A DNA stretch of 64,000 nt from Roseimaritima multifibrata. GTDB lineage: Bacteria > Planctomycetota > Planctomycetia > Pirellulales > Pirellulaceae. Below are positions 1 to 64,000 of this stretch, in pieces; within the stretch, counting starts at the first letter, position 1; the number at the start of each line of letters is the position of its first letter. The stretch is from contig NZ_CP036262.1 in assembly GCF_007741495.1 (NCBI RefSeq), positions 4,030,001 through 4,094,000 on the forward strand, in the 5' to 3' direction. The translations under genes and the position numbers were made by a program. The notes below the pieces were generated by a model. That model was not told the origin of the DNA. It worked only from the letters and a program-made list of their open reading frames with translations, and did not search any database.

Positions 1-2
1 AG

Positions 3-302
3 CACAGCCCACAGCGAGTCGCCACGACCACCGCCCTGCAGGCACTCTACTCGCTGAACGGCCCGCTCCTTGCAGAACAGGCAAGTGCACTGGTCGAACG
101 CTTCAAGACCGAACAAATCGACGAAGACGGTCCAAGGATTGAACGCCTTTACCAGTTGCTCTTCGGGCGTGCGCCGACCGACCACCAAAAACAGCTGGGA
201 TTATCTTTTCTTGGCGATCCCCAATCCAAAGAACACTCCGACCGCTGGCTGCAATACGCTCAGGTCTTATTGGCTTCCAACGAATTCATTTTCATCGACT
301 GA
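3..302 (+). CDS. C-terminal end of a DUF1549/DUF1553 planctomycete cytochrome-type protein (partial)
   Basis: Only the last 99 codons are inside the window; the gene starts upstream. The visible part reads PQRVATTTALQALYSLN near the start and QVLLASNEFIFID at the very end, which matches the C-terminal signature of DUF1553 proteins (compare LLGSNRFLYVD at the end of the homologue at 39039-41960). The stop codon lies 10 bp before the ATG of the DUF1501 gene, so the two are surely one operon. Family members are secreted multi-domain proteins, usually with an N-terminal cytochrome c-like domain, whose biochemical role is not established. The N-terminal domains cannot be checked here. Confidence 0.88.
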   Translation, partial: HSPQRVATTTALQALYSLNGPLLAEQASALVERFKTEQIDEDGPRIERLYQLLFGRAPTDHQKQLGLSFLGDPQSKEHSDRWLQYAQVLLASNEFIFID

Positions 303-312
303 GGACCGTCCC

Positions 313-1707
313 ATGAACCACAATCAACAGGCCTCAACGAACCTCGGCCGCCGACAAATCCTCCAGCAGCTTGGAGGTGGAATGGGGATGCTAGGCGCTT
401 CGCAGCTGTTTGCCTCGACGCCCCCAACACCGACGAATTTTCAGATTTCACCAGGCGTTCACTTTCCAGCGAAGGCTAAGCGGGTCATTCATCTGTTCAT
501 GAATGGCGGCCCCTATCAAGGCGATTTCTTTGACCCGAAACCCGCGTTAAAGAAATACGAAGGGACAAAACCAAAGGGTGCCGACCTGCTGACCGAACGT
601 CCCACCGGAGGCCTTTTTCCCTCACCATTTAAATTCAAGAAACATGGTGAAAGCGGCCTGCAGGTTAGCGAGCTCCTGCCGAAACTGAGCCAACATATCG
701 ACGACATCTGCGTCCTCAATTCGATGCATGCCGACAACCCCAATCACGGGCCTGCATTACTGCAGATGAACAATGGCACCATCATCCCCACGCGTCCAAG
801 TATGGGAGCTTGGTTCCTGTATGGACTGGGGAGTGAAAATGCAAACTTACCGGGCTACATCGTCCTTTGCCCCGGTCGTCCGGTCCGCTTTTCGATCCTC
901 TGGAACAGTGCCTTTCTGCCATCCAAGTTTCAGGGAACGTACATCAATCACTCGACGATTCAGCCGGAGAAAATGATTCCGCACCTTAGCAATACACGTT
1001 GGAAACCGGAATCGCAGCGAGAGCAACTTGATCTGTTGCAGCAATTGAACGCGGAACATGTTCACCAAAGAGGCGACGATTCAGAAATCGGAGCTCGCAT
1101 GGAGGCAATGGAAACCGCTTATCGGATGCAATTTGAAGCGAGCGAAGCGTTTGATCTGAACCGCGAAACGCAGACGACTCGCGATGCCTACGGGGAAGGG
1201 CACTTCTCCAACGGTTGCTTGCTGGCTCGGCGCATGGTCGAACGAGGCGTCCGCTTTGTACAGGTCTACTACGGCAACGGTCAACCGTGGGACACTCACA
1301 GCAAACACAATGAAACGACTCCGAAACTATGCAAGGCGATCGACCAACCGATTGCCGCTTTGCTGGGCGACCTAAAACAACGCGGGTTGCTGGAAGACAC
1401 ACTAGTCGTATGGGGAGGCGAATTCGGGCGAACGCCAACATCCGAAAGTGGTAGTGGACGCGATCACAACCATCACGGATTCACGATGTGGATGGCAGGT
1501 GGCGGAGTCAAAGGTGGCATGACCTACGGAGAAACCGACGAGTTCGGTTTCAAAGCGGTCGTCGATAAAATGCACGTTCATGACCTCCACGCCACCATGC
1601 TCCATTTGCTGGGATTAAATCACGAACAACTAACCTACCGCCACGCCGGCAGAGACTTCCGCCTAACGGACGTCCACGGCCGAGTCGTCAAAGAGATCCT
1701 GGCATAG
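313..1707 (+). CDS. DUF1501 family secreted protein (sulfatase-like fold)
   Basis: 464 residues. The open frame extends upstream, but that extension overlaps the preceding gene; the ATG at 313 gives a twin-arginine-like leader (GRRQILQQLGGGMGMLGAS) and is chosen. DUF1501 hallmarks are visible: LFMNGGPYQGDFFDPKP near residue 60, NHGPALLQMNNG, VWGGEFGRTPTSE and GRDHNHHGFTMWMAGGG in the C-terminal third, then HDLHATMLHLLGL near the end. These proteins belong to the alkaline-phosphatase/sulfatase superfamily and are exported, probably by Tat. The enzymatic substrate is unknown. It is always found next to a DUF1553 gene, as here and again at 37533-41960. Confidence 0.92.
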   Translation: MNHNQQASTNLGRRQILQQLGGGMGMLGASQLFASTPPTPTNFQISPGVHFPAKAKRVIHLFMNGGPYQGDFFDPKPALKKYEGTKPKGADLLTERPTGGLFPSPFKFKKHGESGLQVSELLPKLSQHIDDICVLNSMHADNPNHGPALLQMNNGTIIPTRPSMGAWFLYGLGSENANLPGYIVLCPGRPVRFSILWNSAFLPSKFQGTYINHSTIQPEKMIPHLSNTRWKPESQREQLDLLQQLNAEHVHQRGDDSEIGARMEAMETAYRMQFEASEAFDLNRETQTTRDAYGEGHFSNGCLLARRMVERGVRFVQVYYGNGQPWDTHSKHNETTPKLCKAIDQPIAALLGDLKQRGLLEDTLVVWGGEFGRTPTSESGSGRDHNHHGFTMWMAGGGVKGGMTYGETDEFGFKAVVDKMHVHDLHATMLHLLGLNHEQLTYRHAGRDFRLTDVHGRVVKEILA

Positions 1708-2188
1708 CTTGCAGAGGTGAACTCGTACCATCGACCGGAGCGTAAGGAAGGCGATGCAACAAGCTCAGGTGCATCGGCTTCCCAGAATACCAAGATCGTA
1801 AAACGCTGCGATCCATCGACGTTCGCATCGGACAACGACTCCTAAAGTCGTCGCCTTCTGATCCGCGAGTGCGGATGATGAAAGGCGTTCTTTCGCTTCC
1901 GACGATACCGACGGCACATGACGCAGCGGGTTGAGATTTTCTGGTGCCTCGCGTTAATTAGCGTAGTGGACGAGGCCACGAGTCCGGCAAAATGGGACTC
2001 GTGGCCTCGTCCACTACGCCAGTTATGGCTTCCCAACAGCGTTGACACTGTCATCTTCGGTTGACGCATTACGCCGGAGTTTTTCCCGCTTGGAAATGGC
2101 GGCTGGCAATCTTGGATTGTTTTTTTACGCGATTCTACAAGGGAAACGGCTGTATCTGAGCGATCCACAGAACCTTCGTTTGATAACA
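1708..2188. other. Intergenic region with repeat remnants, no gene seen
   Basis: This stretch holds a remnant of the dispersed GCTGCG-type repeat (acgcagcgggttgagatttt, about 1921-1940) and a long perfect inverted repeat described separately (1961-2019). Open frames across it have no ribosome binding site and no recognisable protein features. Confidence 0.6.
1961..2019. repeat. Perfect 25-bp inverted repeat with 9-nt loop
   Basis: The left arm is 1961-1985, the loop 1986-1994 and the right arm 1995-2019; the arms are exactly complementary. It lies about 250 bp after the DUF1501 stop and has no T-run, so it could be a Rho-independent-like transcript end or, more likely, one of the palindromic dispersed repeats common in this genome. 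Confidence 0.8.
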
Positions 2189-2203
2189 CGGCACGTTGAT
2201 TGC
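2189..2203 (+). promoter_or_regulatory. Sigma-54 (RpoN) -24/-12 promoter
   Basis: The sequence cGGCACGttgaTTGC matches the sigma-54 consensus TGGCACG-N4-TTGC at every position except the first T. The GG is at 2190-2191 and the GC at 2202-2203, with exactly 10 nt between them. Transcription would start near 2214, about 54 nt before the small gene at 2268. A sigma-54-dependent response regulator (4538-5971) sits 2.3 kb downstream and is the obvious candidate activator, but no clear enhancer palindrome was found upstream. Confidence 0.75.
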
Positions 2204-2267
2204 GTTAGGTCTCTCACATGTTACCCATGGATAGGATTGGTCTTTGACTCACAATCTGGAGGTAGAC

Positions 2268-2417
2268 ATGTATTCAACAGATACCAGATCCCTTGGGAAG
2301 GCTCAGCGAGGTTTTACGGCGCGAGTTGGAGGATGGACTCAGAGGGAACGATTACTCGGCCATCTTCTTTTAATGGCTCTACTTGGAATCGCCCTTACCC
2401 TTCGTGCGGCACTCTAG
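2268..2417 (+). CDS. 49-residue single-pass membrane micro-protein under sigma-54 control
   Basis: A short frame of 50 codons with a strong ribosome binding site (GGAGG at 2258-2262, 5 nt before the ATG). The product has a polar, arginine-rich first half (residues 1-28) and a hydrophobic helix from about residue 29 to 45 (LLGHLLLMALLGIALTL), so it is probably a small inner-membrane protein with its N-terminus in the cytoplasm. It is framed by a sigma-54 promoter 65 bp upstream and a hairpin terminator 15 bp downstream, giving a monocistronic transcript of roughly 250 nt. I do not recognise a family. A longer open frame in another phase (2042-2485) covers the same bases but lacks these signals. 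Confidence 0.6.
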   Translation: MYSTDTRSLGKAQRGFTARVGGWTQRERLLGHLLLMALLGIALTLRAAL

Positions 2418-2431
2418 TTCCCGCCCAGTAT

Positions 2432-2460
2432 GGACCGATCGGTTTTCCGCCGAACGGTCC
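2432..2460 (+). terminator. Rho-independent terminator after the micro-protein gene
   Basis: An 11-bp stem with one mismatch (arms 2432-2442 and 2450-2460, 7-nt loop) is followed by a pyrimidine and T-rich tract (cttcctcttttatattttgt). It separates the sigma-54 unit from the Rnk/GreA-like gene. Confidence 0.65.
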
Positions 2461-2494
2461 CTTCCTCTTTTATATTTTGTTTTGATATTTGACC

Positions 2495-2938
2495 ATGAAC
2501 TCTCCTTCTCCACTACCGATGAGCCCTCAAATCATTACGGCATCCCAGGTCGACGTGACTCGGCTTCAGCACCTTCTGACCACGGAGTTTGCCGCTTCGA
2601 TCGGGGCAGCGCGTCCGCACATTCAAAACCTGACGCTCAAGCTATCCTCTGCCAATGTCGTCGAAGCTAGCGCGATTCCGGCGGACATCGTTACGATGAA
2701 TTCAACCATTAAGCTTTGCGACTTGGATAACCACGAAGTCGATACTTACACGCTCGTCTATCCTGAGGAAGCGTGTATCGCCGAGGGAAAACTATCGATC
2801 CTTTCGCCCCTTGGATCGATCTTGTTAGGCAGCCGCGCTGGCGAGAATGTGACCTGCCGTGTCGCTGATCGGGAAAGCCGAAAGCGGATCGAAAACATTT
2901 CGTTTCAACCGGAACGCGCCGGAGCGTTTCATCTATAA
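2495..2938 (+). CDS. Rnk/GreA-C-terminal-domain protein (nucleoside diphosphate kinase regulator type)
   Basis: 147 residues from the ATG at 2495; a TTG two codons earlier is possible. The C-terminal 80 residues show the GreA/GreB/Rnk FKBP-like domain: IPADIVTMNSTIKLCDLD, then YTLVYPEEACIAEGKLSIL and SPLGSILLGSRAGENV. The N-terminal 60 residues form a short helical segment like that of Rnk rather than the long GreA coiled coil. Rnk-type proteins bind RNA polymerase near the secondary channel and affect nucleotide pools, so a regulatory role is likely. It has no evident ribosome binding site and probably its own promoter in the AT-rich tract at 2461-2490. Confidence 0.8.
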   Translation: MNSPSPLPMSPQIITASQVDVTRLQHLLTTEFAASIGAARPHIQNLTLKLSSANVVEASAIPADIVTMNSTIKLCDLDNHEVDTYTLVYPEEACIAEGKLSILSPLGSILLGSRAGENVTCRVADRESRKRIENISFQPERAGAFHL

Positions 2939-3121
2939 ACCGCACGCGTGGAATACGGTCCGCACAAGACGTGACCGTAAGCCTAGGGAAGCATTTCCCA
3001 AAATTTTCAGCGATCCCATCGGTTCTATGGCAGGTCGCTCATTAACAAGCAGTCCGAACTTAGCAGTCCGTTAGAAACTCTTAATCGCCGCGGTCCCTGC
3101 TAGATTCATTCAAGGCTCCTC

Positions 3122-4492
3122 TTAGCTGCCCGGTACTTCGCATCCGACAACGCGTGGTAACACGACTTGGAAACAGGTCCCTTCGCCAAGTTTACTAATC
3201 ACTTCGATACCGCCTCCCATCGCGTCAATTAGACTTCGCGACACCGACAGACCGAGCCCCATCCCTTGTCGCGGGATTTCGGTCTTCGTTGAAAAGAACG
3301 GATCGAAAATATGAGGCAGCACATCGGCCGCGATCCCGGCTCCTTGGTCTCTCACACGAATGATCAGTTTTTCCGAAGTGGTATGAAGCTCGATCGTTAC
3401 CCGGTCTCCTGGTTGCGACGCCTGAAGCCCATTGTGTAACAGGTTTAGCAAAACCTGCTTAAGTTCTCCTTCACGTAACACGACCTCCGTTTCCTCCAAT
3501 GAATCGACCGGCACCGTGTCCCCCACCGTCAACCAGATGGAAACCCCTTGCTTCGTGACCATTCGCAAATCGGTTGCCGGAATCGGCTCATCCGAATCCT
3601 CCGTCCGATCTTCCGAATCAGCTGACGACCGAGGTCCCCCCGGGCTTCCATCCAACACCCCACCTGGCGAACAGCCTTTCATTGCGGCAGGCTCCAAAAG
3701 TGAAACAACCTCAAGCAGGGACCGCCGCACGCAAAACCGTGCCGGCTGCTGCTGACTCGGTCGATAAAGCTGATACATTTGATGGGTGATATTGCCAATT
3801 CGCTCGATTTCGTCATCGATCAAATCCAGCATGTTGTAATACTTGGAATCCGGCGAAAGGCTGGACTTAATCAGTGCAAAGGCATTTCGAATCCCCGCCA
3901 ATGGGTTATTTACTTCGTGGGCCACCCCCGCGGCCAATTCCCCTAACGCCGCCAACCTTTCCATTTTTCCGCGGTGTTTCTCCAATTCGACAATCCGAGC
4001 GGTCCGTTCTTGTACCAGTTGTTCTAGGTGCTCGTTATGCAATTTCAACTGCTCACGCATCATCTGGCGTTCCGAGATATCGCGGACACTTGCCCGAATC
4101 CCCAGATACTCATTCCGAGAGCTATACATCGGCTGCCATGCGACGGCCATCCACGGTTTACTGCCATCACGGTGCCGAACCTGGAATTCAATATCGGTTT
4201 CGCTTCTCGCCTGCTGCGCGTCCTGTACAATTCGTTCCACACGCCCATGATGCTGGGGGAGAATCAACGGAAGCGGATAGTCGTTCATCGCCAAACATTC
4301 TTCCGGCGTGTATCCGGTCAACTTTTCGACCGCCGAATTAACCCATAACAATTGTCCCGTCGGGGCGAACCAACTTTCCCAGTCGTATGTATATTCAGCG
4401 ATGGCTCGGTAAAATTCTTCACCGATCGGTTGCATGTTACTCGGCAGACCACGCCCCGGATTTTCGTCGCGAATCTCTTCCTTGCCAGCCAC
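3122..4492 (-). CDS. PAS-domain sensor histidine kinase (NtrB-like)
   Basis: 456 residues, no membrane segments, so a cytoplasmic sensor. The order is a PAS domain (about 25-145, ending in the PAC stretch YLGIRASVRDIS), a coiled coil (145-178), the HisKA box with the phospho-accepting His192 in GVAHEVNNPLAG, and a HATPase_c domain with N-box LLNLLHNGLQAS, G1 DQGAGIA and G2 GMGLGLSVS. A low-complexity, Gly/Pro/Asp-rich insert sits between the two kinase halves at about residues 273-312. It is divergently transcribed from the sigma-54 response regulator with only 45 bp between start codons, which argues that they form a two-component pair. Confidence 0.92.
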   Translation of the reverse strand: MAGKEEIRDENPGRGLPSNMQPIGEEFYRAIAEYTYDWESWFAPTGQLLWVNSAVEKLTGYTPEECLAMNDYPLPLILPQHHGRVERIVQDAQQARSETDIEFQVRHRDGSKPWMAVAWQPMYSSRNEYLGIRASVRDISERQMMREQLKLHNEHLEQLVQERTARIVELEKHRGKMERLAALGELAAGVAHEVNNPLAGIRNAFALIKSSLSPDSKYYNMLDLIDDEIERIGNITHQMYQLYRPSQQQPARFCVRRSLLEVVSLLEPAAMKGCSPGGVLDGSPGGPRSSADSEDRTEDSDEPIPATDLRMVTKQGVSIWLTVGDTVPVDSLEETEVVLREGELKQVLLNLLHNGLQASQPGDRVTIELHTTSEKLIIRVRDQGAGIAADVLPHIFDPFFSTKTEIPRQGMGLGLSVSRSLIDAMGGGIEVISKLGEGTCFQVVLPRVVGCEVPGS

Positions 4493-4537
4493 TTTCTGTC
4501 CCCGTTCTCAGTACCAATTTAGGAAAAGTCCAATTCA

Positions 4538-5971
4538 ATGAAGCGTCCCCGCCAAGCTAGAATCCTAATCGCTGACGATGAGCCGCTTTATCTTCAAACC
4601 ACGGGCGAGCTCCTTCGTAACGAAGGCTACCACTGCACCTGTGTTTCGGACGCAAATGCAGCGATTCAGGCACTCCAAAACGAGCCCTTCGATCTGCTGC
4701 TTTCGGATCTTAGCATGCCGGGAAACATGAAACTTGAACTGCTCAAAGAAAGTCGCAGCAAGCATGCCCATGTCCCGCTCATTGTGATTACCGGAGTCCC
4801 CTCGCTGCCGACCGCAATCGAGAGCATCCGCTTGGGGATCGCGGACTACCTGCTGAAACCAGTCAAGCTGGAAGACCTGCTGGGCAGTGTCCAACGTGCC
4901 CTTCGTCAAGCTGAAATCAGTGCCCCGAAGACGACTACCGAAACCTCTGAAACGTCGCCCCCGTCCGCCCCGAATGCTACCGACCGCATCAACGTGGAAT
5001 CGTCAGCGTTCGCTGAAATCATCGGCGAAAGCAAACCGATGAAAGATCTGACCGAGATCATTCAGCGGGTCGCGGACTCAAACGCCAATGTGCTGCTCAC
5101 TGGCGAAAGCGGGACCGGCAAGGAGGTGATCGCCAAGGCAATTCACCGGCTTAGCGCTCGACATGCAGCTCCGTTTCAAGTCATCGACTGCACCGCGGTT
5201 CCGGATTCCCTATTCGAATCCGTTTTGTTTGGGCACATCAAGGGCTCATTTACCGGGGCGGTCAAAGACCAAACAGGTCTGTTAACCGAAGCAGACAAAG
5301 GGACCACCTTTTTTGATGAGCTGGGTGAGTTACCGTTAGGATCGCAAGCGAAACTTCTAAGAGCCATCCAGGAGCAAACGTTTACGCCTCTCGGGACCTC
5401 GAAACCGGTGACCGTCGACACAAGGTTCATCTGCGCGACCAACCGTTCGCTCGCAAACGAAGTCGACGCAGGGCGATTCCGTCGTGACCTCTACTACCGT
5501 CTGGCCGTCATCCATATCGATATCCCGACTTTACGCGACCGGAGCGAAGATATCCCTCTGCTTGCGAATCATTTCCTCAAAAGACTCCGTCCCCCTGAAT
5601 CGAACATTGAAGGGTTTTCGAAAGAAGCGCTGGAACGTCTTCAGTCCTATCCATGGCCTGGAAACATCCGCGAACTTCGCAACGTCGTCGAACGAGCGCT
5701 CGCACTGGTCCGAACGTCGACGATCGAGGTTTCCGACCTTCCGCAAACATTGCGCAACGACCTGCCAACCCCGCTTTCGGCCATCCAAGACCTGACCGAA
5801 ATCTCGCGCGATGAAGCGATGGAGAGCGCCGAGCATGAATACCTGATCAAGCTGATCACAAAACATGCAGGCAATATCTCGCAATCCGCACGGCAAGCAG
5901 GCCTCTCCCGACAAGGGCTGGACAAACTGCTCAAGCGTCACAAAATTCGAGCCGCCGAATTTCGCCCATAG
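4538..5971 (+). CDS. Sigma-54-dependent response regulator, NtrC family
   Basis: 477 residues. The receiver domain (1-120) has the acidic pair Asp13/Asp14, the phospho-acceptor Asp57 ([10 protein letters not shown]) and the lysine of YLLKPVK. The AAA+ domain (about 165-395) carries Walker A GESGTGKE, the sigma-54 contact loop GSFTGA (consensus GAFTGA, with Ser for Ala) and Walker B FFDELGEL. The end is a Fis-type helix-turn-helix ([20 protein letters not shown]). It should activate sigma-54 promoters when phosphorylated by the divergent kinase. The clear sigma-54 promoter at 2189 is a likely target. Its TAG stop runs into the left end of a repeat element. Confidence 0.94.
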
Positions 5972-6244
5972 TCGCCTTACACTCAGGACGTGAAATTTTT
6001 TGGTGACGGACTAGCGATCTCCGAAGCGGTTTGCATTGCTTCTGCCCGTCATTGAATGAGGCTGACTCTCTGGGCCAGCAGGCAGTCGAAATTCCAACCC
6101 GCTGCGTAAGCGAGGGATCGGGGCCACGCTCTGCAATCCCTCGATTACGCAGCGGGTGGGGATTTTCTGATGCATCGCCGCACAGCAGCGACCTCACTCG
6201 GAAACCGTCACCTGCTTGATTTCATGTCCCAAGCGAAAGGCAAC
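5971..6244. repeat. Dispersed repeat element with terminal inverted repeats
   Basis: The left end (gtcgcctt...ggacgtgaaat) is answered by an inverted copy at the right end (atttcatgtcccaagcgaaaggcaac). The same termini bound elements at about 21068-21279, 30331-30772, 31195-31618 and 45363-46063. The interior holds the GCTGCG palindrome (6092-6165). No coding capacity is seen. Confidence 0.6.
6092..6165. repeat. GCTGCG-type dispersed palindromic repeat
   Basis: The left arm (tccaacccgctgcgtaagcg, then aggga) and right arm (tccctcgattacgcagcggg) are near-complementary with an 18-20 nt spacer. Related copies occur at 1921, 30851-30923, 33561-33723, 46130-46150 and 54137-54154. Confidence 0.75.
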
Positions 6245-6288
6245 AATCACAAAAAAGCTGGACAGCGGCATACCCGCCCGTTAGACTC

Positions 6289-6306
6289 TGCACAATCGAT
6301 TGTGCA
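6289..6306. promoter_or_regulatory. Perfect 18-bp LacI-family operator
   Basis: The palindrome TGCACAATCGATTGTGCA is exact and centred on CG, as expected for LacI/GalR-type operators. It ends 37 bp before the ATG of the LacI-type gene that heads the nucleoside/ribose operon, so autoregulation and control of the whole operon are likely. Confidence 0.75.
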
Positions 6307-6343
6307 AAACCCTTACGAACCATCCAAAGGTCTAATTTCCACC

Positions 6344-7381
6344 ATGAGTTCCCGCCCCACCACCGTCACACTGAAACAGGTAGCTGCCGCTGCCGGAGTC
6401 AGTGTTTCCGTGGCGTCACGGGTGCTTAATGGACATGCCAAGGCGTATCGCATTAGCGATCAAACCGAGCAGCAGGTGCGTGGGATCGCCAGCGAGCTTG
6501 ACTTCCGTCCCAGTCAGATCGCGCGGTCGCTACGCTTACAAAAATCGAAAATGATCGGGGTGGTGATTCCGGATCTTTCGAACCCGTTTTTCGCGGCGAT
6601 CTCACGCGAGATTGCCTTGGCCGTCGAAGCGGAAGGCTTTAGCGTCCTGGTCGCGGACAGTCGCGAAACAACCTCCATCGAACAAGAGCTGACGGGCGAA
6701 CTGCAATCGCGGCAAGTCGAAGGACTGGTCGTCTGTCCTGTCGGCGTCGACGGATCCCACCTCCTAACCGTGCATCAGTCCGGGTTGCCGATCGTGTTGG
6801 TCGACCGCGGGTTCCCTGATTTCCCCATGATGCAGGTCACGTCCGACCACCGACGCGGGTCGGAGCAGGCGGCCGAACTACTGCTCGCCCAAGGTCACCG
6901 GACCATCGGAATCCTGCAAGGCCTGCCGGGAACCCTACCGAACGAAGAGAGGCTTGGCGGGCTACGGGAAACTTTACAGCGACACGATTTGAAATGGGAT
7001 GCGGATCTGGTCGACGGCGATAACTTCACCGAGCAGTCCGGGTACGAATCAACGCACCGTTTGCTTTCTAAACGCCCTGACATCACCGCGTTGTTCGCTT
7101 TAAGCACCCCCAACGCGATGGGCGCCCTACGAGCCACACAGGAACAGGGGATCCAAGTCCCCGATGAACTATCGATCGTTTCGTTCGATGATTCTCCCTA
7201 CTCCGACCTGATGGCCGTCCCCCTGGCGACGGTTTGCCAAGACGTTCCTAGGATTGGAAAACAGGCCGCGGCATTGATCATCCAATCGATCCAAGCCAAA
7301 AGCCCTCCCAAATTTGAAATTCACCAAGTTACCACCAAAATTGTCAAACGTTCCTCTATTGCAAAGGCTTCACCACGATGA
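6344..7381 (+). CDS. LacI-family transcriptional regulator of the nucleoside/ribose operon
   Basis: 345 residues from the ATG at 6344. The open frame continues upstream through the operator and repeat, which rules out the earlier start. The N-terminal helix-turn-helix and hinge are clear (TLKQVAAAAGVSVSVASRVL, then RPSQIARSLR). A periplasmic-binding-protein-like effector domain follows (MIGVVIPDLSNPFFAAISRE to the C-terminus). It is the first gene of the operon and overlaps the next start by ATGA. The operon content suggests ribose or a nucleoside as inducer; this is inference. Confidence 0.9.
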   Translation: MSSRPTTVTLKQVAAAAGVSVSVASRVLNGHAKAYRISDQTEQQVRGIASELDFRPSQIARSLRLQKSKMIGVVIPDLSNPFFAAISREIALAVEAEGFSVLVADSRETTSIEQELTGELQSRQVEGLVVCPVGVDGSHLLTVHQSGLPIVLVDRGFPDFPMMQVTSDHRRGSEQAAELLLAQGHRTIGILQGLPGTLPNEERLGGLRETLQRHDLKWDADLVDGDNFTEQSGYESTHRLLSKRPDITALFALSTPNAMGALRATQEQGIQVPDELSIVSFDDSPYSDLMAVPLATVCQDVPRIGKQAAALIIQSIQAKSPPKFEIHQVTTKIVKRSSIAKASPR

Positions 7382-8439
7382 CGCGATTGACCGCTTTACT
7401 AACCTGTCTACTTTTTACCGGTGCGTCGCTGCACTTGCAGGCTGAAGACAGCCCCACGCAGCCGATTCCGATTATCTTTGACACCGATTTCGGCAACGAC
7501 TGCGATGACGCACTTGCGCTTGGCGTGATCCATGCATTGCAGTCACGCGGCGAATGCGATCTGATCGCAGTGACGCTTACCAAAGATCACGAACTGGCCG
7601 CCTCCGGGGTCGACGCGATCAATACGTTTTATGGACGAGGCGACATCCCCATCGGAGTCTGCGACAGTGGCGTGACCAGTGCGGAAGGCAAATTCAACGC
7701 CTTCGCAAATTCCAAGACGGATGGCAAACTGAACTACCCACACGATCTGCTGTCCGGCAAATCGGCTCCGGATGCCGTCTCGGTTCTTCGCAAAGCCCTC
7801 GCTGGGCAAGCCGACGGTTCGGTCGTCATCGCTCAAGTCGGTTTTTCGACCAACCTCGCCAACCTACTTGATTCTCCCGCAGACAAGTACAGCAAACTAA
7901 CCGGATTGGAATTGATTAAGAAAAAGGTCCGCCTGCTGTCGGTGATGGCTGGCGCGTTCCCCTTGCCGGACAATCCACTGGCACACTTGAAGGGCCATGG
8001 CGAATACAACATCGCGAAGGATATTCCTGCGGCACAGAAACTTGCCAAAGAATGGCCAACGCCAATTGTCTGGAGCGGTTACGAAATCGGTGTTGCCCTC
8101 CCTTATCCACACGAGAGTATTGAACAGGACTACGACTACGTCACGCATCATCCTATTGCGGATGCCTATCGTCGTTTCCAACCGCCACCACACAACCGTC
8201 CTACCTGGGATTTAACGTCCGTCCTGCACGCGATTCGTCCCGACCGCGGCTACTTCAAAACCTCTGAAGCCGGCACCGTCGCGATCGCTGACGATGCAGT
8301 CACCACCTTCAAACCGTCTGCCAATGGTCGTGATACGTTTCTGATTTTAGATCCGAAACAGACTCCAGCAACGTTGGAAGCCCTGGTTCAGTTATCCAGT
8401 CAGCCGCCAAGCAACCTTGCCCCCACGTCTGCTGAGTAA
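7378..8439 (+). CDS. Secreted inosine-uridine-type nucleoside hydrolase (first copy)
   Basis: 353 residues. A signal peptide (about 1-22, LTALLTCLLFTGASLHLQA) precedes the calcium-binding, catalytic N-terminal motif DTDFGNDCDDALAL of nucleoside hydrolases. A second family block is HNRPTWDLTSVLHA near residue 275. It should cleave the N-glycosidic bond of ribonucleosides to base plus ribose outside the cytoplasm. It overlaps the LacI gene by 4 bp and is followed after 5 bp by ribokinase. Substrate preference cannot be read from the sequence. The operon carries a second, diverged copy at 12859. Confidence 0.87.
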   Translation: MTRLTALLTCLLFTGASLHLQAEDSPTQPIPIIFDTDFGNDCDDALALGVIHALQSRGECDLIAVTLTKDHELAASGVDAINTFYGRGDIPIGVCDSGVTSAEGKFNAFANSKTDGKLNYPHDLLSGKSAPDAVSVLRKALAGQADGSVVIAQVGFSTNLANLLDSPADKYSKLTGLELIKKKVRLLSVMAGAFPLPDNPLAHLKGHGEYNIAKDIPAAQKLAKEWPTPIVWSGYEIGVALPYPHESIEQDYDYVTHHPIADAYRRFQPPPHNRPTWDLTSVLHAIRPDRGYFKTSEAGTVAIADDAVTTFKPSANGRDTFLILDPKQTPATLEALVQLSSQPPSNLAPTSAE

Positions 8440-8444
8440 AACGG

Positions 8445-9386
8445 ATGGAAGCCAAAACATCGCGGCGTCCCAAGATCACGGTTTTGGGATCGATCAACAT
8501 GGACCTAGTCGTCCGCTGCAGATCGTTCCCGAATCCGGGACAAACGATCCTTGCGGAATCGTCGACCGAGTTCTGTGGTGGCAAAGGTGCAAACCAAGCG
8601 GTCGCCGCTGCCCAAGCCGGTGCGGACGTCACGATGATTGGGCGGGTGGGAAGCGATTCTTTCGCGGACCGCCTGCTGCAGAACCTGAAGGATCACCATA
8701 TCGGGACCGAAAACGTCCAGCGAATCGCCGACGGCGCAAGCGGGATGGCGATTATCTCGCTGGATCGTTCCGGCCAAAATTCGATTACCGTCGTCCCGAA
8801 TGCGAACCTAGAACTATCGGAAACCGATGTCGAATCGTATCGGGACGTCATCGCGGCAAGTGATGTGTTGATGCTGCAATTGGAGGTTCCGATCCAGACC
8901 GTGATCGCCGCGATCCGGATTGCGAAACAGTCGGGGGTTCGTGTCATGCTTGACCCGGCTCCCGCACCTCATGACTTTCCCAGCGACCTGCTGGATGTCG
9001 ATTTGCTCTGTCCCAACCAAAGCGAAACCTCACAATTAACCTCGCTGCCAGCCGAATTGATCGAGCAAGCGAAGGTAGCCGCGAACCAACTGCGGTCACA
9101 AGGTTGCCAGAATGTCGCGATCACGCTTGGCGACCAAGGGACCTATCTTTCCAGTCCGACCTACGAAGGGCAATTGCCCGCTTTCACCACCAACGTCGTC
9201 GACACGACAGCCGCCGGAGACGCATTTGCCGGGGTCTTGGCCACCTGCTGGGCCCAGCAAAAATCTCTTCCCGAAGCCGTCCGTTACGCGAATGCCGCAG
9301 GAGCCATTGCGGCTTCGCGACTTGGTGCCCAATCCAGTATGCCCTCTTGGCAAGAAATTGAACAATTAGTGAGCTCCCAATCATGA
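8445..9386 (+). CDS. rbsK: Ribokinase
   Basis: 313 residues, close to the usual 300-310. PfkB-family signatures are complete: the N-terminal GSINMDLVVRC, the sugar-binding FCGGKGANQAVAAAQAG, and the C-terminal anion-hole and catalytic-base motif DTTAAGDAFAGVL, which matches the ribokinase version. It phosphorylates ribose to ribose-5-phosphate with ATP in the cytoplasm. It is in the middle of the operon, and its stop overlaps the next start (ATGA). Confidence 0.92.
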   Translation: MEAKTSRRPKITVLGSINMDLVVRCRSFPNPGQTILAESSTEFCGGKGANQAVAAAQAGADVTMIGRVGSDSFADRLLQNLKDHHIGTENVQRIADGASGMAIISLDRSGQNSITVVPNANLELSETDVESYRDVIAASDVLMLQLEVPIQTVIAAIRIAKQSGVRVMLDPAPAPHDFPSDLLDVDLLCPNQSETSQLTSLPAELIEQAKVAANQLRSQGCQNVAITLGDQGTYLSSPTYEGQLPAFTTNVVDTTAAGDAFAGVLATCWAQQKSLPEAVRYANAAGAIAASRLGAQSSMPSWQEIEQLVSSQS

Positions 9387-10372
9387 AACGTTACTGCAAT
9401 CACCCCGCCGCGTACGCTCTGATTTTCTTCTCAGCGGTCTTACTGATTGGCTGTAGCAAGGGGACCGATCAAGGGAACGCCCCCGGTTCGCCCCAAGACC
9501 CAGATGCCACCGACAAGCCTCGTGTCGCGCTGATCATGAAATCGTTGGCGAACGAGTTCTTCGCGACGATGGCGGAAGGGGCAAAGGAACATGAACGCGA
9601 ACATGCGGACCAGTACTCACTGGTCGTCAATGGCATCAAAGACGAACGCGACCTCAGTCGCCAAGTCGCTTTGGTGGAAGAAATGGTCGCCAGCGGAGTC
9701 TCGGCGATCGTGATCGCACCGGCGGATTCCAAAGCCCTGGTGCCAGCGCTTAGGCGAGCCCAAAAAGCGGGCGTGGTGGTGATCAATATCGACAATCGAT
9801 TGGACGCGGAAATTTTGGAACAAGAATCGGTTTCGATTCCCTTTGTCGGTCCTGACAACCTGGCCGGAGCCAAGAAAGTAGGAGATTATTTGGCCAAAAA
9901 CCGGACCGGTGACAAGGTTCTCATTCTGGAAGGAATCCGAACCTCCTTCAACGCTCAACAACGCTTAAAAGGATTCCAAGCGGCGATGGAAGAGGCCGGA
10001 ATGGAAATCCTCGATAGCCAGTCAGCCGAATGGGAAATGAGCAAAGCGAATACGATCGCCTCTTCGATGTTAAGCGAACACCCCGAAGCGACCGCGATCC
10101 TTGCGGCCAATGATTCGATGGCCCTGGGCGCGATTGCGGCGGTAAAAAATGCTGGCAGAACGGGCGAAGTTCAAATTGTTGGGTTCGATAACATCACCGC
10201 CATCCAACAAGCCATCCGTGAAGGAAAGGTCTTGGCGACCGCCGACCAACATGGCGATCAATTAGCGGTCTATGGAATCGAAGCGGCGTTACAGCAGATC
10301 GCCGATCAAGAAAAAGGCGAAGACCAAGAAACGCCGGTTGATTTGATCCACAAAGAAAACTTGGATCAATAA
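9383..10372 (+). CDS. rbsB: Ribose-type ABC transporter substrate-binding lipoprotein
   Basis: 329 residues. The N-terminus is a lipoprotein signal with lipobox LLIGC, giving acylated Cys24. The rest is a periplasmic binding protein of the ribose/galactose class (PF13407 type): VALIMKSLANEFFATMAEGA at the start of the fold, VVVINIDNRLDA in the middle, and ILAANDSMALGAIAAVKNAG near the end. It captures the sugar for the RbsA/RbsC pair encoded next. Ribose is inferred from ribokinase and the nucleoside hydrolases, not from binding residues. Confidence 0.88.
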   Translation: MKRYCNHPAAYALIFFSAVLLIGCSKGTDQGNAPGSPQDPDATDKPRVALIMKSLANEFFATMAEGAKEHEREHADQYSLVVNGIKDERDLSRQVALVEEMVASGVSAIVIAPADSKALVPALRRAQKAGVVVINIDNRLDAEILEQESVSIPFVGPDNLAGAKKVGDYLAKNRTGDKVLILEGIRTSFNAQQRLKGFQAAMEEAGMEILDSQSAEWEMSKANTIASSMLSEHPEATAILAANDSMALGAIAAVKNAGRTGEVQIVGFDNITAIQQAIREGKVLATADQHGDQLAVYGIEAALQQIADQEKGEDQETPVDLIHKENLDQ

Positions 10373-10376
10373 AAAC

Positions 10377-11909
10377 ATGCCCGATCCCCAGGATGCGACC
10401 GGTAACCTGACCGGTCCACTGCTGACCACCGACAAACTTTGCAAACGTTATGGTGACGTGACGGTCCTGCGCGACGTTTCGCTGACCATTCGAGCGGGTG
10501 AGATCCATGCGCTCCTGGGGGCAAACGGAGCAGGGAAGAGCACCTTCAGCAAAATCATTAGTGGGCTGATTGCGTCGTCCGGCGGATCGATGCAGTTGGC
10601 GGGGAATTCGTTTATTCCTCACAACAAACAGGACTCCGAAGCAAACGGTATTCAAATCGTTCAGCAGGAACTGAGCCTGATCCCCACGCTTTCGATCGCT
10701 GAAAACCTTTTCCTGGCGAACCTTCCCACCAAATTTGGCATTCTGGACAACCGCCGTTTGCACGCGGATGCTCGTAAAGCCCTCGACCGCTTCGACCTTC
10801 AAGAACTGGATACGCATACCAAAGTCGAAACGCTTGGCGTGGGGCACCAGCAAATGATCGAAATTGCCGCGGCGCTTGCCCAGCGCTGCCGGTTGCTGAT
10901 CTTGGACGAACCGACCGCCGCGCTCTCAGGCAAAGAAGCCGCCCACCTATTCAAACACCTCAAACGGCTGCGCAACGAGGGTGTGGGGATCATCTACATC
11001 AGTCACCGCCTGGCGGAGATTTCAGAACTGAGCGACCAAGTCACGGTCCTCCGCGATGGCAAACAGGTTTCGACGCAGCCAACCGATTCGATCACCACCG
11101 ATCAAATGGTCGATTTGATGAGTGGGACGCAACCGACCAACAGCGAAGAACACACGTCCTACTGCAGCCAAGAACCTGCGTTGCGAGTCCGCAGCCTTTG
11201 CACCGCTGTCATCCACGACGTTTCCTTCGAAGTCTATCGAGGCGAGCGACTGGGGATCACCGGTTTAGTGGGATCCGGACGCACCGAACTGCTGCGAGCA
11301 ATCTTCGGAGCCGACACCGCGACCGCCGGTCAAATTTTTCTTCAGTCCAGCGATCGACCGCAGCGTTTCCAACATCCCAGTCAAGCGACCGCAGCCGGTT
11401 TGGCAATGGTCACCGAGGATCGCAAACAAAACGGATTGCTGCTGCCAAAGTCGATTTCAATCAATACAACGCTGTGCAGCATGCAACGCAAGTTTTCTCG
11501 GTTTGGCCTGATTCAGCAATCCGCAGAAATCGCCGTCGCCGAAGAAATGCGAGCGCAATTGGACACCCGTTGCGACAGCATTTATCAAGCGGTCGGAACG
11601 TTAAGTGGTGGTAACCAACAGAAGGTCGCAATTGCCAAATGGTTGGTTCGCGACGCCGAACTATTTCTTTTCGACGAACCGACACGTGGTATCGATGTTG
11701 CGGCTCGCCGACGAATCTATCGACTGTTCGAAACGCTTGCCGCAGACCAAAAGGGACTGGTCATTGTCAGCAGTGATTTTGAAGAGCTATCAGCAACGTG
11801 CGACCGAATCGCAGTGATGTCCAAAGGCAGGCTAGTGGCAATTTTTAAACGAGGCGAATGGACCCAAGAAAACATCATGCAGGCCTCTTTCTCGGAATAC
11901 CTTAAATGA
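10377..11909 (+). CDS. rbsA: Ribose-type ABC transporter ATP-binding protein (two ATPase domains)
   Basis: 510 residues, the normal size for RbsA/MglA-type duplicated ATPases. The first domain has Walker A GANGAGKST and Walker B LLILDEPTAALSG. The second has the degenerate Walker A GLVGSGRTE, the signature LSGGNQQKVAIAKWL and Walker B LFLFDEPTRGIDV. It energises import through RbsC. It starts 4 bp after the binding-protein stop and overlaps the permease gene by 4 bp. Confidence 0.94.
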   Translation: MPDPQDATGNLTGPLLTTDKLCKRYGDVTVLRDVSLTIRAGEIHALLGANGAGKSTFSKIISGLIASSGGSMQLAGNSFIPHNKQDSEANGIQIVQQELSLIPTLSIAENLFLANLPTKFGILDNRRLHADARKALDRFDLQELDTHTKVETLGVGHQQMIEIAAALAQRCRLLILDEPTAALSGKEAAHLFKHLKRLRNEGVGIIYISHRLAEISELSDQVTVLRDGKQVSTQPTDSITTDQMVDLMSGTQPTNSEEHTSYCSQEPALRVRSLCTAVIHDVSFEVYRGERLGITGLVGSGRTELLRAIFGADTATAGQIFLQSSDRPQRFQHPSQATAAGLAMVTEDRKQNGLLLPKSISINTTLCSMQRKFSRFGLIQQSAEIAVAEEMRAQLDTRCDSIYQAVGTLSGGNQQKVAIAKWLVRDAELFLFDEPTRGIDVAARRRIYRLFETLAADQKGLVIVSSDFEELSATCDRIAVMSKGRLVAIFKRGEWTQENIMQASFSEYLK

Positions 11910-12862
11910 ACCAACATCGACTTACAGCCAACCTGGTTCAGCATGTCGGACTGATTTCGGTCCTGTTGGTACTGATCGGGATCTTCAGTGCCTGCAGCGA
12001 CAACTTTTTTCAAACCTCGACGCTGTTCTCGATCGCGAACCAGGTTCCGGCCCTCACCTTTTTAGCGGTAGGAATGACCCTGGTCTTGATCGTCGGCGGG
12101 ATCGATCTCTCCGTCGGATCCCTGCTTGCGCTTTCCGCAGCCGTCCTCGGGGTTTTGATGGCCAAGTACAACTGGCATCTTGGGACGGCCTTGCTGGCCG
12201 CCATGTTTGTCTCCGGGTGCTGCGGCTGGGTCAATGGATTTATCTCGATTCGGTTTGGCATCCCATCCTTCATTGTTACTTTGGGGATGCTGCAGATCGC
12301 CCGAGGCAGCACCAAGGGAATTACGGAATCGCAATCGATTTTCATCGGCAGCCGAGTCGAATGGTTTGCCCAACCGCTGGAGGGGATCTCGCTTTCACCC
12401 GCCTTTGTGGTTGCCGTGTTGGCGGTGATCGCGGGCCAATTCATTCTGTCGCGAACGGTGTTTGGACGTTACTGCATCGCGATCGGTACAAACGAAGAAG
12501 CGGTTCGGATGTCCGGCATTCGTGTGGCCCCCTACGCGATCGCGGTCTTTGCCATGAACGGAGTTCTCTGTGGCCTAGCTGGATTCACGCAGACGTCGTT
12601 GATGTCGACCGCCGATCCAAACGGTGGCGTCGGGATGGAACTGGACGCGATTGCGGCTTGTGTGATCGGAGGCACAAGCCTGATGGGCGGACGGGGAAGC
12701 GTCGTCAGCTCTTTCCTTGGAGTCCTGATCATTCAGGTACTACAATCGGGCTTGGCCCAAGTCGGCGTCTCCGATGCCAACAAACAAATCATCACTGGTA
12801 CCGTCATCGTGATTGCGGTCTTATTGGACGCCTTGAGAACCCGTTGGGGAAAATCGAAATGA
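11906..12862 (+). CDS. rbsC: Ribose-type ABC transporter permease
   Basis: 318 residues, strongly hydrophobic with about eight to ten membrane spans. The family motifs are present: TLVLIVGGIDLSVGSLLALS in the N-terminal half and AIAACVIGGTSLMGGRGSV in the C-terminal half. It forms the inner-membrane channel together with the RbsA-like ATPase. It overlaps the genes on both sides by ATGA, which indicates translational coupling. Confidence 0.93.
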   Translation: MNQHRLTANLVQHVGLISVLLVLIGIFSACSDNFFQTSTLFSIANQVPALTFLAVGMTLVLIVGGIDLSVGSLLALSAAVLGVLMAKYNWHLGTALLAAMFVSGCCGWVNGFISIRFGIPSFIVTLGMLQIARGSTKGITESQSIFIGSRVEWFAQPLEGISLSPAFVVAVLAVIAGQFILSRTVFGRYCIAIGTNEEAVRMSGIRVAPYAIAVFAMNGVLCGLAGFTQTSLMSTADPNGGVGMELDAIAACVIGGTSLMGGRGSVVSSFLGVLIIQVLQSGLAQVGVSDANKQIITGTVIVIAVLLDALRTRWGKSK

Positions 12863-13884
12863 TCCGTTCTTGCATACTTAGTTTGCTGGTCAGCAGTTTC
12901 TGCATCCCGTCAGTCTTTGGCCAGGCCAAGCCACCTGTGCCGATCATTTTCGACACCGATATCACCGGGGATGTGGATGATGTCCTGGCGCTGGCGATGC
13001 TTCATACGCTGGCGGACCGCCAAGAGTGCACGTTGGAAGCGGTCACGATTTCGAAAATTAATCCGCTTACAGCTCCTTTCGTAGACGCCGTCAACACATT
13101 TTACGGCCGTCCGGACATTCCGATCGGGGTCACTCGCGATGCCCAGGAACGTGACAGTAAATACCTTCACCTAGTCGAACAAAAGGATGGAGACGATTTT
13201 CGCTATCCACATGACCTACTTTCCAGTGACGACGCTCCCGACGCGGTCACGGTCCTTCGCAAAACGCTCGCCGCTGCCGACGACGGGTCGATCGTCATTG
13301 TCCAAGTCGGATTAGGATCCAACCTCTCGGAATTGCTCGATTCGCCCGCGGATAAAATCAGTGATTTGAGCGGCCTGGATTTGATCAAGAAGAAGGTGCG
13401 GTTGGCTTCGGTCATGGCAGGGGGCTTTCGACCGGTAAAAGGACAACCGCACTTCCTGGAAGCCAACGTCCGCAACGGGATAGAATCGATGCGGAACTTT
13501 GCCGCGAAATGGCCGAACGAAGTCCCGGTCGTCTGGAGCGATTATTTGATCGGAGTTGCCGTCCCTTATCCTCGCAGCAGCATCCGGAATGACTTTCGTT
13601 ATCAAACGCCGCACATCGTCCCGGAATCTTACCTTCTCTACTGCGGCCCCGACCACAACCGGCCGACCTGGGACTTAACCAGCGTCCTTTACGCCGTCCG
13701 TCCCAACGAAAACTATTTTGGACTTTCCGAACCCGGAAACGTCGAAGTGGAAGCCGACGGATTTACGACGTTCACCCCCGAGAAAAATGGTCGTGACCGT
13801 TATCTAACGTTGAATGCGGTTCAAATTCCAAGAGTCATCGAAGCTCAACGTTCGCTGGTCAGCCAGCCCCCCCAGGCAAAATGA
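12859..13884 (+). CDS. Secreted inosine-uridine-type nucleoside hydrolase (second copy)
   Basis: 341 residues. The ATG at 12859 overlaps the permease stop and gives a signal peptide ending near VFGQA; the longer open frame upstream is only a shadow of the permease gene. The nucleoside hydrolase motif is DTDITGDVDDVLAL and the C-terminal block HNRPTWDLTSVLYA. It is clearly a paralogue of the gene at 7378 but diverged, so the two may prefer different nucleosides. It closes the operon; hairpins follow at 14050-14139. Confidence 0.87.
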   Translation: MIRSCILSLLVSSFCIPSVFGQAKPPVPIIFDTDITGDVDDVLALAMLHTLADRQECTLEAVTISKINPLTAPFVDAVNTFYGRPDIPIGVTRDAQERDSKYLHLVEQKDGDDFRYPHDLLSSDDAPDAVTVLRKTLAAADDGSIVIVQVGLGSNLSELLDSPADKISDLSGLDLIKKKVRLASVMAGGFRPVKGQPHFLEANVRNGIESMRNFAAKWPNEVPVVWSDYLIGVAVPYPRSSIRNDFRYQTPHIVPESYLLYCGPDHNRPTWDLTSVLYAVRPNENYFGLSEPGNVEVEADGFTTFTPEKNGRDRYLTLNAVQIPRVIEAQRSLVSQPPQAK

Positions 13885-14305
13885 ACCAGCGACGACGCGT
13901 CCTTAAATCGACGGCTGTGAATTCGCCAACGGATTCCGCTTGTCAGCGACAATGCGATCATCGATAAAATCTGTAGAAAACAGCATTTCCGCCGCTTATT
14001 TGTTGCGTTCGTGGCGCGGAGGTCTCACAATGCCAGTCCGGTGTACAATGGGTGTCCGCTCACGCGGATACCCTACCTAAATGACGTATCGTTTCGTTAC
14101 CGAAACGGCGGCGATCCAGTTTGTCGGTTAACGACAAACGATGTGCAGTGCCGCGTTGCTCCACTCCCCTAAAACATTTCCAAATCGCAAGCCAGTGCGT
14201 TCCGGCTTCCACGGATTGAACGAAATGCGACGGTCCTTCGGGACTCCATTTAACGCATCCATTTTCACAGATGATTCATTGGCTTCCTTCCACGAGTTCC
14301 CTCCT
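13885..14305. other. Intergenic region with three consecutive hairpins
   Basis: Three short inverted repeats lie in a row: 14050-14073 (10-bp stem with one G-T pair, 4-nt loop), 14090-14107 (perfect 7-bp stem, 4-nt loop) and 14119-14139 (perfect 8-bp stem, 5-nt loop). They may end the nucleoside/ribose transcript or form a leader for the VCBS gene. No T-run follows any of them. No gene is seen. Confidence 0.55.
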
Positions 14306-17290
14306 ATGATCCACACCTCCATATTCCGCTGGCTTACTCTCGTTCCGCTTCTGTTTGGCATAAGCAATTACGGAGCGGCAGACGACTGGAAACTGCAGCC
14401 TCTGAAATACAACAATCCCGATCTAGCTGTCGACCTGGGCGTCGGTTTGTGGGCATGGCCAATGCCGATGGACTACGACAACGACGGAGACCTGGACTTG
14501 CTGGTTGGGTGTCCCGACAAACCATCCAACGGGGTTTACTTCTTCGAAAACCCGACGCAGGACGCCAGCGTGAAGACGCCTACTTTTCTTCCCGGCGTGC
14601 GACTTGGTTCCGCGACGCATAACATGCAGGTCAGTTATGTCGACGGTCAGCCTCGGATCCTACGCAACGGTCACGAATACCCTCGAGACCCTGCAACCGG
14701 AGAATTCAATTTCGCGAAACCAAAACGCATCTTCCCCAAAGACAACATTCACGAAAATCGTGTTCGCGGAAACATGTGGCGTTACGTCGATTACGACGGT
14801 GACGGGGATCACGACATCGTCGTGGGCGCCGGTGATTGGACCGAATATGTCTGGGACAACGCGTATGATTCGTCGGGACGTTGGCGAAACGGGCCGCTGC
14901 ACGGTTACGTCTACTGGATCGAAAACCAAGGTAACGATGATTCGCCAAAGTACAGCGATCAACCAACCAAGATCCACGCAGCCGGGGGGGCCATCGATGT
15001 CTATGGTTGGCCTTCACCGAACTTTGCAGATTTCGATAACGACGGGGACCTGGACCTGCTGTGCGGGGAATTCCTAGATGGTTTTACCTATTTTGAAAAC
15101 GTCGGAACTCGCAATGAACCTGTGTACGGGGCAGGGCAGCGTCTGCAAGACGAAAACAGCGCCCCCCTGGTGATGCACCTTCAGATGATCACTCCCACCG
15201 CCTTTGACTGGGACGCGGACGGAGACCTTGACCTGATTGTTGGCGATGAAGATGGCCGCGTCGCTTTGGTAGAAAACACCGGCAAGTTCCAAGGTTCCGC
15301 TCCTGTATTCTCCGCACCACAATACTTTCAACAACAGGCCGACACGCTGAAGTTTGGTGCGTTGGCAACCCCCTATGTCTACGACTGGGATGGTGACGGC
15401 GACGAAGACATTCTGTGCGGAAACACCGCAGGGAACATCGCTCTGTTCGAAAACCTTGGCGATGCCGATAACGGGTTGCCAAAATGGTCCGCTCCTCAAT
15501 TACTCCGTTCGCAATCCGCAGCTGGCGGTGAAGAAAAAGAATTCCGAATTTTGGCGGGCGAAAGTGGATCGATCCAAGGTCCCTGCGAAGCCAAGTGGGG
15601 TTACACCACCCTTTCCGTCGCCGACTGGGACAAGAATGGCGAACCGGACATTCTTTACAATTCAATTCTCTCCAAGATTGGGTTGCTGAAGAATCAGTCC
15701 GGCAAACTGATCGATGTGGCATTCGATAGTGGGCAACAAGAAACTCCCCCCGCTTGGTACTGGTGGCAAACCAAATCGAGCGACGCCCTTTCGCAGTGGC
15801 GTACGACTCCGGTTGCGATCGATTTCGATGACGACAAAGAACTTGATCTAGTCATGCTGGATCAAGAGGGCTACCTGACTTTGCGTTCGGCGGGTGGTCC
15901 TGCTGAGCGAATTTTTGTCGACGAGGACAACCAGCCTCTGCAACTGAACCCCCGCAGCTGCGGTAGTTCGGGACGCGTAAAACTGGCGGTTGTCGACTGG
16001 GATGGTGACGGAAGAAAAGACATCCTGACGAATTCAGAAAACGCGACTTGGTATCGCAATTGCGAAACACGCGACGGAAAAATCGTCTTGAAATCGATTG
16101 GGAACTTGGCCAAACGCAACGTAGCCGGCCACACATCCAGTCCAGCTGTTTGCGATTTCAACAAAGACGAAAAACCAGACTTGATCGTGGGCGCCGAAAA
16201 CGGGCGGCTTTACTTCATCGCGCATGATGACTGCGTCGATTACGCCGCTGACAAATTGACCGCGGCTCCCGCCAAAGAGTCTGCGGCCCCCAAATTCCTC
16301 AGCTGGGAGAGTGACACGCTGATCAATGATAATGCTCCTTACAAGGAATGCCACGCATCGACCATTTGTGAAACCAATCGCGGCCTTGTCGCCGCATGGT
16401 TCGGCGGCACAAAAGAGAAACACAAGGACGTTGGGATTTGGACCAGCTATCACGACGGCACAAAATGGTCGAGAGCAACAGAAGTTGCAAACGGCGTCCA
16501 ACATGACGGACTGCGTTACCCCTGCTGGAATCCAGTTCTCTTCCAACCGCCCGGCGACGCTCCGACACTGCTGTTCTTCAAAGTCGGCCCGACGCCTTCG
16601 ACGTGGTGGGGCGAAATGATGGTCAGCTATGATGGCGGCCGCACCTTTGTGGAACGTAAACGACTTCCAGAAGGGATTGACGGGCCGGTCCGCTGCCAGC
16701 CTATTCTGCTTGCGGACGGCAAAACGCTTCTGAGCGGCAGCTCCACCGAATACGACGGCTGGACCGTTCACTTCGAATCGATCGGTTTGTCCAACGGGCA
16801 ACCTGCAGGAACATGGAGCCGCGTCGGACCAATCAATTCCGCCAAAGAATTCAATGCGATTCAGCCCACGTTTTTGACTCATAGCGATGGCCGAATTCAA
16901 GTCCTCTGCCGGACGAAAGAAAGCGTCATCACGACCAGTTTTTCGAAAGACAATGGCAAGACATGGTCGAAGATGGAAGCGATTGATTTGCCGAATCCAA
17001 ATTCAGGAATCGATGCCATCGACTTGGCCGACGGCCGCAAGTTGCTGATCTACAATCCGCTTGGCTCGGGAGAGAACGGATGGGGACGGCGTGCGATCCT
17101 AAGTTTGGCCGTTTCCAAAGATGGAATTCACTGGAAGAAGTTTGCCGATATCGAACGTGAAGCCAGTGGTGAATTTAGTTACCCGTCCATGATCCAAGCT
17201 GCCGACGGCAAGGTGCATATCACCTACACCTGGATGCGCAAGAAGATCAAGCACGTGGTGCTGGATTCAGCAGAAATTCCAGCTCCATAG
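14306..17290 (+). CDS. Secreted VCBS/FG-GAP repeat protein fused to a BNR sialidase-like domain
   Basis: 994 residues. The ATG at 14306 is chosen because it begins a signal peptide (IFRWLTLVPLLFGISNYGAA). Residues about 50-655 carry nine calcium-binding DxDxDGxxD-type loops, for example DYDNDGDLDLL, DYDGDGDHDIV, DWDADGDLDLI and DWDGDGRKDIL, typical of an integrin-like beta-propeller. From about residue 665 the protein becomes a sialidase/neuraminidase-like propeller (PF13088 type) with GLVAAWFGGTKE, RYPCWNPVLFQ and YPSMIQAADGKVHITYTWMR. It probably binds and cleaves or recognises glycans at the cell surface; true sialidase activity is not established for this family in planctomycetes. Confidence 0.85.
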   Translation: MIHTSIFRWLTLVPLLFGISNYGAADDWKLQPLKYNNPDLAVDLGVGLWAWPMPMDYDNDGDLDLLVGCPDKPSNGVYFFENPTQDASVKTPTFLPGVRLGSATHNMQVSYVDGQPRILRNGHEYPRDPATGEFNFAKPKRIFPKDNIHENRVRGNMWRYVDYDGDGDHDIVVGAGDWTEYVWDNAYDSSGRWRNGPLHGYVYWIENQGNDDSPKYSDQPTKIHAAGGAIDVYGWPSPNFADFDNDGDLDLLCGEFLDGFTYFENVGTRNEPVYGAGQRLQDENSAPLVMHLQMITPTAFDWDADGDLDLIVGDEDGRVALVENTGKFQGSAPVFSAPQYFQQQADTLKFGALATPYVYDWDGDGDEDILCGNTAGNIALFENLGDADNGLPKWSAPQLLRSQSAAGGEEKEFRILAGESGSIQGPCEAKWGYTTLSVADWDKNGEPDILYNSILSKIGLLKNQSGKLIDVAFDSGQQETPPAWYWWQTKSSDALSQWRTTPVAIDFDDDKELDLVMLDQEGYLTLRSAGGPAERIFVDEDNQPLQLNPRSCGSSGRVKLAVVDWDGDGRKDILTNSENATWYRNCETRDGKIVLKSIGNLAKRNVAGHTSSPAVCDFNKDEKPDLIVGAENGRLYFIAHDDCVDYAADKLTAAPAKESAAPKFLSWESDTLINDNAPYKECHASTICETNRGLVAAWFGGTKEKHKDVGIWTSYHDGTKWSRATEVANGVQHDGLRYPCWNPVLFQPPGDAPTLLFFKVGPTPSTWWGEMMVSYDGGRTFVERKRLPEGIDGPVRCQPILLADGKTLLSGSSTEYDGWTVHFESIGLSNGQPAGTWSRVGPINSAKEFNAIQPTFLTHSDGRIQVLCRTKESVITTSFSKDNGKTWSKMEAIDLPNPNSGIDAIDLADGRKLLIYNPLGSGENGWGRRAILSLAVSKDGIHWKKFADIEREASGEFSYPSMIQAADGKVHITYTWMRKKIKHVVLDSAEIPAP

Positions 17291-17412
17291 TTTGAGCAAA
17301 CAACGGATGGATCATCCGAATGAGCCGCCGACATCAGGTAACGCAGTAACGTAACCTGGCCCGGCGGCGGTCGCCGGGAACCAGCCAAACGCAAGGGGAG
17401 CCCAATCATTCC

Positions 17413-17490
17413 TAGCGGAACGGCGCAAGCCGTCCGGCAAATTCACTCTGTTTTCTATGCGATTGCCGGACGGCTTGCGCCGTTCCGCTA
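17413..17490. repeat. Perfect 28-bp inverted repeat with 22-nt loop
   Basis: The arms 17413-17440 and 17463-17490 are exact complements. It lies between convergent genes (the VCBS protein and Ada) and could act as a bidirectional terminator or be a dispersed palindromic repeat. GGCTTGCGCC is the core of each arm. Confidence 0.8.
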
Positions 17491-17567
17491 AGAAAGGTGA
17501 TGGCATTCGCCGCAACCCGTCCGGCCGCACCATCTAAAAACCACGCCTCGGTCGGTAGAAACCTGCT

Positions 17568-18635
17568 CTACATTTCAAGCATGTACGTTTGCTCGCCTTC
17601 GAGCTCCAGCAGACGCTGCTTTCTCCATAACCCGCCGCCATATCCGGTTAGTTTGCCATTGGATCCAATCACCCGATGGCAAGGGACCAAGATGGAAATG
17701 CGGTTGGCTCCGTTTGCGTTTGCTACGGCTCGGACTGCCGTGGGATCCCCCATCCCGGCCGCTTGCTGTGCATACGCGCGGGTCATTCCGTAGGGGATGG
17801 TCTGCAGAGCCTCCCACACTTTGACTTGAAAATCGGTCCCGACAAGATGCAAAGGCAAACTAAATTGTTTGCGTTCTTTCTTAAAATACTCCTCTAGTTG
17901 GCGCTTCAGTTTCTTCAGCATTGGAGTCTGCCCCAACAGAACGTTCGCCTGCAACCGTTTCTGAATTTGGCAAATCTGTTTTTCCTGTCTTGGCGATTCC
18001 ATGTATTCCAGAAGGCAGATCCCAGCCTCAGTCGCGCCGGCCAACATCGGCCCCAGCGGAGTCTCTAGCTGGTCGACGGTCACCAGGCTATTCGCTTTGC
18101 AGGACATCGGAGCCTGTCCCAAAACGCTTTTTAGGCTTTCGCTGAAACCACTTAGCGATTCGTATCCATTATCCAATGCCGCTGCGACCACCGACGTCCC
18201 CTCTTTTAATTGCCCAACCGCACTGTTTAATCGACGATTCCGCATGAAAGCGGCAAAGGTGATTCCGCGGTTCTTCTGGAACCACCGCCGAACACGTACG
18301 GGGTCCAATCCCCAATCCTTTAAATCGCTAGCCTTGAAGATTTGATCTGCGTTTTGATCGATCTGGTCGAACAACGGTTGCAGCCAATCGGGAACTTTTC
18401 CCAGTGCCGTCAACGGTTGGCAGACCTTGCAGGGTCGGAAACCGTTTAGAATGGCTTCGTTCGCATCACGGAAATATTCGACATTCGCCTCTTTCGGTTT
18501 TCTAGCCGTACAGGAGGGGCGGCAAAAGATCCCTGTGGTGCGAATCCCTGCCACAAACACCCCTTCATACTGCGAATCCTTGCGAACCAACGCATCGTAC
18601 ATTGTCTTGCGATCAGGAAGCATAGGAATCGTCAC
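17568..18635 (-). CDS. ada: Bifunctional DNA repair methyltransferase / transcriptional activator Ada
   Basis: 355 residues, nearly the length of E. coli Ada (354). The N-terminal zinc domain has Cys38, Cys42, Cys69 and Cys72 (GIFCRPSC and FRPCKVCQP), the same numbering as in E. coli, where Cys38 accepts methyl from phosphotriesters. An AraC-type helix-turn-helix follows (about 85-180, with GITFAAFMRNRRLNSAV). The C-terminal Ogt domain has the O6-methylguanine acceptor Cys319 in ILVPCHRVIG. It repairs alkylated DNA and, when methylated, should activate its own gene. It stands alone here, with no alkB or alkA beside it. Confidence 0.95.
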   Translation of the reverse strand: MTIPMLPDRKTMYDALVRKDSQYEGVFVAGIRTTGIFCRPSCTARKPKEANVEYFRDANEAILNGFRPCKVCQPLTALGKVPDWLQPLFDQIDQNADQIFKASDLKDWGLDPVRVRRWFQKNRGITFAAFMRNRRLNSAVGQLKEGTSVVAAALDNGYESLSGFSESLKSVLGQAPMSCKANSLVTVDQLETPLGPMLAGATEAGICLLEYMESPRQEKQICQIQKRLQANVLLGQTPMLKKLKRQLEEYFKKERKQFSLPLHLVGTDFQVKVWEALQTIPYGMTRAYAQQAAGMGDPTAVRAVANANGANRISILVPCHRVIGSNGKLTGYGGGLWRKQRLLELEGEQTYMLEM

Positions 18636-18741
18636 GCGTCGTTCGAACGGGATAGAAAACCGGATAGGTCAGCTTCACAAGCTACCGATTCGCAATTTTA
18701 CCGCAACCGAAAAATGACCAACCAATTCAGGATCCTCGCTT

Positions 18742-20148
18742 ATGTCTAGCAATTTAACTGGCATTCTCTCGCTCATTCTATTGGCACTTCCGTTCAGCCC
18801 CTTCGGTGCCTCAGCGGCGAATGCCGCGGATCCGTTTCAAATCGCAACGTTCTCGGTCGATATCACGGTCCCGATCGGTCACCGAAGCATGGCGATCATT
18901 CCACGAAAAGTTGAGCGATTGGTCGATCCTCTTTATGCACGAGGGATGGTGATCCTTAGTGACCAAAAACCGATCGTGATCCTGGCGTTGGACTACTGTG
19001 AAGTACGCAATGGTGCGTACGATGACTGGCGCAGTGCAATCGCTCTTGCGGCCAAGACCACGCCTACACGCGTGCTGCTTAGCTCGTTGCATCAACATGA
19101 TGCTCCCGTCACCGACACCGGCGCAGAGGCTTTGCTGGAATCCGTCGGCCTGGGCGGCGAGATGTGCGACGTGGCGTTTCACCGCCGCACGGTGCAACGG
19201 GTCGCTACAGCGGTCAAGGAATCGCTCAAGAAAACGACTCCGGTAACGCACCTGGGAATGGGAAAAGCCAAAGTCCATGAGGTCGCTTCGACGAGGCGTG
19301 TTGTGCACCCAGACGGGCGAATCGATTACAGTCGCGGAAGCGGCAGCGGAGGAGACGCCTTTTACGCCGCGACGGATGAAGGGGAGATCGATCCCTGGCT
19401 AAGAACGATCAGTTTTTGGAACGACAAACAACCGGTCGCCGCGATCAGCGCGTATGCGGTCCATCCGATGAGCTATTACGGGCGAGGCGACATCAGTGCC
19501 GACTTCGTGGGGATGGCCCGGAAACAGCGACAGGACGACAACCCTGCGATTCATCAAATCTATGTGAGTGGCTGTAGCGGAGACGTGACCGCAGGAAAGT
19601 ACAACGACGGGGCGCAGGCGCGCCGAAAAGAATTAGCCGACAAACTTTATCAGGGAATGGTCGATGCCTGGGACAACACTGAAACGATGGCACTGCAGCA
19701 GATCGACTTCCGCAGTCGCCAACTCGATCTAGACTTTCACGAAGGGGACGCGTTTACCGTCAAGGCGCTTACCGCGATCCTGAAGGATAAAGAAGAACCG
19801 ATTCGCGAGCGGATCCTGGCTGCGATGGGATTAAGCAGTTTGCAGCGTATCGATGCGGGGCAACCGATCGATCTACCATGCATCGATTTTGGCCCCGCTC
19901 AGATCGTCCTATTCCCGGGTGAAGCTTTTGTCGGTTATCAACATATCGCCCAGCAAATGCGCCCCGACTCGTTCGTAATGCCGATCGGTTACGGCGAATG
20001 CTGGCCTGGTTACATTCCGACGAAACAAGCATTCGATGAAGACTTCGGTCACAGCTGGCGATGGGTTGCCGCAGGATCTGAAGCCAAAATCCGACCCGCT
20101 CTACAGACGGTGCTTGCGACCGATCAAAACAAAACAGATCGTCCGTAA
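18742..20148 (+). CDS. Secreted neutral-ceramidase-like protein
   Basis: 468 residues with a signal peptide (ILSLILLALPFSPFGASAANA). The mature start (FQIATFSVDITVPIGH) and the blocks VLLSSLHQHDAPVTDTG, AISAYAVHPMSYYGRG and IYVSGCSGDVTAGKYN match the N-terminal domain of neutral/alkaline non-lysosomal ceramidases, including the His and the zinc-site-like HQHD. It is shorter than a full ceramidase (about 650-700), lacking the C-terminal immunoglobulin-like domain. Many planctomycete members are annotated only as ceramidase-like, so the lipid substrate is uncertain. AGGA lies upstream of the ATG. Confidence 0.75.
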   Translation: MSSNLTGILSLILLALPFSPFGASAANAADPFQIATFSVDITVPIGHRSMAIIPRKVERLVDPLYARGMVILSDQKPIVILALDYCEVRNGAYDDWRSAIALAAKTTPTRVLLSSLHQHDAPVTDTGAEALLESVGLGGEMCDVAFHRRTVQRVATAVKESLKKTTPVTHLGMGKAKVHEVASTRRVVHPDGRIDYSRGSGSGGDAFYAATDEGEIDPWLRTISFWNDKQPVAAISAYAVHPMSYYGRGDISADFVGMARKQRQDDNPAIHQIYVSGCSGDVTAGKYNDGAQARRKELADKLYQGMVDAWDNTETMALQQIDFRSRQLDLDFHEGDAFTVKALTAILKDKEEPIRERILAAMGLSSLQRIDAGQPIDLPCIDFGPAQIVLFPGEAFVGYQHIAQQMRPDSFVMPIGYGECWPGYIPTKQAFDEDFGHSWRWVAAGSEAKIRPALQTVLATDQNKTDRP

Positions 20149-20455
20149 TTCAACGCCTCAGGTGCAGCCCAACCGATGACGGTTGTTGCATGATAAATAC
20201 GTTTAAGACCAATTCTTACAATCCACCGGTGCAAGAAATCGTAAAAAGGGCTTAACCAGCAAAATTCCAAACAGTTAAAACGATAGCAAACAGTTGGTTT
20301 TGGCTAGCTAAAACAGTAATTCGAGAAGTTCTCAGAATATCGTTGACTCAAGCCATAGCCTTTGCAGCGAATCTCCGATAGACTGATTACTTCGCAGTAC
20401 GGCATGTAAACACACTGTTTGAATGCGGTGCGGCAATTTTTCTAGGAATGATGAA
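20149..20455. other. Long leader/promoter region of the cold-shock gene
   Basis: About 300 bp, AT-rich relative to its surroundings, with no gene. A TTGACT at 20343 could be a -35 box but no good -10 is seen at the right distance. A long 5' leader would be in keeping with cspA-type cold-shock genes, but this is inference. Confidence 0.35.
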
Positions 20456-20653
20456 ATGGCAGAAGGCACGATCAAGCGAGTTACGGACAAGGGTTTTGGA
20501 TTTATCGACAACGGTACTGACAAAGACCTGTTTTTTCACTCGTCTAGCCTGCAGGGAGTGAGTTTTGATGACCTTCGTGAAGGTCAACGCGTTACGTACA
20601 CAGAAGGTCGCGGACCAAAAGGCCCATGTGCCGAAAACGTCCAAACCGCGTAG
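20456..20653 (+). CDS. Cold-shock domain protein (CspA family)
   Basis: 65 residues. The ATG at 20456 is preferred over an earlier in-frame start because MAEGTIKRVTDKGFGFI is the normal beginning of the family and AGGA lies about 8 nt upstream. RNP1 is KGFGFI and RNP2 is DLFFH (usual form VFVH). It is a single-stranded nucleic-acid-binding RNA chaperone. The protein ends in GPKGPCAENVQ, as in other bacterial Csp proteins. Confidence 0.93.
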   Translation: MAEGTIKRVTDKGFGFIDNGTDKDLFFHSSSLQGVSFDDLREGQRVTYTEGRGPKGPCAENVQTA

Positions 20654-21512
20654 TTTACGCTTTATTAGTGATTAATTCACAACAGAGCAGAGTGTTTTAA
20701 GGTCGTTCATCGAACGATCTGCGGTCCGAGCGGTTTCACCTCAGGTGCAATCGCCGACGCCTTAAAAATCATTCTGTATTTTTGCACTCCTTTTATAGTG
20801 CAAATGGAATCGCCCAGAGCCTAATCGCAATCATGCGTGATCGCAGCGAAGAGGGCTCTGGAACGGTTACCATCTAACCCAGTAATCGCACCATCGAGTG
20901 CTTACTTTCTTGTTGACAGCCAATCGAAAGAAGACTTGGCAGCGTTCGTCATGATATTCACATATCAATCGATTTCGCACCGGTTTTCACTCGCGGTAAA
21001 CGACGTTCCCAGCCTTAACCGTTCTCTCTTTGAATTGACGATCCAGGCCTATAACGAAGTTTGGAGCGACATTCTTTCGCGGAGGACGTGAAAAGAATAA
21101 GTAAAGAAAATCTGGCTCCCCTCGCCCTCAAAACAAGCTCGCCTAAAACAGGTTTGACATTGAATCACCCGTTCGCAATCGAGTTCAATTGAACGCGACT
21201 CAAAGGCTTGTTTTGGGGGAGAGGGGAGCCAGATTTTCGTCAGTTATAAATTTCACGTCCCGAGCGAAAGGCGACAATCCCTAAGACAACGGCCCGTGAC
21301 GGATCTAGTTGAGTTTCTTTAGTGCCTTGCCGCACAGCAACGGCCTACTGGGAAGCCTGGCCTTCTAAATCGCTCGCTCCGAAAACCCGAGCGACGTTGG
21401 CCTTTGCAATTTTTTTGGCGATACAAACGGGCTGTTTTCCTTGTTAAACTGGTATTCGCATTGACGCTCCGGCGCCCCCACAAACTCCTCCCTGCTACTC
21501 CCCACATCTTCG
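20654..21512. other. Intergenic region with hairpins and one MITE-like element
   Basis: An 8-bp perfect hairpin is at 20781-20804 (tttgcact...agtgcaaa, 8-nt loop). A shortened copy of the TIR element follows at 21068-21279. An 84-codon frame at 20837-21091 begins with GTG, has no ribosome binding site and runs into the element, so it is not called as a gene. The rest (21280-21512) is the upstream region of the esterase gene. Confidence 0.55.
21068..21279. repeat. MITE-like element, short copy
   Basis: About 212 bp bounded by inverted ends (cgacattctttcgcggagg.. and ..cccgagcgaaaggcgacaatc), with a second, inner inverted pair (aatctggctcccctcgccct against gggggagaggggagccagat). It shares both ends with the ~430-bp copies at 30331 and 31195 but lacks their central part. 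Confidence 0.75.
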
Positions 21513-24110
21513 ATGAAACAACCTCGTTTTTTATTGGCTCACACGCTCGCTCTGTTTGCGATCCTGTCCTGTTGCTCCCCTCTCTACTCGGACGATGCGA
21601 AAGATCGCGAACCGCAGCCGGGGGTTCCACAGGGCAAGGTGACGAACGGCACATTTGACTCCAGCGAGATCTACCCTGGGACGACTCGTGAGTACAGCGT
21701 GTATGTGCCCGCACAGTACGATGCTTCCAAACCAGCCAGCCTGATGGTCTTCATGGATGGCAAGAACTATGCGAAACCAAATGGATCGTTTCGCGTTCCA
21801 ACGGTCTTCGACAACTTGATCGCTCAAAAAGCGATGCCGGTGACCATTGCGGTCTTTGTAAATCCCGGCACCGTTGCCGCCACCAAAGAGGGTGCATCCA
21901 ATCAAAGCAATCGCTCCTTCGAATACGACGCGCTCGGAGATCGCTACTCCAAGTTTTTGCTCGATGAATTCCTCCCGGTCGCTTTGAAGGATCTAAATGT
22001 TTCCTCCGATCCGCAGCAGCGAGCCGTTTGCGGCATTTCCTCCGGTGGCATTTGTGCGTTCACGGTCGCCTGGGAACGCCCCGATCAGTTCAGTAAAGTT
22101 CTTTCGCAGATTGGCAGTTACACCAATATCCGTGGCGGCTGGGCTTACCCTGGATTGATTCGCCAAACCAAGGATGCGCCCAAACCGATCAAGGTCTATT
22201 TGCAAGAAGGGAAAGACGATCTTTCAAACCTTCACGGAAGCTGGCCCTTAGGGAACCAAGACGTTGCCGCAGCCCTACAGTTCTCCGGATACACGTATAA
22301 GCAGGAAATCACCGAAGGGGGCCACAGCAGCAAATGGGGCGGAAAGGTTTTCCCAAGTGCCCTCCGCTGGTTATGGGATGACTCCGCCGAATCGACGCAT
22401 ATCGAACAATCCCACGAAGCCCCCAAGTGGGAACCACACTCCGATGCAATCGTCAACGAAAACGTTCCCCAAGGAGTTGTCGAAGCGATGCCTCCGTGGG
22501 AATCGAAAGTCTTAAAGAATACGATTCGGGATTGGTCCATCTATGTTCCGGCTCAGTACAAGGCTGGCGAACCAACAGCCTTTATGATTTTTCAAGATGG
22601 GCTTGGATTTGCCAATACGAAACGCAACTGGCGTGTCCCGGTTGTGTTTGACAACCTAATTGCCAAAGGGGAAATGCCTCCTACGATTGCGATCTTCCTC
22701 AACCCAGGGCACGACCAAACGAAGACTCGAGGTAAAAACGGTAGACCCTCCGATCGCTCGTTGGAATACGACAGCCTTGGGGACCGCTATACGCGATTCT
22801 TATTAGAAGAAATCATTCCTGAAGTGAGCAAGAAATACTCACTCACGTCCGACCCCAGCCAACGCGCCATCGGCGGCAGCAGTTCCGGGGCAATCTGTGC
22901 TTTCACCGCTGCCTGGGAACATCCCGAAGCGTTTGGCAAAGTCTATTCCAGCGTTGGCAGTTTCACGAACCTGCGTGGCGGAAACGTTTATCCGGCGCTG
23001 GTCCGTAAGACGGAACCCAAACCGATTCGCGTCTACATGGCGGATACCAGCGGCGACGTCGACAACGCATTCGGCAGCTGGGCGTGGTCTAACCAACGCA
23101 TGGCCGCTGCGCTGCAGTACATGGGGTACGACGTACGTTTTGATTGGGCAGAAGGCTATGGCCATAATTCCGAATTCGGCGGCGCTAACTTCCCTGAAGC
23201 GATGAAGTGGTTGTGGCGTACCGAAACGAATGAACCCGAAATCAACACCAAGGATGACCTACGAAGCGATTTCACGTTGCTAAACCTGTTGATTCCCGGC
23301 GAATCCTGGGAACCTGTCGTGCAAGACCTCGGTTTTGCAGACGCTCCCTGCACCGACGCGGAAGGCAATTTCTACTATTCCGACATGCGAGCCCCCGGCG
23401 TCTACCGCATCAACGTCGCCGATGGGTCTCAGGATGAAATCGCCAAAGAATCGATCAGCGGGCTGGAATTTGGTCCCGATGGCCGGCTGTACGGATGCCA
23501 AGGATCGCAGAAACGGATCATCGCCATCGATGTTGCGTCGGGAGAAACCGAAGTCATCGCTACCGACGTGGCACCGAATGACCTCGCAATCACCTCCGAC
23601 GGACATTTGTTCTTCACGCAAACGCGGGATCAGCAAATCATCCATATCGACCTAAAAACAAAAAAGGTCTCGGTCGCAGATACCGGCATTCTCCGTCCCA
23701 ACGGGATAGCCTTAACCAATGACCAAGGAACGCTAGCGGTATCCGAGTACGGCGGTCATTCCACCTGGACCTTCCGTGTTAACTCAGATGGATCGCTTGA
23801 TGCCAAAATGCCAACGATGACCCTTCGTCAGCCAATTGATCCCAAGGGAGAATTCAACTTCAATCAACCTCCCCCTTACATGCCTTCGGCTCGAGGCGAT
23901 GGCATGGCTGTCGACAAACGTGGGCGATACTACGTCACCAGTGCCCTAGGGGTGCAGATCTTTGATCCGACCAGCCGGATGTGCGGAGTCCTACCCACGC
24001 CGGATAGCAGCCAACCATTGACCAGCTGCATCCTGGCCGGCAAAGACCATCAGTATCTCTATGTGACAAACGGAAAGACCATCTATCGTCGCAAGTTAAG
24101 CGTGCAGTAA
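21513..24110 (+). CDS. Secreted tandem esterase (two enterochelin-esterase-like domains) fused to an SMP-30/gluconolactonase domain
   Basis: 865 residues with a signal peptide (LLAHTLALFAILSCCSPLYS). Domain 1 (about 45-290) and domain 2 (about 325-580) are homologous alpha/beta-hydrolase domains: each has YSVYVPAQY or WSIYVPAQY, VPTVFDNLI or VPVVFDNLI, LGDRY, the nucleophile elbow (CGISSGGICAFT and GGSSSGAICAFT) and a C-terminal HSSKWGG or HNSEFGG histidine block. Residues about 590-865 form a six-bladed SMP-30 propeller (YYSDMRAPGVYRI, GRYYVTSALGVQIFD). The architecture suggests cleavage of ester-linked sugar derivatives, followed by lactone hydrolysis. The domain duplication is internal and old. 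Confidence 0.85.
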   Translation: MKQPRFLLAHTLALFAILSCCSPLYSDDAKDREPQPGVPQGKVTNGTFDSSEIYPGTTREYSVYVPAQYDASKPASLMVFMDGKNYAKPNGSFRVPTVFDNLIAQKAMPVTIAVFVNPGTVAATKEGASNQSNRSFEYDALGDRYSKFLLDEFLPVALKDLNVSSDPQQRAVCGISSGGICAFTVAWERPDQFSKVLSQIGSYTNIRGGWAYPGLIRQTKDAPKPIKVYLQEGKDDLSNLHGSWPLGNQDVAAALQFSGYTYKQEITEGGHSSKWGGKVFPSALRWLWDDSAESTHIEQSHEAPKWEPHSDAIVNENVPQGVVEAMPPWESKVLKNTIRDWSIYVPAQYKAGEPTAFMIFQDGLGFANTKRNWRVPVVFDNLIAKGEMPPTIAIFLNPGHDQTKTRGKNGRPSDRSLEYDSLGDRYTRFLLEEIIPEVSKKYSLTSDPSQRAIGGSSSGAICAFTAAWEHPEAFGKVYSSVGSFTNLRGGNVYPALVRKTEPKPIRVYMADTSGDVDNAFGSWAWSNQRMAAALQYMGYDVRFDWAEGYGHNSEFGGANFPEAMKWLWRTETNEPEINTKDDLRSDFTLLNLLIPGESWEPVVQDLGFADAPCTDAEGNFYYSDMRAPGVYRINVADGSQDEIAKESISGLEFGPDGRLYGCQGSQKRIIAIDVASGETEVIATDVAPNDLAITSDGHLFFTQTRDQQIIHIDLKTKKVSVADTGILRPNGIALTNDQGTLAVSEYGGHSTWTFRVNSDGSLDAKMPTMTLRQPIDPKGEFNFNQPPPYMPSARGDGMAVDKRGRYYVTSALGVQIFDPTSRMCGVLPTPDSSQPLTSCILAGKDHQYLYVTNGKTIYRRKLSVQ

Positions 24111-24275
24111 CCTCACGCGCCTGCTTAACGCGTTCTCTAGGGTGGCTATATTGAACGCTACCATCGATCAAACAGGCAGCCGCGGCGGTTCTTACCGGCC
24201 GCTGCGGCGGATCTTTTTGAGCGGTGCAAAAATCTGGCCCGCATGGATTCAATCGCCTGATAGGAACGCTCCCCG

Positions 24276-25598
24276 ATGTACCGAATCGCCAGCATTGCTA
24301 CTGTTGTCCTCTGTTTGCTGCTGCTCGCTCTGTTCATCACCCAGCGTCTTTGGAAATCTCCGGCCCCGCTCCGCTTTTCAACAGGTTCGGAACTTGGGGT
24401 CTACAACACGGTGGGGACACGGATCGCGGAAGTTGCCCAGCAAGAGCGACCGGATATCACCGTCCAGGTCCAACAAAGTTCTGGCAGTCAAGAAAACATC
24501 TTGCGTCTGGAACAGGGGACCGCGGACATTGCGATCGTTCAAAACGATTCGATCGGCGGCGACGGACTACAAAGCCTGGCCGCCTTGTATCCAGAAGTCC
24601 TCCATCTAGCCTGCCGCAAAGAGGCCAACATCCTTTGCCTGAACGACTTGGTCGGTAAACGAACCAATCTTGGCGCGAAAGACAGCGGAACGTTTCAGGT
24701 CGTTGCCGAACTGCTCAACTTCTCTCGGATCAACCTGCAAGAGATCAACCTCCAGCACCAATCCTTCCAACAAGCTTCCGAAAAACTGCGTAGCGATGAA
24801 CTGGACGCGGCGTTCTTTCTTGTTGGAATCGGCGCCCAGGTAATCGAAAACCTGATGCAGGACCAGGAGATCGAACTGGTGCCGATTCGGCTGGCGGATC
24901 CAAAACAATCGGGGACCTATTTCGAACCGGTCGACCTGATCAATGGTTTTCAGGTTCATTATCCCTATGCCTCATATATTCAGATCCCGATGATGACCTA
25001 CGCGGGGCGTCCACAAACCCCGATTTCGTCGGTCGGGGTCAACGCGGTCCTTGTCGCACGAAGTGACCTGAGTTATTTCGATGCGAAATATTTCACCGAA
25101 ACCCTTTTCGCGCAGCGAGCCGTCCTCGGCCGAGAAATCGCCCAGCTAAGTCAACTTGACGAAACGAGTGCGCAAGCGTTTCTGCAATTCCCAATCCATC
25201 CCGGCGCCGAAGCGTATTACCATCGCAATGACCCTGGGTTCCTGGCCGAGAATGCCGAATCGATCGGGCTGATCGTGACCCTGTTGCTACTGGGTTTCAG
25301 TGGATTGCACAGCGCCCATCGCTGGTACGCTCAGCGTCGGAAGAACCACGTCGATACCTACTACCAACGGATCAAAGAGATCTTGCTGGAACTAAGCGAC
25401 CAACCGAATCGATCCCAGTTGTTGGCGCTGGAGAATGAACTAAAGCAGATCGAAGCGGCCGCCTGTGAAGAATTGATCGACGAGCGTCTAGACGCCGACG
25501 ATACGTATATCATTCTGCAGAACATGCTGAAAATGACCGCCGATCGCTTGGGCAACGCTCAAGCGATCCTGCTAAGTCCAGAACCTTCCAGCGAATGA
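24276..25598 (+). CDS. TAXI-family TRAP solute receptor with C-terminal membrane anchor (orphan)
   Basis: 440 residues. An N-terminal membrane segment (SIATVVLCLLLLALFITQ) is followed by a TAXI-type binding domain (FSTGSELGVYNTVGTRIAEV, then EQGTADIAIVQNDS). A second membrane helix (about 325-345, IGLIVTLLLLGFSGL) leads to a cytoplasmic, coiled-coil-like tail of about 90 residues. TAXI receptors normally feed a fused TRAP permease, yet none is encoded nearby, and the double anchoring is unusual for a free receptor. A sensory role is possible. AGGA 9 nt before the ATG supports the start. Confidence 0.8.
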   Translation: MYRIASIATVVLCLLLLALFITQRLWKSPAPLRFSTGSELGVYNTVGTRIAEVAQQERPDITVQVQQSSGSQENILRLEQGTADIAIVQNDSIGGDGLQSLAALYPEVLHLACRKEANILCLNDLVGKRTNLGAKDSGTFQVVAELLNFSRINLQEINLQHQSFQQASEKLRSDELDAAFFLVGIGAQVIENLMQDQEIELVPIRLADPKQSGTYFEPVDLINGFQVHYPYASYIQIPMMTYAGRPQTPISSVGVNAVLVARSDLSYFDAKYFTETLFAQRAVLGREIAQLSQLDETSAQAFLQFPIHPGAEAYYHRNDPGFLAENAESIGLIVTLLLLGFSGLHSAHRWYAQRRKNHVDTYYQRIKEILLELSDQPNRSQLLALENELKQIEAAACEELIDERLDADDTYIILQNMLKMTADRLGNAQAILLSPEPSSE

Positions 25599-25664
25599 AT
25601 AGGACCGGGTTGGTGCCAGGGCAGAGGAGGGGAGGAGACTATCGGCCCAGTTTTTCGCTGACCG

Positions 25665-25681
25665 ACAGGCTGGCAGCCTGT
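25665..25681. terminator. Hairpin between convergent genes
   Basis: An 8-bp stem with a single-base loop (acaggctg g cagcctgt) between the TAXI gene and the convergent small gene; it may serve both strands. The same word is a common short dispersed repeat in planctomycetes. Confidence 0.4.
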
Positions 25682-25682
25682 G

Positions 25683-25997
25683 CTACCGGGCGTGCCTTCT
25701 TCGGCCTACGTTCATTTGGGAACGAAAATAGGGATCGTCCATCAAATCCGGAGCCTTGAAACTGCCGGTTCGATATGGATCGTAGGTATAGCCATAACCG
25801 TTGTTGGGATACACACCCCGGTATCCATAACTGAAATCCTGCGGATTTCCGAAAAAACTGGCGTCCAGATGGACCCTGCCGGGAGTGGCGGGAGATCTCC
25901 AGTTTCGACCATTTCCATGGGCTTGAAGGCTAAGACTGTCCGTCACCACGAAGAGTGAAACGACGGCTAAGAAGCGAAGAAACACGGCAAGCTCCAT
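25683..25997 (-). CDS. Small secreted hypothetical protein
   Basis: 104 residues. A good signal peptide (VFLRFLAVVSLFVVTDSLSLQA) precedes a short Tyr/Gly/Asn-rich mature part (YGYRGVYPNNGYGYTYDPYR). I do not recognise a family. The real signal peptide and the position between two well-defined genes argue that it is expressed; it is convergent with the TAXI gene. Confidence 0.55.
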   Translation of the reverse strand: MELAVFLRFLAVVSLFVVTDSLSLQAHGNGRNWRSPATPGRVHLDASFFGNPQDFSYGYRGVYPNNGYGYTYDPYRTGSFKAPDLMDDPYFRSQMNVGRRRHAR

Positions 25998-26160
25998 TCA
26001 GAGAGGAATCGTTCGTATGGTAAAAGGTACCCTCTCATTCGATTATCGCGACTGAAAGTCCGGATTCTCTCCCCGATTCATGCCAATCTTCGAGCGATCC
26101 TGACGATTTAAAGTGTAGCAATGAATCCAATCATCTAGCGCACTCCTTGTTCATCACGCA

Positions 26161-27078
26161 GTGGCTGAAATCGACAAACCAATGGCAAACCTACCCCTCG
26201 AAGACGAAGTTGTCTTTCGTGCGCCCAGTCGCGAAACCTGTTTTGAATCTCGACTGGTTCTCGAAGCGGTTGGAATTCCCTCCGACATGCGCCCCCAAGC
26301 CGGATCTTGGGTCCTGGTTGTCCCCAGCCAATACGTTCCCGCCGCATTTGCGGAATTGCATGCGTACCAACAAGACCACCCCGCAGAGACCACGCGGCCG
26401 GCAAGCAAAGTCCAAACCTATTCCGGCGCGATTGCCGGAATCGTTCTCTACGCAGCAACGATCCTCTCCGTTGCGTTATTGGCGAACCTATCGGCCTACG
26501 GCTGGGACTGGAATTCGATTGGCGTGATGCGAGCCGGGGAGGTGACGAGTGGGGAGTGGTGGCGGACAATCACCGCCCTGACACTCCATGCGGACAGTCG
26601 GCACCTGGCGTCCAACCTTCTGTTTGGAGGCCTGTTTGGCCTGATGGCAGGACGCATATTTGGAGGTGGAGTCGCGTGGCTGTGCATCACGTTAGGGGGC
26701 GCCCTTGGCAACGCCATGAACGCCTTTGCCCAGTCGGCCGACCATGCGTCGATCGGTGCTTCCACAGCCGTCTTTGCCGCATTGGGGATGATGGTGGCCC
26801 ATGCCCTTCGGCCCCGTTCCTTTGAACGCGGGAACCGCATGAAACGCTGGAGCCCCTTGATCGCCGGCGTCCTCCTGCTGTCGTTCATCGGTGTCGGCGA
26901 CGAACGGACCGATGTCTTGGCCCATGTCACGGGCTTTATCGCCGGCCTGGGAATTGGCTGGGGTGCCAGTCGGCTGCCGGCTCGATGGCTGTCCAACGAA
27001 TTCGTGCAAACCGGCTGTGGCGTCGCGGCAATCGGATTGGTGATCGTTGCCTGGTTCTGTGCTGCAAACTTTTCGTAA
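26161..27078 (+). CDS. Rhomboid family intramembrane serine protease with N-terminal cytoplasmic domain
   Basis: 305 residues from a GTG; an ATG seven codons later (26182) is equally possible. Residues about 10-75 form a small soluble domain of DUF2007 type (VVFRAPSRETCFESRLVLEA). The rhomboid core follows with six membrane spans. The catalytic dyad is Ser201 (HASIGASTAVFAALG) and His255 (LAHVTGFIAGLGIG), with oxyanion-type His148 and Asn152 (SRHLASNLLFGGLFG). It should cleave membrane proteins within the bilayer; its substrate is unknown. Confidence 0.9.
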   Translation: MAEIDKPMANLPLEDEVVFRAPSRETCFESRLVLEAVGIPSDMRPQAGSWVLVVPSQYVPAAFAELHAYQQDHPAETTRPASKVQTYSGAIAGIVLYAATILSVALLANLSAYGWDWNSIGVMRAGEVTSGEWWRTITALTLHADSRHLASNLLFGGLFGLMAGRIFGGGVAWLCITLGGALGNAMNAFAQSADHASIGASTAVFAALGMMVAHALRPRSFERGNRMKRWSPLIAGVLLLSFIGVGDERTDVLAHVTGFIAGLGIGWGASRLPARWLSNEFVQTGCGVAAIGLVIVAWFCAANFS

Positions 27079-27160
27079 CAAAGAATCAAACCAGATCCGC
27101 ACAAGACATCGAACCTTAACGGACCAGCCTTACGACCGGTCCGAAGGGTCGACCGGACGG

Positions 27161-28957
27161 CTAATCCTTGTCCGCTCTTAACACGGAAACAAAAGCTTTC
27201 TGTGGGATATTCACATTGCCAAATTGTTTCATTTTGGCTTTCCCCTTCTTCTGTTTCTCAAGCAGTTTCTTCTTCCTCGATACGTCTCCACCATATAGTT
27301 TCGCCGTCACGTCTTTTCGATAAGGCTGAATGGTGGCGCGAGCGATAATCGACCCTCCAATCGCTCCCTGAATCGGAATCTTGAACTGATGCCGAGGAAT
27401 CGCTTCGGCCAGTTGCTCACAGTAGTGAAGCGCCCGGGCTCGGGATTTATCGCGGTGCACCAGATACGAGAGCGCATCGACCGGTTCTTTGTTGACCAGG
27501 ATGTCCACTTTCACAACGTCGGTCGGACGATATTCAATGGGCACGTAGTCAAAGGAACCGTAGCCGCGGGTCAGCATTTTTAGTTTGCCATAGAAATCGA
27601 AGAGGACTTCCCCGAGTGGCATTTCACTGGAAACCTCAACGCGTCCCGCGGACAAGTAGTTCATCGTCTGACTTTCCGAACGATGTTCGCGGCACAATTC
27701 CATCACCGGACCAACATACTCCTCCGGTATCAAAATCGATGCTTTGATATAGGGTTCGGTAATCGCTTCGATAACGGTTGGGTCGGGCCAATAGGTCGGA
27801 TTGTCGATTTCGACCTCCGAGCCATCTTTCAGTTCCAACTTGTACTTCACCGACGGTGCGGAAATCACCAACCCGACGTCAAATTCACGCTGCAAACGCT
27901 CCTGAACAACATCCAGATGCAAAAGCCCCAAGAACCCGCAACGGAACCCGAACCCCAAAGCGGCCGAGCTATCTTTTTCAAACGTTAACGCCGCATCGTT
28001 GATCGCTAATTTCTCAAGCGCCTTTGTCAGGTCTTGGTATTCATCGGTGCTCATCGGATAGACCGAGGAGAACACAACCTGCCTAGCCGGTTGGTACCCG
28101 GGAATCGGTTCCGCTGCCGGGCGATCGACCAGAGTAATGGTATCCCCAATTTCGATGTCTTGGACGCTTTTAACCCCCGCGACGATGTACCCAACTTCAC
28201 CGACGCTTAACTGTTTCTGCGGATTCAATTTGAATTGGTTGTACCCCAGTTCATCCACTTTGTAGTCCCGCTCCGCATGCATGAAGCGGATTGTATCTTT
28301 AGGCTTCAAAGTCCCTTCCATGACTCGGCACTGAAGGATCACGCCGCGAAACTTATCGAAGTGAGCATCGAACACCAACGCCTTTAGTGGCGCGTCGGGG
28401 TCTCCTTGGGGAGCGGGCAGGTGTTTGACGATGCCTTCCAAGACATCCTCGATCCCAACGCCTGTTTTCGCCGACACAGGGATCGCCAAAAATGGATCCA
28501 GCCCCAAATCCGAATCGATTTCTTCGCGGACGCGATCGACGTCCGCGGCAGGCAAATCGATTTTGTTGATAATCGGCAGCAGTTCTAGATCGTATTCCAA
28601 CGCCAAATAAAGATTTGCCACCGTTTGGGCTTCCACCCCCTGCGAGGCATCCACCACCATCAACGCGCCTTCGCAAGCCATCAGCGAGCGGCGGACTTCG
28701 TGTGAAAAATCGACGTGTCCCGGCGTATCGATCAAATTCAGTTGATAATCCTGGCCATCGGGCGAGTGATACTCCAGAGTGATGGTGTTGCTCTTGATCG
28801 TGATTCCTCGCTCCCGTTCGATATCCATCGAATCGAGCATTTGGTCATGCAAATCGCGTTGCGTAACCCCACCGCAAACCTGAATCAAACGATCGGCCAG
28901 CGTCGATTTACCATGATCGATGTGGGCGATAATACAGAAATTGCGAATATTCTTCAT
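27161..28957 (-). CDS. lepA: Elongation factor 4 (LepA), back-translocating GTPase
   Basis: 598 residues, the usual length. The start at 28957 (MKNIRNFCIIAHIDHGKSTL) is chosen because the family begins there, although the frame is open for another 45 codons. GTPase motifs are AHIDHGKST (G1), DTPGHVDFS (G3) and NKIDLP (G4). The LepA-specific C-terminal domain is present (AKLYGGDVSRKKKLLEKQKK, then GNVNIPQKAFVSVL). It acts on the ribosome, remobilising stalled or mistranslocated complexes. In many bacteria lepA precedes lepB; here it stands alone. Confidence 0.97.
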   Translation of the reverse strand: MKNIRNFCIIAHIDHGKSTLADRLIQVCGGVTQRDLHDQMLDSMDIERERGITIKSNTITLEYHSPDGQDYQLNLIDTPGHVDFSHEVRRSLMACEGALMVVDASQGVEAQTVANLYLALEYDLELLPIINKIDLPAADVDRVREEIDSDLGLDPFLAIPVSAKTGVGIEDVLEGIVKHLPAPQGDPDAPLKALVFDAHFDKFRGVILQCRVMEGTLKPKDTIRFMHAERDYKVDELGYNQFKLNPQKQLSVGEVGYIVAGVKSVQDIEIGDTITLVDRPAAEPIPGYQPARQVVFSSVYPMSTDEYQDLTKALEKLAINDAALTFEKDSSAALGFGFRCGFLGLLHLDVVQERLQREFDVGLVISAPSVKYKLELKDGSEVEIDNPTYWPDPTVIEAITEPYIKASILIPEEYVGPVMELCREHRSESQTMNYLSAGRVEVSSEMPLGEVLFDFYGKLKMLTRGYGSFDYVPIEYRPTDVVKVDILVNKEPVDALSYLVHRDKSRARALHYCEQLAEAIPRHQFKIPIQGAIGGSIIARATIQPYRKDVTAKLYGGDVSRKKKLLEKQKKGKAKMKQFGNVNIPQKAFVSVLRADKD

Positions 28958-29270
28958 GCGTAGCGGTCTTCTAAGATTGTGACGAAACGGTCGCTGGCTA
29001 GTAAAATCGTAGTGAATCCGCCGCGAAACCAACAGGGAGTGCCTTTTGGGTGCCTCGCCAAAAGGACGTTTCACGGTTCGCTTCCGACACACAGGCCAGA
29101 GCTAAACCGAAATAGCCCGCTCGGTTCCCTGACGGGCAGGGGCTCTTCACCGGTGTCCGGAAATCCGGCTACCCCAAATCTTAACGCTGCCGATCGATAA
29201 AGGCAGGGTTAAACGGTTAACATTCCATGTGAACGATTAGGTTCGAACCATGTATCCACAGGAAAATCGA

Positions 29271-30248
29271 ATGACATCTTCCATCATCCTCCGCCTAGCC
29301 TGCCTAGTCCCCGCGGTACTCTGCCTGCTGCTAGTCTGTAAGCAACCAGCCCAAGCCGCCACAGAGGCCTCCATCGTCGACTTGCAGCCCGTCGACGCGA
29401 AACGTGAACGAACGGTTCCAATCCGAATCTATCTTCCAGATCAACCCGAATCGCGCCCGCTGATTCTCTTTTCTCACGGACTGGGGGGATCCCGCGAAAA
29501 TTCCGTCTATTTGGGCAAACACTGGGCCTCCGCCGGCTACGTCTGCATTTTCCTGCAGCACCACGGCTCCGACAAACAGATTATCCAAAGAAAGCCACTT
29601 CAGTCCCAAATGGACTCTCTCCGCTCAACGCTTAACTCCAAGAACGTGATGGACCGTATCGAGGATGTCTCGTTTATCCTGGATCAAGTCGAAACCTGGA
29701 ACACCGAACCATCGCATCCCTTGTTCGCACGTGTCGATTTAGAGCACATCGGAATGAGCGGTCATAGCTTTGGCGCGGCAACCACCCTCGCGGTCGCAGG
29801 ACGCAAGTTTTTTCGTAATCGTTCGTTTCCCGAACCTCGCATCGATGCCTTCCTTGCCATGAGCCCCCAACCGGTCCGAGGTTTATCGACCGAGAAAACA
29901 TTTGGATCCTTGTCCAAGCCCCTTTTCTGCATGACAGGAACCAAAGACGCAAGTTCCATCCAGCCCCAAGTGACTCCAGCCGCAAGGCAATCGGTCTACG
30001 CCGCGTTACCTGAAGGCGACAAGTTTCAACTCGTTCTGGAGGGAGCCGAACACCACGCATTCAGCGACGAAAAACGTCTACGTACGAAGCAGCGCGATCC
30101 AAAACACCACGGTGTCATCCAAGAACTAAGCACCAAATTCTGGCAAGCCTACCTAGAAGACGACACAGCGGCAAAGAAGTGGCTTCAGTCAAACGCGCCG
30201 CAGACCGACGAAGTTCTAACCAAGCAAGATCGCTGGGAATGGAAATAG
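29271..30248 (+). CDS. Secreted alpha/beta hydrolase (PAF-acetylhydrolase/dienelactone-hydrolase type)
   Basis: 325 residues from the ATG at 29271, which has AGGAAAATCGA directly before it; an in-frame ATG at 29250 is less likely. A signal peptide (IILRLACLVPAVLCLLL...AQA) is followed by an alpha/beta-hydrolase fold: PLILFSHGLGGSRE (oxyanion strand), IGMSGHSFGAATTLAVAG (nucleophile Ser in GHSFG) and LEGAEHHAFSD (catalytic His). It is probably an esterase in the periplasm; the substrate is unknown. Confidence 0.85.
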   Translation: MTSSIILRLACLVPAVLCLLLVCKQPAQAATEASIVDLQPVDAKRERTVPIRIYLPDQPESRPLILFSHGLGGSRENSVYLGKHWASAGYVCIFLQHHGSDKQIIQRKPLQSQMDSLRSTLNSKNVMDRIEDVSFILDQVETWNTEPSHPLFARVDLEHIGMSGHSFGAATTLAVAGRKFFRNRSFPEPRIDAFLAMSPQPVRGLSTEKTFGSLSKPLFCMTGTKDASSIQPQVTPAARQSVYAALPEGDKFQLVLEGAEHHAFSDEKRLRTKQRDPKHHGVIQELSTKFWQAYLEDDTAAKKWLQSNAPQTDEVLTKQDRWEWK

Positions 30249-30330
30249 GTATTCCCGCGCAACCTACGTTTCAAACGCAACCGCAACAAATCGCCGCGAG
30301 CCTGTGAATTTACGTTGACCGCGCTGGAGT

Positions 30331-30772
30331 TTGTCGCCTTTCGCTTGGGACGTGCGATTTATAAATGAAGGAAATCTGGCTCCCCTCGCCCTCAAAACAA
30401 GCTCGCCTAAGACAGATTTGATACTGGATCAACGGTTCGCCAGCTAATGCAATTTAGGTCGATTCAAAGGCTTGTTTTGGGGGAGAGGGGCTGGAGGAGA
30501 GGAGCCGACAGCGTTGGGCAAGGCGTGGCATAATCGCTTGAAATCCGAGGCGTTCACCGAATCTTCGCTGCAAAATCGCCGCCTGGAAATCTCCCCCCCT
30601 CCCCCAGCCCCTCTCCCCCAAGCGAGCTCCACTAAATCAAAGAAAGAGGCAGAGATCACGCAATGAGCTAGCAGAGATTTCTTCCGCAACAAAGAGCTCG
30701 CTTAGGGGCGAGGGGAGCCAGACTTTCTTGATTTATTTATCGCACGTCCCCCGCGAAAGTACGCCCGCAATC
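30331..30772. repeat. MITE-like element, full copy 1
   Basis: About 440 bp with long terminal inverted repeats: the left end (ttgtcgcctttcgcttggga..) is mirrored at the right (..cgcacgtcccccgcgaaag). Inside the ends, ctggctcccctcgccc on the left is matched by ggggcgaggggagccag on the right. It is about 90% identical by eye to copy 2 at 31195. There is no transposase. Confidence 0.8.
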
Positions 30773-30850
30773 GGTTTTTCACGGGGGACACGAAGTCAAT
30801 AGGTGACGGTTTCCGAGTTGGCTTGCTGCTGTGCGACAACGCATCCGAAA

Positions 30851-30923
30851 ATCCCAACCCGCTGCATAAGCGAGGGACTGGGAACACGGTCCGTCATCCC
30901 TCGCTAACGCAGCGGGTTGGGAT
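30851..30923. repeat. GCTGCG-type dispersed palindromic repeat
   Basis: Arms of 27 bp (30851-30877 and 30897-30923) are complementary with two mismatches and a 19-nt spacer. The sequence is nearly that of the copies at 6092 and 33561. Confidence 0.8.
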
Positions 30924-30995
30924 TCGCTGCGTCGACGCTCCTAGCCCGCAGGCTTGCGAAAGAGTTCCGTTTTCGGGCTTGCCCCGGCGGACTCA

Positions 30996-31119
30996 CAACT
31001 GGCAGCTACCCTCCTATGCAATCGAAATGCGGTTCTCCGCCAGCCCCGAATCGCCTAGGCGATTCGGGGCTGGCGGAGAAGGATGAACGGGGACGCAGCA
31101 ATAGGGTAGCTGCCAGTTG
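30996..31119. repeat. Nested palindrome with a perfect 48-bp core
   Basis: The core at 31033-31080 is a perfect palindrome with no loop, centred on CCTAGG. Outer arms 30996-31012 and 31103-31119 (caactggcagctaccct and its complement) surround it. The outer-arm sequence recurs at about 54056-54072. Confidence 0.85.
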
Positions 31120-31194
31120 TTGTCCCGACTGGGACAAGCCCAGCGGAAACAAACAGCGGCCGAAATCTTAACCCGATGCGGCAGCGACTTAGGA

Positions 31195-31618
31195 ATTGTC
31201 GCCTTTCGCTTGGGACGTGCGATTTATAAATGAAGTAAATCTGGCTCCCCTCGCCCTCAAAACAAGCTCGCTTAAGACAGGTTTGATACCGGATCAACGG
31301 TTCGCCAGCTAATGCAATTCGGTACGATTCAAAGGCTTGTTTTGGGGGAGAGGGGCTGGGGGAGAGGGGCCGACAGCGTTGGGCAAGACGTGGCATAACC
31401 GCTTGAAATCCGAGGCGTTCAATGCGTCTTCGCTGCAAAATCGCCGCCTGGAAATCTCCCCCTCTCCCCCAAGCGAGCTCTACTAAATCAAAGAAAGAGG
31501 CAGAGAACATGCAATGAGCTAGCAGAGATTTCTTCCGCAACAAAGAGCTCGCTTAGGGGCGAGGGGAGCCAGACTTTCTTGATTCATTTATCGCACGGCC
31601 CGAGCGAAAGGCGACAAT
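31195..31618. repeat. MITE-like element, full copy 2
   Basis: 424 bp; its terminal inverted repeats extend over roughly 58 bp (attgtcgcctttcgcttggg.. against ..cccgagcgaaaggcgacaat). It carries the same inner blocks as copy 1 (gacagcgttgggcaag, cgcctggaaatctcccc, gctagcagagatttcttc). Confidence 0.82.
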
Positions 31619-31704
31619 CAAAAATCGCCAGCCCAACCCCGGAGCGACGAAACTGCGACCTACCTTTTCTCATTTCGCGCACGCGGAAAAGAAAGCGGCG
31701 CCGT

Positions 31705-32355
31705 CTAATCGGCTTGCTTCCGAACCAGATTCATCCCTTCTCGACCACGGTAAGTCAGCAACAGGGCTCCGTCGGCGGCACAGGCATCAAAAACCGATTC
31801 GAAAAACTCGTGTTCACCTGGCCAAGGGAAGGCAAAAAAGAGATCGAACTCATCCATCGATAGCCCGATTTCTTCATACACATCCCCCTCGCCTGTATCG
31901 ACATGTTCGATGTCGGCCCCCCAGTCCAACAGACCGTTCACATCGCGGGGGATGAAACTTCCTTGAAAAAAATCGACCCCAATCCCCAGCTCGTCGGCTA
32001 GTTCGCTGGACTGTTCCACCAACGATGCTTCGATCTCAATGCCAACGGCCTCCATGTCCTGCATCGCCGCCAGCATCGCAGCCACCCCGAATCCGCTGCC
32101 GAGTTCACAAAAACGATCGCCGGCCAGCAAATGATTCTGCTCAATCCAGAGAAGCGATTGACCAAGCAAATGAAAGTCGCAGGTCACAAAGTTCTCGATG
32201 ACTTGTTGGTCCCGCAACATGAACCGTTCGATCTTCTCATTCGCGCGATCCATCAACTGGGTCGCTTCCTGTGACAATTCGATCTCACGCATCGAATCCG
32301 GGATCACAATCGACTGTAGTGACACAAATAAATCTCGCGAAGCGGCAGTAATCAA
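31705..32355 (-). CDS. Class I SAM-dependent methyltransferase-like protein
   Basis: 216 residues from a TTG; an ATG at 32292 (MREIELSQEATQ) is a plausible alternative start. The SAM-binding motif I is clear (DRFCELGSGFGVAAMLAA), followed by the acidic end of strand 2 (AVGIEIEASLVE) and a motif-IV-like stretch (FDLFFAFPWPGE). A conserved family of unknown substrate occurs in planctomycetes. It is cytoplasmic and transcribed alone. Confidence 0.7.
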   Translation of the reverse strand: MITAASRDLFVSLQSIVIPDSMREIELSQEATQLMDRANEKIERFMLRDQQVIENFVTCDFHLLGQSLLWIEQNHLLAGDRFCELGSGFGVAAMLAAMQDMEAVGIEIEASLVEQSSELADELGIGVDFFQGSFIPRDVNGLLDWGADIEHVDTGEGDVYEEIGLSMDEFDLFFAFPWPGEHEFFESVFDACAADGALLLTYRGREGMNLVRKQAD

Positions 32356-32511
32356 AGGAATACAAAAGCGTCGCAGTGTAGCCGACCCCTTATCGCGAAC
32401 GAAGGGTCCTACCCTCGGAGTTCCAACATCAAATTCCCAGATCGTCGCATCCGGGCGTCAGCGCTACGCGCCCCGCTGCGAAAACGTGGCCAAACAAAAC
32501 CGCAGTATGGG

Positions 32512-33477
32512 TCACTTCGCAAGCTGAAATTCTACGACCACTGCTCGATGATCGGACGGATACGGATCGATCACGATATCCGCATTCGCTGTCGATTCAC
32601 CCACGATCTTCGCCGATTTTGCAGTGGAGTGAGGACTATGAAACACAAAATCAATTCGGTCGTGCCGATCCTTTGGATCATCGGGTGGGGTCGACGGAGT
32701 CCAGGTAAAGGCGTTGCGTTTCAGCGGGTCAGGATGAACTTGGCGGAAGGAATCGAGCAACCCTGCATCGCAAACAGCGCTTGTCGTTGGCCATGCAACG
32801 GCTAGGGGACAGGCTCCCGCAGCTGCCGCGGCCGGTATCCAGTCCAAGTGTGAAGGCTCATTGAAATCGCCGGTAACAAACAGCGGTATTTCCGAATCGA
32901 TAGATTTCAGTTCGGACAGCATTCGTCGTAGCGGCGCACCGCGAGCTTCATCAGCCTCCAGAATCGCTTGTTCGGCGGTTTCGATAAATCGCCCTTTGCC
33001 GTAAGGAATTTTCAATAGCTGGTAAGGCTGATAAGGGGAAGCGGGGAAATGAGCATTAAACAAATAGAGGTTCTTGCCGCCGGGCAAGGCAACCTGCACG
33101 CCCCATTTGTTTGGTGTCGAAGCGGTGATCGGAAATCGACTGATCACGGCCGTCCGACCTCCTTGATCCAGGAAATGCCAACCGAGCAATTCGGCTAGGC
33201 GGGCACCGTTGTCGATTCCTGGTTTCCCCTCACCAGACTTTGCTTCGGTCTCTTGCAGCCCAACAACATCCGCCTTGGAGGCTCGCACAAGTGTGGCGGA
33301 CTGTTCCAGAGACTGACCGCCCGCCACACCCCCTAACCACATGTTAAACGACATGATTCGAATCGTTGTCGCCGGATCATCCGCAGCTGCCACCCCCGCC
33401 GATCCGACGACGCCAAACGCTACCGCAATCGCCAGATAAATGCAGCTGCCAACCAGACCACGAAATCGAACCATCAT
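32512..33477 (-). CDS. Secreted endonuclease/exonuclease/phosphatase family protein
   Basis: 321 residues. A signal peptide (CIYLAIAVAFGVVGSAGVAAA) is followed by the EEP fold: IRIMSFNMWLGG, VVGLQETEAK (metal-binding Glu), the central PLFVTGDFNEPSHLDW (Asp and Asn) and the C-terminal PYPSDHRAVVVEF (Asp-His). The domain is complete, so it is probably an active metal-dependent phosphodiesterase outside the cytoplasm, acting on nucleic acid or a phospho-ester. Confidence 0.88.
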   Translation of the reverse strand: MMVRFRGLVGSCIYLAIAVAFGVVGSAGVAAADDPATTIRIMSFNMWLGGVAGGQSLEQSATLVRASKADVVGLQETEAKSGEGKPGIDNGARLAELLGWHFLDQGGRTAVISRFPITASTPNKWGVQVALPGGKNLYLFNAHFPASPYQPYQLLKIPYGKGRFIETAEQAILEADEARGAPLRRMLSELKSIDSEIPLFVTGDFNEPSHLDWIPAAAAAGACPLAVAWPTTSAVCDAGLLDSFRQVHPDPLKRNAFTWTPSTPPDDPKDRHDRIDFVFHSPHSTAKSAKIVGESTANADIVIDPYPSDHRAVVVEFQLAK

Positions 33478-33884
33478 TATGCAAACCTATTAATCGTCTA
33501 TTTAGTTTCCGCAATCATACCTCCAACAATTTTACGCGTCCAAGTCGATCCCCAAGATCACCCACGCGCTGCGTAAGCGAGGGACTGAAAGCGCCATCCC
33601 GACATCCCAAACCGCTGCGTAAGCAAGGGACTGAAACCGCAGTCCGTCATCCCAACCCGCTGCGTAAGCGAGGGACCGAAAGAGCCGTCCGCTATCCCTC
33701 GCTGACGCAGCGGGTTGGGATTTTGGTCTCCTGTCACACCCCTGCAATCCGCTAGGAAACCGCCAACCTATCAATCGCTCCTCCCCCCACTAACGAACGT
33801 TCCTTTAAAGCGACTTTCGCCGAGCGAAAGGTTACAATCTTTGATGCTTCTCCCCTCGGCCCGACGACGCACATTAGGCACTGG
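33478..33884. other. Intergenic region with tandem GCTGCG repeats
   Basis: The repeat array at 33561-33723 fills the middle. At 33806-33841 lies an element end (tttaaagcgactttcgc, then cgagcgaaaggttacaatct) also found at 46034-46069. No gene is seen. Confidence 0.6.
33561..33723. repeat. Three direct copies (46/45-bp period) plus one inverted copy of the GCTGCG repeat
   Basis: gctgcgtaagcgaggga begins at 33568, 33614 and 33659, and the inverted form (tccctcgctgacgcagcggg) ends near 33716. The intervening bases are themselves related, so this is a tandem repeat closed by an inverted copy, not a CRISPR array. Confidence 0.85.
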
Positions 33885-36473
33885 ATGATGACCGACCGAA
33901 TGCACAACCTATCTCTGCAGTGGTCCTGGATTCCCTGTTTCCTTTTCCTGATCGCGCTGACGCCTCCTTCGCTTGCAGATTCTCACGCGACCGCAGAATC
34001 ACCGCCGACCATCCTGCTGGCGTCTGCCGAAAAAGCTCTCCTGCCAATCGTGGTCAGAGAGGACTGCGATGCCATCGTGCTGGCCGCCGCTAAAGACCTA
34101 CAGGAGTATCTGCAAAAGATCAGCGGTGCTCCCTTCACCATTCAAGAAGCGGCAGCAGACTTCGATGGCAGCCAACCGGGAATCGTGGTTGGACTGGAAA
34201 CCTCGTTTCCAAATCGACCGGGAAGGCAACCGTTTGACGATTCGGGTATCGGACCTGATCAGTACCTTTTATGCTCCACCACAAATCAGCTCTACGTGCT
34301 AGGTTCGACACCCATGGCCGTCGAAAACGCGGTCTGGGGTCTGCTGCATCGCATGGGATATCGCTTGTATTTTTTGACCGATACGTGGGAAGTCGTCCCC
34401 GATCAGCCTAAATTATCGATTGCGATTTGTGTGACCGAAAAACCGGACTACGTTACGCGTCAGGCGCCGCGTGGTGCCCCATGGTCCGACCGCGCATTAT
34501 GGGCTCGCTGGAAAACACGCAATCGACTGAACTCTTCTTACTCCCTTAGCACCGGACACGCCTACGGGAACATCGTCAGGCGTCATCAGGAAGCCTTTTC
34601 CGCCCACCCAGAGTATTTCGCTTTGGTTGATGGCGAACGTCGCACGGGACCGAATGCGAAGTTCTGCATCAGCAACCCAGGGCTCCGGCAACTGGTCGTC
34701 GACCATGCCGTTGCCACGATCAAGGCGAATCCAAGACTTAAAAGCATCTCGATGGATCCGTCGGACGGAGGCGGGTGGTGCGAATGCGACCAATGCGCTG
34801 CAGTGGGAAGCGTTTCAGATCGGGCGTTGACCCTTGCCAACGATGTGGCGACCGCGATTAACAAGTTGGGATTAGGGCCCAAACATGTCGGCATGTATGG
34901 ATACAACCAACACAGCCCACCTCCAAATATCAAAGCCCACCCCAATGTCGTGATCAGCGTAGCAACCGCATTCATCAGGGGTGGGTACACGGTTGAGGAA
35001 TTGGTCGAAGGCTGGCAACGGCAAGACGCCGTCATCGGCATTCGCGACTATCACGATGTCTTTGCTTGGAGCCATGACCTGCCGAGGAAAGCACGCGGTG
35101 GCAAGATCGATTACCTGACCCGCACGATTCCCTGGTTCTACGAACATGGTGCGAGGTTCATGAATTCAGAAAACATGGACAGCTGGGGTGCCAATGGCCT
35201 TGGTTATTGGTTAACGCCGCAGATCCTTTGGGATGTCGATAACGCCCAGCAAGTGGATGACCTGATCGAGGACTTTCTGACCGGTGCCTTTGGCGAAGCG
35301 GCTGCACCGATGCGACAGTTTTTTCAGTTGCTAAACCAGGACTCGGTATCGGTTCGATCTCAAGAGGACGTCATAGCCCGCATGTACCGATATCTCGACA
35401 AGGCTCAACAGCTGACCTCCGACCAACAAATCCATGCCCGTATTGCGGACCTGATTTTGTACACACGCTATCTGGAGCTCTACCAGACCTACCGAGTCTC
35501 CAAAGGCTCCGCCAGGCAAGCCGGGTTTGAACAGGTGTGGCGACATGCCTACCGCATTCAAGACAGAATGATGCTGTCGACCGTCGCCCTTTGCCAACGA
35601 GACCGTTTTCGCGACTCCGCTGTCAATGTTCCCGCAGAGGCTGACTGGAAGGTTCCCGAAGAAGAGAATCCTTGGAAAAGCAGTGAACCGTTTTCTACAG
35701 ACGAAATCCAAGACATTCTCGCAGCAGGGATCAAAGCCAATCAGCCAACCGTCCTTGATTTTGTCGCTCAAAACTATAGTGACGATCTTGTTCCCGCGAA
35801 CCAATTGAACTTGGCTCCGGTCGCCAAAGGACGCTACGACAATCGCAATCGCGGAACGCAGCGGGTTCATACCTGGCTGCCGAAACCGAAATCGACACTC
35901 GAACTACAAGTGACCGGTGGGTTGATCAAACACTATCGCGATCGCGGCAACGTTCGATTCCAGCTTCACGCACAAGCGGAAGCGACCCTCGATGCGGTCG
36001 ACACCGACAACAGTGTGCCCCCCGATGGCATCCAGCGCACCGTTCGCTTAACCAGTCCCTATAGCGGACTTCATTCGATAGAGTGGAACGACGGCAGCGA
36101 CCAGACCCAAGTCGTTTGGCCTGCGGATATTCCTTGGACCGTACGCTCATCGATCGAGGAACCGATGCGGTTAGGCGGAAGGTGGGACCTCTACTTCTAT
36201 GTCCCACGCGGAACGAAAATCGTCGGCGGTTATACCGATTCCACAAAAGGCGAATTGCATGATTCAGAGGGCAACCGCCTCTTCGATTTTTCCGAGATGG
36301 ATTCCCCCGGATACTTCAGTGTCGCCGTTCCCAGCGGTCAGGATCGCGCACTTTGGAAATTTGTCAATTCCCGTGGAAGCCGCATGCTGATGACGGTTCC
36401 TCCCTACCTCGCCCCCAGCGCCGAAACGCTGTTGCTACCACGAGAGGTCGTTGACGCCGATCACGAAGAATAG
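33885..36473 (+). CDS. Secreted DUF4838 protein (glycosidase-like)
   Basis: 862 residues with a signal peptide (WIPCFLFLIALTPPSLADS). An N-terminal GH20b-like alpha/beta domain comes first (AAKDLQEYLQKISGAPFTI, about 70-90). The DUF4838 domain follows (SAHPEYFALVDGERR, SISMDPSDGGGWCECDQCA near 285-305, then MNSENMDSWGANGLGYWL). A C-terminal beta-rich part (from about 640) resembles a carbohydrate-binding module. The CECDQC cysteines are typical of the family. The fold suggests a glycoside hydrolase acting on a complex glycan; activity is unproven. Confidence 0.85.
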   Translation: MMTDRMHNLSLQWSWIPCFLFLIALTPPSLADSHATAESPPTILLASAEKALLPIVVREDCDAIVLAAAKDLQEYLQKISGAPFTIQEAAADFDGSQPGIVVGLETSFPNRPGRQPFDDSGIGPDQYLLCSTTNQLYVLGSTPMAVENAVWGLLHRMGYRLYFLTDTWEVVPDQPKLSIAICVTEKPDYVTRQAPRGAPWSDRALWARWKTRNRLNSSYSLSTGHAYGNIVRRHQEAFSAHPEYFALVDGERRTGPNAKFCISNPGLRQLVVDHAVATIKANPRLKSISMDPSDGGGWCECDQCAAVGSVSDRALTLANDVATAINKLGLGPKHVGMYGYNQHSPPPNIKAHPNVVISVATAFIRGGYTVEELVEGWQRQDAVIGIRDYHDVFAWSHDLPRKARGGKIDYLTRTIPWFYEHGARFMNSENMDSWGANGLGYWLTPQILWDVDNAQQVDDLIEDFLTGAFGEAAAPMRQFFQLLNQDSVSVRSQEDVIARMYRYLDKAQQLTSDQQIHARIADLILYTRYLELYQTYRVSKGSARQAGFEQVWRHAYRIQDRMMLSTVALCQRDRFRDSAVNVPAEADWKVPEEENPWKSSEPFSTDEIQDILAAGIKANQPTVLDFVAQNYSDDLVPANQLNLAPVAKGRYDNRNRGTQRVHTWLPKPKSTLELQVTGGLIKHYRDRGNVRFQLHAQAEATLDAVDTDNSVPPDGIQRTVRLTSPYSGLHSIEWNDGSDQTQVVWPADIPWTVRSSIEEPMRLGGRWDLYFYVPRGTKIVGGYTDSTKGELHDSEGNRLFDFSEMDSPGYFSVAVPSGQDRALWKFVNSRGSRMLMTVPPYLAPSAETLLLPREVVDADHEE

Positions 36474-36564
36474 CCGGTGCACCGAACAATGCGTTCCGCT
36501 GCAGAACAGACGGTGGTTGGACAGCAACGGAATTGCAGCACCTGCATCCGTTCCGGACAACCTT

Positions 36565-37500
36565 TTACCGCGTCGGGGAAGTCAAATCCGGATCCAGTTG
36601 CGAATCCGGATCACGAAGATGATCGACCAAAAAGCGTGTTGCTTCCGCAAGGTGAACGCCTCGATAGAAGGCTTTCCCACCATGGCCGGCGTTTTCAAGA
36701 ACAACCAATTCCGCCTCTAGTCCCGCTGCCTTGTAACGCTGGACCATATGTTGGCTTTGATCCAACAACACGGTCCGATCGGCGGTGCCATGGAACACCA
36801 GCAACGGTGGGTCGTCCTTAGAGATATAGTTCGCGGGACTGGCAAACCGTTCCGTTTCGACAGCTAACCTTTCGCCTTCGGTACCGCCCAACAGTGCAAA
36901 GCTGCCTGACTGATTGGTGTACGCACGCTCGGGTTGAGTCTGACCTCGCAACACGAAATCGGATGGCCCGAAGTAATCGATGACGGCCTGGACATCGGAT
37001 GGGTAGTCAAGGTTCCCGCCGGTATCCCCTTCCAGAGCAGCAACGCCGGCAGAGGTCCCGACCAACAGCGCCAGATGCCCGCCCGCGGAACTGCCTGCGA
37101 CCGCGATTCTGGTCGAATCCAAACCGTAGCGTTTCGCGTTCGCCCGCAACCAACGGATTGCCCCTTTGCAGTCGTGAATTTGAGCTGGAAAGATAGCCGT
37201 ATCGGTAAAACGATACCGAATACTTGCCAACGCAAACCCCTGTTCAGTCAGTTTCACAAGGGGAGGATTTTTGTTGGATCCAGCTCGCCATCCGCCTCCA
37301 TGAATCCAAACGATTAACGGAGACGCGGTTTCGCTTTTGGGTAGATACAAATCCAACGTCAGCGGTGCCCCGGCTACTTCGCCGTAGACCAAATCACGAT
37401 GGACTTGAACTTCCTTTTTCTCCTGACCATACAGCGGCGATAGAACAGCAGCGCTGGCCACCAACGCGGCCAGCAAGGACTTAGCGATCATCACACGCAT
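36565..37500 (-). CDS. Secreted BD-FAE/HSL-type alpha/beta-hydrolase (esterase)
   Basis: 311 residues with a signal peptide (KSLLAALVASAAVLSPLYG). Family motifs are VWIHGGGWRAGSNKN (oxyanion hole), IAVAGSSAGGHLALLVG (nucleophile Ser), PLLVFHGTADRTV (Asp region) and LENAGHGGKAF (His). These define a carboxylesterase such as those acting on feruloyl or acetyl esters. It follows the DUF1501 gene on the same strand after 32 bp and could be in its operon. Confidence 0.87.
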   Translation of the reverse strand: MRVMIAKSLLAALVASAAVLSPLYGQEKKEVQVHRDLVYGEVAGAPLTLDLYLPKSETASPLIVWIHGGGWRAGSNKNPPLVKLTEQGFALASIRYRFTDTAIFPAQIHDCKGAIRWLRANAKRYGLDSTRIAVAGSSAGGHLALLVGTSAGVAALEGDTGGNLDYPSDVQAVIDYFGPSDFVLRGQTQPERAYTNQSGSFALLGGTEGERLAVETERFASPANYISKDDPPLLVFHGTADRTVLLDQSQHMVQRYKAAGLEAELVVLENAGHGGKAFYRGVHLAEATRFLVDHLRDPDSQLDPDLTSPTR

Positions 37501-37532
37501 GGTTTTCCAAAGAAAAGGAGTTTTGCAGCGTC

Positions 37533-39032
37533 CTAAGCCAACAATCCCTTGATCACTTTTCCGCCCTGGTTATCCAGCAGCGACATCGTTCGGTTGTTGG
37601 AATCGAAGTTCAGACGTTCCGCATCCAAGCCAAACAAATGGAGCAACGTTGCATGGTAATCAAAATGATTGACGACGTTTTCGACCGCTTTATGGCCCAG
37701 TTCGTCGGTTGCTCCGTAAACGTGCCCTTTCTTGAATCCGCCACCCGCAACCCACATGCTAAAGCCGTAGGTGTTGTGGTCCCGGCCAACACGCTTTGGT
37801 CCATTGTCGTTCTCGATCACTGGCAGGCGTCCCATTTCGCCACCCCAGTGCACAACCGTGGAATCAAGCATGCCGCGTTGCTTAAGGTCTTTGACCAGTG
37901 CAGCCGACGGAATGTCTACCTTCTTACAAGCCGTAGGCAGCCCGCTGGCGATACTGCCATGATGGTCCCAGCGTTGGTTTTCAGTGAACACCTGTGCGAA
38001 CCGGACGCCCCGTTCGATCAAGCGGCGAGCGATCAAGCATCGAGCGCCGAAATCTTTGGTCGCAGGATCGTCCAGACCATACATCGTTAACGTCGTTTTG
38101 GTCTCGGTGCTGAAATCGACCGCTTCTTTGGCAGCGAGTTGCATTTTCGACGCCAGTTCATAACTAGCGATTCGAGCCTCCAGATCCTGGTACCCTTCAC
38201 GCTCGGCCAGATGCTGGCGGTTCAATTGTTCCAAGAAACCGAGGGCTTCTTTCTGGGCTACACCCTTCAGATGTGCCGGAGGGTCAAGGTTCAAAATCCG
38301 TGGTTCTTTGGGCCGGATGACGGTCCCTTGATAGACCGAAGGTAAGAACCCGTTGGTCCAGTTTTCGACACCCATGACCGGCAATTGACCTGGATCGATC
38401 AACGCAACATAGGCGGGCAGGTTGTCCGTTTCGCATCCCAACCCGTAGGTCAACCAGCTGCCGACCGTAGGCCGACCGGTGAGGATTCGTCCGTTCTGCA
38501 ATGCCTGAATCGACTGGCCGTGATTGTTAACCCCGGTGTGCATCGACCGGATCATCGTGATGTCATCGACAACGCCTGCCAGTCCTGGCAGCAGTTCCGA
38601 CAATTCCATCCCGCACTCGCCATGTTTGCTGAACTTCCAAGGCGAAGCCATCAGCTTGGAACTTGCTTCGGCGGCGTTGTCGTATTTAATATCGCCTTCG
38701 AAGGTTTTCCCATCCATCTTGTCCAGTTCAGGCTTTGGATCGAACAGATCCAGATGACTGGGGCCTCCCTGCATCCAAAGCGAAATCATCGCCTTTGCGG
38801 TGGGCTGAAAATGGGGTTTCTTAGGTTTAACGTCGAAGGATTTCGGTTCCAGTTCCGGACGAAGGAACGGATCCTTTGCAGGGGTTTCCGCCTTCAGTTT
38901 TTCGTTCTGCAACAAAGTTGCGAGGGCGAACCCCGCCAAACTTATCGCCCCAGAAGCCATGATATGACGGCGTGAGGAAACCGAAGGTCCACTGCGATGC
39001 GACCGTCGCTCTCTAGACTGTTGATATTCCAT
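37533..39032 (-). CDS. DUF1501 family secreted protein
   Basis: 499 residues. A Tat-like leader (SSRRHIMASGAISLAGFALA) begins near residue 20. Signatures are SLWMQGGPSHLDLFDPKPE, VNNHGQSIQALQNG, VVHWGGEMGRLPV, GRDHNTYGFSMWVAGGG and FDYHATLLHLFGL. It is the second DUF1501 protein in the window and clearly related to that at 313-1707. The start lies 6 bp after the stop of the DUF1549/DUF1553 gene, so the two are co-transcribed. Confidence 0.93.
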   Translation of the reverse strand: MEYQQSRERRSHRSGPSVSSRRHIMASGAISLAGFALATLLQNEKLKAETPAKDPFLRPELEPKSFDVKPKKPHFQPTAKAMISLWMQGGPSHLDLFDPKPELDKMDGKTFEGDIKYDNAAEASSKLMASPWKFSKHGECGMELSELLPGLAGVVDDITMIRSMHTGVNNHGQSIQALQNGRILTGRPTVGSWLTYGLGCETDNLPAYVALIDPGQLPVMGVENWTNGFLPSVYQGTVIRPKEPRILNLDPPAHLKGVAQKEALGFLEQLNRQHLAEREGYQDLEARIASYELASKMQLAAKEAVDFSTETKTTLTMYGLDDPATKDFGARCLIARRLIERGVRFAQVFTENQRWDHHGSIASGLPTACKKVDIPSAALVKDLKQRGMLDSTVVHWGGEMGRLPVIENDNGPKRVGRDHNTYGFSMWVAGGGFKKGHVYGATDELGHKAVENVVNHFDYHATLLHLFGLDAERLNFDSNNRTMSLLDNQGGKVIKGLLA

Positions 39033-39038
39033 AGCTTC

Positions 39039-41960
39039 TTAATCTACGTATAGGAAACGGTTTGAACCCAAAAGCGTCTGACAGAAACTAGCGACCGCTA
39101 AACGTTGGGGGGTCTGCGTCTTGTCCGCTTTTGCCAGCGCCGCAGCCTCCGCGGAATCGCTTAGGTGCTTTTCTTGTTGGTCAATAAACGCCACAGCCAT
39201 ATCGACTTGTTCTTCACTTGGCGTCTGGCACAGTGCCAGTTCCCAGCCAAGCTTCACCTGAGCTCTTCGATCCTCACCAGCTTCTTCGGCAAGCCGGCCA
39301 GCAAAATCGCTTGAGCGCTTCAGTAAGAATTCACTGTTCATCAATAACAAAGACTGTGGAGCAACAGTCGACGTAGCGCGTGTTTCACAATTCGGCGCCA
39401 TTTTGGGAGCGTCAAAAGTATCAAGCAGCCCCAGCGGACGGCTTCGACGCACCTGTACGTAGACGGAGCGTCTTGAATCTTCTCCCTTCATATCGATCAC
39501 GGCACCAGGACGACCTGCACTCAGGTTTTCCTTACCAACGACGATTTGTCCGACGCGGTCGGCCATCACGGGAACAGGAGGTCCGAATCGCTTAGCATTC
39601 AATTTGCCACTGACCGCCAAGACACTGTCTCGCAATGTTTCGGCTTCTAGGCGTCGAAGCGACATCCCGCTTAACAAGCGATTGTCTGGATCGGTTCCAT
39701 CCGCCGGCATGGTTCGCAGCGCCTGTCGATAGGCCGTCGAAGTCATTATCAATTTGTGTAACTCCTTGACGCTCCATTCGTTCGTCATGAAGTAAGTGGC
39801 CAGCCAATCAAGCAACTCTGGATGCGAAGGGCGATCGCCCAAGATCCCGAAATCACTCGGAGTCGTTACGATCCCTTTTCCGAAATGGTGCATCCAAAAC
39901 CGATTGACCAAAACCCTTGCGACAAGTGGATGCTCGCCGCTTGTCAAGTATTTGGCGTAGGCCAAACGGCGACCGGTGGTCGGTAGGTTTTCATCGTCGA
40001 CAGGAATTTCAACCGCTTTGCCAGCGGCAGGAATCGACAAGACAGCTGGTTTAACTTCCTGGCGTGGGTTGCGATGATCGCCTCGAGAAAACAAAAACGT
40101 TTCAGGAACCTTCGCTGGGATTTCGGTCAACGCCCGCACGAATTCTTCTTTCGGCTTCTTGGCCCGGATCGCACTGGCACGGCTCCTGATCGCTGCTAAT
40201 TGCGGCGCACGTTCTTTAGTCTGATCGATTTCCGCTTTCAGCGCCGCCAATTCCGCAGCGGCCGCTTTATCGTGCTTAGCCAAATTGCCCGCGGTCACCA
40301 CCAGGTCAGGGTGTGCGGCAATCAAGTCTTTTTGTTCTTTCGTACGCTTATCCGCGGCAACAAGCAGAGCGGCTGCGAACGGTTTGGCAACCTCCTCGGC
40401 GACTTCAGCGAGAGCCTTTTCTTGTGTCGCGGCAACAACCGTTTCGGTCTTTTCAGCGTAGGCTTTCTTCAACCCGGCCAGTTTGCCGCGTAGCTCTCGA
40501 TCGTAAAGATACAAAGAACCGGTTGAAATCTTCAGAATCTTGGGATACTTCTTCAGATGGGCATTCTGTTCTTCGGTCCGTTTTTTGACCGGCGTCTGAT
40601 AGGCCAAGCGAACCGCGTCGTGCAGTTCTTCGGGAACATGATGGACCAACTGGTCTTCTAAGGTCTCCGCGATCAGCTCTGCCGCGCGTTTTTTGTATTC
40701 GGCGTCGACCACCTTCGCTTCGGCTTCGATTTCAGCAGCCGTTTTCCGATCGTCGTCGGTATAGAGCGATACCAGTCGGGCGCCGGGGTTTCGCCAATTC
40801 TTCCAGTCATAGGCTGGTTCAAAAATCGCGCGAACCTGAAAGTACTCGGCATGCGGAATCGGATCGTAGCGATGGTTGTGACACTGTGCACAGCTGAGCG
40901 TTAACCCCAACAACGAACTGCCCACGACATGCAGGGCATCGGCCATCACTTGATTCTGAGCGAGAGGTTTTTCTTCGCCACTAACCTTGCCGGTCCCATC
41001 GGGGACCATCCGTAGAAAACCGGTTGCAATCAGCTTTGCCGTTTCTTCACTGGACAGATTTTTCTTGGGATAGCCGATCATTTCGTCACCCGCCAATTGC
41101 TCGCGGATGAAGCGATCAAATGGCATGTCATCGTTAAACGCCGAAATCACGTAGTCACGATAATGGTAGGCATGGGAGCGGACAGGGTCATCCACGGTGT
41201 ATCCCTCGGAATCGGCGTAGCCGACGACATCCAACCAGTGCCGGCCCCAACGTTCCCCATAGGCAGGTGATTCCAACAAGCGGTCAATCAAATTCTCGAC
41301 AGCCTGCGGGTCGGTATCCGCAATAAACTCTTCAACTTCTGGCCGAGTGGGCGGAAGGCCCGTTAGGTCGAAGGTAGCGCGACGGATGAACGTCTGACGA
41401 TCCGCGTCAGGCGAGAACGCCATCTGTTCTTCTTCCAGGCGACGCAGCAAGAAGGCATCGATGGGATTTCGAACGCGATCCAGAGCAGCCACTTCAGGGA
41501 CCTCAGGATTTTGAATCGGCCGGAAGGACCAAAACTCACGCTCTTCAGGTGGAACATAGACACCATCTGGAATCGACTCTGGCTCGGGACGCAGCGTTTT
41601 CGCACCCGTCGCAACCCAGCGACGCAGGACATCCACGTCCTCCTCAGTCAGTTTCACCTCTCCAGGCGGCATGTCTTGCGAGGCCGTTCGCTCGACGAGC
41701 GGGCTTTCGTCGGGGCTACCGGCGACCACGCCAGGGCCGCTGTCGCCACCGACATGAATGAATCGACTAAGCCGGAGATCTAATTCTCCGCCGGTCTCTT
41801 CACCTTCACCATGGCATTCAAGGCAATGAGCCTTGAGGATGGGGCGCACGTCTTCTTCAAACGAAACGCTGTCGGCGGCGTTTTGCTTGTCGGACTCGGC
41901 CCTTAGAGGAAGAGCCAAACCGAGCAGAAAAACGGCAGCTAAAATGGAGTGGGATCGCAT
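39039..41960 (-). CDS. Secreted cytochrome-domain DUF1549/DUF1553 protein
   Basis: 973 residues. The ATG at 41960 is chosen: it has AGGAG 8 nt upstream and begins a signal peptide (SILAAVFLLGLALPLRA); the frame is open for 45 more codons. A planctomycete cytochrome c-like domain (CLECHGEGEETGG, the haem motif CxxCH) leads to DUF1549 (VRNPIDAFLLRRLEEEQMAF, then WGRHWLDVVGYADSEG) with a second CxxCH (SCAQCHNHRYDPI). A helical, probably coiled-coil, Lys/Glu/Ala-rich segment (about 400-630) precedes DUF1553 (VNRFWMHHFGKGI to the end). Function is unknown; co-occurrence with DUF1501 suggests a shared secreted pathway. Confidence 0.94.
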   Translation of the reverse strand: MRSHSILAAVFLLGLALPLRAESDKQNAADSVSFEEDVRPILKAHCLECHGEGEETGGELDLRLSRFIHVGGDSGPGVVAGSPDESPLVERTASQDMPPGEVKLTEEDVDVLRRWVATGAKTLRPEPESIPDGVYVPPEEREFWSFRPIQNPEVPEVAALDRVRNPIDAFLLRRLEEEQMAFSPDADRQTFIRRATFDLTGLPPTRPEVEEFIADTDPQAVENLIDRLLESPAYGERWGRHWLDVVGYADSEGYTVDDPVRSHAYHYRDYVISAFNDDMPFDRFIREQLAGDEMIGYPKKNLSSEETAKLIATGFLRMVPDGTGKVSGEEKPLAQNQVMADALHVVGSSLLGLTLSCAQCHNHRYDPIPHAEYFQVRAIFEPAYDWKNWRNPGARLVSLYTDDDRKTAAEIEAEAKVVDAEYKKRAAELIAETLEDQLVHHVPEELHDAVRLAYQTPVKKRTEEQNAHLKKYPKILKISTGSLYLYDRELRGKLAGLKKAYAEKTETVVAATQEKALAEVAEEVAKPFAAALLVAADKRTKEQKDLIAAHPDLVVTAGNLAKHDKAAAAELAALKAEIDQTKERAPQLAAIRSRASAIRAKKPKEEFVRALTEIPAKVPETFLFSRGDHRNPRQEVKPAVLSIPAAGKAVEIPVDDENLPTTGRRLAYAKYLTSGEHPLVARVLVNRFWMHHFGKGIVTTPSDFGILGDRPSHPELLDWLATYFMTNEWSVKELHKLIMTSTAYRQALRTMPADGTDPDNRLLSGMSLRRLEAETLRDSVLAVSGKLNAKRFGPPVPVMADRVGQIVVGKENLSAGRPGAVIDMKGEDSRRSVYVQVRRSRPLGLLDTFDAPKMAPNCETRATSTVAPQSLLLMNSEFLLKRSSDFAGRLAEEAGEDRRAQVKLGWELALCQTPSEEQVDMAVAFIDQQEKHLSDSAEAAALAKADKTQTPQRLAVASFCQTLLGSNRFLYVD

Positions 41961-42520
41961 CAACGAACTCCTGTCGCATGTTGTGATCACAGGCGGGGTA
42001 GTGAGCGGATTTACCGCAGGCGGGACTATTAGTGTAACAGAAATCAAACGCAAGTGTCGACTGCGAACACCCTCACAGCCCGCGGATCCGGCCATCGATA
42101 CCGTTCTTCGACTGCAAGGACGAACATTCGGACTTTTGCGTCACCCTAATGGCATTTTCGAAGCGTTTCATAAAGATCGCAAACGGGCCAAACCACTAAA
42201 TTACAGAGAATGCTTGGGCTGAATCGTTTCGATCGAATCCGGATAGGGATCGAAGTCACGCGGCCCCCCCAAGTCCGATCCCGCCAGCCGCATTTATCGT
42301 CGTCACCTTCGTTCGAAATTTCCTCAGTCCCCTTCGTTAACGACACCGGTCCACTGAGGTTCGTGAAAATCGAAACCGCACAAGCCCCATGCGGTGCACG
42401 GAATCGCGTGAGCATTGACCGATCCCAATTTCGCCGAGTATGCTGATCTCCGCAGGCGGCAATGGCATCCCCCTCCAGCATGCAATTGGAAGAGATCAAG
42501 AAATTGATCCACGAATTTAG
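41961..42520. other. Divergent promoter region between the DUF1553 and cardiolipin synthase genes
   Basis: About 560 bp with no recognised gene. A tiny 14-codon frame (42480-42524) overlaps the start of the next gene by ATGA and is reported as a finding. The AT-rich stretch at 42040-42210 probably holds promoters, but none is convincing. Confidence 0.4.
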
Positions 42521-43954
42521 ATGATTCTGGTACTCATTCACTTTCTGTTTCTCGCCGCTTTTACCGTGCGAGTCCTCTGGCGTGACGACTTAGCGCCAAC
42601 ATCCCGTCTGGCTTGGTTCATCGTGCTGATGGTCTTGCCCTATTTTGGCGTTGTGGCATACCTGCTGTTCGGCGAAATCAACCTGGGTCGCACGATCCAT
42701 AAACGACACAAGGAAGTCTTCGCGAAGATTCACGAAGTTGGCGAGAGATCACTGGGAAACTGCCACAGCAATCTCGATGACGATGTTGAGGTCCAGTACC
42801 GCGTCCCGTTCCGTGCAGCCGCTTCTGTCGATGGATTCAAAACGACCGTCGGCAATCGAGCCGAATTGATGCCGGACGCCGCAACGGCTCGATCGCGATT
42901 GATAGAAGACATCGACAGCGCCAAAACTCACGTTCACGTCCTCTATTACATTTGGTTGAACGATACCACGGGTACGAACGTCGCCCATGCACTGATGCGG
43001 GCCGCGAAACGTGGCGTCAAGTGCCGGGCAATGGCTGACGGATTGGGCTCGCGAGCGATGATCAAGTCGTCGCTATGGAAAGAGATGGCTGCCGCTGGTG
43101 TCAAAGTTGAAGTTGCGTTGTCTTTCAAACATTTGCTTCGCACCATCCTGTTCAGCCGCGTCGACCTGCGAAACCACCGAAAAATTACGGTGATCGATAA
43201 TCGAGTGACGTACTGCGGAAGCCAGAACTGTGCGGACCCAGAATTTCGGGTGAAGCCAAAGTTTGCGCCCTGGATCGATATCATGGCTCGGTTTGAAGGC
43301 CCCGTCGTCGCGCAGAATCATCTTCTGTTTGCCAGCGACTGGATGCTAAACGGCCAGGAGGAATTGCTGCAGGATTTGCCGCTAGACGCAGCCCCGCTTC
43401 CCGGTGGTTTCGCGGCTCAGGTTTTTGGAGACGGCCCGACCGAGCGCCGCGGTGCAACGCCGCAGTTGTTTTCCGTGCTGATGGGAACGGCCCAACGCGA
43501 ACTTGTCATTTCAACGCCGTACTTCGTTCCTGATCCAACCGTATTGAATGCACTTCTTGCGGCAGCAGCTCGTGGTGTGGAAGTCACCATCGTGTTTCCG
43601 AAACGAAACGATTCGTGGATCGTCGCTGCCGTCAGCCGCAGCAACTATCGCAGGATGCTGAAAACGGGCATCAAGATCCACGAGTTCAAAGGCGGTTTGT
43701 TGCATGCCAAAACGCTGACCGTCGACGGGGCGGTTACGTTAATCGGATCGACCAACATGGACGTTCGCAGTTTCGACTTGAACTACGAAAACGACATCTT
43801 GCTGCGTGATGACCAGTTCACAAAATCGATCAGGGAACGCCAACAGGCATACATTGCGGAATCGGAACAAGTCACTTTAGAGGATGTCCTGGCTTGGTCT
43901 CCAATGCGTCGATTCTGGAACAACATCGTCGCCACCATGAGTCCCGTCCTTTAA
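42521..43954 (+). CDS. cls: Cardiolipin synthase (phospholipase D superfamily)
   Basis: 477 residues, the normal length. Two N-terminal membrane helices (MILVLIHFLFLAAFTVRVL and AWFIVLMVLPYFGVVAYLL) anchor it. Two complete HKD motifs are present: HRKITVIDNRVTYCGSQN and HAKTLTVDGAVTLIGSTNMD. It joins two phosphatidylglycerol molecules to cardiolipin plus glycerol at the inner membrane. It stands alone on the forward strand. Confidence 0.94.
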   Translation: MILVLIHFLFLAAFTVRVLWRDDLAPTSRLAWFIVLMVLPYFGVVAYLLFGEINLGRTIHKRHKEVFAKIHEVGERSLGNCHSNLDDDVEVQYRVPFRAAASVDGFKTTVGNRAELMPDAATARSRLIEDIDSAKTHVHVLYYIWLNDTTGTNVAHALMRAAKRGVKCRAMADGLGSRAMIKSSLWKEMAAAGVKVEVALSFKHLLRTILFSRVDLRNHRKITVIDNRVTYCGSQNCADPEFRVKPKFAPWIDIMARFEGPVVAQNHLLFASDWMLNGQEELLQDLPLDAAPLPGGFAAQVFGDGPTERRGATPQLFSVLMGTAQRELVISTPYFVPDPTVLNALLAAAARGVEVTIVFPKRNDSWIVAAVSRSNYRRMLKTGIKIHEFKGGLLHAKTLTVDGAVTLIGSTNMDVRSFDLNYENDILLRDDQFTKSIRERQQAYIAESEQVTLEDVLAWSPMRRFWNNIVATMSPVL

Positions 43955-44164
43955 CCACTTGCGAAGGACCAGCACCTACGCAGGCTTTGTCGCCCAGGCG
44001 GAACAACCGAACGGGACGCAAGCACTAGTGGAACCCGTTCCTTTCGATGAGGGGCATCAAGGATCCAAATCCTTCACGCCCCCCATGGCCTCGCTTGCTG
44101 GAAAACGCGACATGCTTGGCCTACCGGCAGGTTGCCAGTGCGAAGCGCAGGTGAGCCACAAGCA

Positions 44165-45160
44165 CTATTCCACGGTGTACCTGACGATGACTTCGTTGTC
44201 CAAAATCACGTTGGTCGACCAAATGAATTCAGCATCGTCCGCCCTGTCGTCAAAAACATCGGTGAAGTTGGTGTAGGCGGGTTTGTTATCAACGCCGATG
44301 GTTTCGTTGGTGTAAGTGGTGGCGGCAGGCCAGGACGAATCATCAAAGGCTTCATCCATCCAGTTTGCGGGGACTTTCCAGTGCAACGCCGCAAAGGCGT
44401 TTCCGTCACCCACGGCCTCGGTATCGCAACCGGCACTACTCCTAGTCGTTCCATCTTCGGTGGGGCAGGACAAGTCCTTGATAGGAGCGGTATAGAAGGT
44501 TTGTGCTTTCCATTCGTTACCCGTCGTAGCAACCGTTTCGCCACTGGCGTTCTTGAATACGGCGACCATGCCTCCGTCGCCGGGATGAAAACTCTTCCCC
44601 CGATTCTTTTCAGTCCCCAGTCCAAGGTTCTCTTCCCAATCGACTAGCTTCATCGCAATCGTATAGGGTGCTTCAACCTTGAACTTAACGATATGGGAAT
44701 TGAACTGAGTGAAGGGGATTGCATCTTTCCCCACGGGAACTCCATTCACATACAGTTCGAAATAATTGTCGCCAAAGATATACGCGGTGATCACTTCCCC
44801 ATCGGCGTCGATTTCCACGATGTCGGCATCCTTGAAGGCAGCCAACGCATCCGCAGCTGTCGCGTGTTTGGTCCCGTCGGGATTGTATAGATCGGGAGCG
44901 AAGGGAAAGGAATCGTCCGTATAGCGGACCACTGCAGGGACGGTCCAAACCGTATTGTCCGACGCGGTAACCGTGCCGACGCCGGCAACTCGTTGCCCGG
45001 CAGGATAAAGATTGGAAGTCGTCGTAACGGCCGGCCCAGTCGAAACGGAGGCAGTGCCGTCATAGGTGCCGGTAAGAACCTCTCCTTCACCATTACAGGA
45101 AGATCCGATCAACAGCATGCCAAACGCCAAAATAGCTAGTTTCATATTCCATTGTTTCAT
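44165..45160 (-). CDS. Lipoprotein paralogous to the ECF-operon protein at 56044
   Basis: 331 residues from the ATG at 45160, which gives a lipoprotein signal (LAILAFGMLLIGSSC). The frame is open further upstream but without a sensible N-terminus. The C-terminal 200 residues resemble the protein at 56044-56778: GDNYFELYVNGVPVGKDAI against ADNWFTLYINGQHIAVDSI, NEWKAQTFYTAPI against KTWKAKAFSHGPI, and FIWSTNVILDNEVIVRYTV against FIWTDDIELDNTVIFRHFV. An N-terminal Thr/Ser/Val-rich part (about 20-90) is unrelated. I do not know the function; a surface-exposed binding protein is likely. Confidence 0.7.
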   Translation of the reverse strand: MKQWNMKLAILAFGMLLIGSSCNGEGEVLTGTYDGTASVSTGPAVTTTSNLYPAGQRVAGVGTVTASDNTVWTVPAVVRYTDDSFPFAPDLYNPDGTKHATAADALAAFKDADIVEIDADGEVITAYIFGDNYFELYVNGVPVGKDAIPFTQFNSHIVKFKVEAPYTIAMKLVDWEENLGLGTEKNRGKSFHPGDGGMVAVFKNASGETVATTGNEWKAQTFYTAPIKDLSCPTEDGTTRSSAGCDTEAVGDGNAFAALHWKVPANWMDEAFDDSSWPAATTYTNETIGVDNKPAYTNFTDVFDDRADDAEFIWSTNVILDNEVIVRYTVE

Positions 45161-46395
45161 CGTCTTATCCAGTTCAGTATTTTCCAAAATTTCAACACCC
45201 GTCAAAACTTCATTCCAACAAGGTGCACAGAGAGGACGGCAAGAGCAGCATTGTAAGAACCACGCTATTCGAACTGTATAGTACAGTGCGAGATCGCTTG
45301 CCAGCGAATGAAACGGCGAACTTTCCAAGTTGATAAAAACGAAATGGTCCGGCCTGCGAAGTGTCGCCTTTGGCTCGGGATGTGAAATCGGTTTGCAGCC
45401 GTGGCGAGTCTACATGGGGCCAAGTGAACACCTAGCCCGGAGGGCGGCAGATACTTGCCGGCGGTGTCAGCCGCCGGAGTGGGTATCGCGAAAAGGAAAG
45501 CCCAGCGGGCGACAGAACGATCCTTGTCTGTCGTCTGTCGCCCGCTGGGCTTTCATGCGCGCGCTAGGTTTCCGTTGGCTTACGCCAACGGCAAGTATCT
45601 ACCGCCCGCTGGGCTAAAAGCATTGCACTAAAACTCGGAGGGGCAGGATTGAAATCGTCATCGACAATTTCGCGTCCTCCGCGAAACAACGCTCCCTAAA
45701 GCTACTTTCGCTCGGGATGTGAAATGGTTTGCAGCCGTGGCCAATCTCCATGGGGCCAAGCGAACACCTAGCCCGGAGGGCGGCAGATACTTGCCGGCGG
45801 TGTAAGCCGCCGGAGTGGGTATCGCGAAAAGGAAAGCCCAGCGGGCGACAGAACGATCCTTGTCTGTCGTCTGTCGCCCGCTGGGCTTTCATGCGCGCGC
45901 TAGGTTTCCGTTGGCTTACGCCAACGGCAAGTATCTACCGCCCGCTGGGCTAAAAGCATTGCACTCAAACTCGGAGGGGCAGGATTGAAATCGTCATCGA
46001 TAATTTTACGGCCTCCGCGAAACAACGCTCCCTTAAAGCTACTTTCACGAAGCGAAAGGCGACAATCTTTCTCCGCATTGGATTGAATCGACAAACCGAT
46101 AAACGAGCGACCGAAAGCGCTGCCCGCTATCCCTCGCTGACGTAGCGGGCTCTTGCCCCCTGCAATCCGCTTGGAAACCGCCGACTGCTAGTTCGCACGG
46201 CCCGAGAGACGGGGTTACGAGACAAACCATCGAAGGTCACGCGAACGGTCCGACAATTGCATTGCGTTGCCATCGCGATTCGCCTGTGGATATCGCGACC
46301 GCAGACTCACACCGTCGCTGACTTCGCCAGAATTTTGACTCCAACCAACGTGTCCAATATCTGGCAACTTCGGCCAATTTTGGAACCCTTGAAAC
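45161..46395. other. Repeat-rich intergenic region upstream of the aldolase gene
   Basis: Most of it is the duplicated element at 45363-46063. After that a GCTGCG-type remnant (ccctcgctgacgtagcggg, about 46131-46149) is seen. The last 180 bp before 46396 must hold the aldolase promoter, but I see no clear one. Confidence 0.55.
45363..46063. repeat. TIR-bounded block with two ~337-bp tandem copies
   Basis: Copy 1 starts near 45366 and copy 2 near 45703; tttggctcgggatgtgaaat and tttcgctcgggatgtgaaat are 337 bp apart and the copies are almost identical by eye. Each contains palindromic modules (gcccagcgggcgacag mirrored by ctgtcgcccgctgggc; ccgttggcttacgccaacgg). The outer ends match the termini of the MITE-like elements (gtcgcctttggctcggg.. 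and ..gaagcgaaaggcgac). Confidence 0.8.
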
Positions 46396-47415
46396 ATGCA
46401 CGATCAACTTAGCGAAACGACTTCGGCGCTCCTTGTCGACGGCAAAGGCATCCTTGCGATGGACGAGAGCACGCCCACGTGTAACAAGCGGTTTAAATCG
46501 CTTGGCATCCCGCAAAACGAAGAGATGCGGCGTGCCTATCGGGAAATGATTATCACCACGCCAGGGCTAGGTCAATCGATCAGCGGGGCAATCCTATTCG
46601 ACGAAACCCTTCGCGAAAGCTCCTCCAGTGGCGAATCTTTCGTCAAACTGCTGATCGAACAAGGCATCGTGCCCGGCATCAAAGTTGACAAAGGAACGGT
46701 CCCTCTCGCCGGTCACGATGGCGAAACCGTTACCGAAGGGCTCGATGGACTTCGCCAACGACTGAGCGAATACGCACAACTGGGTGCAAAGTTTGCCAAG
46801 TGGCGCGCCGTCATCGCAATCGACGACGATTTGCCGACCGCCGGTGCCGTCGAAGCGAACGCCCACGCGCTGGCCCGCTATGCAGCCCTTTGCCAAGAGG
46901 TCGGATTGGTCCCGATCGTCGAACCAGAAGTCTTAATGCACGGTCACCATTCGATCTTACGTTGCGGTGAAGTGACCGAAATGGTGCAACGCGAAGTATT
47001 CGTACAATTGAATCGGCAACAGGTCACGCTTGAAACGATGATTTTAAAACCGAATATGGTGGCCCCTGCATTGGACTACGAAGCGCAGACTTCCGATGCA
47101 GCGATCGCCGACGCCACCGTGCAATGTTTGATGCGAACCGTTCCGGCGGCCGTCGCAGGCATCGCGTTCTTATCCGGCGGGCAAGACCCCGAACATGCCA
47201 CCGCACGATTAGCCGAAATGAACGCGCGCTATAAAACGACAGCCCCGTGGCCGCTAACCTTTTCGTTTGGTCGGGCAATCCAGCGACCTGCATTGGAATG
47301 CTGGCTGGGCGAAAAGGCGAATGTCCCGGCTGCCCGAGCGTTGCTGCTTGAACGTGCAGAAGCAAACGCGAAAGCACGGTGTGCTAATACGCAGCATGAG
47401 GTCGCCAAAATTTAG
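46396..47415 (+). CDS. Class I fructose-bisphosphate aldolase
   Basis: 339 residues. The family signatures are GILAMDESTPTCNKRF, YREMIITTPGLGQSISGAIL and the Schiff-base lysine in MILKPNMVAPALDY near residue 220; GIAFLSGGQDPEHATARL is the phosphate-binding end. This is the eukaryote-like class I type, which is metal-independent and cleaves fructose-1,6-bisphosphate in glycolysis and gluconeogenesis. The last residues lack the C-terminal tyrosine of animal enzymes. The next gene is 121 bp downstream on the same strand. Confidence 0.95.
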   Translation: MHDQLSETTSALLVDGKGILAMDESTPTCNKRFKSLGIPQNEEMRRAYREMIITTPGLGQSISGAILFDETLRESSSSGESFVKLLIEQGIVPGIKVDKGTVPLAGHDGETVTEGLDGLRQRLSEYAQLGAKFAKWRAVIAIDDDLPTAGAVEANAHALARYAALCQEVGLVPIVEPEVLMHGHHSILRCGEVTEMVQREVFVQLNRQQVTLETMILKPNMVAPALDYEAQTSDAAIADATVQCLMRTVPAAVAGIAFLSGGQDPEHATARLAEMNARYKTTAPWPLTFSFGRAIQRPALECWLGEKANVPAARALLLERAEANAKARCANTQHEVAKI

Positions 47416-47536
47416 GCGACATCGGATCCAAAGACGAATGGGTTCGGTTCCCAAAATACGATTCAACCCTGCCGACATCAGGCAAACCAAATTCGGCTAC
47501 CCCCCCCCTTTCCCCGTACTCTCCAAGAAAAACATC

Positions 47537-48154
47537 ATGAACGAATCCAGCGCTCATCCAGCCTCTAGCTCACACGACATAACGATCCCGCGGCGGCAAA
47601 TGCCCGACGAACTCCAACACCTACGCAAAATTTGGTGGGGCCCGTTCCTGCTGGGGATTGGACTAATCCTGGGTGGCATTGTTGCCGTCACCTTTCCGAT
47701 CTTCTCAACGTTCGGTGTCATCATGGTGCTGGGCATCGTGCTGCTACTTGCTGGCGTTGCCACGATCGTGACGTCTTTCATGACGGGGAAGTGGAGTGCG
47801 TTTTTAGTGCAGTTGCTGATGGGTATCCTCTACACGGTAATCGGCGTCCTGATGGCCGAATCACCGCTAGCCAGTGCAGCGGCACTGACGCTGTTAGTCG
47901 CCTCTTTCTCGATTGCCGGTGGAGTGTTTCGCGTCGTTGCCGCGTTGCAATTGCGGTTCTCGCATTGGGGATGGGTGCTGACCAGCGGTATGATCGCAAT
48001 CCTATTTGGCATCGTGGTGCTGCGGCATTTCCCCGAAGCTGCCCCCTGGTTGATCGGGCTGATGCTGGGACTGGACTTGATCTTCGGTGGTTTAAATTGG
48101 TTATTGCTCTCTCTGACGATTCGCAGTCTTCCGCCCGAACATGACGAGATTTGA
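47537..48154 (+). CDS. HdeD-family (DUF308) membrane protein
   Basis: 205 residues from the ATG at 47537; the frame is open upstream into the aldolase gene but with no family similarity. Six hydrophobic helices follow a polar N-terminus of about 30 residues: WWGPFLLGIGLILGGIVAVT, VIMVLGIVLLLAGVATIV, LLMGILYTVIGVLMA and further ones. This is the arrangement of HdeD, an acid-stress membrane protein of unclear mechanism. It may share the aldolase transcript. Confidence 0.85.
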   Translation: MNESSAHPASSSHDITIPRRQMPDELQHLRKIWWGPFLLGIGLILGGIVAVTFPIFSTFGVIMVLGIVLLLAGVATIVTSFMTGKWSAFLVQLLMGILYTVIGVLMAESPLASAAALTLLVASFSIAGGVFRVVAALQLRFSHWGWVLTSGMIAILFGIVVLRHFPEAAPWLIGLMLGLDLIFGGLNWLLLSLTIRSLPPEHDEI

Positions 48155-48261
48155 GCAATTGGACAATTGCCAGAAAAGTCGGCAACCGCTTCGGTGCCGA
48201 CTTTCGATGTGGCCAGATGATCGAACGTTTTAAGAGGTTCGATACGGCCCCCGAGAAACCA

Positions 48262-49227
48262 TTACTGACCGGGCAATTGAAAATCGAGGAAGAGCCGGTC
48301 AGAGGCCCACTTCTGAAACCAAGTGCCAACAGACATCGTCAATTGTTCGTCATCGAGCGAGGAGGTCTCTGCAATTTGCTCAATCGCCTCGCCCAGACAG
48401 ACATTGTTTGCCAAGCGTTCGAGCAACTGGAATTCCAACGCCTCCACCGCAATCGTGCGGACGACATATCGCAGGCGTGTTACGACCAAGAAGGTCGGTT
48501 TGGCGCTCGGCAGATCATCCCGGGTCGCAGTCCCCTTGCGCACCGCGATTGCATATTCATGTGCCCCGCTGCTAAGTCGCAACAGACGCACACAGGGCGC
48601 CAATCTCAAGGTTAGCTCGCCAACCTGATCGGGTTCAACCGCCGACAAAGTATCAGCATTCAGGGTTTCCAGGTTCTCGATTCCGGGTCCACTAAATACT
48701 TCGCTGTACGTCCGTTCGATCGTCGCCAAGTCGATCATCAGATCAAGCCAATACGCTTCGATTCCTAGATCCGATCCCTCATCGGTCGCGTCTCGGTTTT
48801 CGATCAGAAAACGATGGAAGTTGGCGCCCAAGTTAGCGAGCGTGTAGCTTTGCGACGGATAGGACTGCAAATAGTCAAACGCGAAAGCGTTGAACGTCTC
48901 TTCGCCCAATAGATGCGTCAACGCGGGATATTCTTCGCTCAGCACCTCTAACAGGCGAGCGTAGTACGCATTGGCGTAAACCTCCATTCTCTGCTGACTG
49001 CTCAATTGGCTGGAGGGCAAGATCAAATCTTCGATCGTGGCGGAATCCGACCCGATGGCCGTTTTGGCTACCGTCGACGCGGCACCCGACACAACTCCAT
49101 CAGGGCTTGCGATCACGGTCTGCATCCATTCCTGGACCGCACGCAGCGATGGTGCGCATCGGTGAAGTGGATCCGACGAGGTTGCGTCGATGTTCGCGGA
49201 TGCATTGCAGTCTTCAGCAGATCCCAC
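48262..49227 (-). CDS. DUF2063 protein, partner of the DUF692 enzyme (BufC/HvfC-like)
   Basis: 321 residues from a GTG that overlaps the stop of the DUF692 gene by one base. The DUF2063 domain starts at about residue 27 (LRAVQEWMQTVI) and includes MEVYANAYYARLLEVLSEEYP and LANLGANFHRFL; the end (VGTWFQKWASDRLFLDFQL) is a winged-helix-like domain. In characterised systems this partner brings the precursor peptide to the DUF692 enzyme. The first 26 residues look unstructured, so a start further downstream is possible. It is the last gene of a three-gene cluster with 49227-50210 and 50326-50769. Confidence 0.85.
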   Translation of the reverse strand: MGSAEDCNASANIDATSSDPLHRCAPSLRAVQEWMQTVIASPDGVVSGAASTVAKTAIGSDSATIEDLILPSSQLSSQQRMEVYANAYYARLLEVLSEEYPALTHLLGEETFNAFAFDYLQSYPSQSYTLANLGANFHRFLIENRDATDEGSDLGIEAYWLDLMIDLATIERTYSEVFSGPGIENLETLNADTLSAVEPDQVGELTLRLAPCVRLLRLSSGAHEYAIAVRKGTATRDDLPSAKPTFLVVTRLRYVVRTIAVEALEFQLLERLANNVCLGEAIEQIAETSSLDDEQLTMSVGTWFQKWASDRLFLDFQLPGQ

Positions 49228-50210
49228 TACTCAATCTCCGCCATCGTGTAATGCGAAGGCTGCGGGATCCCCACAGGTCGATTCGTCTCTGCCGCTGTCA
49301 CCCCTGTTTTCCTGTCGCGTGATTCACTGTCGGCGGTCTCGTCTGGTGCATACGCATCGCTCATGTACTTTCTGGCCTTCAGTACTTCAGCGTGAACGAC
49401 GTCGAATTCAGGAATCCCCGCGTCCCATTCCAATAAAGTCGAAGCCCGCACGCCTCGTTGATGCGCGTAGCGATAAAGTTCCCAGACAGGGTCGACCACT
49501 TTACCATCGTGCGTATCGATACAGTGCGTGCCCATATCCGTGTGTCCTGCCAAGTGGAACTGAACCACTCGGTCGACCGGAATGGCGTCAAGGTATTCTT
49601 TGGGTTCAAACTCATGGTTGACGCTGGACACATAGACGTTGTTGACATCTAGCAGCAACTGGCAATTTGTTTCTTCAGTCAGATACTTCAAGAACTCCCA
49701 TTCGCTCATCGTTGAATCACGAAAGGTGACGTAGGTGCTTGGATTTTCAAGCACCAATGGGCGTTCCAGCAGATCCTCCACGATGCGGACGCGTGCTGCT
49801 AAGTGCTTTAGCGTTTCCTCGTTGTATGGGACCGGAAGCAGATCGTGAGTATTTTTCGCGGCGACGCCGGTCCAACAGACATGGTCCGAAACCCACTGCG
49901 CCTTCACGTCCGACGCAAGTTGTTTGAGCTTTTTCAAATAGTCGATATCCAGCCGATCGGTGCTGCCAATCGACATTGAAACGCCATGCATCACAATCGG
50001 GTAACGCTCGGCGATCTGATCCAAGATGTATCTTGGTCGGCCACTACAATCCATGAAGTTTTCTGAAATGATTTCGAACCAATCCACCTCCGGCCACTCG
50101 TTCAGAATGTGCGCGAAGTGAACCGTTCTCAACCCAATGCCTAAGCCCAGTCCAGTCCGGTCATTGTCTGTTTGCTTCAGACTTTCTGTCGCATCATGAT
50201 TTGACTGCAT
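49227..50210 (-). CDS. DUF692 multinuclear iron oxidative enzyme (MNIO, BufB/MbnB-like)
   Basis: 327 residues. DUF692 landmarks are [13 protein letters not shown] and [11 protein letters not shown] at the start, [10 protein letters not shown] (metal-binding His), [41 protein letters not shown] and [14 protein letters not shown]. These TIM-barrel enzymes use two or three iron ions to oxidise cysteines of a precursor peptide, for example to thio-oxazoles or oxazolone-thioamides. The likely substrate is the cysteine-rich protein at 50326-50769, 115 bp upstream. A hairpin (50295-50312) sits between them. Confidence 0.92.
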
Positions 50211-50294
50211 ACGTCGTCCACCGAGTGTGAGTTGATTAGGACGCGTCCGGCCAGACCTGCAAATGAAGAACTGGCCGCAACGAATTCATCCAAT

Positions 50295-50312
50295 AGTTGG
50301 GCTATGCCAACT
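50295..50312 (-). promoter_or_regulatory. Hairpin between RiPP precursor and DUF692 gene
   Basis: A 6-bp stem with a 6-nt loop (agttgg gctatg ccaact) lies directly after the precursor stop. It has no T-run, so it may reduce read-through or protect the precursor mRNA, which would give more peptide than enzyme. Confidence 0.35.
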
Positions 50313-50325
50313 GCAACCGAGCCGT

Positions 50326-50769
50326 TTACTTAGGGGCTGGGCCGACCTTTTTGCCAGCTGCCTTCATCAGTTGCTCGAACTGCTTTCTTGCCAACTTTGA
50401 GGCTCCAGCATTCAAAGGCACACCACACTCACCTTTTCCTTTGCAGGTGTTTTGTCCAGGATAGCCGCCGCAGCCACCGGCCCCTTTGCATTCATTCGCT
50501 CCGGCACAATCGTGCTTAGCAACTGCAGCACAGGACCCCATGCCAGCGCAGTCGTGCTGCCCTTTCCCTTCGCCTTTGCATGTATTCAGTCCTTTACAAG
50601 CGTTCGGGGACGCGATCAATAACGCCGGGTCCACTCCAAGATCGACTTTGGCGGCTGCATTGTCCTGGGCCACAGCGTCTTTTGCACCAACGACCATCGC
50701 ACCGGTCGCCACAAGGGCGAGTCGTCCAAAGTTGCGTCGCCCGAAATTTGAATTACTCATGTTTGACAA
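50326..50769 (-). CDS. Tat-exported cysteine-rich RiPP precursor (bufferin-like)
   Basis: 147 residues. A twin-arginine leader (FGRRNFGRLALV, Arg11-Arg12) ends near AVA at 32-34. The mature region has nine cysteines (58, 64, 74, 80, 88, 94, 100, 109, 115), grouped as five CX5C units of the form CKGxNxC or CAGxxxC (CKGLNTC, CAGMGSC, CAGANEC, CKGAGGC, CKGKGEC). It resembles the cysteine-rich precursors (BufA2 type) that DUF692 enzymes modify to copper-binding peptides. The basic tail (SKLARKQFEQLMKAAGKK) may be a recognition helix. It heads the cluster, with a Crp-like palindrome 87 bp upstream. Confidence 0.8.
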   Translation of the reverse strand: MSNMSNSNFGRRNFGRLALVATGAMVVGAKDAVAQDNAAAKVDLGVDPALLIASPNACKGLNTCKGEGKGQHDCAGMGSCAAVAKHDCAGANECKGAGGCGGYPGQNTCKGKGECGVPLNAGASKLARKQFEQLMKAAGKKVGPAPK

Positions 50770-51185
50770 TCTCCGAAATGTTTACAGCGAATTGTAAAAG
50801 AAGAAGCCGTAGGACTTCTTCACGCGAAAATTGTACTTACAGAGCACGCGTCCTAATGTGAGCTATATCACAAACATCAGAATTGCCGCTATCAATGCGA
50901 CCAATTTTCCCCGGGAAGAGGTAGCTTCCTTCGTGGACGGGGTGATCAGTGAACAAAACCACACGCTCCCGGCAGACAGGATTTAGAAGTTTTTTGACTC
51001 TCCCAGATAGCCACCGAGATTTGACTTTAAAAATAGAGAGAAGCAACGCAGCGGACGCGATTGGATTGCCAGACCATTACCGACGACGATTGCTTGCTTT
51101 TTCAATCCAGCATGCAGCCGATGTGAACCACGGTTACGATAGGAGATCTCGTCCGCTTAATGTTCAAGCCGCATTCACCATCCAA
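50770..51185. other. Divergent regulatory region (RiPP cluster and arylsulfatase)
   Basis: About 415 bp separate the two divergent starts. It contains the Crp-like palindrome at 50857-50872 and a small inverted repeat (aagaag...cttctt, about 50801-50820). An open frame continues the sulfatase upstream to 50949, but it lacks a signal peptide and a ribosome binding site. Confidence 0.5.
50857..50872. promoter_or_regulatory. Crp/Fnr-type palindrome TGTGA-N6-TCACA
   Basis: The motif TGTGAgctataTCACA is a perfect match to the CRP core consensus. It lies 87 bp before the RiPP precursor ATG and about 315 bp before the sulfatase start. Crp/Fnr-family regulators are common in planctomycetes, but which one binds here is unknown. 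Confidence 0.45.
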
Positions 51186-53483
51186 ATGTCTCGAATCAAC
51201 ATGTTCCACTTCGTCGCCGAAACGCAAACCGACGGCTTAAAATCTCGGAATCGTCACCGAACTTTTTCCCATCGTCTAAGACACCGCATAGCAGCCCCCG
51301 CCATTTCAGCGGTTGTCGCCCTATTCACGCAAACGCTAACCACGACGCCCCTCAAAGCGCAGGCAGCCGATCGTCCGAACATCATCTATATCATGGCCGA
51401 TGATATGGGCTATTCCGATATCGGCTGTTATGGAAGTGAAATCCAGACACCGAACTTAGATGCGTTAGCCGAAAAGGGAATTCGTTTTACCCAGTTCTAC
51501 AATACAGCACGCTGTTGCCCGACTCGAGCGAGCCTCATGACCGGGCTATACCCTCACCAAGCGGGTATCGGTCATATGATGGAGGACCGAGGTTTTGATG
51601 GCTATCGAGGCGAACTGAACCGGCACTGTGTGACGATCCCCGAGGCGTTAAAGTCGGCGGGCTATCGTTCCTATATGTCGGGAAAATGGCATGTCACCAA
51701 AACGATCGCCCCCTCATCCTTCGCCGAGAAACACAACTGGCCATTGCAACGCGGATTCGACCAATTCTATGGCACGATTCATGGAGCCGGCAGCTTCTTT
51801 GATCCCAATACGTTGACACGCGGAAACGACTTCATTTCACCCTTCGCGGATCCCGAGTACACGGCTGCGGACCGCGAAGACGAAACCTACTATTACACGA
51901 ACGCCATCGCCGATCATGCGGCCGGTTATGTCCGTGAACACCCTTCGCGCTCAAATCCAGAACCGTTTTTCATGTATGTCTCCTTTACCGCTGCGCACTG
52001 GCCGATGCATGCGTTGGACAAGGACATCGAAAAGTACAAAGGAAAATACGATGCGGGCTATGCCGCCGTACGTAATGCCCGCTACCAGCGAATGATTGAA
52101 TTGGGTGTGATCGACAAAGAGAGCACGGTCAATTGGGCAATTCCCGACGACTGGATGAACGAAGAAGAGTGGGAGTGGGATAAACGTAACATGGAGGTCT
52201 ACGCCGCCATGATTGACAGCATGGACCGTGGAATCGGACGGATTGTTGCAGCTCTAAAAGAGACCGATCAATTCGATAACACGATGATCTGCTTCTTCCA
52301 AGATAACGGCGGTTGTGCCGAAAATTATGGACGAGGAGGGCAGGGGGGCCCGCGTGCGAAAACACCTTCCCTGCCACCGGTTCCCAACCAGTTGATTCAG
52401 CCCGATATGACTCCCAAACAATCACGCGACGGGTTTCCAATGCGAACCGGCGTCGGCAGCCTCGCAGGCCCCGCCGACACAGCGATCGGATACGGTAAAG
52501 CCTGGGCAACCGTATCCAATACGCCTTTCCGAGAATACAAACACTGGGTCCATGAAGGTGGTATTTCGACTCCTTTGATTGTCCATTGGCCCAGCAAGAT
52601 CAATCGTCCAGGTTCACTGGAAAACACTCCCAGCCACTTGGTCGATTTAATGGCGACCGCGATCGACGTCGCTGAAGGGACCTACCCCAAAACCTTCCAT
52701 AACCAGAACCCGATTAAACCGCTTCAGGGCAAAAGCTTGGTGCCTCTATTCACCGGTGGGAGCATCGAACGCGACGCCATCTTCTGGGAACATGAAGGGA
52801 ACCGAGCCGTACGCGAGGGAGACTTCAAATTGGTTGCCAAAGGAACCAAAGGCGAATGGGAACTGTATAACATCGCCCTGGACCGAAGTGAACAAAACAA
52901 CCTGAGCGCCCAGAACCCGCAACTGGTGAAGGAACTGGCCGATCTATGGCAACAGTACGCAGAACGATCCGACGTGCTGCCAGTATCTCCGCCAAGGCCT
53001 GGAGGGCATTCGCAAACAATGAACCGCAAACAGATGCGGTTTCACCTGAAAGGGAAAGAGACGCTTGCAACTTCCTCCGCTCCGTTCATCCCGAACCGGA
53101 ATCTCCGCGTCAAAGTGGTTGCCGATATCCAGGGTGATGGCTCCATCATCGCTCAAGGGGGATCGTCACACGGATGGGGAATCTACGTCCAAAACGGCGA
53201 GGTGTTCTTTGTGGTTACACGATCTGGAAAACGCAACATCCTTGCCAGCGGAATCACGCCCAAAGGGAAGACAACGATCGAAGCGGAGCTCCCCAGACAA
53301 GGGCCACTTCGCCTTCGAATCAACGAGCAGAACGTCCCGACAAACATGCGCCCGGGCAGCCTAAGCGAACAACCGCAAGACGGACTTCAAGTCGGCCAAG
53401 ATACCGGTGGCGCCGTCGGCAACTACAAGACCCCATTTCCCTTTTCCGGAACGATCGATTCCGTCCAAATCGATCTTAAGTAA
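51186..53483 (+). CDS. Secreted arylsulfatase (FGly-dependent)
   Basis: 765 residues from the ATG at 51186; 51201 is an alternative, and the start is uncertain because the signal region (PAISAVVALFTQTLTTTPLKA) sits 40 residues in. The type I sulfatase core is clear: RPNIIYIMADDMGYSDIGCY (metal Asp-Asp), CCPTRASLMTGLYPHQAG with the C-x-P-x-R site matured to formylglycine, and SGKWHVTK. A concanavalin/LamG-like beta domain (about 620-765) follows. It removes sulfate from an organic ester, probably a sulfated polysaccharide. Confidence 0.93.
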   Translation: MSRINMFHFVAETQTDGLKSRNRHRTFSHRLRHRIAAPAISAVVALFTQTLTTTPLKAQAADRPNIIYIMADDMGYSDIGCYGSEIQTPNLDALAEKGIRFTQFYNTARCCPTRASLMTGLYPHQAGIGHMMEDRGFDGYRGELNRHCVTIPEALKSAGYRSYMSGKWHVTKTIAPSSFAEKHNWPLQRGFDQFYGTIHGAGSFFDPNTLTRGNDFISPFADPEYTAADREDETYYYTNAIADHAAGYVREHPSRSNPEPFFMYVSFTAAHWPMHALDKDIEKYKGKYDAGYAAVRNARYQRMIELGVIDKESTVNWAIPDDWMNEEEWEWDKRNMEVYAAMIDSMDRGIGRIVAALKETDQFDNTMICFFQDNGGCAENYGRGGQGGPRAKTPSLPPVPNQLIQPDMTPKQSRDGFPMRTGVGSLAGPADTAIGYGKAWATVSNTPFREYKHWVHEGGISTPLIVHWPSKINRPGSLENTPSHLVDLMATAIDVAEGTYPKTFHNQNPIKPLQGKSLVPLFTGGSIERDAIFWEHEGNRAVREGDFKLVAKGTKGEWELYNIALDRSEQNNLSAQNPQLVKELADLWQQYAERSDVLPVSPPRPGGHSQTMNRKQMRFHLKGKETLATSSAPFIPNRNLRVKVVADIQGDGSIIAQGGSSHGWGIYVQNGEVFFVVTRSGKRNILASGITPKGKTTIEAELPRQGPLRLRINEQNVPTNMRPGSLSEQPQDGLQVGQDTGGAVGNYKTPFPFSGTIDSVQIDLK

Positions 53484-54244
53484 GCCGGCAGCGGGAGGGT
53501 AATTGATTGGTGAAGGATTGACTGCCTGTCCATGCTATGGCAAGCGGAGCCACCGAGCATGCCGTAGCTACCGTCGCCAGACGGTGGTTCCAACAGGAAA
53601 CTATCACCTATTGATTACACGCCCGCCCATGAGAGTCTGAGTGCAGTGCTGTTAGCCCAGCGGGCGGCAGACAAGGATGGTTCTGTCGCCCTCCGGGCTT
53701 TGCTTTTCGCGACACCCACTCCGGCGGCTTACACCGCCGGCAAGTATCTGTCGCCCTCCGGGCTACTTGTCGACTCGGCCCCATGGAGACTCGTCGACTG
53801 CTGCAAACCCTTCATGTATAGATTTCAACCCGGCCCATCCGAGTCTGAGTGCAGTGCTTCTAGCCCGGAGGGCGGCAGATACTTGCCGTTGGCGTAAGCC
53901 AACGGAAACCTAGCGTGCGTGCCCATGAAAGCCCAGAGGGCGACAGACAAGGATGGTTCTGCCGCCCTCCGGGCTTTGTTTTTTGCGACACCCACCCCGG
54001 CGGCTTACACCGCCGACAAGTATCTGCCGCCCGCTGGGGCTACGTGTTCATCGGGGTAGCTGCCAGTTGTTGCCCGGACCGGGACAAGCCTGGCGAAAGC
54101 AAAGTAGCCAACGCCCAAAATGCGCAACAACAAAACTGACGCAGCGGGTTGGGATCTTTTGCTGCATTACCTTGCGATTGGCGAAATGCACGAGGTTTCC
54201 TTCGATCGCGTAAAACGAGAAAAAAAAACGGCAAGCAAACCTCC
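53484..54244. other. Repeat-rich intergenic region between convergent genes
   Basis: A 6-bp hairpin (accgtc gcca gacggt, 53570-53585) may end the sulfatase transcript. The rest is mostly two inverted relatives of the 45.4-kb element and a GCTGCG remnant (54137-54154). No gene is seen. Confidence 0.65.
53640..54075. repeat. Two tandem relatives of the 45-kb palindromic module
   Basis: Shared words with the block at 45363-46063 include tagcccggagggcggcagat (53860), cttgccgttggcgtaagcca and its complements, and gcggcttacaccgccg (53723, 54000). The two units start near 53640 and 53840 with gagtctgagtgcagtgct in both. The segment ends in gtagctgccagttgttg, as at 31106. Confidence 0.75.
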
Positions 54245-56047
54245 CTACCGTTCGTAGAGAACATCCAACGTCGATGCGCCAAGCATCCTCCCTTTCATCG
54301 CTTTCCGCAGCTTGGCTCTTGTTGCCTCGCGGGGTGAGATATCAAGTTTCGATGAGAGAGCAAAAACGGTGATGTGATACTTTTTTAGGCCAGGACCTTT
54401 GGAGCACATTGGATCGTAGCTGGCTTGGCCCCGGTCATTGATGCCAATGCTGCCGATCCCTTTGGCGTTTTGCTTTAGCGAAGTGACGTTCGCGGGAATG
54501 TTGTAGACCACCCAATAGGATTTCTCCTTATCGGGTGCCGTGTGCCAAATGGTAACGGCGAAGGCCTTCGTTCCTTCGGGAGCCCCTTTCCAAGTGATCG
54601 CTGGCGATTGCGCGGCACCGTCGCACGTGCAGTCGACCGACAGAAAATGTTTCTCGTCGACCGAAGGGCTGCTCACCTTGAAGCCCGGGGCATTCGTGCG
54701 GGACATGGAGGAAAGGTCTACCGGCGCATCGACTCGGCCGGGGCCGCCGCGAGGTGGACGACCACCGTTGCCATCGCGTGGCGGTGGAGGTGGTTGCGGC
54801 GGACCGCCTCGCTGCCGATCATCCCCCGGCGAATAGGTCTCCGACGTCTTTCGACCATCGGTATCGACGAACTCAAATTTGGCCGTCCCATCTTTCGCAA
54901 GCGTGTAAGAGACCGTTCCCTGCTGGCCGCGGACTTCGTAAACAAGGCGATAACTCCCCGGTTTCGGCTGAGTGAATTCCGTAATCTTCGCGTCACGTAG
55001 TGGACGCAAATCTGGACGAATCGGTTGAGCTCGTGGTTGCGGATCAACCTGTCCACCGCGTTCGACCACTTCACCATAAAATCCGCCATTCAGATACGGA
55101 TAGGTCTTGGTCGCATGGTAGTGATATTGCCCCGCTTCGTCTTTATGGCCGCCCAACGAATCCAGCGGCGCAAAGTCGGTCGCCTGTTGGTCTTGATATC
55201 CGAAAATTGGATAGCCGTCCAAAGCGTACGCAATCGGCTGGTCTTTGCCTGTTGTCTTTTCAAGATGAACAGGAGCGATGTGGTAGTGATAATCATCCGC
55301 TCGCCCGCAGTGACCACCGTACTCATCCAATTCCCCAAACAGCAGCGCATCGTCGCCCCGGTTGTTCAACGGATTGAAAATCGGGACTCCGTTGACCGCC
55401 AATGCGATCGCACCTCGCAGAAAGTTATCCTTCGTTGACATTGGCTGTTTCGCAGGCACGGGGTGCAAAGGAATTCGCCAAGCGTTGTCACCAAAGTACT
55501 TCTGTGGAATCGGGACCTGCTGTTGCCATGAACGAATCCCGATCATCATCGGATGGTCTGGCATTCCATTGGAGCCAACATAAAGATAGTCGTCGTCCAA
55601 ACGGAGCTTCAGTACCTTGGAAAACGGTTGGAAGTGTTCGTAGATCAATGGCATAGCGTTCTCGTTTGCCGGAATTCCATCACCGCTCGGTCGATTCTGC
55701 ACAACAAAATGCAGCTCGCGTTGCTGGTTGAGCGTATCGATCGCTTCAAGACGTTTCGCAATCCACTCACGGTCTGACGCGACCAGCCGTTCCATCTTTA
55801 GAGAGACCAAACGATTGTCGTCGCGGCGGATTTGCACGTCCCCAGCGGACGCGGTTACGAAGGTGCCATGCAAATGAACGCCTTCAGCACCTAGTGTCCA
55901 GGTCCTTGATCCTTTGGGTTTTTCTGAATCGCCATGATGCGGACCATCGTGCGCCAAAAGGGCGTTTGGAACCACCAGTATCACTGCGACCGTGAACGCC
56001 GAGCGGAAAAATCGGTGGGTGCCCCCATGATTGCTTTTTACTTTCAT
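54245..56047 (-). CDS. Secreted SHD1-like / YHYH / PEBP (YbhB-like) fusion protein
   Basis: 600 residues with a signal peptide (AFTVAVILVVPNALLAHDG). An SHD1-like domain (about 45-115, RTWTLGAEGVHLHGTFVTA, LVASDREWIAKRLEAI) is followed by a YHYH domain (about 150-350) with DDYHYHIAP and GQYHYHATKTYPYLNGG. A Pro/Gly/Arg-rich linker near 410-440 leads to a phosphatidylethanolamine-binding/Raf-inhibitor-like domain (about 450-600, SPAITWKGAPEGTKAFAVTI, SYWVVYNIPANV, KKYHITVFALS). The histidine-rich start and YHYH motifs suggest metal binding. It overlaps the upstream gene by ATGA and is the last gene of the ECF operon. Confidence 0.8.
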   Translation of the reverse strand: MKVKSNHGGTHRFFRSAFTVAVILVVPNALLAHDGPHHGDSEKPKGSRTWTLGAEGVHLHGTFVTASAGDVQIRRDDNRLVSLKMERLVASDREWIAKRLEAIDTLNQQRELHFVVQNRPSGDGIPANENAMPLIYEHFQPFSKVLKLRLDDDYLYVGSNGMPDHPMMIGIRSWQQQVPIPQKYFGDNAWRIPLHPVPAKQPMSTKDNFLRGAIALAVNGVPIFNPLNNRGDDALLFGELDEYGGHCGRADDYHYHIAPVHLEKTTGKDQPIAYALDGYPIFGYQDQQATDFAPLDSLGGHKDEAGQYHYHATKTYPYLNGGFYGEVVERGGQVDPQPRAQPIRPDLRPLRDAKITEFTQPKPGSYRLVYEVRGQQGTVSYTLAKDGTAKFEFVDTDGRKTSETYSPGDDRQRGGPPQPPPPPRDGNGGRPPRGGPGRVDAPVDLSSMSRTNAPGFKVSSPSVDEKHFLSVDCTCDGAAQSPAITWKGAPEGTKAFAVTIWHTAPDKEKSYWVVYNIPANVTSLKQNAKGIGSIGINDRGQASYDPMCSKGPGLKKYHITVFALSSKLDISPREATRAKLRKAMKGRMLGASTLDVLYER

Positions 56048-56778
56048 CGTTTCGGCCTTCTTCGTGGGGAATCAGGAATGATATTGTTTAGGTTTGAAAA
56101 GTCTGGTCGCGAAACTCCATCGGGCGAATCGGCGACGAAGTGACGGAAGATGACGGTATTGTCAAGTTCGATGTCATCGGTCCAAATGAAACTTGCCCCG
56201 CTGAAGTCATGCTCAAAGAATGGTTCCTTTGGCCCAACTTGCCGCTGCGAATACTCCTTGGCAAACCCCCAGGATTTGTCATCGAAGTCAATCGCATACC
56301 AATTTTCCGGAATCGGCAGGTTTCTTACCTTGGGATTTTTGGTGTCATGGTCTATCGGTCCGTGAGAAAACGCTTTGGCTTTCCAGGTTTTATTGGTCAC
56401 GGTTCCATCGCCAAACTTAAGAATGAAACCTGCGTCTCCAATACTGGTATTGGCGTATTCCATCCCTGTTTCCGAGTCGGCATTGTCTTTCGCCATGACG
56501 GCAATCGTCATCGGATAGGTTGGCAACACATCAACACTCACCACGTTGTGCGGCATGAACTTGATCGAATCGACTGCGATATGCTGGCCGTTGATGTACA
56601 ACGTAAACCAATTGTCTGCGTACACATTCGCTTTCACGGTGTCGCTGATTCGGGGTTTACCGACCCGGTTCGCACTGGACGGTTGGTTGATCGGAGGCTG
56701 CGCCCCCAGTTGCAACGCAAGGTGCATTGTGCCGAAACATGCTGCGACACCGATCGCAAGCCAAAGGAAACGTTTCAT
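56044..56778 (-). CDS. Secreted protein of the ECF operon, paralogue of 44165
   Basis: 244 residues with a signal peptide (FLWLAIGVAACFGTMHLALQ). The domain begins TVKANVYADNWFTLYINGQH and ends FIWTDDIELDNTVIFRHFV, shared with the lipoprotein at 44165-45160. The beta-rich pattern suggests a small surface or periplasmic binding domain. It follows the anti-sigma gene by 6 bp and overlaps the YHYH gene by 4 bp, so its product likely works with that protein. I do not recognise a named family. Confidence 0.75.
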   Translation of the reverse strand: MKRFLWLAIGVAACFGTMHLALQLGAQPPINQPSSANRVGKPRISDTVKANVYADNWFTLYINGQHIAVDSIKFMPHNVVSVDVLPTYPMTIAVMAKDNADSETGMEYANTSIGDAGFILKFGDGTVTNKTWKAKAFSHGPIDHDTKNPKVRNLPIPENWYAIDFDDKSWGFAKEYSQRQVGPKEPFFEHDFSGASFIWTDDIELDNTVIFRHFVADSPDGVSRPDFSNLNNIIPDSPRRRPKR

Positions 56779-56784
56779 ATCTAT

Positions 56785-57780
56785 TTACTCGTATTCCACG
56801 GCCCGCTCGGGTCCGTGATGGGATGCATGGTCGAAATGGTTAGCGGCGAGACCTCCCTCTTCAATAGCGGTCATCGTCAACGTGATTTGCTGGGGTCCAT
56901 AAGCCATTTCATAAAAACGGAGCTCAAGAATTTTGCCACTTACTTCGGCGTAACGGATCTCTACCCTCGCTGCTCCCCGGAAACCTGGTTTCTTGACAGC
57001 GACCAACTGCCGCTCGACTTCACTGCCTCGCGCGGCATCTGGTTTTTGCGTTTCCCTAGGCAACAATTCCAAGTCATAGGCGGTGCGCAATGCTTCCAAT
57101 CCGTCGTGTAGATTGTTGATAGGCAATCCATCTTCATGGCCAGGAAGATCTCGAGCGAAGTGGATCACGTCATTGCTATAACGCACCGGCCCATCAGGTC
57201 GCACGGCCCAGCTTGTTGTTCCGTTGCTCCCGGTTACGAAGTCGTCTCCCTGCGCGGTCTGGCGTTTGAGCACGAACTGGTTCGAACCGCGAACGTCAAG
57301 CGTCGCTCCATCTAGCGAGGGCTTGGGAGGACGACGCCGCTCAGGGGTGGAGGGATCTTGATGCCTGGGGGGAATCACGGTGTCACGAACCGATATCAAG
57401 AACGTCCGGGCCATCGGCAAATCATTGACCTCGATGATTCGATTTAGCTCAATCATCGCGGCCGAAGCGGAAGGCGTATCGACGGTTTGCCAAAAGATTC
57501 CAGCGATCAGCAGAACTGCACAAGCGGTCGACACCACGGCAAACGACCGCCGCCACCAACCACTCGACTGCGGCTTGATGGGCTCCACAGCATACGTCGC
57601 GTCATGTTCGGGCGCGGCCAATTCGCTGCGGAGTCGATCATGTAGCATCATGAACGAAGCGAATTGCCGTGCGTTTTTTTCATCCGCTTTGATCCACTGG
57701 TTCAACTGGTCTTGTTGCTCACCTGAAAGTGAATCATCTAGGTATCCATGGATCAGTTTTTGGTAATCAATGCTCATCAA
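56785..57780 (-). CDS. Membrane anti-sigma factor with LolA/RseB-like extracytoplasmic domain
   Basis: 331 residues. The N-terminal 60 (YQKLIHGYLDDSLSGEQQDQ, then HDRLRSEL) form a zinc-less anti-sigma-type helical domain. One membrane helix (about 75-95, FAVVSTACAVLLIAGIFW) puts the rest outside. The outer part (about 105-330) has a beta pattern reminiscent of LolA/RseB (GATLDVRGSNQFVLKRQT, GTTSWAVRPDGPVRYSND), so it may sense lipids or envelope state; this is inference. It overlaps the sigma gene by ATGA. It should hold the sigma factor inactive until a signal arrives. Confidence 0.78.
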   Translation of the reverse strand: MMSIDYQKLIHGYLDDSLSGEQQDQLNQWIKADEKNARQFASFMMLHDRLRSELAAPEHDATYAVEPIKPQSSGWWRRSFAVVSTACAVLLIAGIFWQTVDTPSASAAMIELNRIIEVNDLPMARTFLISVRDTVIPPRHQDPSTPERRRPPKPSLDGATLDVRGSNQFVLKRQTAQGDDFVTGSNGTTSWAVRPDGPVRYSNDVIHFARDLPGHEDGLPINNLHDGLEALRTAYDLELLPRETQKPDAARGSEVERQLVAVKKPGFRGAARVEIRYAEVSGKILELRFYEMAYGPQQITLTMTAIEEGGLAANHFDHASHHGPERAVEYE

Positions 57781-58295
57781 ATGCTCGCCTCCAACGCCTT
57801 GCGTTCAATGCACTCTCTAAGATGATCTCGAACTCGCTGCAGTGCTTTGGCGACGGAATTGGGCGTCATGTCAGCTTGAGACGCGATCGCAGCTGGCTTC
57901 ATATCGTCTCGGTACCGCAGACCAATCAACTGTTTGGCTCGACCATCCAGGGACCCCAGGCAGTCCTGCAGAAAATCGAGTGCCAGCGAGCGTTCTTGGG
58001 CTTCTTCATGAAACGCGACCGCGAGGCAAGCAACCGCGTCGTCATCGAAAACCAACGGATCGCGTCCCCGACGCCGCAAATACAACCCTACCTGCCGCCG
58101 CGCGATCCCGATCGCCCAAGGGATGAATGGCGACTTGGAATCATAGGAATGAAAGGATTCGACGACGGCGACCGCGACGTTCTGCAACACATCGTCACGA
58201 TCGCGGAAATCACGGACCACCGAGGCAATAAACGCCGAGACGGCTGGCTGGGCCAATGTCCATTGACGGGTCGCTTGTCGGGTTGTTTCGTCCAT
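57777..58295 (-). CDS. ECF sigma factor (planctomycete type)
   Basis: 172 residues from the ATG at 58295, which has GGAG 6 nt upstream; an ATG four codons earlier and a far-upstream frame are less likely. Region 2 is weakly conserved but includes RDRDDVLQNVAVAVVESFHS and PWAIGIARRQVGLYLRRRG. Region 4 is clear: LDGRAKQLIGLRYRDDMKPA and ASQADMTPNSVAKALQRVRD. It directs RNA polymerase to its own set of promoters. It heads a four-gene operon with the anti-sigma factor, the 244-residue protein and the YHYH/PEBP protein. Confidence 0.88.
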   Translation of the reverse strand: MDETTRQATRQWTLAQPAVSAFIASVVRDFRDRDDVLQNVAVAVVESFHSYDSKSPFIPWAIGIARRQVGLYLRRRGRDPLVFDDDAVACLAVAFHEEAQERSLALDFLQDCLGSLDGRAKQLIGLRYRDDMKPAAIASQADMTPNSVAKALQRVRDHLRECIERKALEASI

Positions 58296-58579
58296 AAATC
58301 GCTCCATAAAAAAAAAATGCCTCACATACTTACTTATCCGAGCGGACCCTTTTATGACCAACCATTCCCGAATTTCCGACATTTTTTTCCGCTTGATGCC
58401 AACATTACCAAGCGAATCGGGGACGCAAGTCAATTTGTCGACAAAGCAATCCCACGCTCAAATCGATTTCGTGACCTAATATTCCTTTCAAGGCGGACGG
58501 TTCGATGAGGCAAGTCCCAGTCGTGCCCTCCGGAAACTCACTCTGTTGACTTGTCGTTATACGCTCAGAAGAACAATCC

Positions 58580-59674
58580 ATGCTCCGATTATTTCGATCT
58601 TGCTTAAAATTCGTTTTGCCCGCTCTGCTGACGCTGGGCGCTACGGCCGCCTTGGCTTGTACCGGCATTACCCTTCGGCCCGGCGACGGTTCCGTCATTT
58701 TTGCCCGGACGATGGAGTTCGGGACAGACCTCCAATCGAACGTGATCATCATCCCGAGAGGCTATTCATTTGAAGGCACGGCCCCCGGCGATAAGCCCGG
58801 CATGCGATGGAAATCCGAATACGGGATCGTCGGAACCAATGCCTTCGATGAACCACTCGTTGCTGACGGATTGAATGAAAAGGGCTTGCATGTCGGGGTG
58901 TTTTACTTCCCCGGTTTCGCCAAATACCAGGATGTGAAACCCGAGGATGCCGATCGATCGCTCGCCCCTTGGGAACTGAGCACCTACCTACTCGGTACGT
59001 GCAGCAGCGTCGATGAAGCCGTCGAAGCGGCCAACAACGTCCTCGTCGGGGAAGTCGTGATGAAAAAGATGGGCTTCGTCCCCCCCCTTCATCTGATTGC
59101 AACGGACGCCACTGGCAAGTCGGTCGTCTTCGAACACGTTGACGGAAATCTGACCACGCACTCCAATCAGATCGGCGTGATGACAAACTCGCCGCAGTTC
59201 GACTGGCACCTGACCAATCTGAGCAACTACGTCAACTTGACCGCACAAAACTCCGAGGGAATGGACTTGGCCGGGAAACAAATCGAGGCACTCGGCCAAG
59301 GAAGCGGAATGCTTGGGTTGCCGGGGGATTTCACGCCTCCGTCACGATTTGTGCGTGCCGTCGCCTATTCCAAAGCTGCGTTGCCTGTCAAAACCGCAAA
59401 AGAGGGCGTCTTACAAGCCTTCCATATTCTGAATCAGTTCGATATTCCCAAAGGGGCGGCTATGGCCAACGAAAAAGGGAATGAAGTTGCCGACTATACC
59501 CTCTGGACAAGCGCCGCGGATTTAACAAACCTGCGTCACTATTTCCGCACCTATGAAAACAGCCAGATCCGGATGGTCGACCTCAAACAGGTCGACTTCG
59601 ACGCCAAGGACATCAAGACCATTTCGATGCGAGGCGAAGAGGTCATCCCAGACCTTTCGAAAACCGCAAAGTAA
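58580..59674 (+). CDS. Secreted choloylglycine-hydrolase/penicillin-V-acylase family amidase
   Basis: 364 residues. The signal peptide (VLPALLTLGATAALA) ends directly before Cys27, which becomes the N-terminal nucleophile (ACTGITLRPGDGSVIFARTM). The family blocks FARTMEFGTD, YGIVGTNAFDEPLVADGLNEKGL and GVMTNSPQFDWHLTNL are present. It cleaves linear amide bonds; in a marine planctomycete the natural substrate is more likely an N-acyl signal or lipid amide than bile salts. It is divergent from the sigma-factor operon. Confidence 0.9.
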   Translation: MLRLFRSCLKFVLPALLTLGATAALACTGITLRPGDGSVIFARTMEFGTDLQSNVIIIPRGYSFEGTAPGDKPGMRWKSEYGIVGTNAFDEPLVADGLNEKGLHVGVFYFPGFAKYQDVKPEDADRSLAPWELSTYLLGTCSSVDEAVEAANNVLVGEVVMKKMGFVPPLHLIATDATGKSVVFEHVDGNLTTHSNQIGVMTNSPQFDWHLTNLSNYVNLTAQNSEGMDLAGKQIEALGQGSGMLGLPGDFTPPSRFVRAVAYSKAALPVKTAKEGVLQAFHILNQFDIPKGAAMANEKGNEVADYTLWTSAADLTNLRHYFRTYENSQIRMVDLKQVDFDAKDIKTISMRGEEVIPDLSKTAK

Positions 59675-59814
59675 AGTTGCAAGTCGCTACCAAATCCTCA
59701 AGGTTCGCAACAAAGATCTCGCGGATCGCGTTGGGGATGTGGACGGTCTCCGCCCCGTCCGTTCGTCCGCTTCAGCAATTGGAAACCGATCTTACATGTT
59801 TGCGTAAGCGCAAC

Positions 59815-59837
59815 GGTGAGGGGAGCGGCCCCTCACC
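59815..59837 (+). terminator. Hairpin after the amidase gene
   Basis: Perfect 9-bp G/C-rich stem with a 5-nt loop (ggtgagggg agcgg cccctcacc), 140 bp after the stop and before the convergent esterase gene. No T-run follows. Confidence 0.45.
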
Positions 59838-59964
59838 TTCAGCCGTGCCGCTCGCTTCGCAGCAAACGGCTCTACCTTCAACACGCCCTTCTCCACGCTC
59901 CGCACAAAGGGGGAGGGTAGGAAAAGAGATTACTACGAAACGATAAAGCTATCGAGCGAAGATT

Positions 59965-62079
59965 CTACTCGGTGAGCGTCTTGATCAGAAAATCGCCTGC
60001 AGCTTGCTCAGCCTCTGTGCCTGTCGCGAGCTGAGCAGCCGACGTCGCGTTTATGGCGTTATATCCGGCTTGGACCGGAGCGGCCAACAATTCAATGCGA
60101 GATTCCGAGAGGTCCTTCTTTTCGCCATCCACTGGGCTGACGCACAGTAGAGGGCGAGGTGCACACAGTGCAGCTAGCTGCGAAACATCGGCTACTTTGA
60201 GAAGGTTCGGAGCGTAGACCCACAACGGCTGCGGCAAAGGGTCGGCGATCGCATCGACAAGGCTGCCCAGCGTCCGCTCGGTAACCACTGCGTCAATCTG
60301 GTCAGAGAGGGCTGCCGCAAGCAGTGCAGTCAACCCGCTACTGCCACGTCCATACACGGCAACTTCCCCAAGACCTTCTTGGTCCGAAAGAGTGCGTGCC
60401 GCGACGATCACATCCCAAGCCTGTTGAGCCAATAAAGGACGACCAAGCACGATCGCGTCACTAGCACATTGATTGGCATTGACCACGCCTTCTCCGGTCC
60501 CTCGAACATCGAGAGCCAGTATGGCGATTGGTTGTTCGAGCAATCGGCGAACCGTTTCCGATTTCATCGCCGCCTGCTTTCCTTCCGAGTCCAAAACGAT
60601 CACCAAAGGCAGAGGCTTTTTAGCGTTCTCGGGTTGGATCAACAGAGCAGGTACTTCCAGCTCGCGTTCGGTCCGAATGGTAAGTCGCTTAACCGTGTGA
60701 CCTTCCCAGTCAAACGATCCGTGCTCTTCCGCAGGCGACTTGAACGCCTGCGGTTTGCCGCCCAGCGTTTCCCAAAGCTGTTCACGTAGGTTTGCTGCCC
60801 AGGCAGTGTAACCGGCGGCGTCGCTTGGCACGCTCGGATAGGCCGATACCAATCGGTTTGCTTCCTCGCGAACCAAGTCGGCATAGCTTCTGGCATCGGC
60901 AGGAAATTTGCCGTCTTTGAATACTATCAGGTCTTTCGACTTCTTGTCTTCTAGCACAATTTCAGGTTCGGCAACGGGCGAACCATCGCCGCGTCCCTGA
61001 AGAAAACGGTTGAACCATCCGTAACCAGCTTCACGCAATGGCTTCGACCAACCATGACCGGCTGGAACATCACGCAGCGTCACGTGATCGGCCGAATCAT
61101 AAAGAGCATAGATCTGTTCGGCGCGGCGAATCGTATCGCGCGTTCCGGCAATTGGGAAAATGGGATCCTTCTGACCGTTGCCAGCAAGAAACGGACGTGG
61201 TGCCGCAAGCCCCACGAACTGGAACTGCTCCATGTTCTGAGCAATACCGGGCAGATGGTTGCAAATACAATGATTGCCGCCATCCTTGATCCAAGCTTCA
61301 TAAGAGCAAAGACAACAGAACGACGCACCACATGCAAATCGACTATCGATCGGCATCGCATACATCGTATTTAATCCGCCACCTGAATTGCCTGCGATGC
61401 CGATCCGCTTGGGATCCACTTCCGGACGCGTCTCCAGATAGTCGAGTGATCGAATGCTATCCCATAGCATGTAACGCAGATTGGTATGGCCGACAAGCAA
61501 CGCAGGGTAGCTGACCTGGTGGGAGTATCCACGCAACTTTCGTTCACCCTGTCCGATCGGATCATAAGCCAGCACGACGTAGCCTTGGCGAACCAATCCG
61601 ATCTGAGCGGTACGGTAGAGATCATAGTTTTTGCCGTCGTCCATCGAGTGACCAGCGGTCACCACGATTGCAGGCAACGGGCCTTCCAAGCCAGTTGGGA
61701 CATACAAATTCGCCGTCACGTAAAAGCCAGGAAAGCTCTCGAAGACGACATTCTCGATCGTATAGCCGTCTCGCTCGGATCGCCCTGTCACTTTGGCGTT
61801 GAGTGGCGTTTTGGCAGGGCGCGGCGACAAACCAATCGCTTCGTCCAATTTGACGGCGAGTGATTCTTTTGACTTCTCCCAGTCCTCTAGCCCCACGGGA
61901 TCCGCGTGCTGGCGACTGACCGCTACGTTGGCATCGATGTTGTAACGCAATGCATTCGCACTGCTGGGCAACCCACCGGGGTAGACCTTCCACGGATCGG
62001 GATCGGCAGCCAGCGACGCGCTGGCAATGATTGCGGAGACCAAAATCGCCAACGAAAACGGAGTGCGAGACAAGTTCAT
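59965..62079 (-). CDS. Large secreted acetyl-xylan-esterase-type alpha/beta hydrolase, duplicated fold
   Basis: 704 residues from the ATG at 62079, which gives a signal peptide (FSLAILVSAIIASASLA). The first hydrolase domain (about 60-380) is of the AXE1/abhydrolase-7 kind: LPAIVVTAGHSMDDGKNYD, VVLAYDPIGQGER, the nucleophile elbow IGIAGNSGGGLN and a His in DVPAGHGWSKPLREAG. The second part (about 450-700) repeats a hydrolase-like fold with VYGRGSSGLTAL but looks degenerate. It should deacetylate a carbohydrate or similar ester outside the cell. Confidence 0.83.
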   Translation of the reverse strand: MNLSRTPFSLAILVSAIIASASLAADPDPWKVYPGGLPSSANALRYNIDANVAVSRQHADPVGLEDWEKSKESLAVKLDEAIGLSPRPAKTPLNAKVTGRSERDGYTIENVVFESFPGFYVTANLYVPTGLEGPLPAIVVTAGHSMDDGKNYDLYRTAQIGLVRQGYVVLAYDPIGQGERKLRGYSHQVSYPALLVGHTNLRYMLWDSIRSLDYLETRPEVDPKRIGIAGNSGGGLNTMYAMPIDSRFACGASFCCLCSYEAWIKDGGNHCICNHLPGIAQNMEQFQFVGLAAPRPFLAGNGQKDPIFPIAGTRDTIRRAEQIYALYDSADHVTLRDVPAGHGWSKPLREAGYGWFNRFLQGRGDGSPVAEPEIVLEDKKSKDLIVFKDGKFPADARSYADLVREEANRLVSAYPSVPSDAAGYTAWAANLREQLWETLGGKPQAFKSPAEEHGSFDWEGHTVKRLTIRTERELEVPALLIQPENAKKPLPLVIVLDSEGKQAAMKSETVRRLLEQPIAILALDVRGTGEGVVNANQCASDAIVLGRPLLAQQAWDVIVAARTLSDQEGLGEVAVYGRGSSGLTALLAAALSDQIDAVVTERTLGSLVDAIADPLPQPLWVYAPNLLKVADVSQLAALCAPRPLLCVSPVDGEKKDLSESRIELLAAPVQAGYNAINATSAAQLATGTEAEQAAGDFLIKTLTE

Positions 62080-62193
62080 GTTCTGTTTCTCTATAGGTGG
62101 GGTGCGGGGGCGGGAGGAATGGGAGGCCGATTCGTCGGGGAATCGAAGCATAACATTGTCATCCGCATCATGACAACAAATGCTGCATCCAAA

Positions 62194-62505
62194 TCAAAAC
62201 TTGGCGACCATCTCTTTTGCGATCGACTTGATTTTCGAAACGTTTGCAGGAGGCGTTTCCATCAACCGATTGTAGTCAGCCAATAATTCATCGGTCTTTG
62301 CCGGATCCGATTCACGCATCGATTCAAGCCGGTCCTGCAGGCCCTCAATCGAGCTATTCAGTTCACCGGTGGCAGCAAGTTCCACCAGCACAGCCTTCGC
62401 CAACTCCGTGGAGGAAGGTGGCTGAACCGCAACTCCTTCTTCGCGTTTATCACACCCAACCAGCACGCCCACTAACAACATACAAACAAGCAATCGAGCC
62501 AACAT
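62194..62505 (-). CDS. Small lipoprotein
   Basis: 103 residues. The ATG at 62505 has AGGAG 8 nt upstream and begins a lipoprotein signal (RLLVCMLLVGVLVGC). The mature part is a short helical, acidic-basic protein (LQDRLESMRESDPAKTDELL). The family is unknown. It lies 59 bp after the DUF1559 gene on the same strand and is probably co-transcribed; small lipoproteins often follow DUF1559 genes in planctomycetes. Confidence 0.7.
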   Translation of the reverse strand: MLARLLVCMLLVGVLVGCDKREEGVAVQPPSSTELAKAVLVELAATGELNSSIEGLQDRLESMRESDPAKTDELLADYNRLMETPPANVSKIKSIAKEMVAKF

Positions 62506-62564
62506 CAACGATGCTCCTAACAGAATCGGAAAAACAAAAAAAGGAAAACGCTGCAGCACCGCAC

Positions 62565-63584
62565 CTACGGTAGCGTCACGACTTCTCCGCCATTGCGGGA
62601 ACCTAAACCATGATAAAGCTGTAGATCGACGGTCTCCGTCATCATTCGCACCGAAGCGTCCGCCAGCACGACATTCACTCCACCGGGATGGCGGCTTCTA
62701 GCAGGGAAAACTCCCTTACTATCGCCTGCACCACAGGTCGAACAGGTCATGCAACTGGGGTATTTCCAGTTAGGCGGTGCAACGGTGTTGAAAACAGTAT
62801 AGATATAGACAGGACGTCCCCAGCGATAACCATAATAGCTGGTGTGATTGTTGCGTCCCGCATCGCAGGCTTGTCCATACGCTTCAACCTGGGCATCCGT
62901 AATCGGCCCCTGTTGAGTGGATTCGTTGGCTGACCAAGGCTGGGCGCGAACGAGGTCTGTCTTTTGGCGATAAGTACCGTCGTCACCATCACCCGTCAGA
63001 TGCTCGCTAAACAGAATCGTATTGGACGTCCCATCGACGATCATCGCCATCCGTGTGGGAGCATCCATTCCGAACACGCCATTACGTCGTGACTCGGCAA
63101 TCGTCCAGCCGATGTTGGACCCCGCAGAGACCGCATAGTTGCAATTGCCTCGCACTGTTGCACTTGGAAACGGCATGTCCGAGGGACAGGAAAAAGCTGC
63201 CATCGGCGTCGTCGCAACCAGATTGTCTACCGTCGGACTAATCGGCAGGTAGAAATCGCGAGACACGGTTTTGATTTGATCATAAAGCGCCTGCTGTTCG
63301 ATGAAGGGGAGGAACGAGATCAGCGGCCCGTAACCTTGAAAGTCTGCTGCCGAAGGACTACCCGCTTTCTGTCGATACGCGGGAAACGTCAGAAACGTGT
63401 CGTGATAGTTATGTGATGCCAACCCCAACTGCTTCAAGTTGTTGGAGCATTGCATCCGTCGTGCCGCTTCGCGAGCTGCCTGAACGGCGGGCAAAAGCAA
63501 GCCCACTAACACACCAATAATGGCTATGACAACGAGTAACTCAACTAGAGTGAAACCAGCGCGCAGCGAATATGAGCGTTTCAT
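62565..63584 (-). CDS. DUF1559 protein with type IV prepilin-like N-terminus
   Basis: 339 residues. The N-terminus is a class III signal: GFTLVELLVVIAIIGVLVGL, with prepilin peptidase cleavage expected after the Gly and Glu at +5. The next block (LLPAVQAAREAARRMQCSNN, LKQLGLASHNYHD) and the C-terminal RHPGGVNVVLADASVRMM are DUF1559 hallmarks. Planctomycetes encode dozens of these pseudopilin-like surface proteins. GAGGAAGCG precedes the ATG. Function is unknown. Confidence 0.95.
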   Translation of the reverse strand: MKRSYSLRAGFTLVELLVVIAIIGVLVGLLLPAVQAAREAARRMQCSNNLKQLGLASHNYHDTFLTFPAYRQKAGSPSAADFQGYGPLISFLPFIEQQALYDQIKTVSRDFYLPISPTVDNLVATTPMAAFSCPSDMPFPSATVRGNCNYAVSAGSNIGWTIAESRRNGVFGMDAPTRMAMIVDGTSNTILFSEHLTGDGDDGTYRQKTDLVRAQPWSANESTQQGPITDAQVEAYGQACDAGRNNHTSYYGYRWGRPVYIYTVFNTVAPPNWKYPSCMTCSTCGAGDSKGVFPARSRHPGGVNVVLADASVRMMTETVDLQLYHGLGSRNGGEVVTLP

Positions 63585-64000
63585 CGCTTCCTCTTTTTTA
63601 AAAACTAAGAAGTTTAGAAATCAAGAATCCGTGTGCAAAGCAAGCCACGGAGTAAGGCGGGACCCTCAGGCTAATTACGGGAGAGTGGTTCGTCAATCCT
63701 CGAAAGGACTGTTGATTGATTCAGCAAAGTCAATCCATCAACTGCTGTGATCATTCACGACAGCAATCGTCAATGATGCGTTAGCAAAACACGTGGTGAA
63801 CTGGGTCATCTGAAGTTCTTTGCTATTCAAAAAACGCATTGCGTTTTTCCGCGACCTACAGCGAGCACCTATTTTCCGTGTTCGATTTTTCGGACGACCG
63901 CGGAACGAGCGTCTGTCGTAACACGGTTCGATGTCGCCACCGGACAATCACATCCTCCACGACGCAAAGTGCACGGGACAGAACGAACGTCCAATCGATG
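63585..64000. other. Upstream region of the DUF1559 gene; nothing recognised
   Basis: About 415 bp to the window edge. No protein-like frame with a ribosome binding site was found on either strand. The AT-richer part just before 63585 probably holds the DUF1559 promoter. Confidence 0.4.

Follow-up and report, generated by a model that had tools for sequence, protein, structure and literature searches.

How RiPPs that carry a signal peptide avoid being exported before they are modified is a question posed in the bufferin literature (PMC12452194). The operon described here makes it directly testable, with a Tat-type signal on the same machinery and relatives whose signals are of the Sec type. 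It lies in a 64,000-nucleotide stretch of the Roseimaritima multifibrata genome (the window) and encodes a precursor, an MNIO and a partner protein (Table 1). The operon is ordinary in kind, a bufferin operon of an already-known type; what is new here, judged from sequence, is the predicted Tat-type leader, the nine-cysteine core with a C-terminal helix, and the altered selectivity site of the enzyme. The reading that we favour, with a probability of about 60%, is that the precursor is a Tat-routed, nine-cysteine derivative of Buf2 that would be modified in the cytoplasm, exported by Tat and employed as a periplasmic copper buffer. The genes, the iron-ligand residues, the co-occurrence of precursor and enzyme, the conserved RR-x-F signal and the homology to Buf2 are shown here; what the enzyme does to the cysteines, transport by Tat, the identity of the metal and the sequence of modification before export are inferred.

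Table 1. Features of the operon, in coordinates of the window.
Feature	Coordinates	Strand	Basis
DUF2063 partner P0003, 321 aa, with NGO1945 C-terminal (RRE-like) domain	48262..49227	-	Pfam profiles
MNIO (DUF692) enzyme P0002, 327 aa	49227..50210	-	Pfam/NCBIfam profiles, TglH and 3BWW alignment
RiPP precursor P0001, bufferin-like, 144 aa, nine mature Cys	50326..50760	-	ORF call, BufA2 profile, alignments
C-terminal helix, residues 118-134	50359..50409	-	AlphaFold pLDDT 71-73 (residues 121-140), alignment A2
Cys core, residues 55-112	50425..50598	-	alignments, Cys-spacing count
Twin-arginine-type signal/leader MSNSNFGRRNFGRLALVATGAMVVGAKDAVA	50668..50760	-	RR conserved, enzyme-anchored survey

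The initial annotation located the three same-strand genes correctly, except that its outer limit, 50769, falls on a TTG that lies in frame, three codons before the ATG at 50760; alignment with relatives favours the ATG, and the stop of the precursor orf ends at 50326. The one-base overlap between the other two genes is real: the GTG start of the DUF2063 gene shares its first base with the end of the MNIO stop (TAGTG). The precursor and MNIO genes are spaced 115 bp apart, and the order precursor-MNIO-DUF2063(RRE) is that of bufferin and captophorin clusters. The genome, a single contig of 7.2 Mb, yielded one PF05114 match in a profile search. P0002 scores 359.8 bits against PF05114 (cut-off 25) and 354.5 bits against the NCBIfam BufB profile NF050167 (cut-off 310), while P0003 exceeds the Pfam cut-offs for both DUF2063 (PF09836) and the NGO1945 C-terminal domain (PF22106) and is under the HvfC cut-off (55 vs 142 bits). 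This outcome of the profile search that had been proposed as a check bears out the claim of an MNIO RiPP operon related to bufferins. The NCBIfam MbnB profile gives 49 bits (cut-off 325); methanobactin was weighed and rejected.

Alignment to the sequence of the TglH structure, whose ligands are described in PMC10880893, with near-constant numbering offsets (3 or 4), places the iron ligands of P0002 at H75, H110, E155, D188, H219 and E261 and a third site at N191, D232 and H234. Loss of the iron-binding set had been named as grounds for abandoning the assignment; all nine residues are present, are at least 97% conserved in 61 sequences (the window and 60 relatives), and are kept in every group of a set of 125 enzymes, gaps in one or two rows aside.

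The core cysteines of the precursor are C55, C61, C71, C77, C85, C91, C97, C106 and C112, so that both counts given earlier for this exported-type precursor, nine cysteines and five CX5C spacings, hold. When the core was shuffled 20,000 times, five such spacings were reached in 9 cases; among 440 stop-to-stop orfs of at least 66 aa in the window, the next best has three. A chance cysteine-rich orf and a TIGR04222-type substrate were both rejected. Alignment A1 (16 rows) shows no variation at any of the nine mature cysteines, and alignment A2 (56 rows) shows variation at one of them only, C61, which is Cys in 52 rows. H83 is kept in 53 of the A2 rows, and the C-terminal helix, not seen in 11 Pseudomonadota Buf2 rows, contains R125 (56/56) and E129 (55/56). 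AlphaFold gives the unmodified precursor a mean pLDDT of 50 with the core unfolded, which leaves the notion of a folded cargo without structural support.

Among the closest known systems is Buf2 (BufA2-BufB-BufC; NF050166, NF050167; the "Cys-Lys" captophorins). The likeness extends to the A-B-C gene order, a BufB-grade MNIO, a DUF2063+RRE partner, an exported precursor and a repeated CKGxNxCKG core; CKGxNxC, which had been called distinctive of this planctomycete, is found in Pseudomonadota Buf2 precursors as well, and PMC13097082 names a precursor class with multiple Cys-Lys. The BufA2 profile NF050166 does match the window precursor, as the proposed search was to establish, with E 8e-4, but at 19.5 bits the match is below the cut-off of 60. 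The same profile matches every one of the 56 A2 rows at E<=1 and 54 of them at 0.01 (best 6.6e-13), and hhalign of A2 against the 11 Pseudomonadota precursors gives 97.5% probability and E 6e-12 over 35 columns. These Pseudomonadota controls were taken from 12 of 24 plasmid records, two of which share one signal and one of which (L168) has no adjoining MNIO; searching plasmids with the window precursor returned no match. Eleven of the 392 genomes of a phylum sample pass the BufA2 cut-off. L141, a 12-cysteine precursor locus of another planctomycete, passes it with in-frame neighbours, has RRNF and gives an A1-profile match at 3e-39, and L137 has 11 cysteines; because of these two, the nine-cysteine precursor reads as a shortened four-unit Buf2, as far as its sequence goes. 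Buf2 bufferins are described as having 6 or 12 conserved cysteines (Antoine et al., PMC12452194), whereas the window precursor has nine, an extra C-terminal helix with an invariant Arg, and in place of a Sec-type signal an RR-x-F motif with an h-region of low hydrophobicity, a distinction of motif and composition only. Since it differs in cysteine number and signal type and scores below the cut-off, the precursor was not filed as a BufA2 member.

The survey of gene neighbourhoods that had been suggested covered the best 80 of 406 loci. An MNIO is present in 61 of these 80 fetched stretches together with the precursor, and both MNIO and DUF2063 in 56; the MNIO lies directly behind the precursor in 59, making A-B-C the usual order. 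Antisense readings of the operon aside, no extra gene recurs in more than 9 of these 80 loci, the commonest neighbours, both named by eye, being genes for a thioredoxin-like protein (9 loci) and for a TVP38-like membrane protein (8 loci). The DNA upstream of the operon, compared between the window and four relatives, has no obvious common operator. The lack of a DoxX gene, another difference from Buf2, was noted correctly but is not unusual: two DoxX queries found none in the best 80 of 406 loci, many of which are short (33 with at least 7 kb on both sides), and detected the gene at 5 of 12 plasmid loci and at the Sec-type planctomycete locus L152. The absence of DoxX is therefore usual in this branch.

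The metal to be buffered bears on one alternative, namely that the same machinery serves a non-copper metal or a stress (zinc, mercury, gold or oxidative stress). No copper gene is evident by eye among the orfs adjoining the operon in the window, and for bufferins fusions to MerC and operons induced by gold are described (PMC12452194); against this, Caulobacter Buf1 acts in copper excess and Buf2 does likewise according to a result reported as preliminary (PMC12452194), and we regard a non-copper function as somewhat unlikely.

The initial annotation was right about the kind of operon but passed over the twin-arginine signal, the lipobox of relatives and the altered selectivity residue of the enzyme. 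In the window precursor a probable signal peptidase I site was placed by eye after AVA (residue 31), and there is no lipobox. RR is invariant in the 56 rows of A2, which were picked by similarity to a signal-containing query, and is found in all of the best 80 of 406 loci (judged by eye in L048 and L066, and with a frame break dividing L100), a count that is not independent because the query for the loci included the signal. RR was not a selection criterion in a further survey, since that survey was anchored on the enzyme. Precursors beside BufB-grade MNIOs of the window's class have RRx[FL] in 38 of 38 cases, close congeners included (37 F, 1 L): 21 of 21 in the family (20 RRxF and one RRxL), and 17 of 17, all RRxF, in 18 further stretches from the rest of the order and class. 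The phylum survey outside the family covered 72 of the 74 MNIO places chosen at E about 1e-85 or better; G192:C27 and G378:C121, both at contig edges, were left out. By our reading of the other 54 stretches, CKG-type precursors have RRxF in 11 and lack it in 12, of which two depend on the chosen start; the remaining 31 have other, ambiguous or no recognisable precursors. Planctomycete classes other than the window's mix leaders of predicted Tat type and predicted Sec type on related enzymes, and RR is absent from the signals of all 11 distinct Pseudomonadota Buf2 precursors read from plasmids.

The Tat consensus is S/T-R-R-x-F-L-K-like. Among 93 unique Tat-type signals, selected by RRx[FL] (L022, with RRDL, is not included), R-R and F are fixed, and 78 have Lys or Arg five residues beyond the first Arg; the selection rule favoured neither this basic residue nor F above L. 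A lipobox is present in 36 of the 93. Their h-regions are less hydrophobic (1.79, n=93) than those of Sec-type signals (2.30, n=22, starts chosen by eye; p 1e-11). With TatC encoded in the host genome, the conserved consensus-like motif and the mild h-region are the sequence features of a Tat substrate. The TAT profiles TIGR02811, TIGR01409 and PF10399 match 18, 17 and 16 of the 56 A2 rows at E<=1, and at E 0.01 the NCBIfam pair matches 5 and 1; the best match among the relatives is weak (4.5e-4), and unrelated Pfam models match A2 similarly (SspO 17 of 56 rows, best 6e-4; DUF7640 28, best 1.2e-5). TIGR02811 and TIGR01409 matched none of the 11 Pseudomonadota rows in an NCBIfam-only control, where Rieske-protein models matched one row each (E 0.04 to 0.08).

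It is unlikely in our judgement that the precursor is an ordinary Sec-exported bufferin whose RR-x-F is a recognition element for the partner and no Tat signal. Such a reading would accord with published systems, in which the Sec signal itself is the leader (PMC13419390, PMC12452194), with the AAxxGxxAG stretch beside the RR, which Sec-type planctomycete precursors share, and with the absence of any TAT-profile match at E<=1 to the window precursor itself; but related MNIOs of other planctomycete classes have precursors without RR, which shows that recognition does not generally require it, and the fit to the Tat consensus, the low hydrophobicity of the h-region and the TAT-profile matches of relatives also argue against it.

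A precursor that never co-occurs with an MNIO in relatives had been named as a reason to give up the assignment; the co-occurrence is in fact strong in both the family and the phylum samples. Among 149 genomes of the family, an MNIO of at least 350 bits is found in 23, all with a precursor, which lies within the 1.5-kb flanks in 21 and elsewhere in the genome in two; the MNIO loci of these two, L008 and L021, are therefore no exceptions. A precursor is found in 24 family genomes, 23 of which have such an MNIO; in the exception (G020), which has no MNIO, the precursor is 146 bp from the start of a contig on the strand that runs off it. No precursor is found in the 13 family genomes that have only other MNIO types. 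In the 392-genome phylum sample both are present in 61, the precursor only in two (72% and 68% complete), the MNIO only in 49 and neither in 280 (Fisher p 3e-38), that is, an MNIO in 61 of 63 genomes with the precursor and 49 of 329 without it. When 63 precursor places, weaker ones and fragments excluded, were compared with 61 MNIO places, 54 of the 63 were at most 2 kb from an MNIO. A plain cysteine-rich, Tat-exported, metallothionein-like metal binder that is not an MNIO substrate is very improbable: although 19 of the best 80 of 406 loci have no MNIO in the fetched stretch, the A-B-C order is usual, and the co-occurrence is specific to BufB-grade MNIOs. The genomes of 15 of these 19 were searched (18 genomes in all, three of them controls), revealing an MNIO elsewhere in 14 and none in one, a MAG. 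Three genomes of the window's own genus (G028, G083 and G109; compare G000) have neither MNIO nor precursor, and another genus has precursors 80-82% identical, a patchy distribution.

Under the Tat-routed Buf2 reading, the twin-arginine signal would double as the RiPP leader and be bound by the DUF2063/RRE partner while the MNIO acts on the CX5C core, oxidising its cysteines most likely, by analogy, to 5-thiooxazoles (-4 Da each). The modified precursor, perhaps metal-loaded and compacted, would then be exported by Tat, its signal being cut by signal peptidase I here and the protein lipidated at the lipobox instead in many relatives, and the mature protein may, as analogous systems suggest, buffer copper in the periplasm. 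The mass change of -2 or +14 proposed earlier does not agree with the literature chemistry, in which 5-thiooxazole formation amounts to -4 Da per modified cysteine (PMC13097082, PMC13419390); the hallmark of captophorins is a Cys-derived 5-thiooxazole with absorption at 305 nm and -4 Da. The signal peptide of HvfA doubles as its leader, and HvfA that has lost its Sec signal is a much poorer substrate for modification than the full-length peptide (PMC13419390). Modification of HvfA thus precedes signal removal, and by analogy we infer the same order for the window precursor. This order fits a Tat signal because Tat as a rule transports folded cargo.

A bolder and tentative proposal, possible but in our estimate the less probable outcome, is that in this lineage a RiPP family changed its export route, between Sec and Tat, and that Tat is a maturation checkpoint: the precursor would stay in the cytoplasm until modified by the MNIO and compacted by metal or disulfides, and the finished metallophore alone would be exported. 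On a quick tree of 125 MNIOs, which has long-branch warnings, the Tat label changes 4 times compared with 24.7 in shuffles, and at least two changes are forced by well-supported branches; the trait therefore tracks the enzyme lineage yet changed more than once. For this tree and for the signal statistics, labels were assigned by hand for L140, L153, L160, L164 and L172, which have a spurious upstream RR and were counted as Sec, and L159 was omitted. Tat also passes some short, unstructured, hydrophilic cargo, and this, with the unfolded core of the AlphaFold model, speaks against a strict checkpoint. If true, the checkpoint would be one answer to the problem of premature export raised by Antoine et al. 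(PMC12452194), and a Tat-exported RiPP class would extend across Planctomycetota as well as Verrucomicrobia and Hydrogenedentota, the latter two going by record titles.

The second change concerns the enzyme and bears on which cysteines are modified: the Asp that was modelled to touch the substrate Lys has been lost. In FonB, Asp249 is the catalytic base; at the selectivity position next to it, Lys-Cys enzymes have Phe, and Cys-Lys (BufB2) enzymes have an Asp that was modelled on the substrate Lys (Gadgil et al., PMC13097082). Alignment to 3BWW, which has D-F there (FonB was not in the alignment), puts the catalytic Asp at D263 and the selectivity position at A264. Position 264 is Ala in 91 of 96 readable rows of enzymes with Tat-type precursors (three Asp, two Ser) and in 4 of 8 planctomycete enzymes with Sec-type precursors, while the 11 Pseudomonadota enzymes have eight Asp and three Gly. 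At position 262, Trp is found in the 96 Tat-type-associated and 8 Sec-type planctomycete enzymes and Arg in the 11 Pseudomonadota and 7 TIGR04222-associated planctomycete enzymes, so the EWDA of the window enzyme contrasts with ERDD (8/11) or ERDG (3/11) of Pseudomonadota Buf2. In most A2 rows C55, C61, C91 and C106 are followed by Lys or Arg, C71 and C77 by Ala and C97 by Gly, and the residue after C85 and C112 varies; because such varied residues follow the cysteines, the precursor cores would fit a relaxed modification site.

Other known systems share some of these features. The oxazolin HvfABCX and fontiphorin systems (EGKCG captophorins) share a PME1-type partner and an MNIO, but have Lys-Cys 5-mer repeats and a Sec signal in contrast to the Cys-Lys/Arg/Ala/Gly contexts here. 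The RiPP-lipoproteins DybA and NedA are MNIO substrates with a lipobox (PMC12636315), as are many relatives here but unlike the window precursor, and a twin-arginine signal is unmentioned in the main text of that paper. Methanobactin MbnABC shares the MNIO iron site and cysteine oxidation, but is described as having no signal peptide (PMC12452194) and no nearby PME1 partner (PMC13097082). Bufferin signals are described by Antoine et al. as Sec signals, some with a lipobox, and a word check of the main text of their paper found neither "Tat" nor "twin-arginine" (PMC12452194). Among the papers listed by searches of the open-licence texts in PubMed Central, none was found that brings together a bufferin or MNIO RiPP and Tat export; both terms occur in PMC12509749, where twin-arginine appears solely in the reference list.

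Several loci in the survey have more than one precursor or precursors of other kinds. L057 (7328-8426), L082 (5240-8450) and L099 (1173-2252) each have a pair of RR-bearing precursors, of which one has a lipobox and the other a signal-peptidase-I-like site; the two may be anchored and soluble forms served by one enzyme. Two precursor-like orfs are also present in L090. Other repeats (SCSGDK, SCGGDK, GCPGKD, GCGGSK) are found upstream of the planctomycete MNIOs of L228, L232, L233, L199 and L241, and the precursors of L221, L230 and L235 consist of long units of the HECAGxNECKGxGGCKVxxxKLxxLAK type, with cysteine triplets between helix-like stretches. The MNIOs of L024-L030 and L245 have as neighbours long proteins whose tails are rich in Cys and Gly (CGGGGCGGCGG type) and which by eye resemble the TIGR04222 group. 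In L021 (G032:C90), where the precursor is elsewhere in the genome, the BufB-grade MNIO adjoins a gene that by eye is arsenite-methyltransferase-like.
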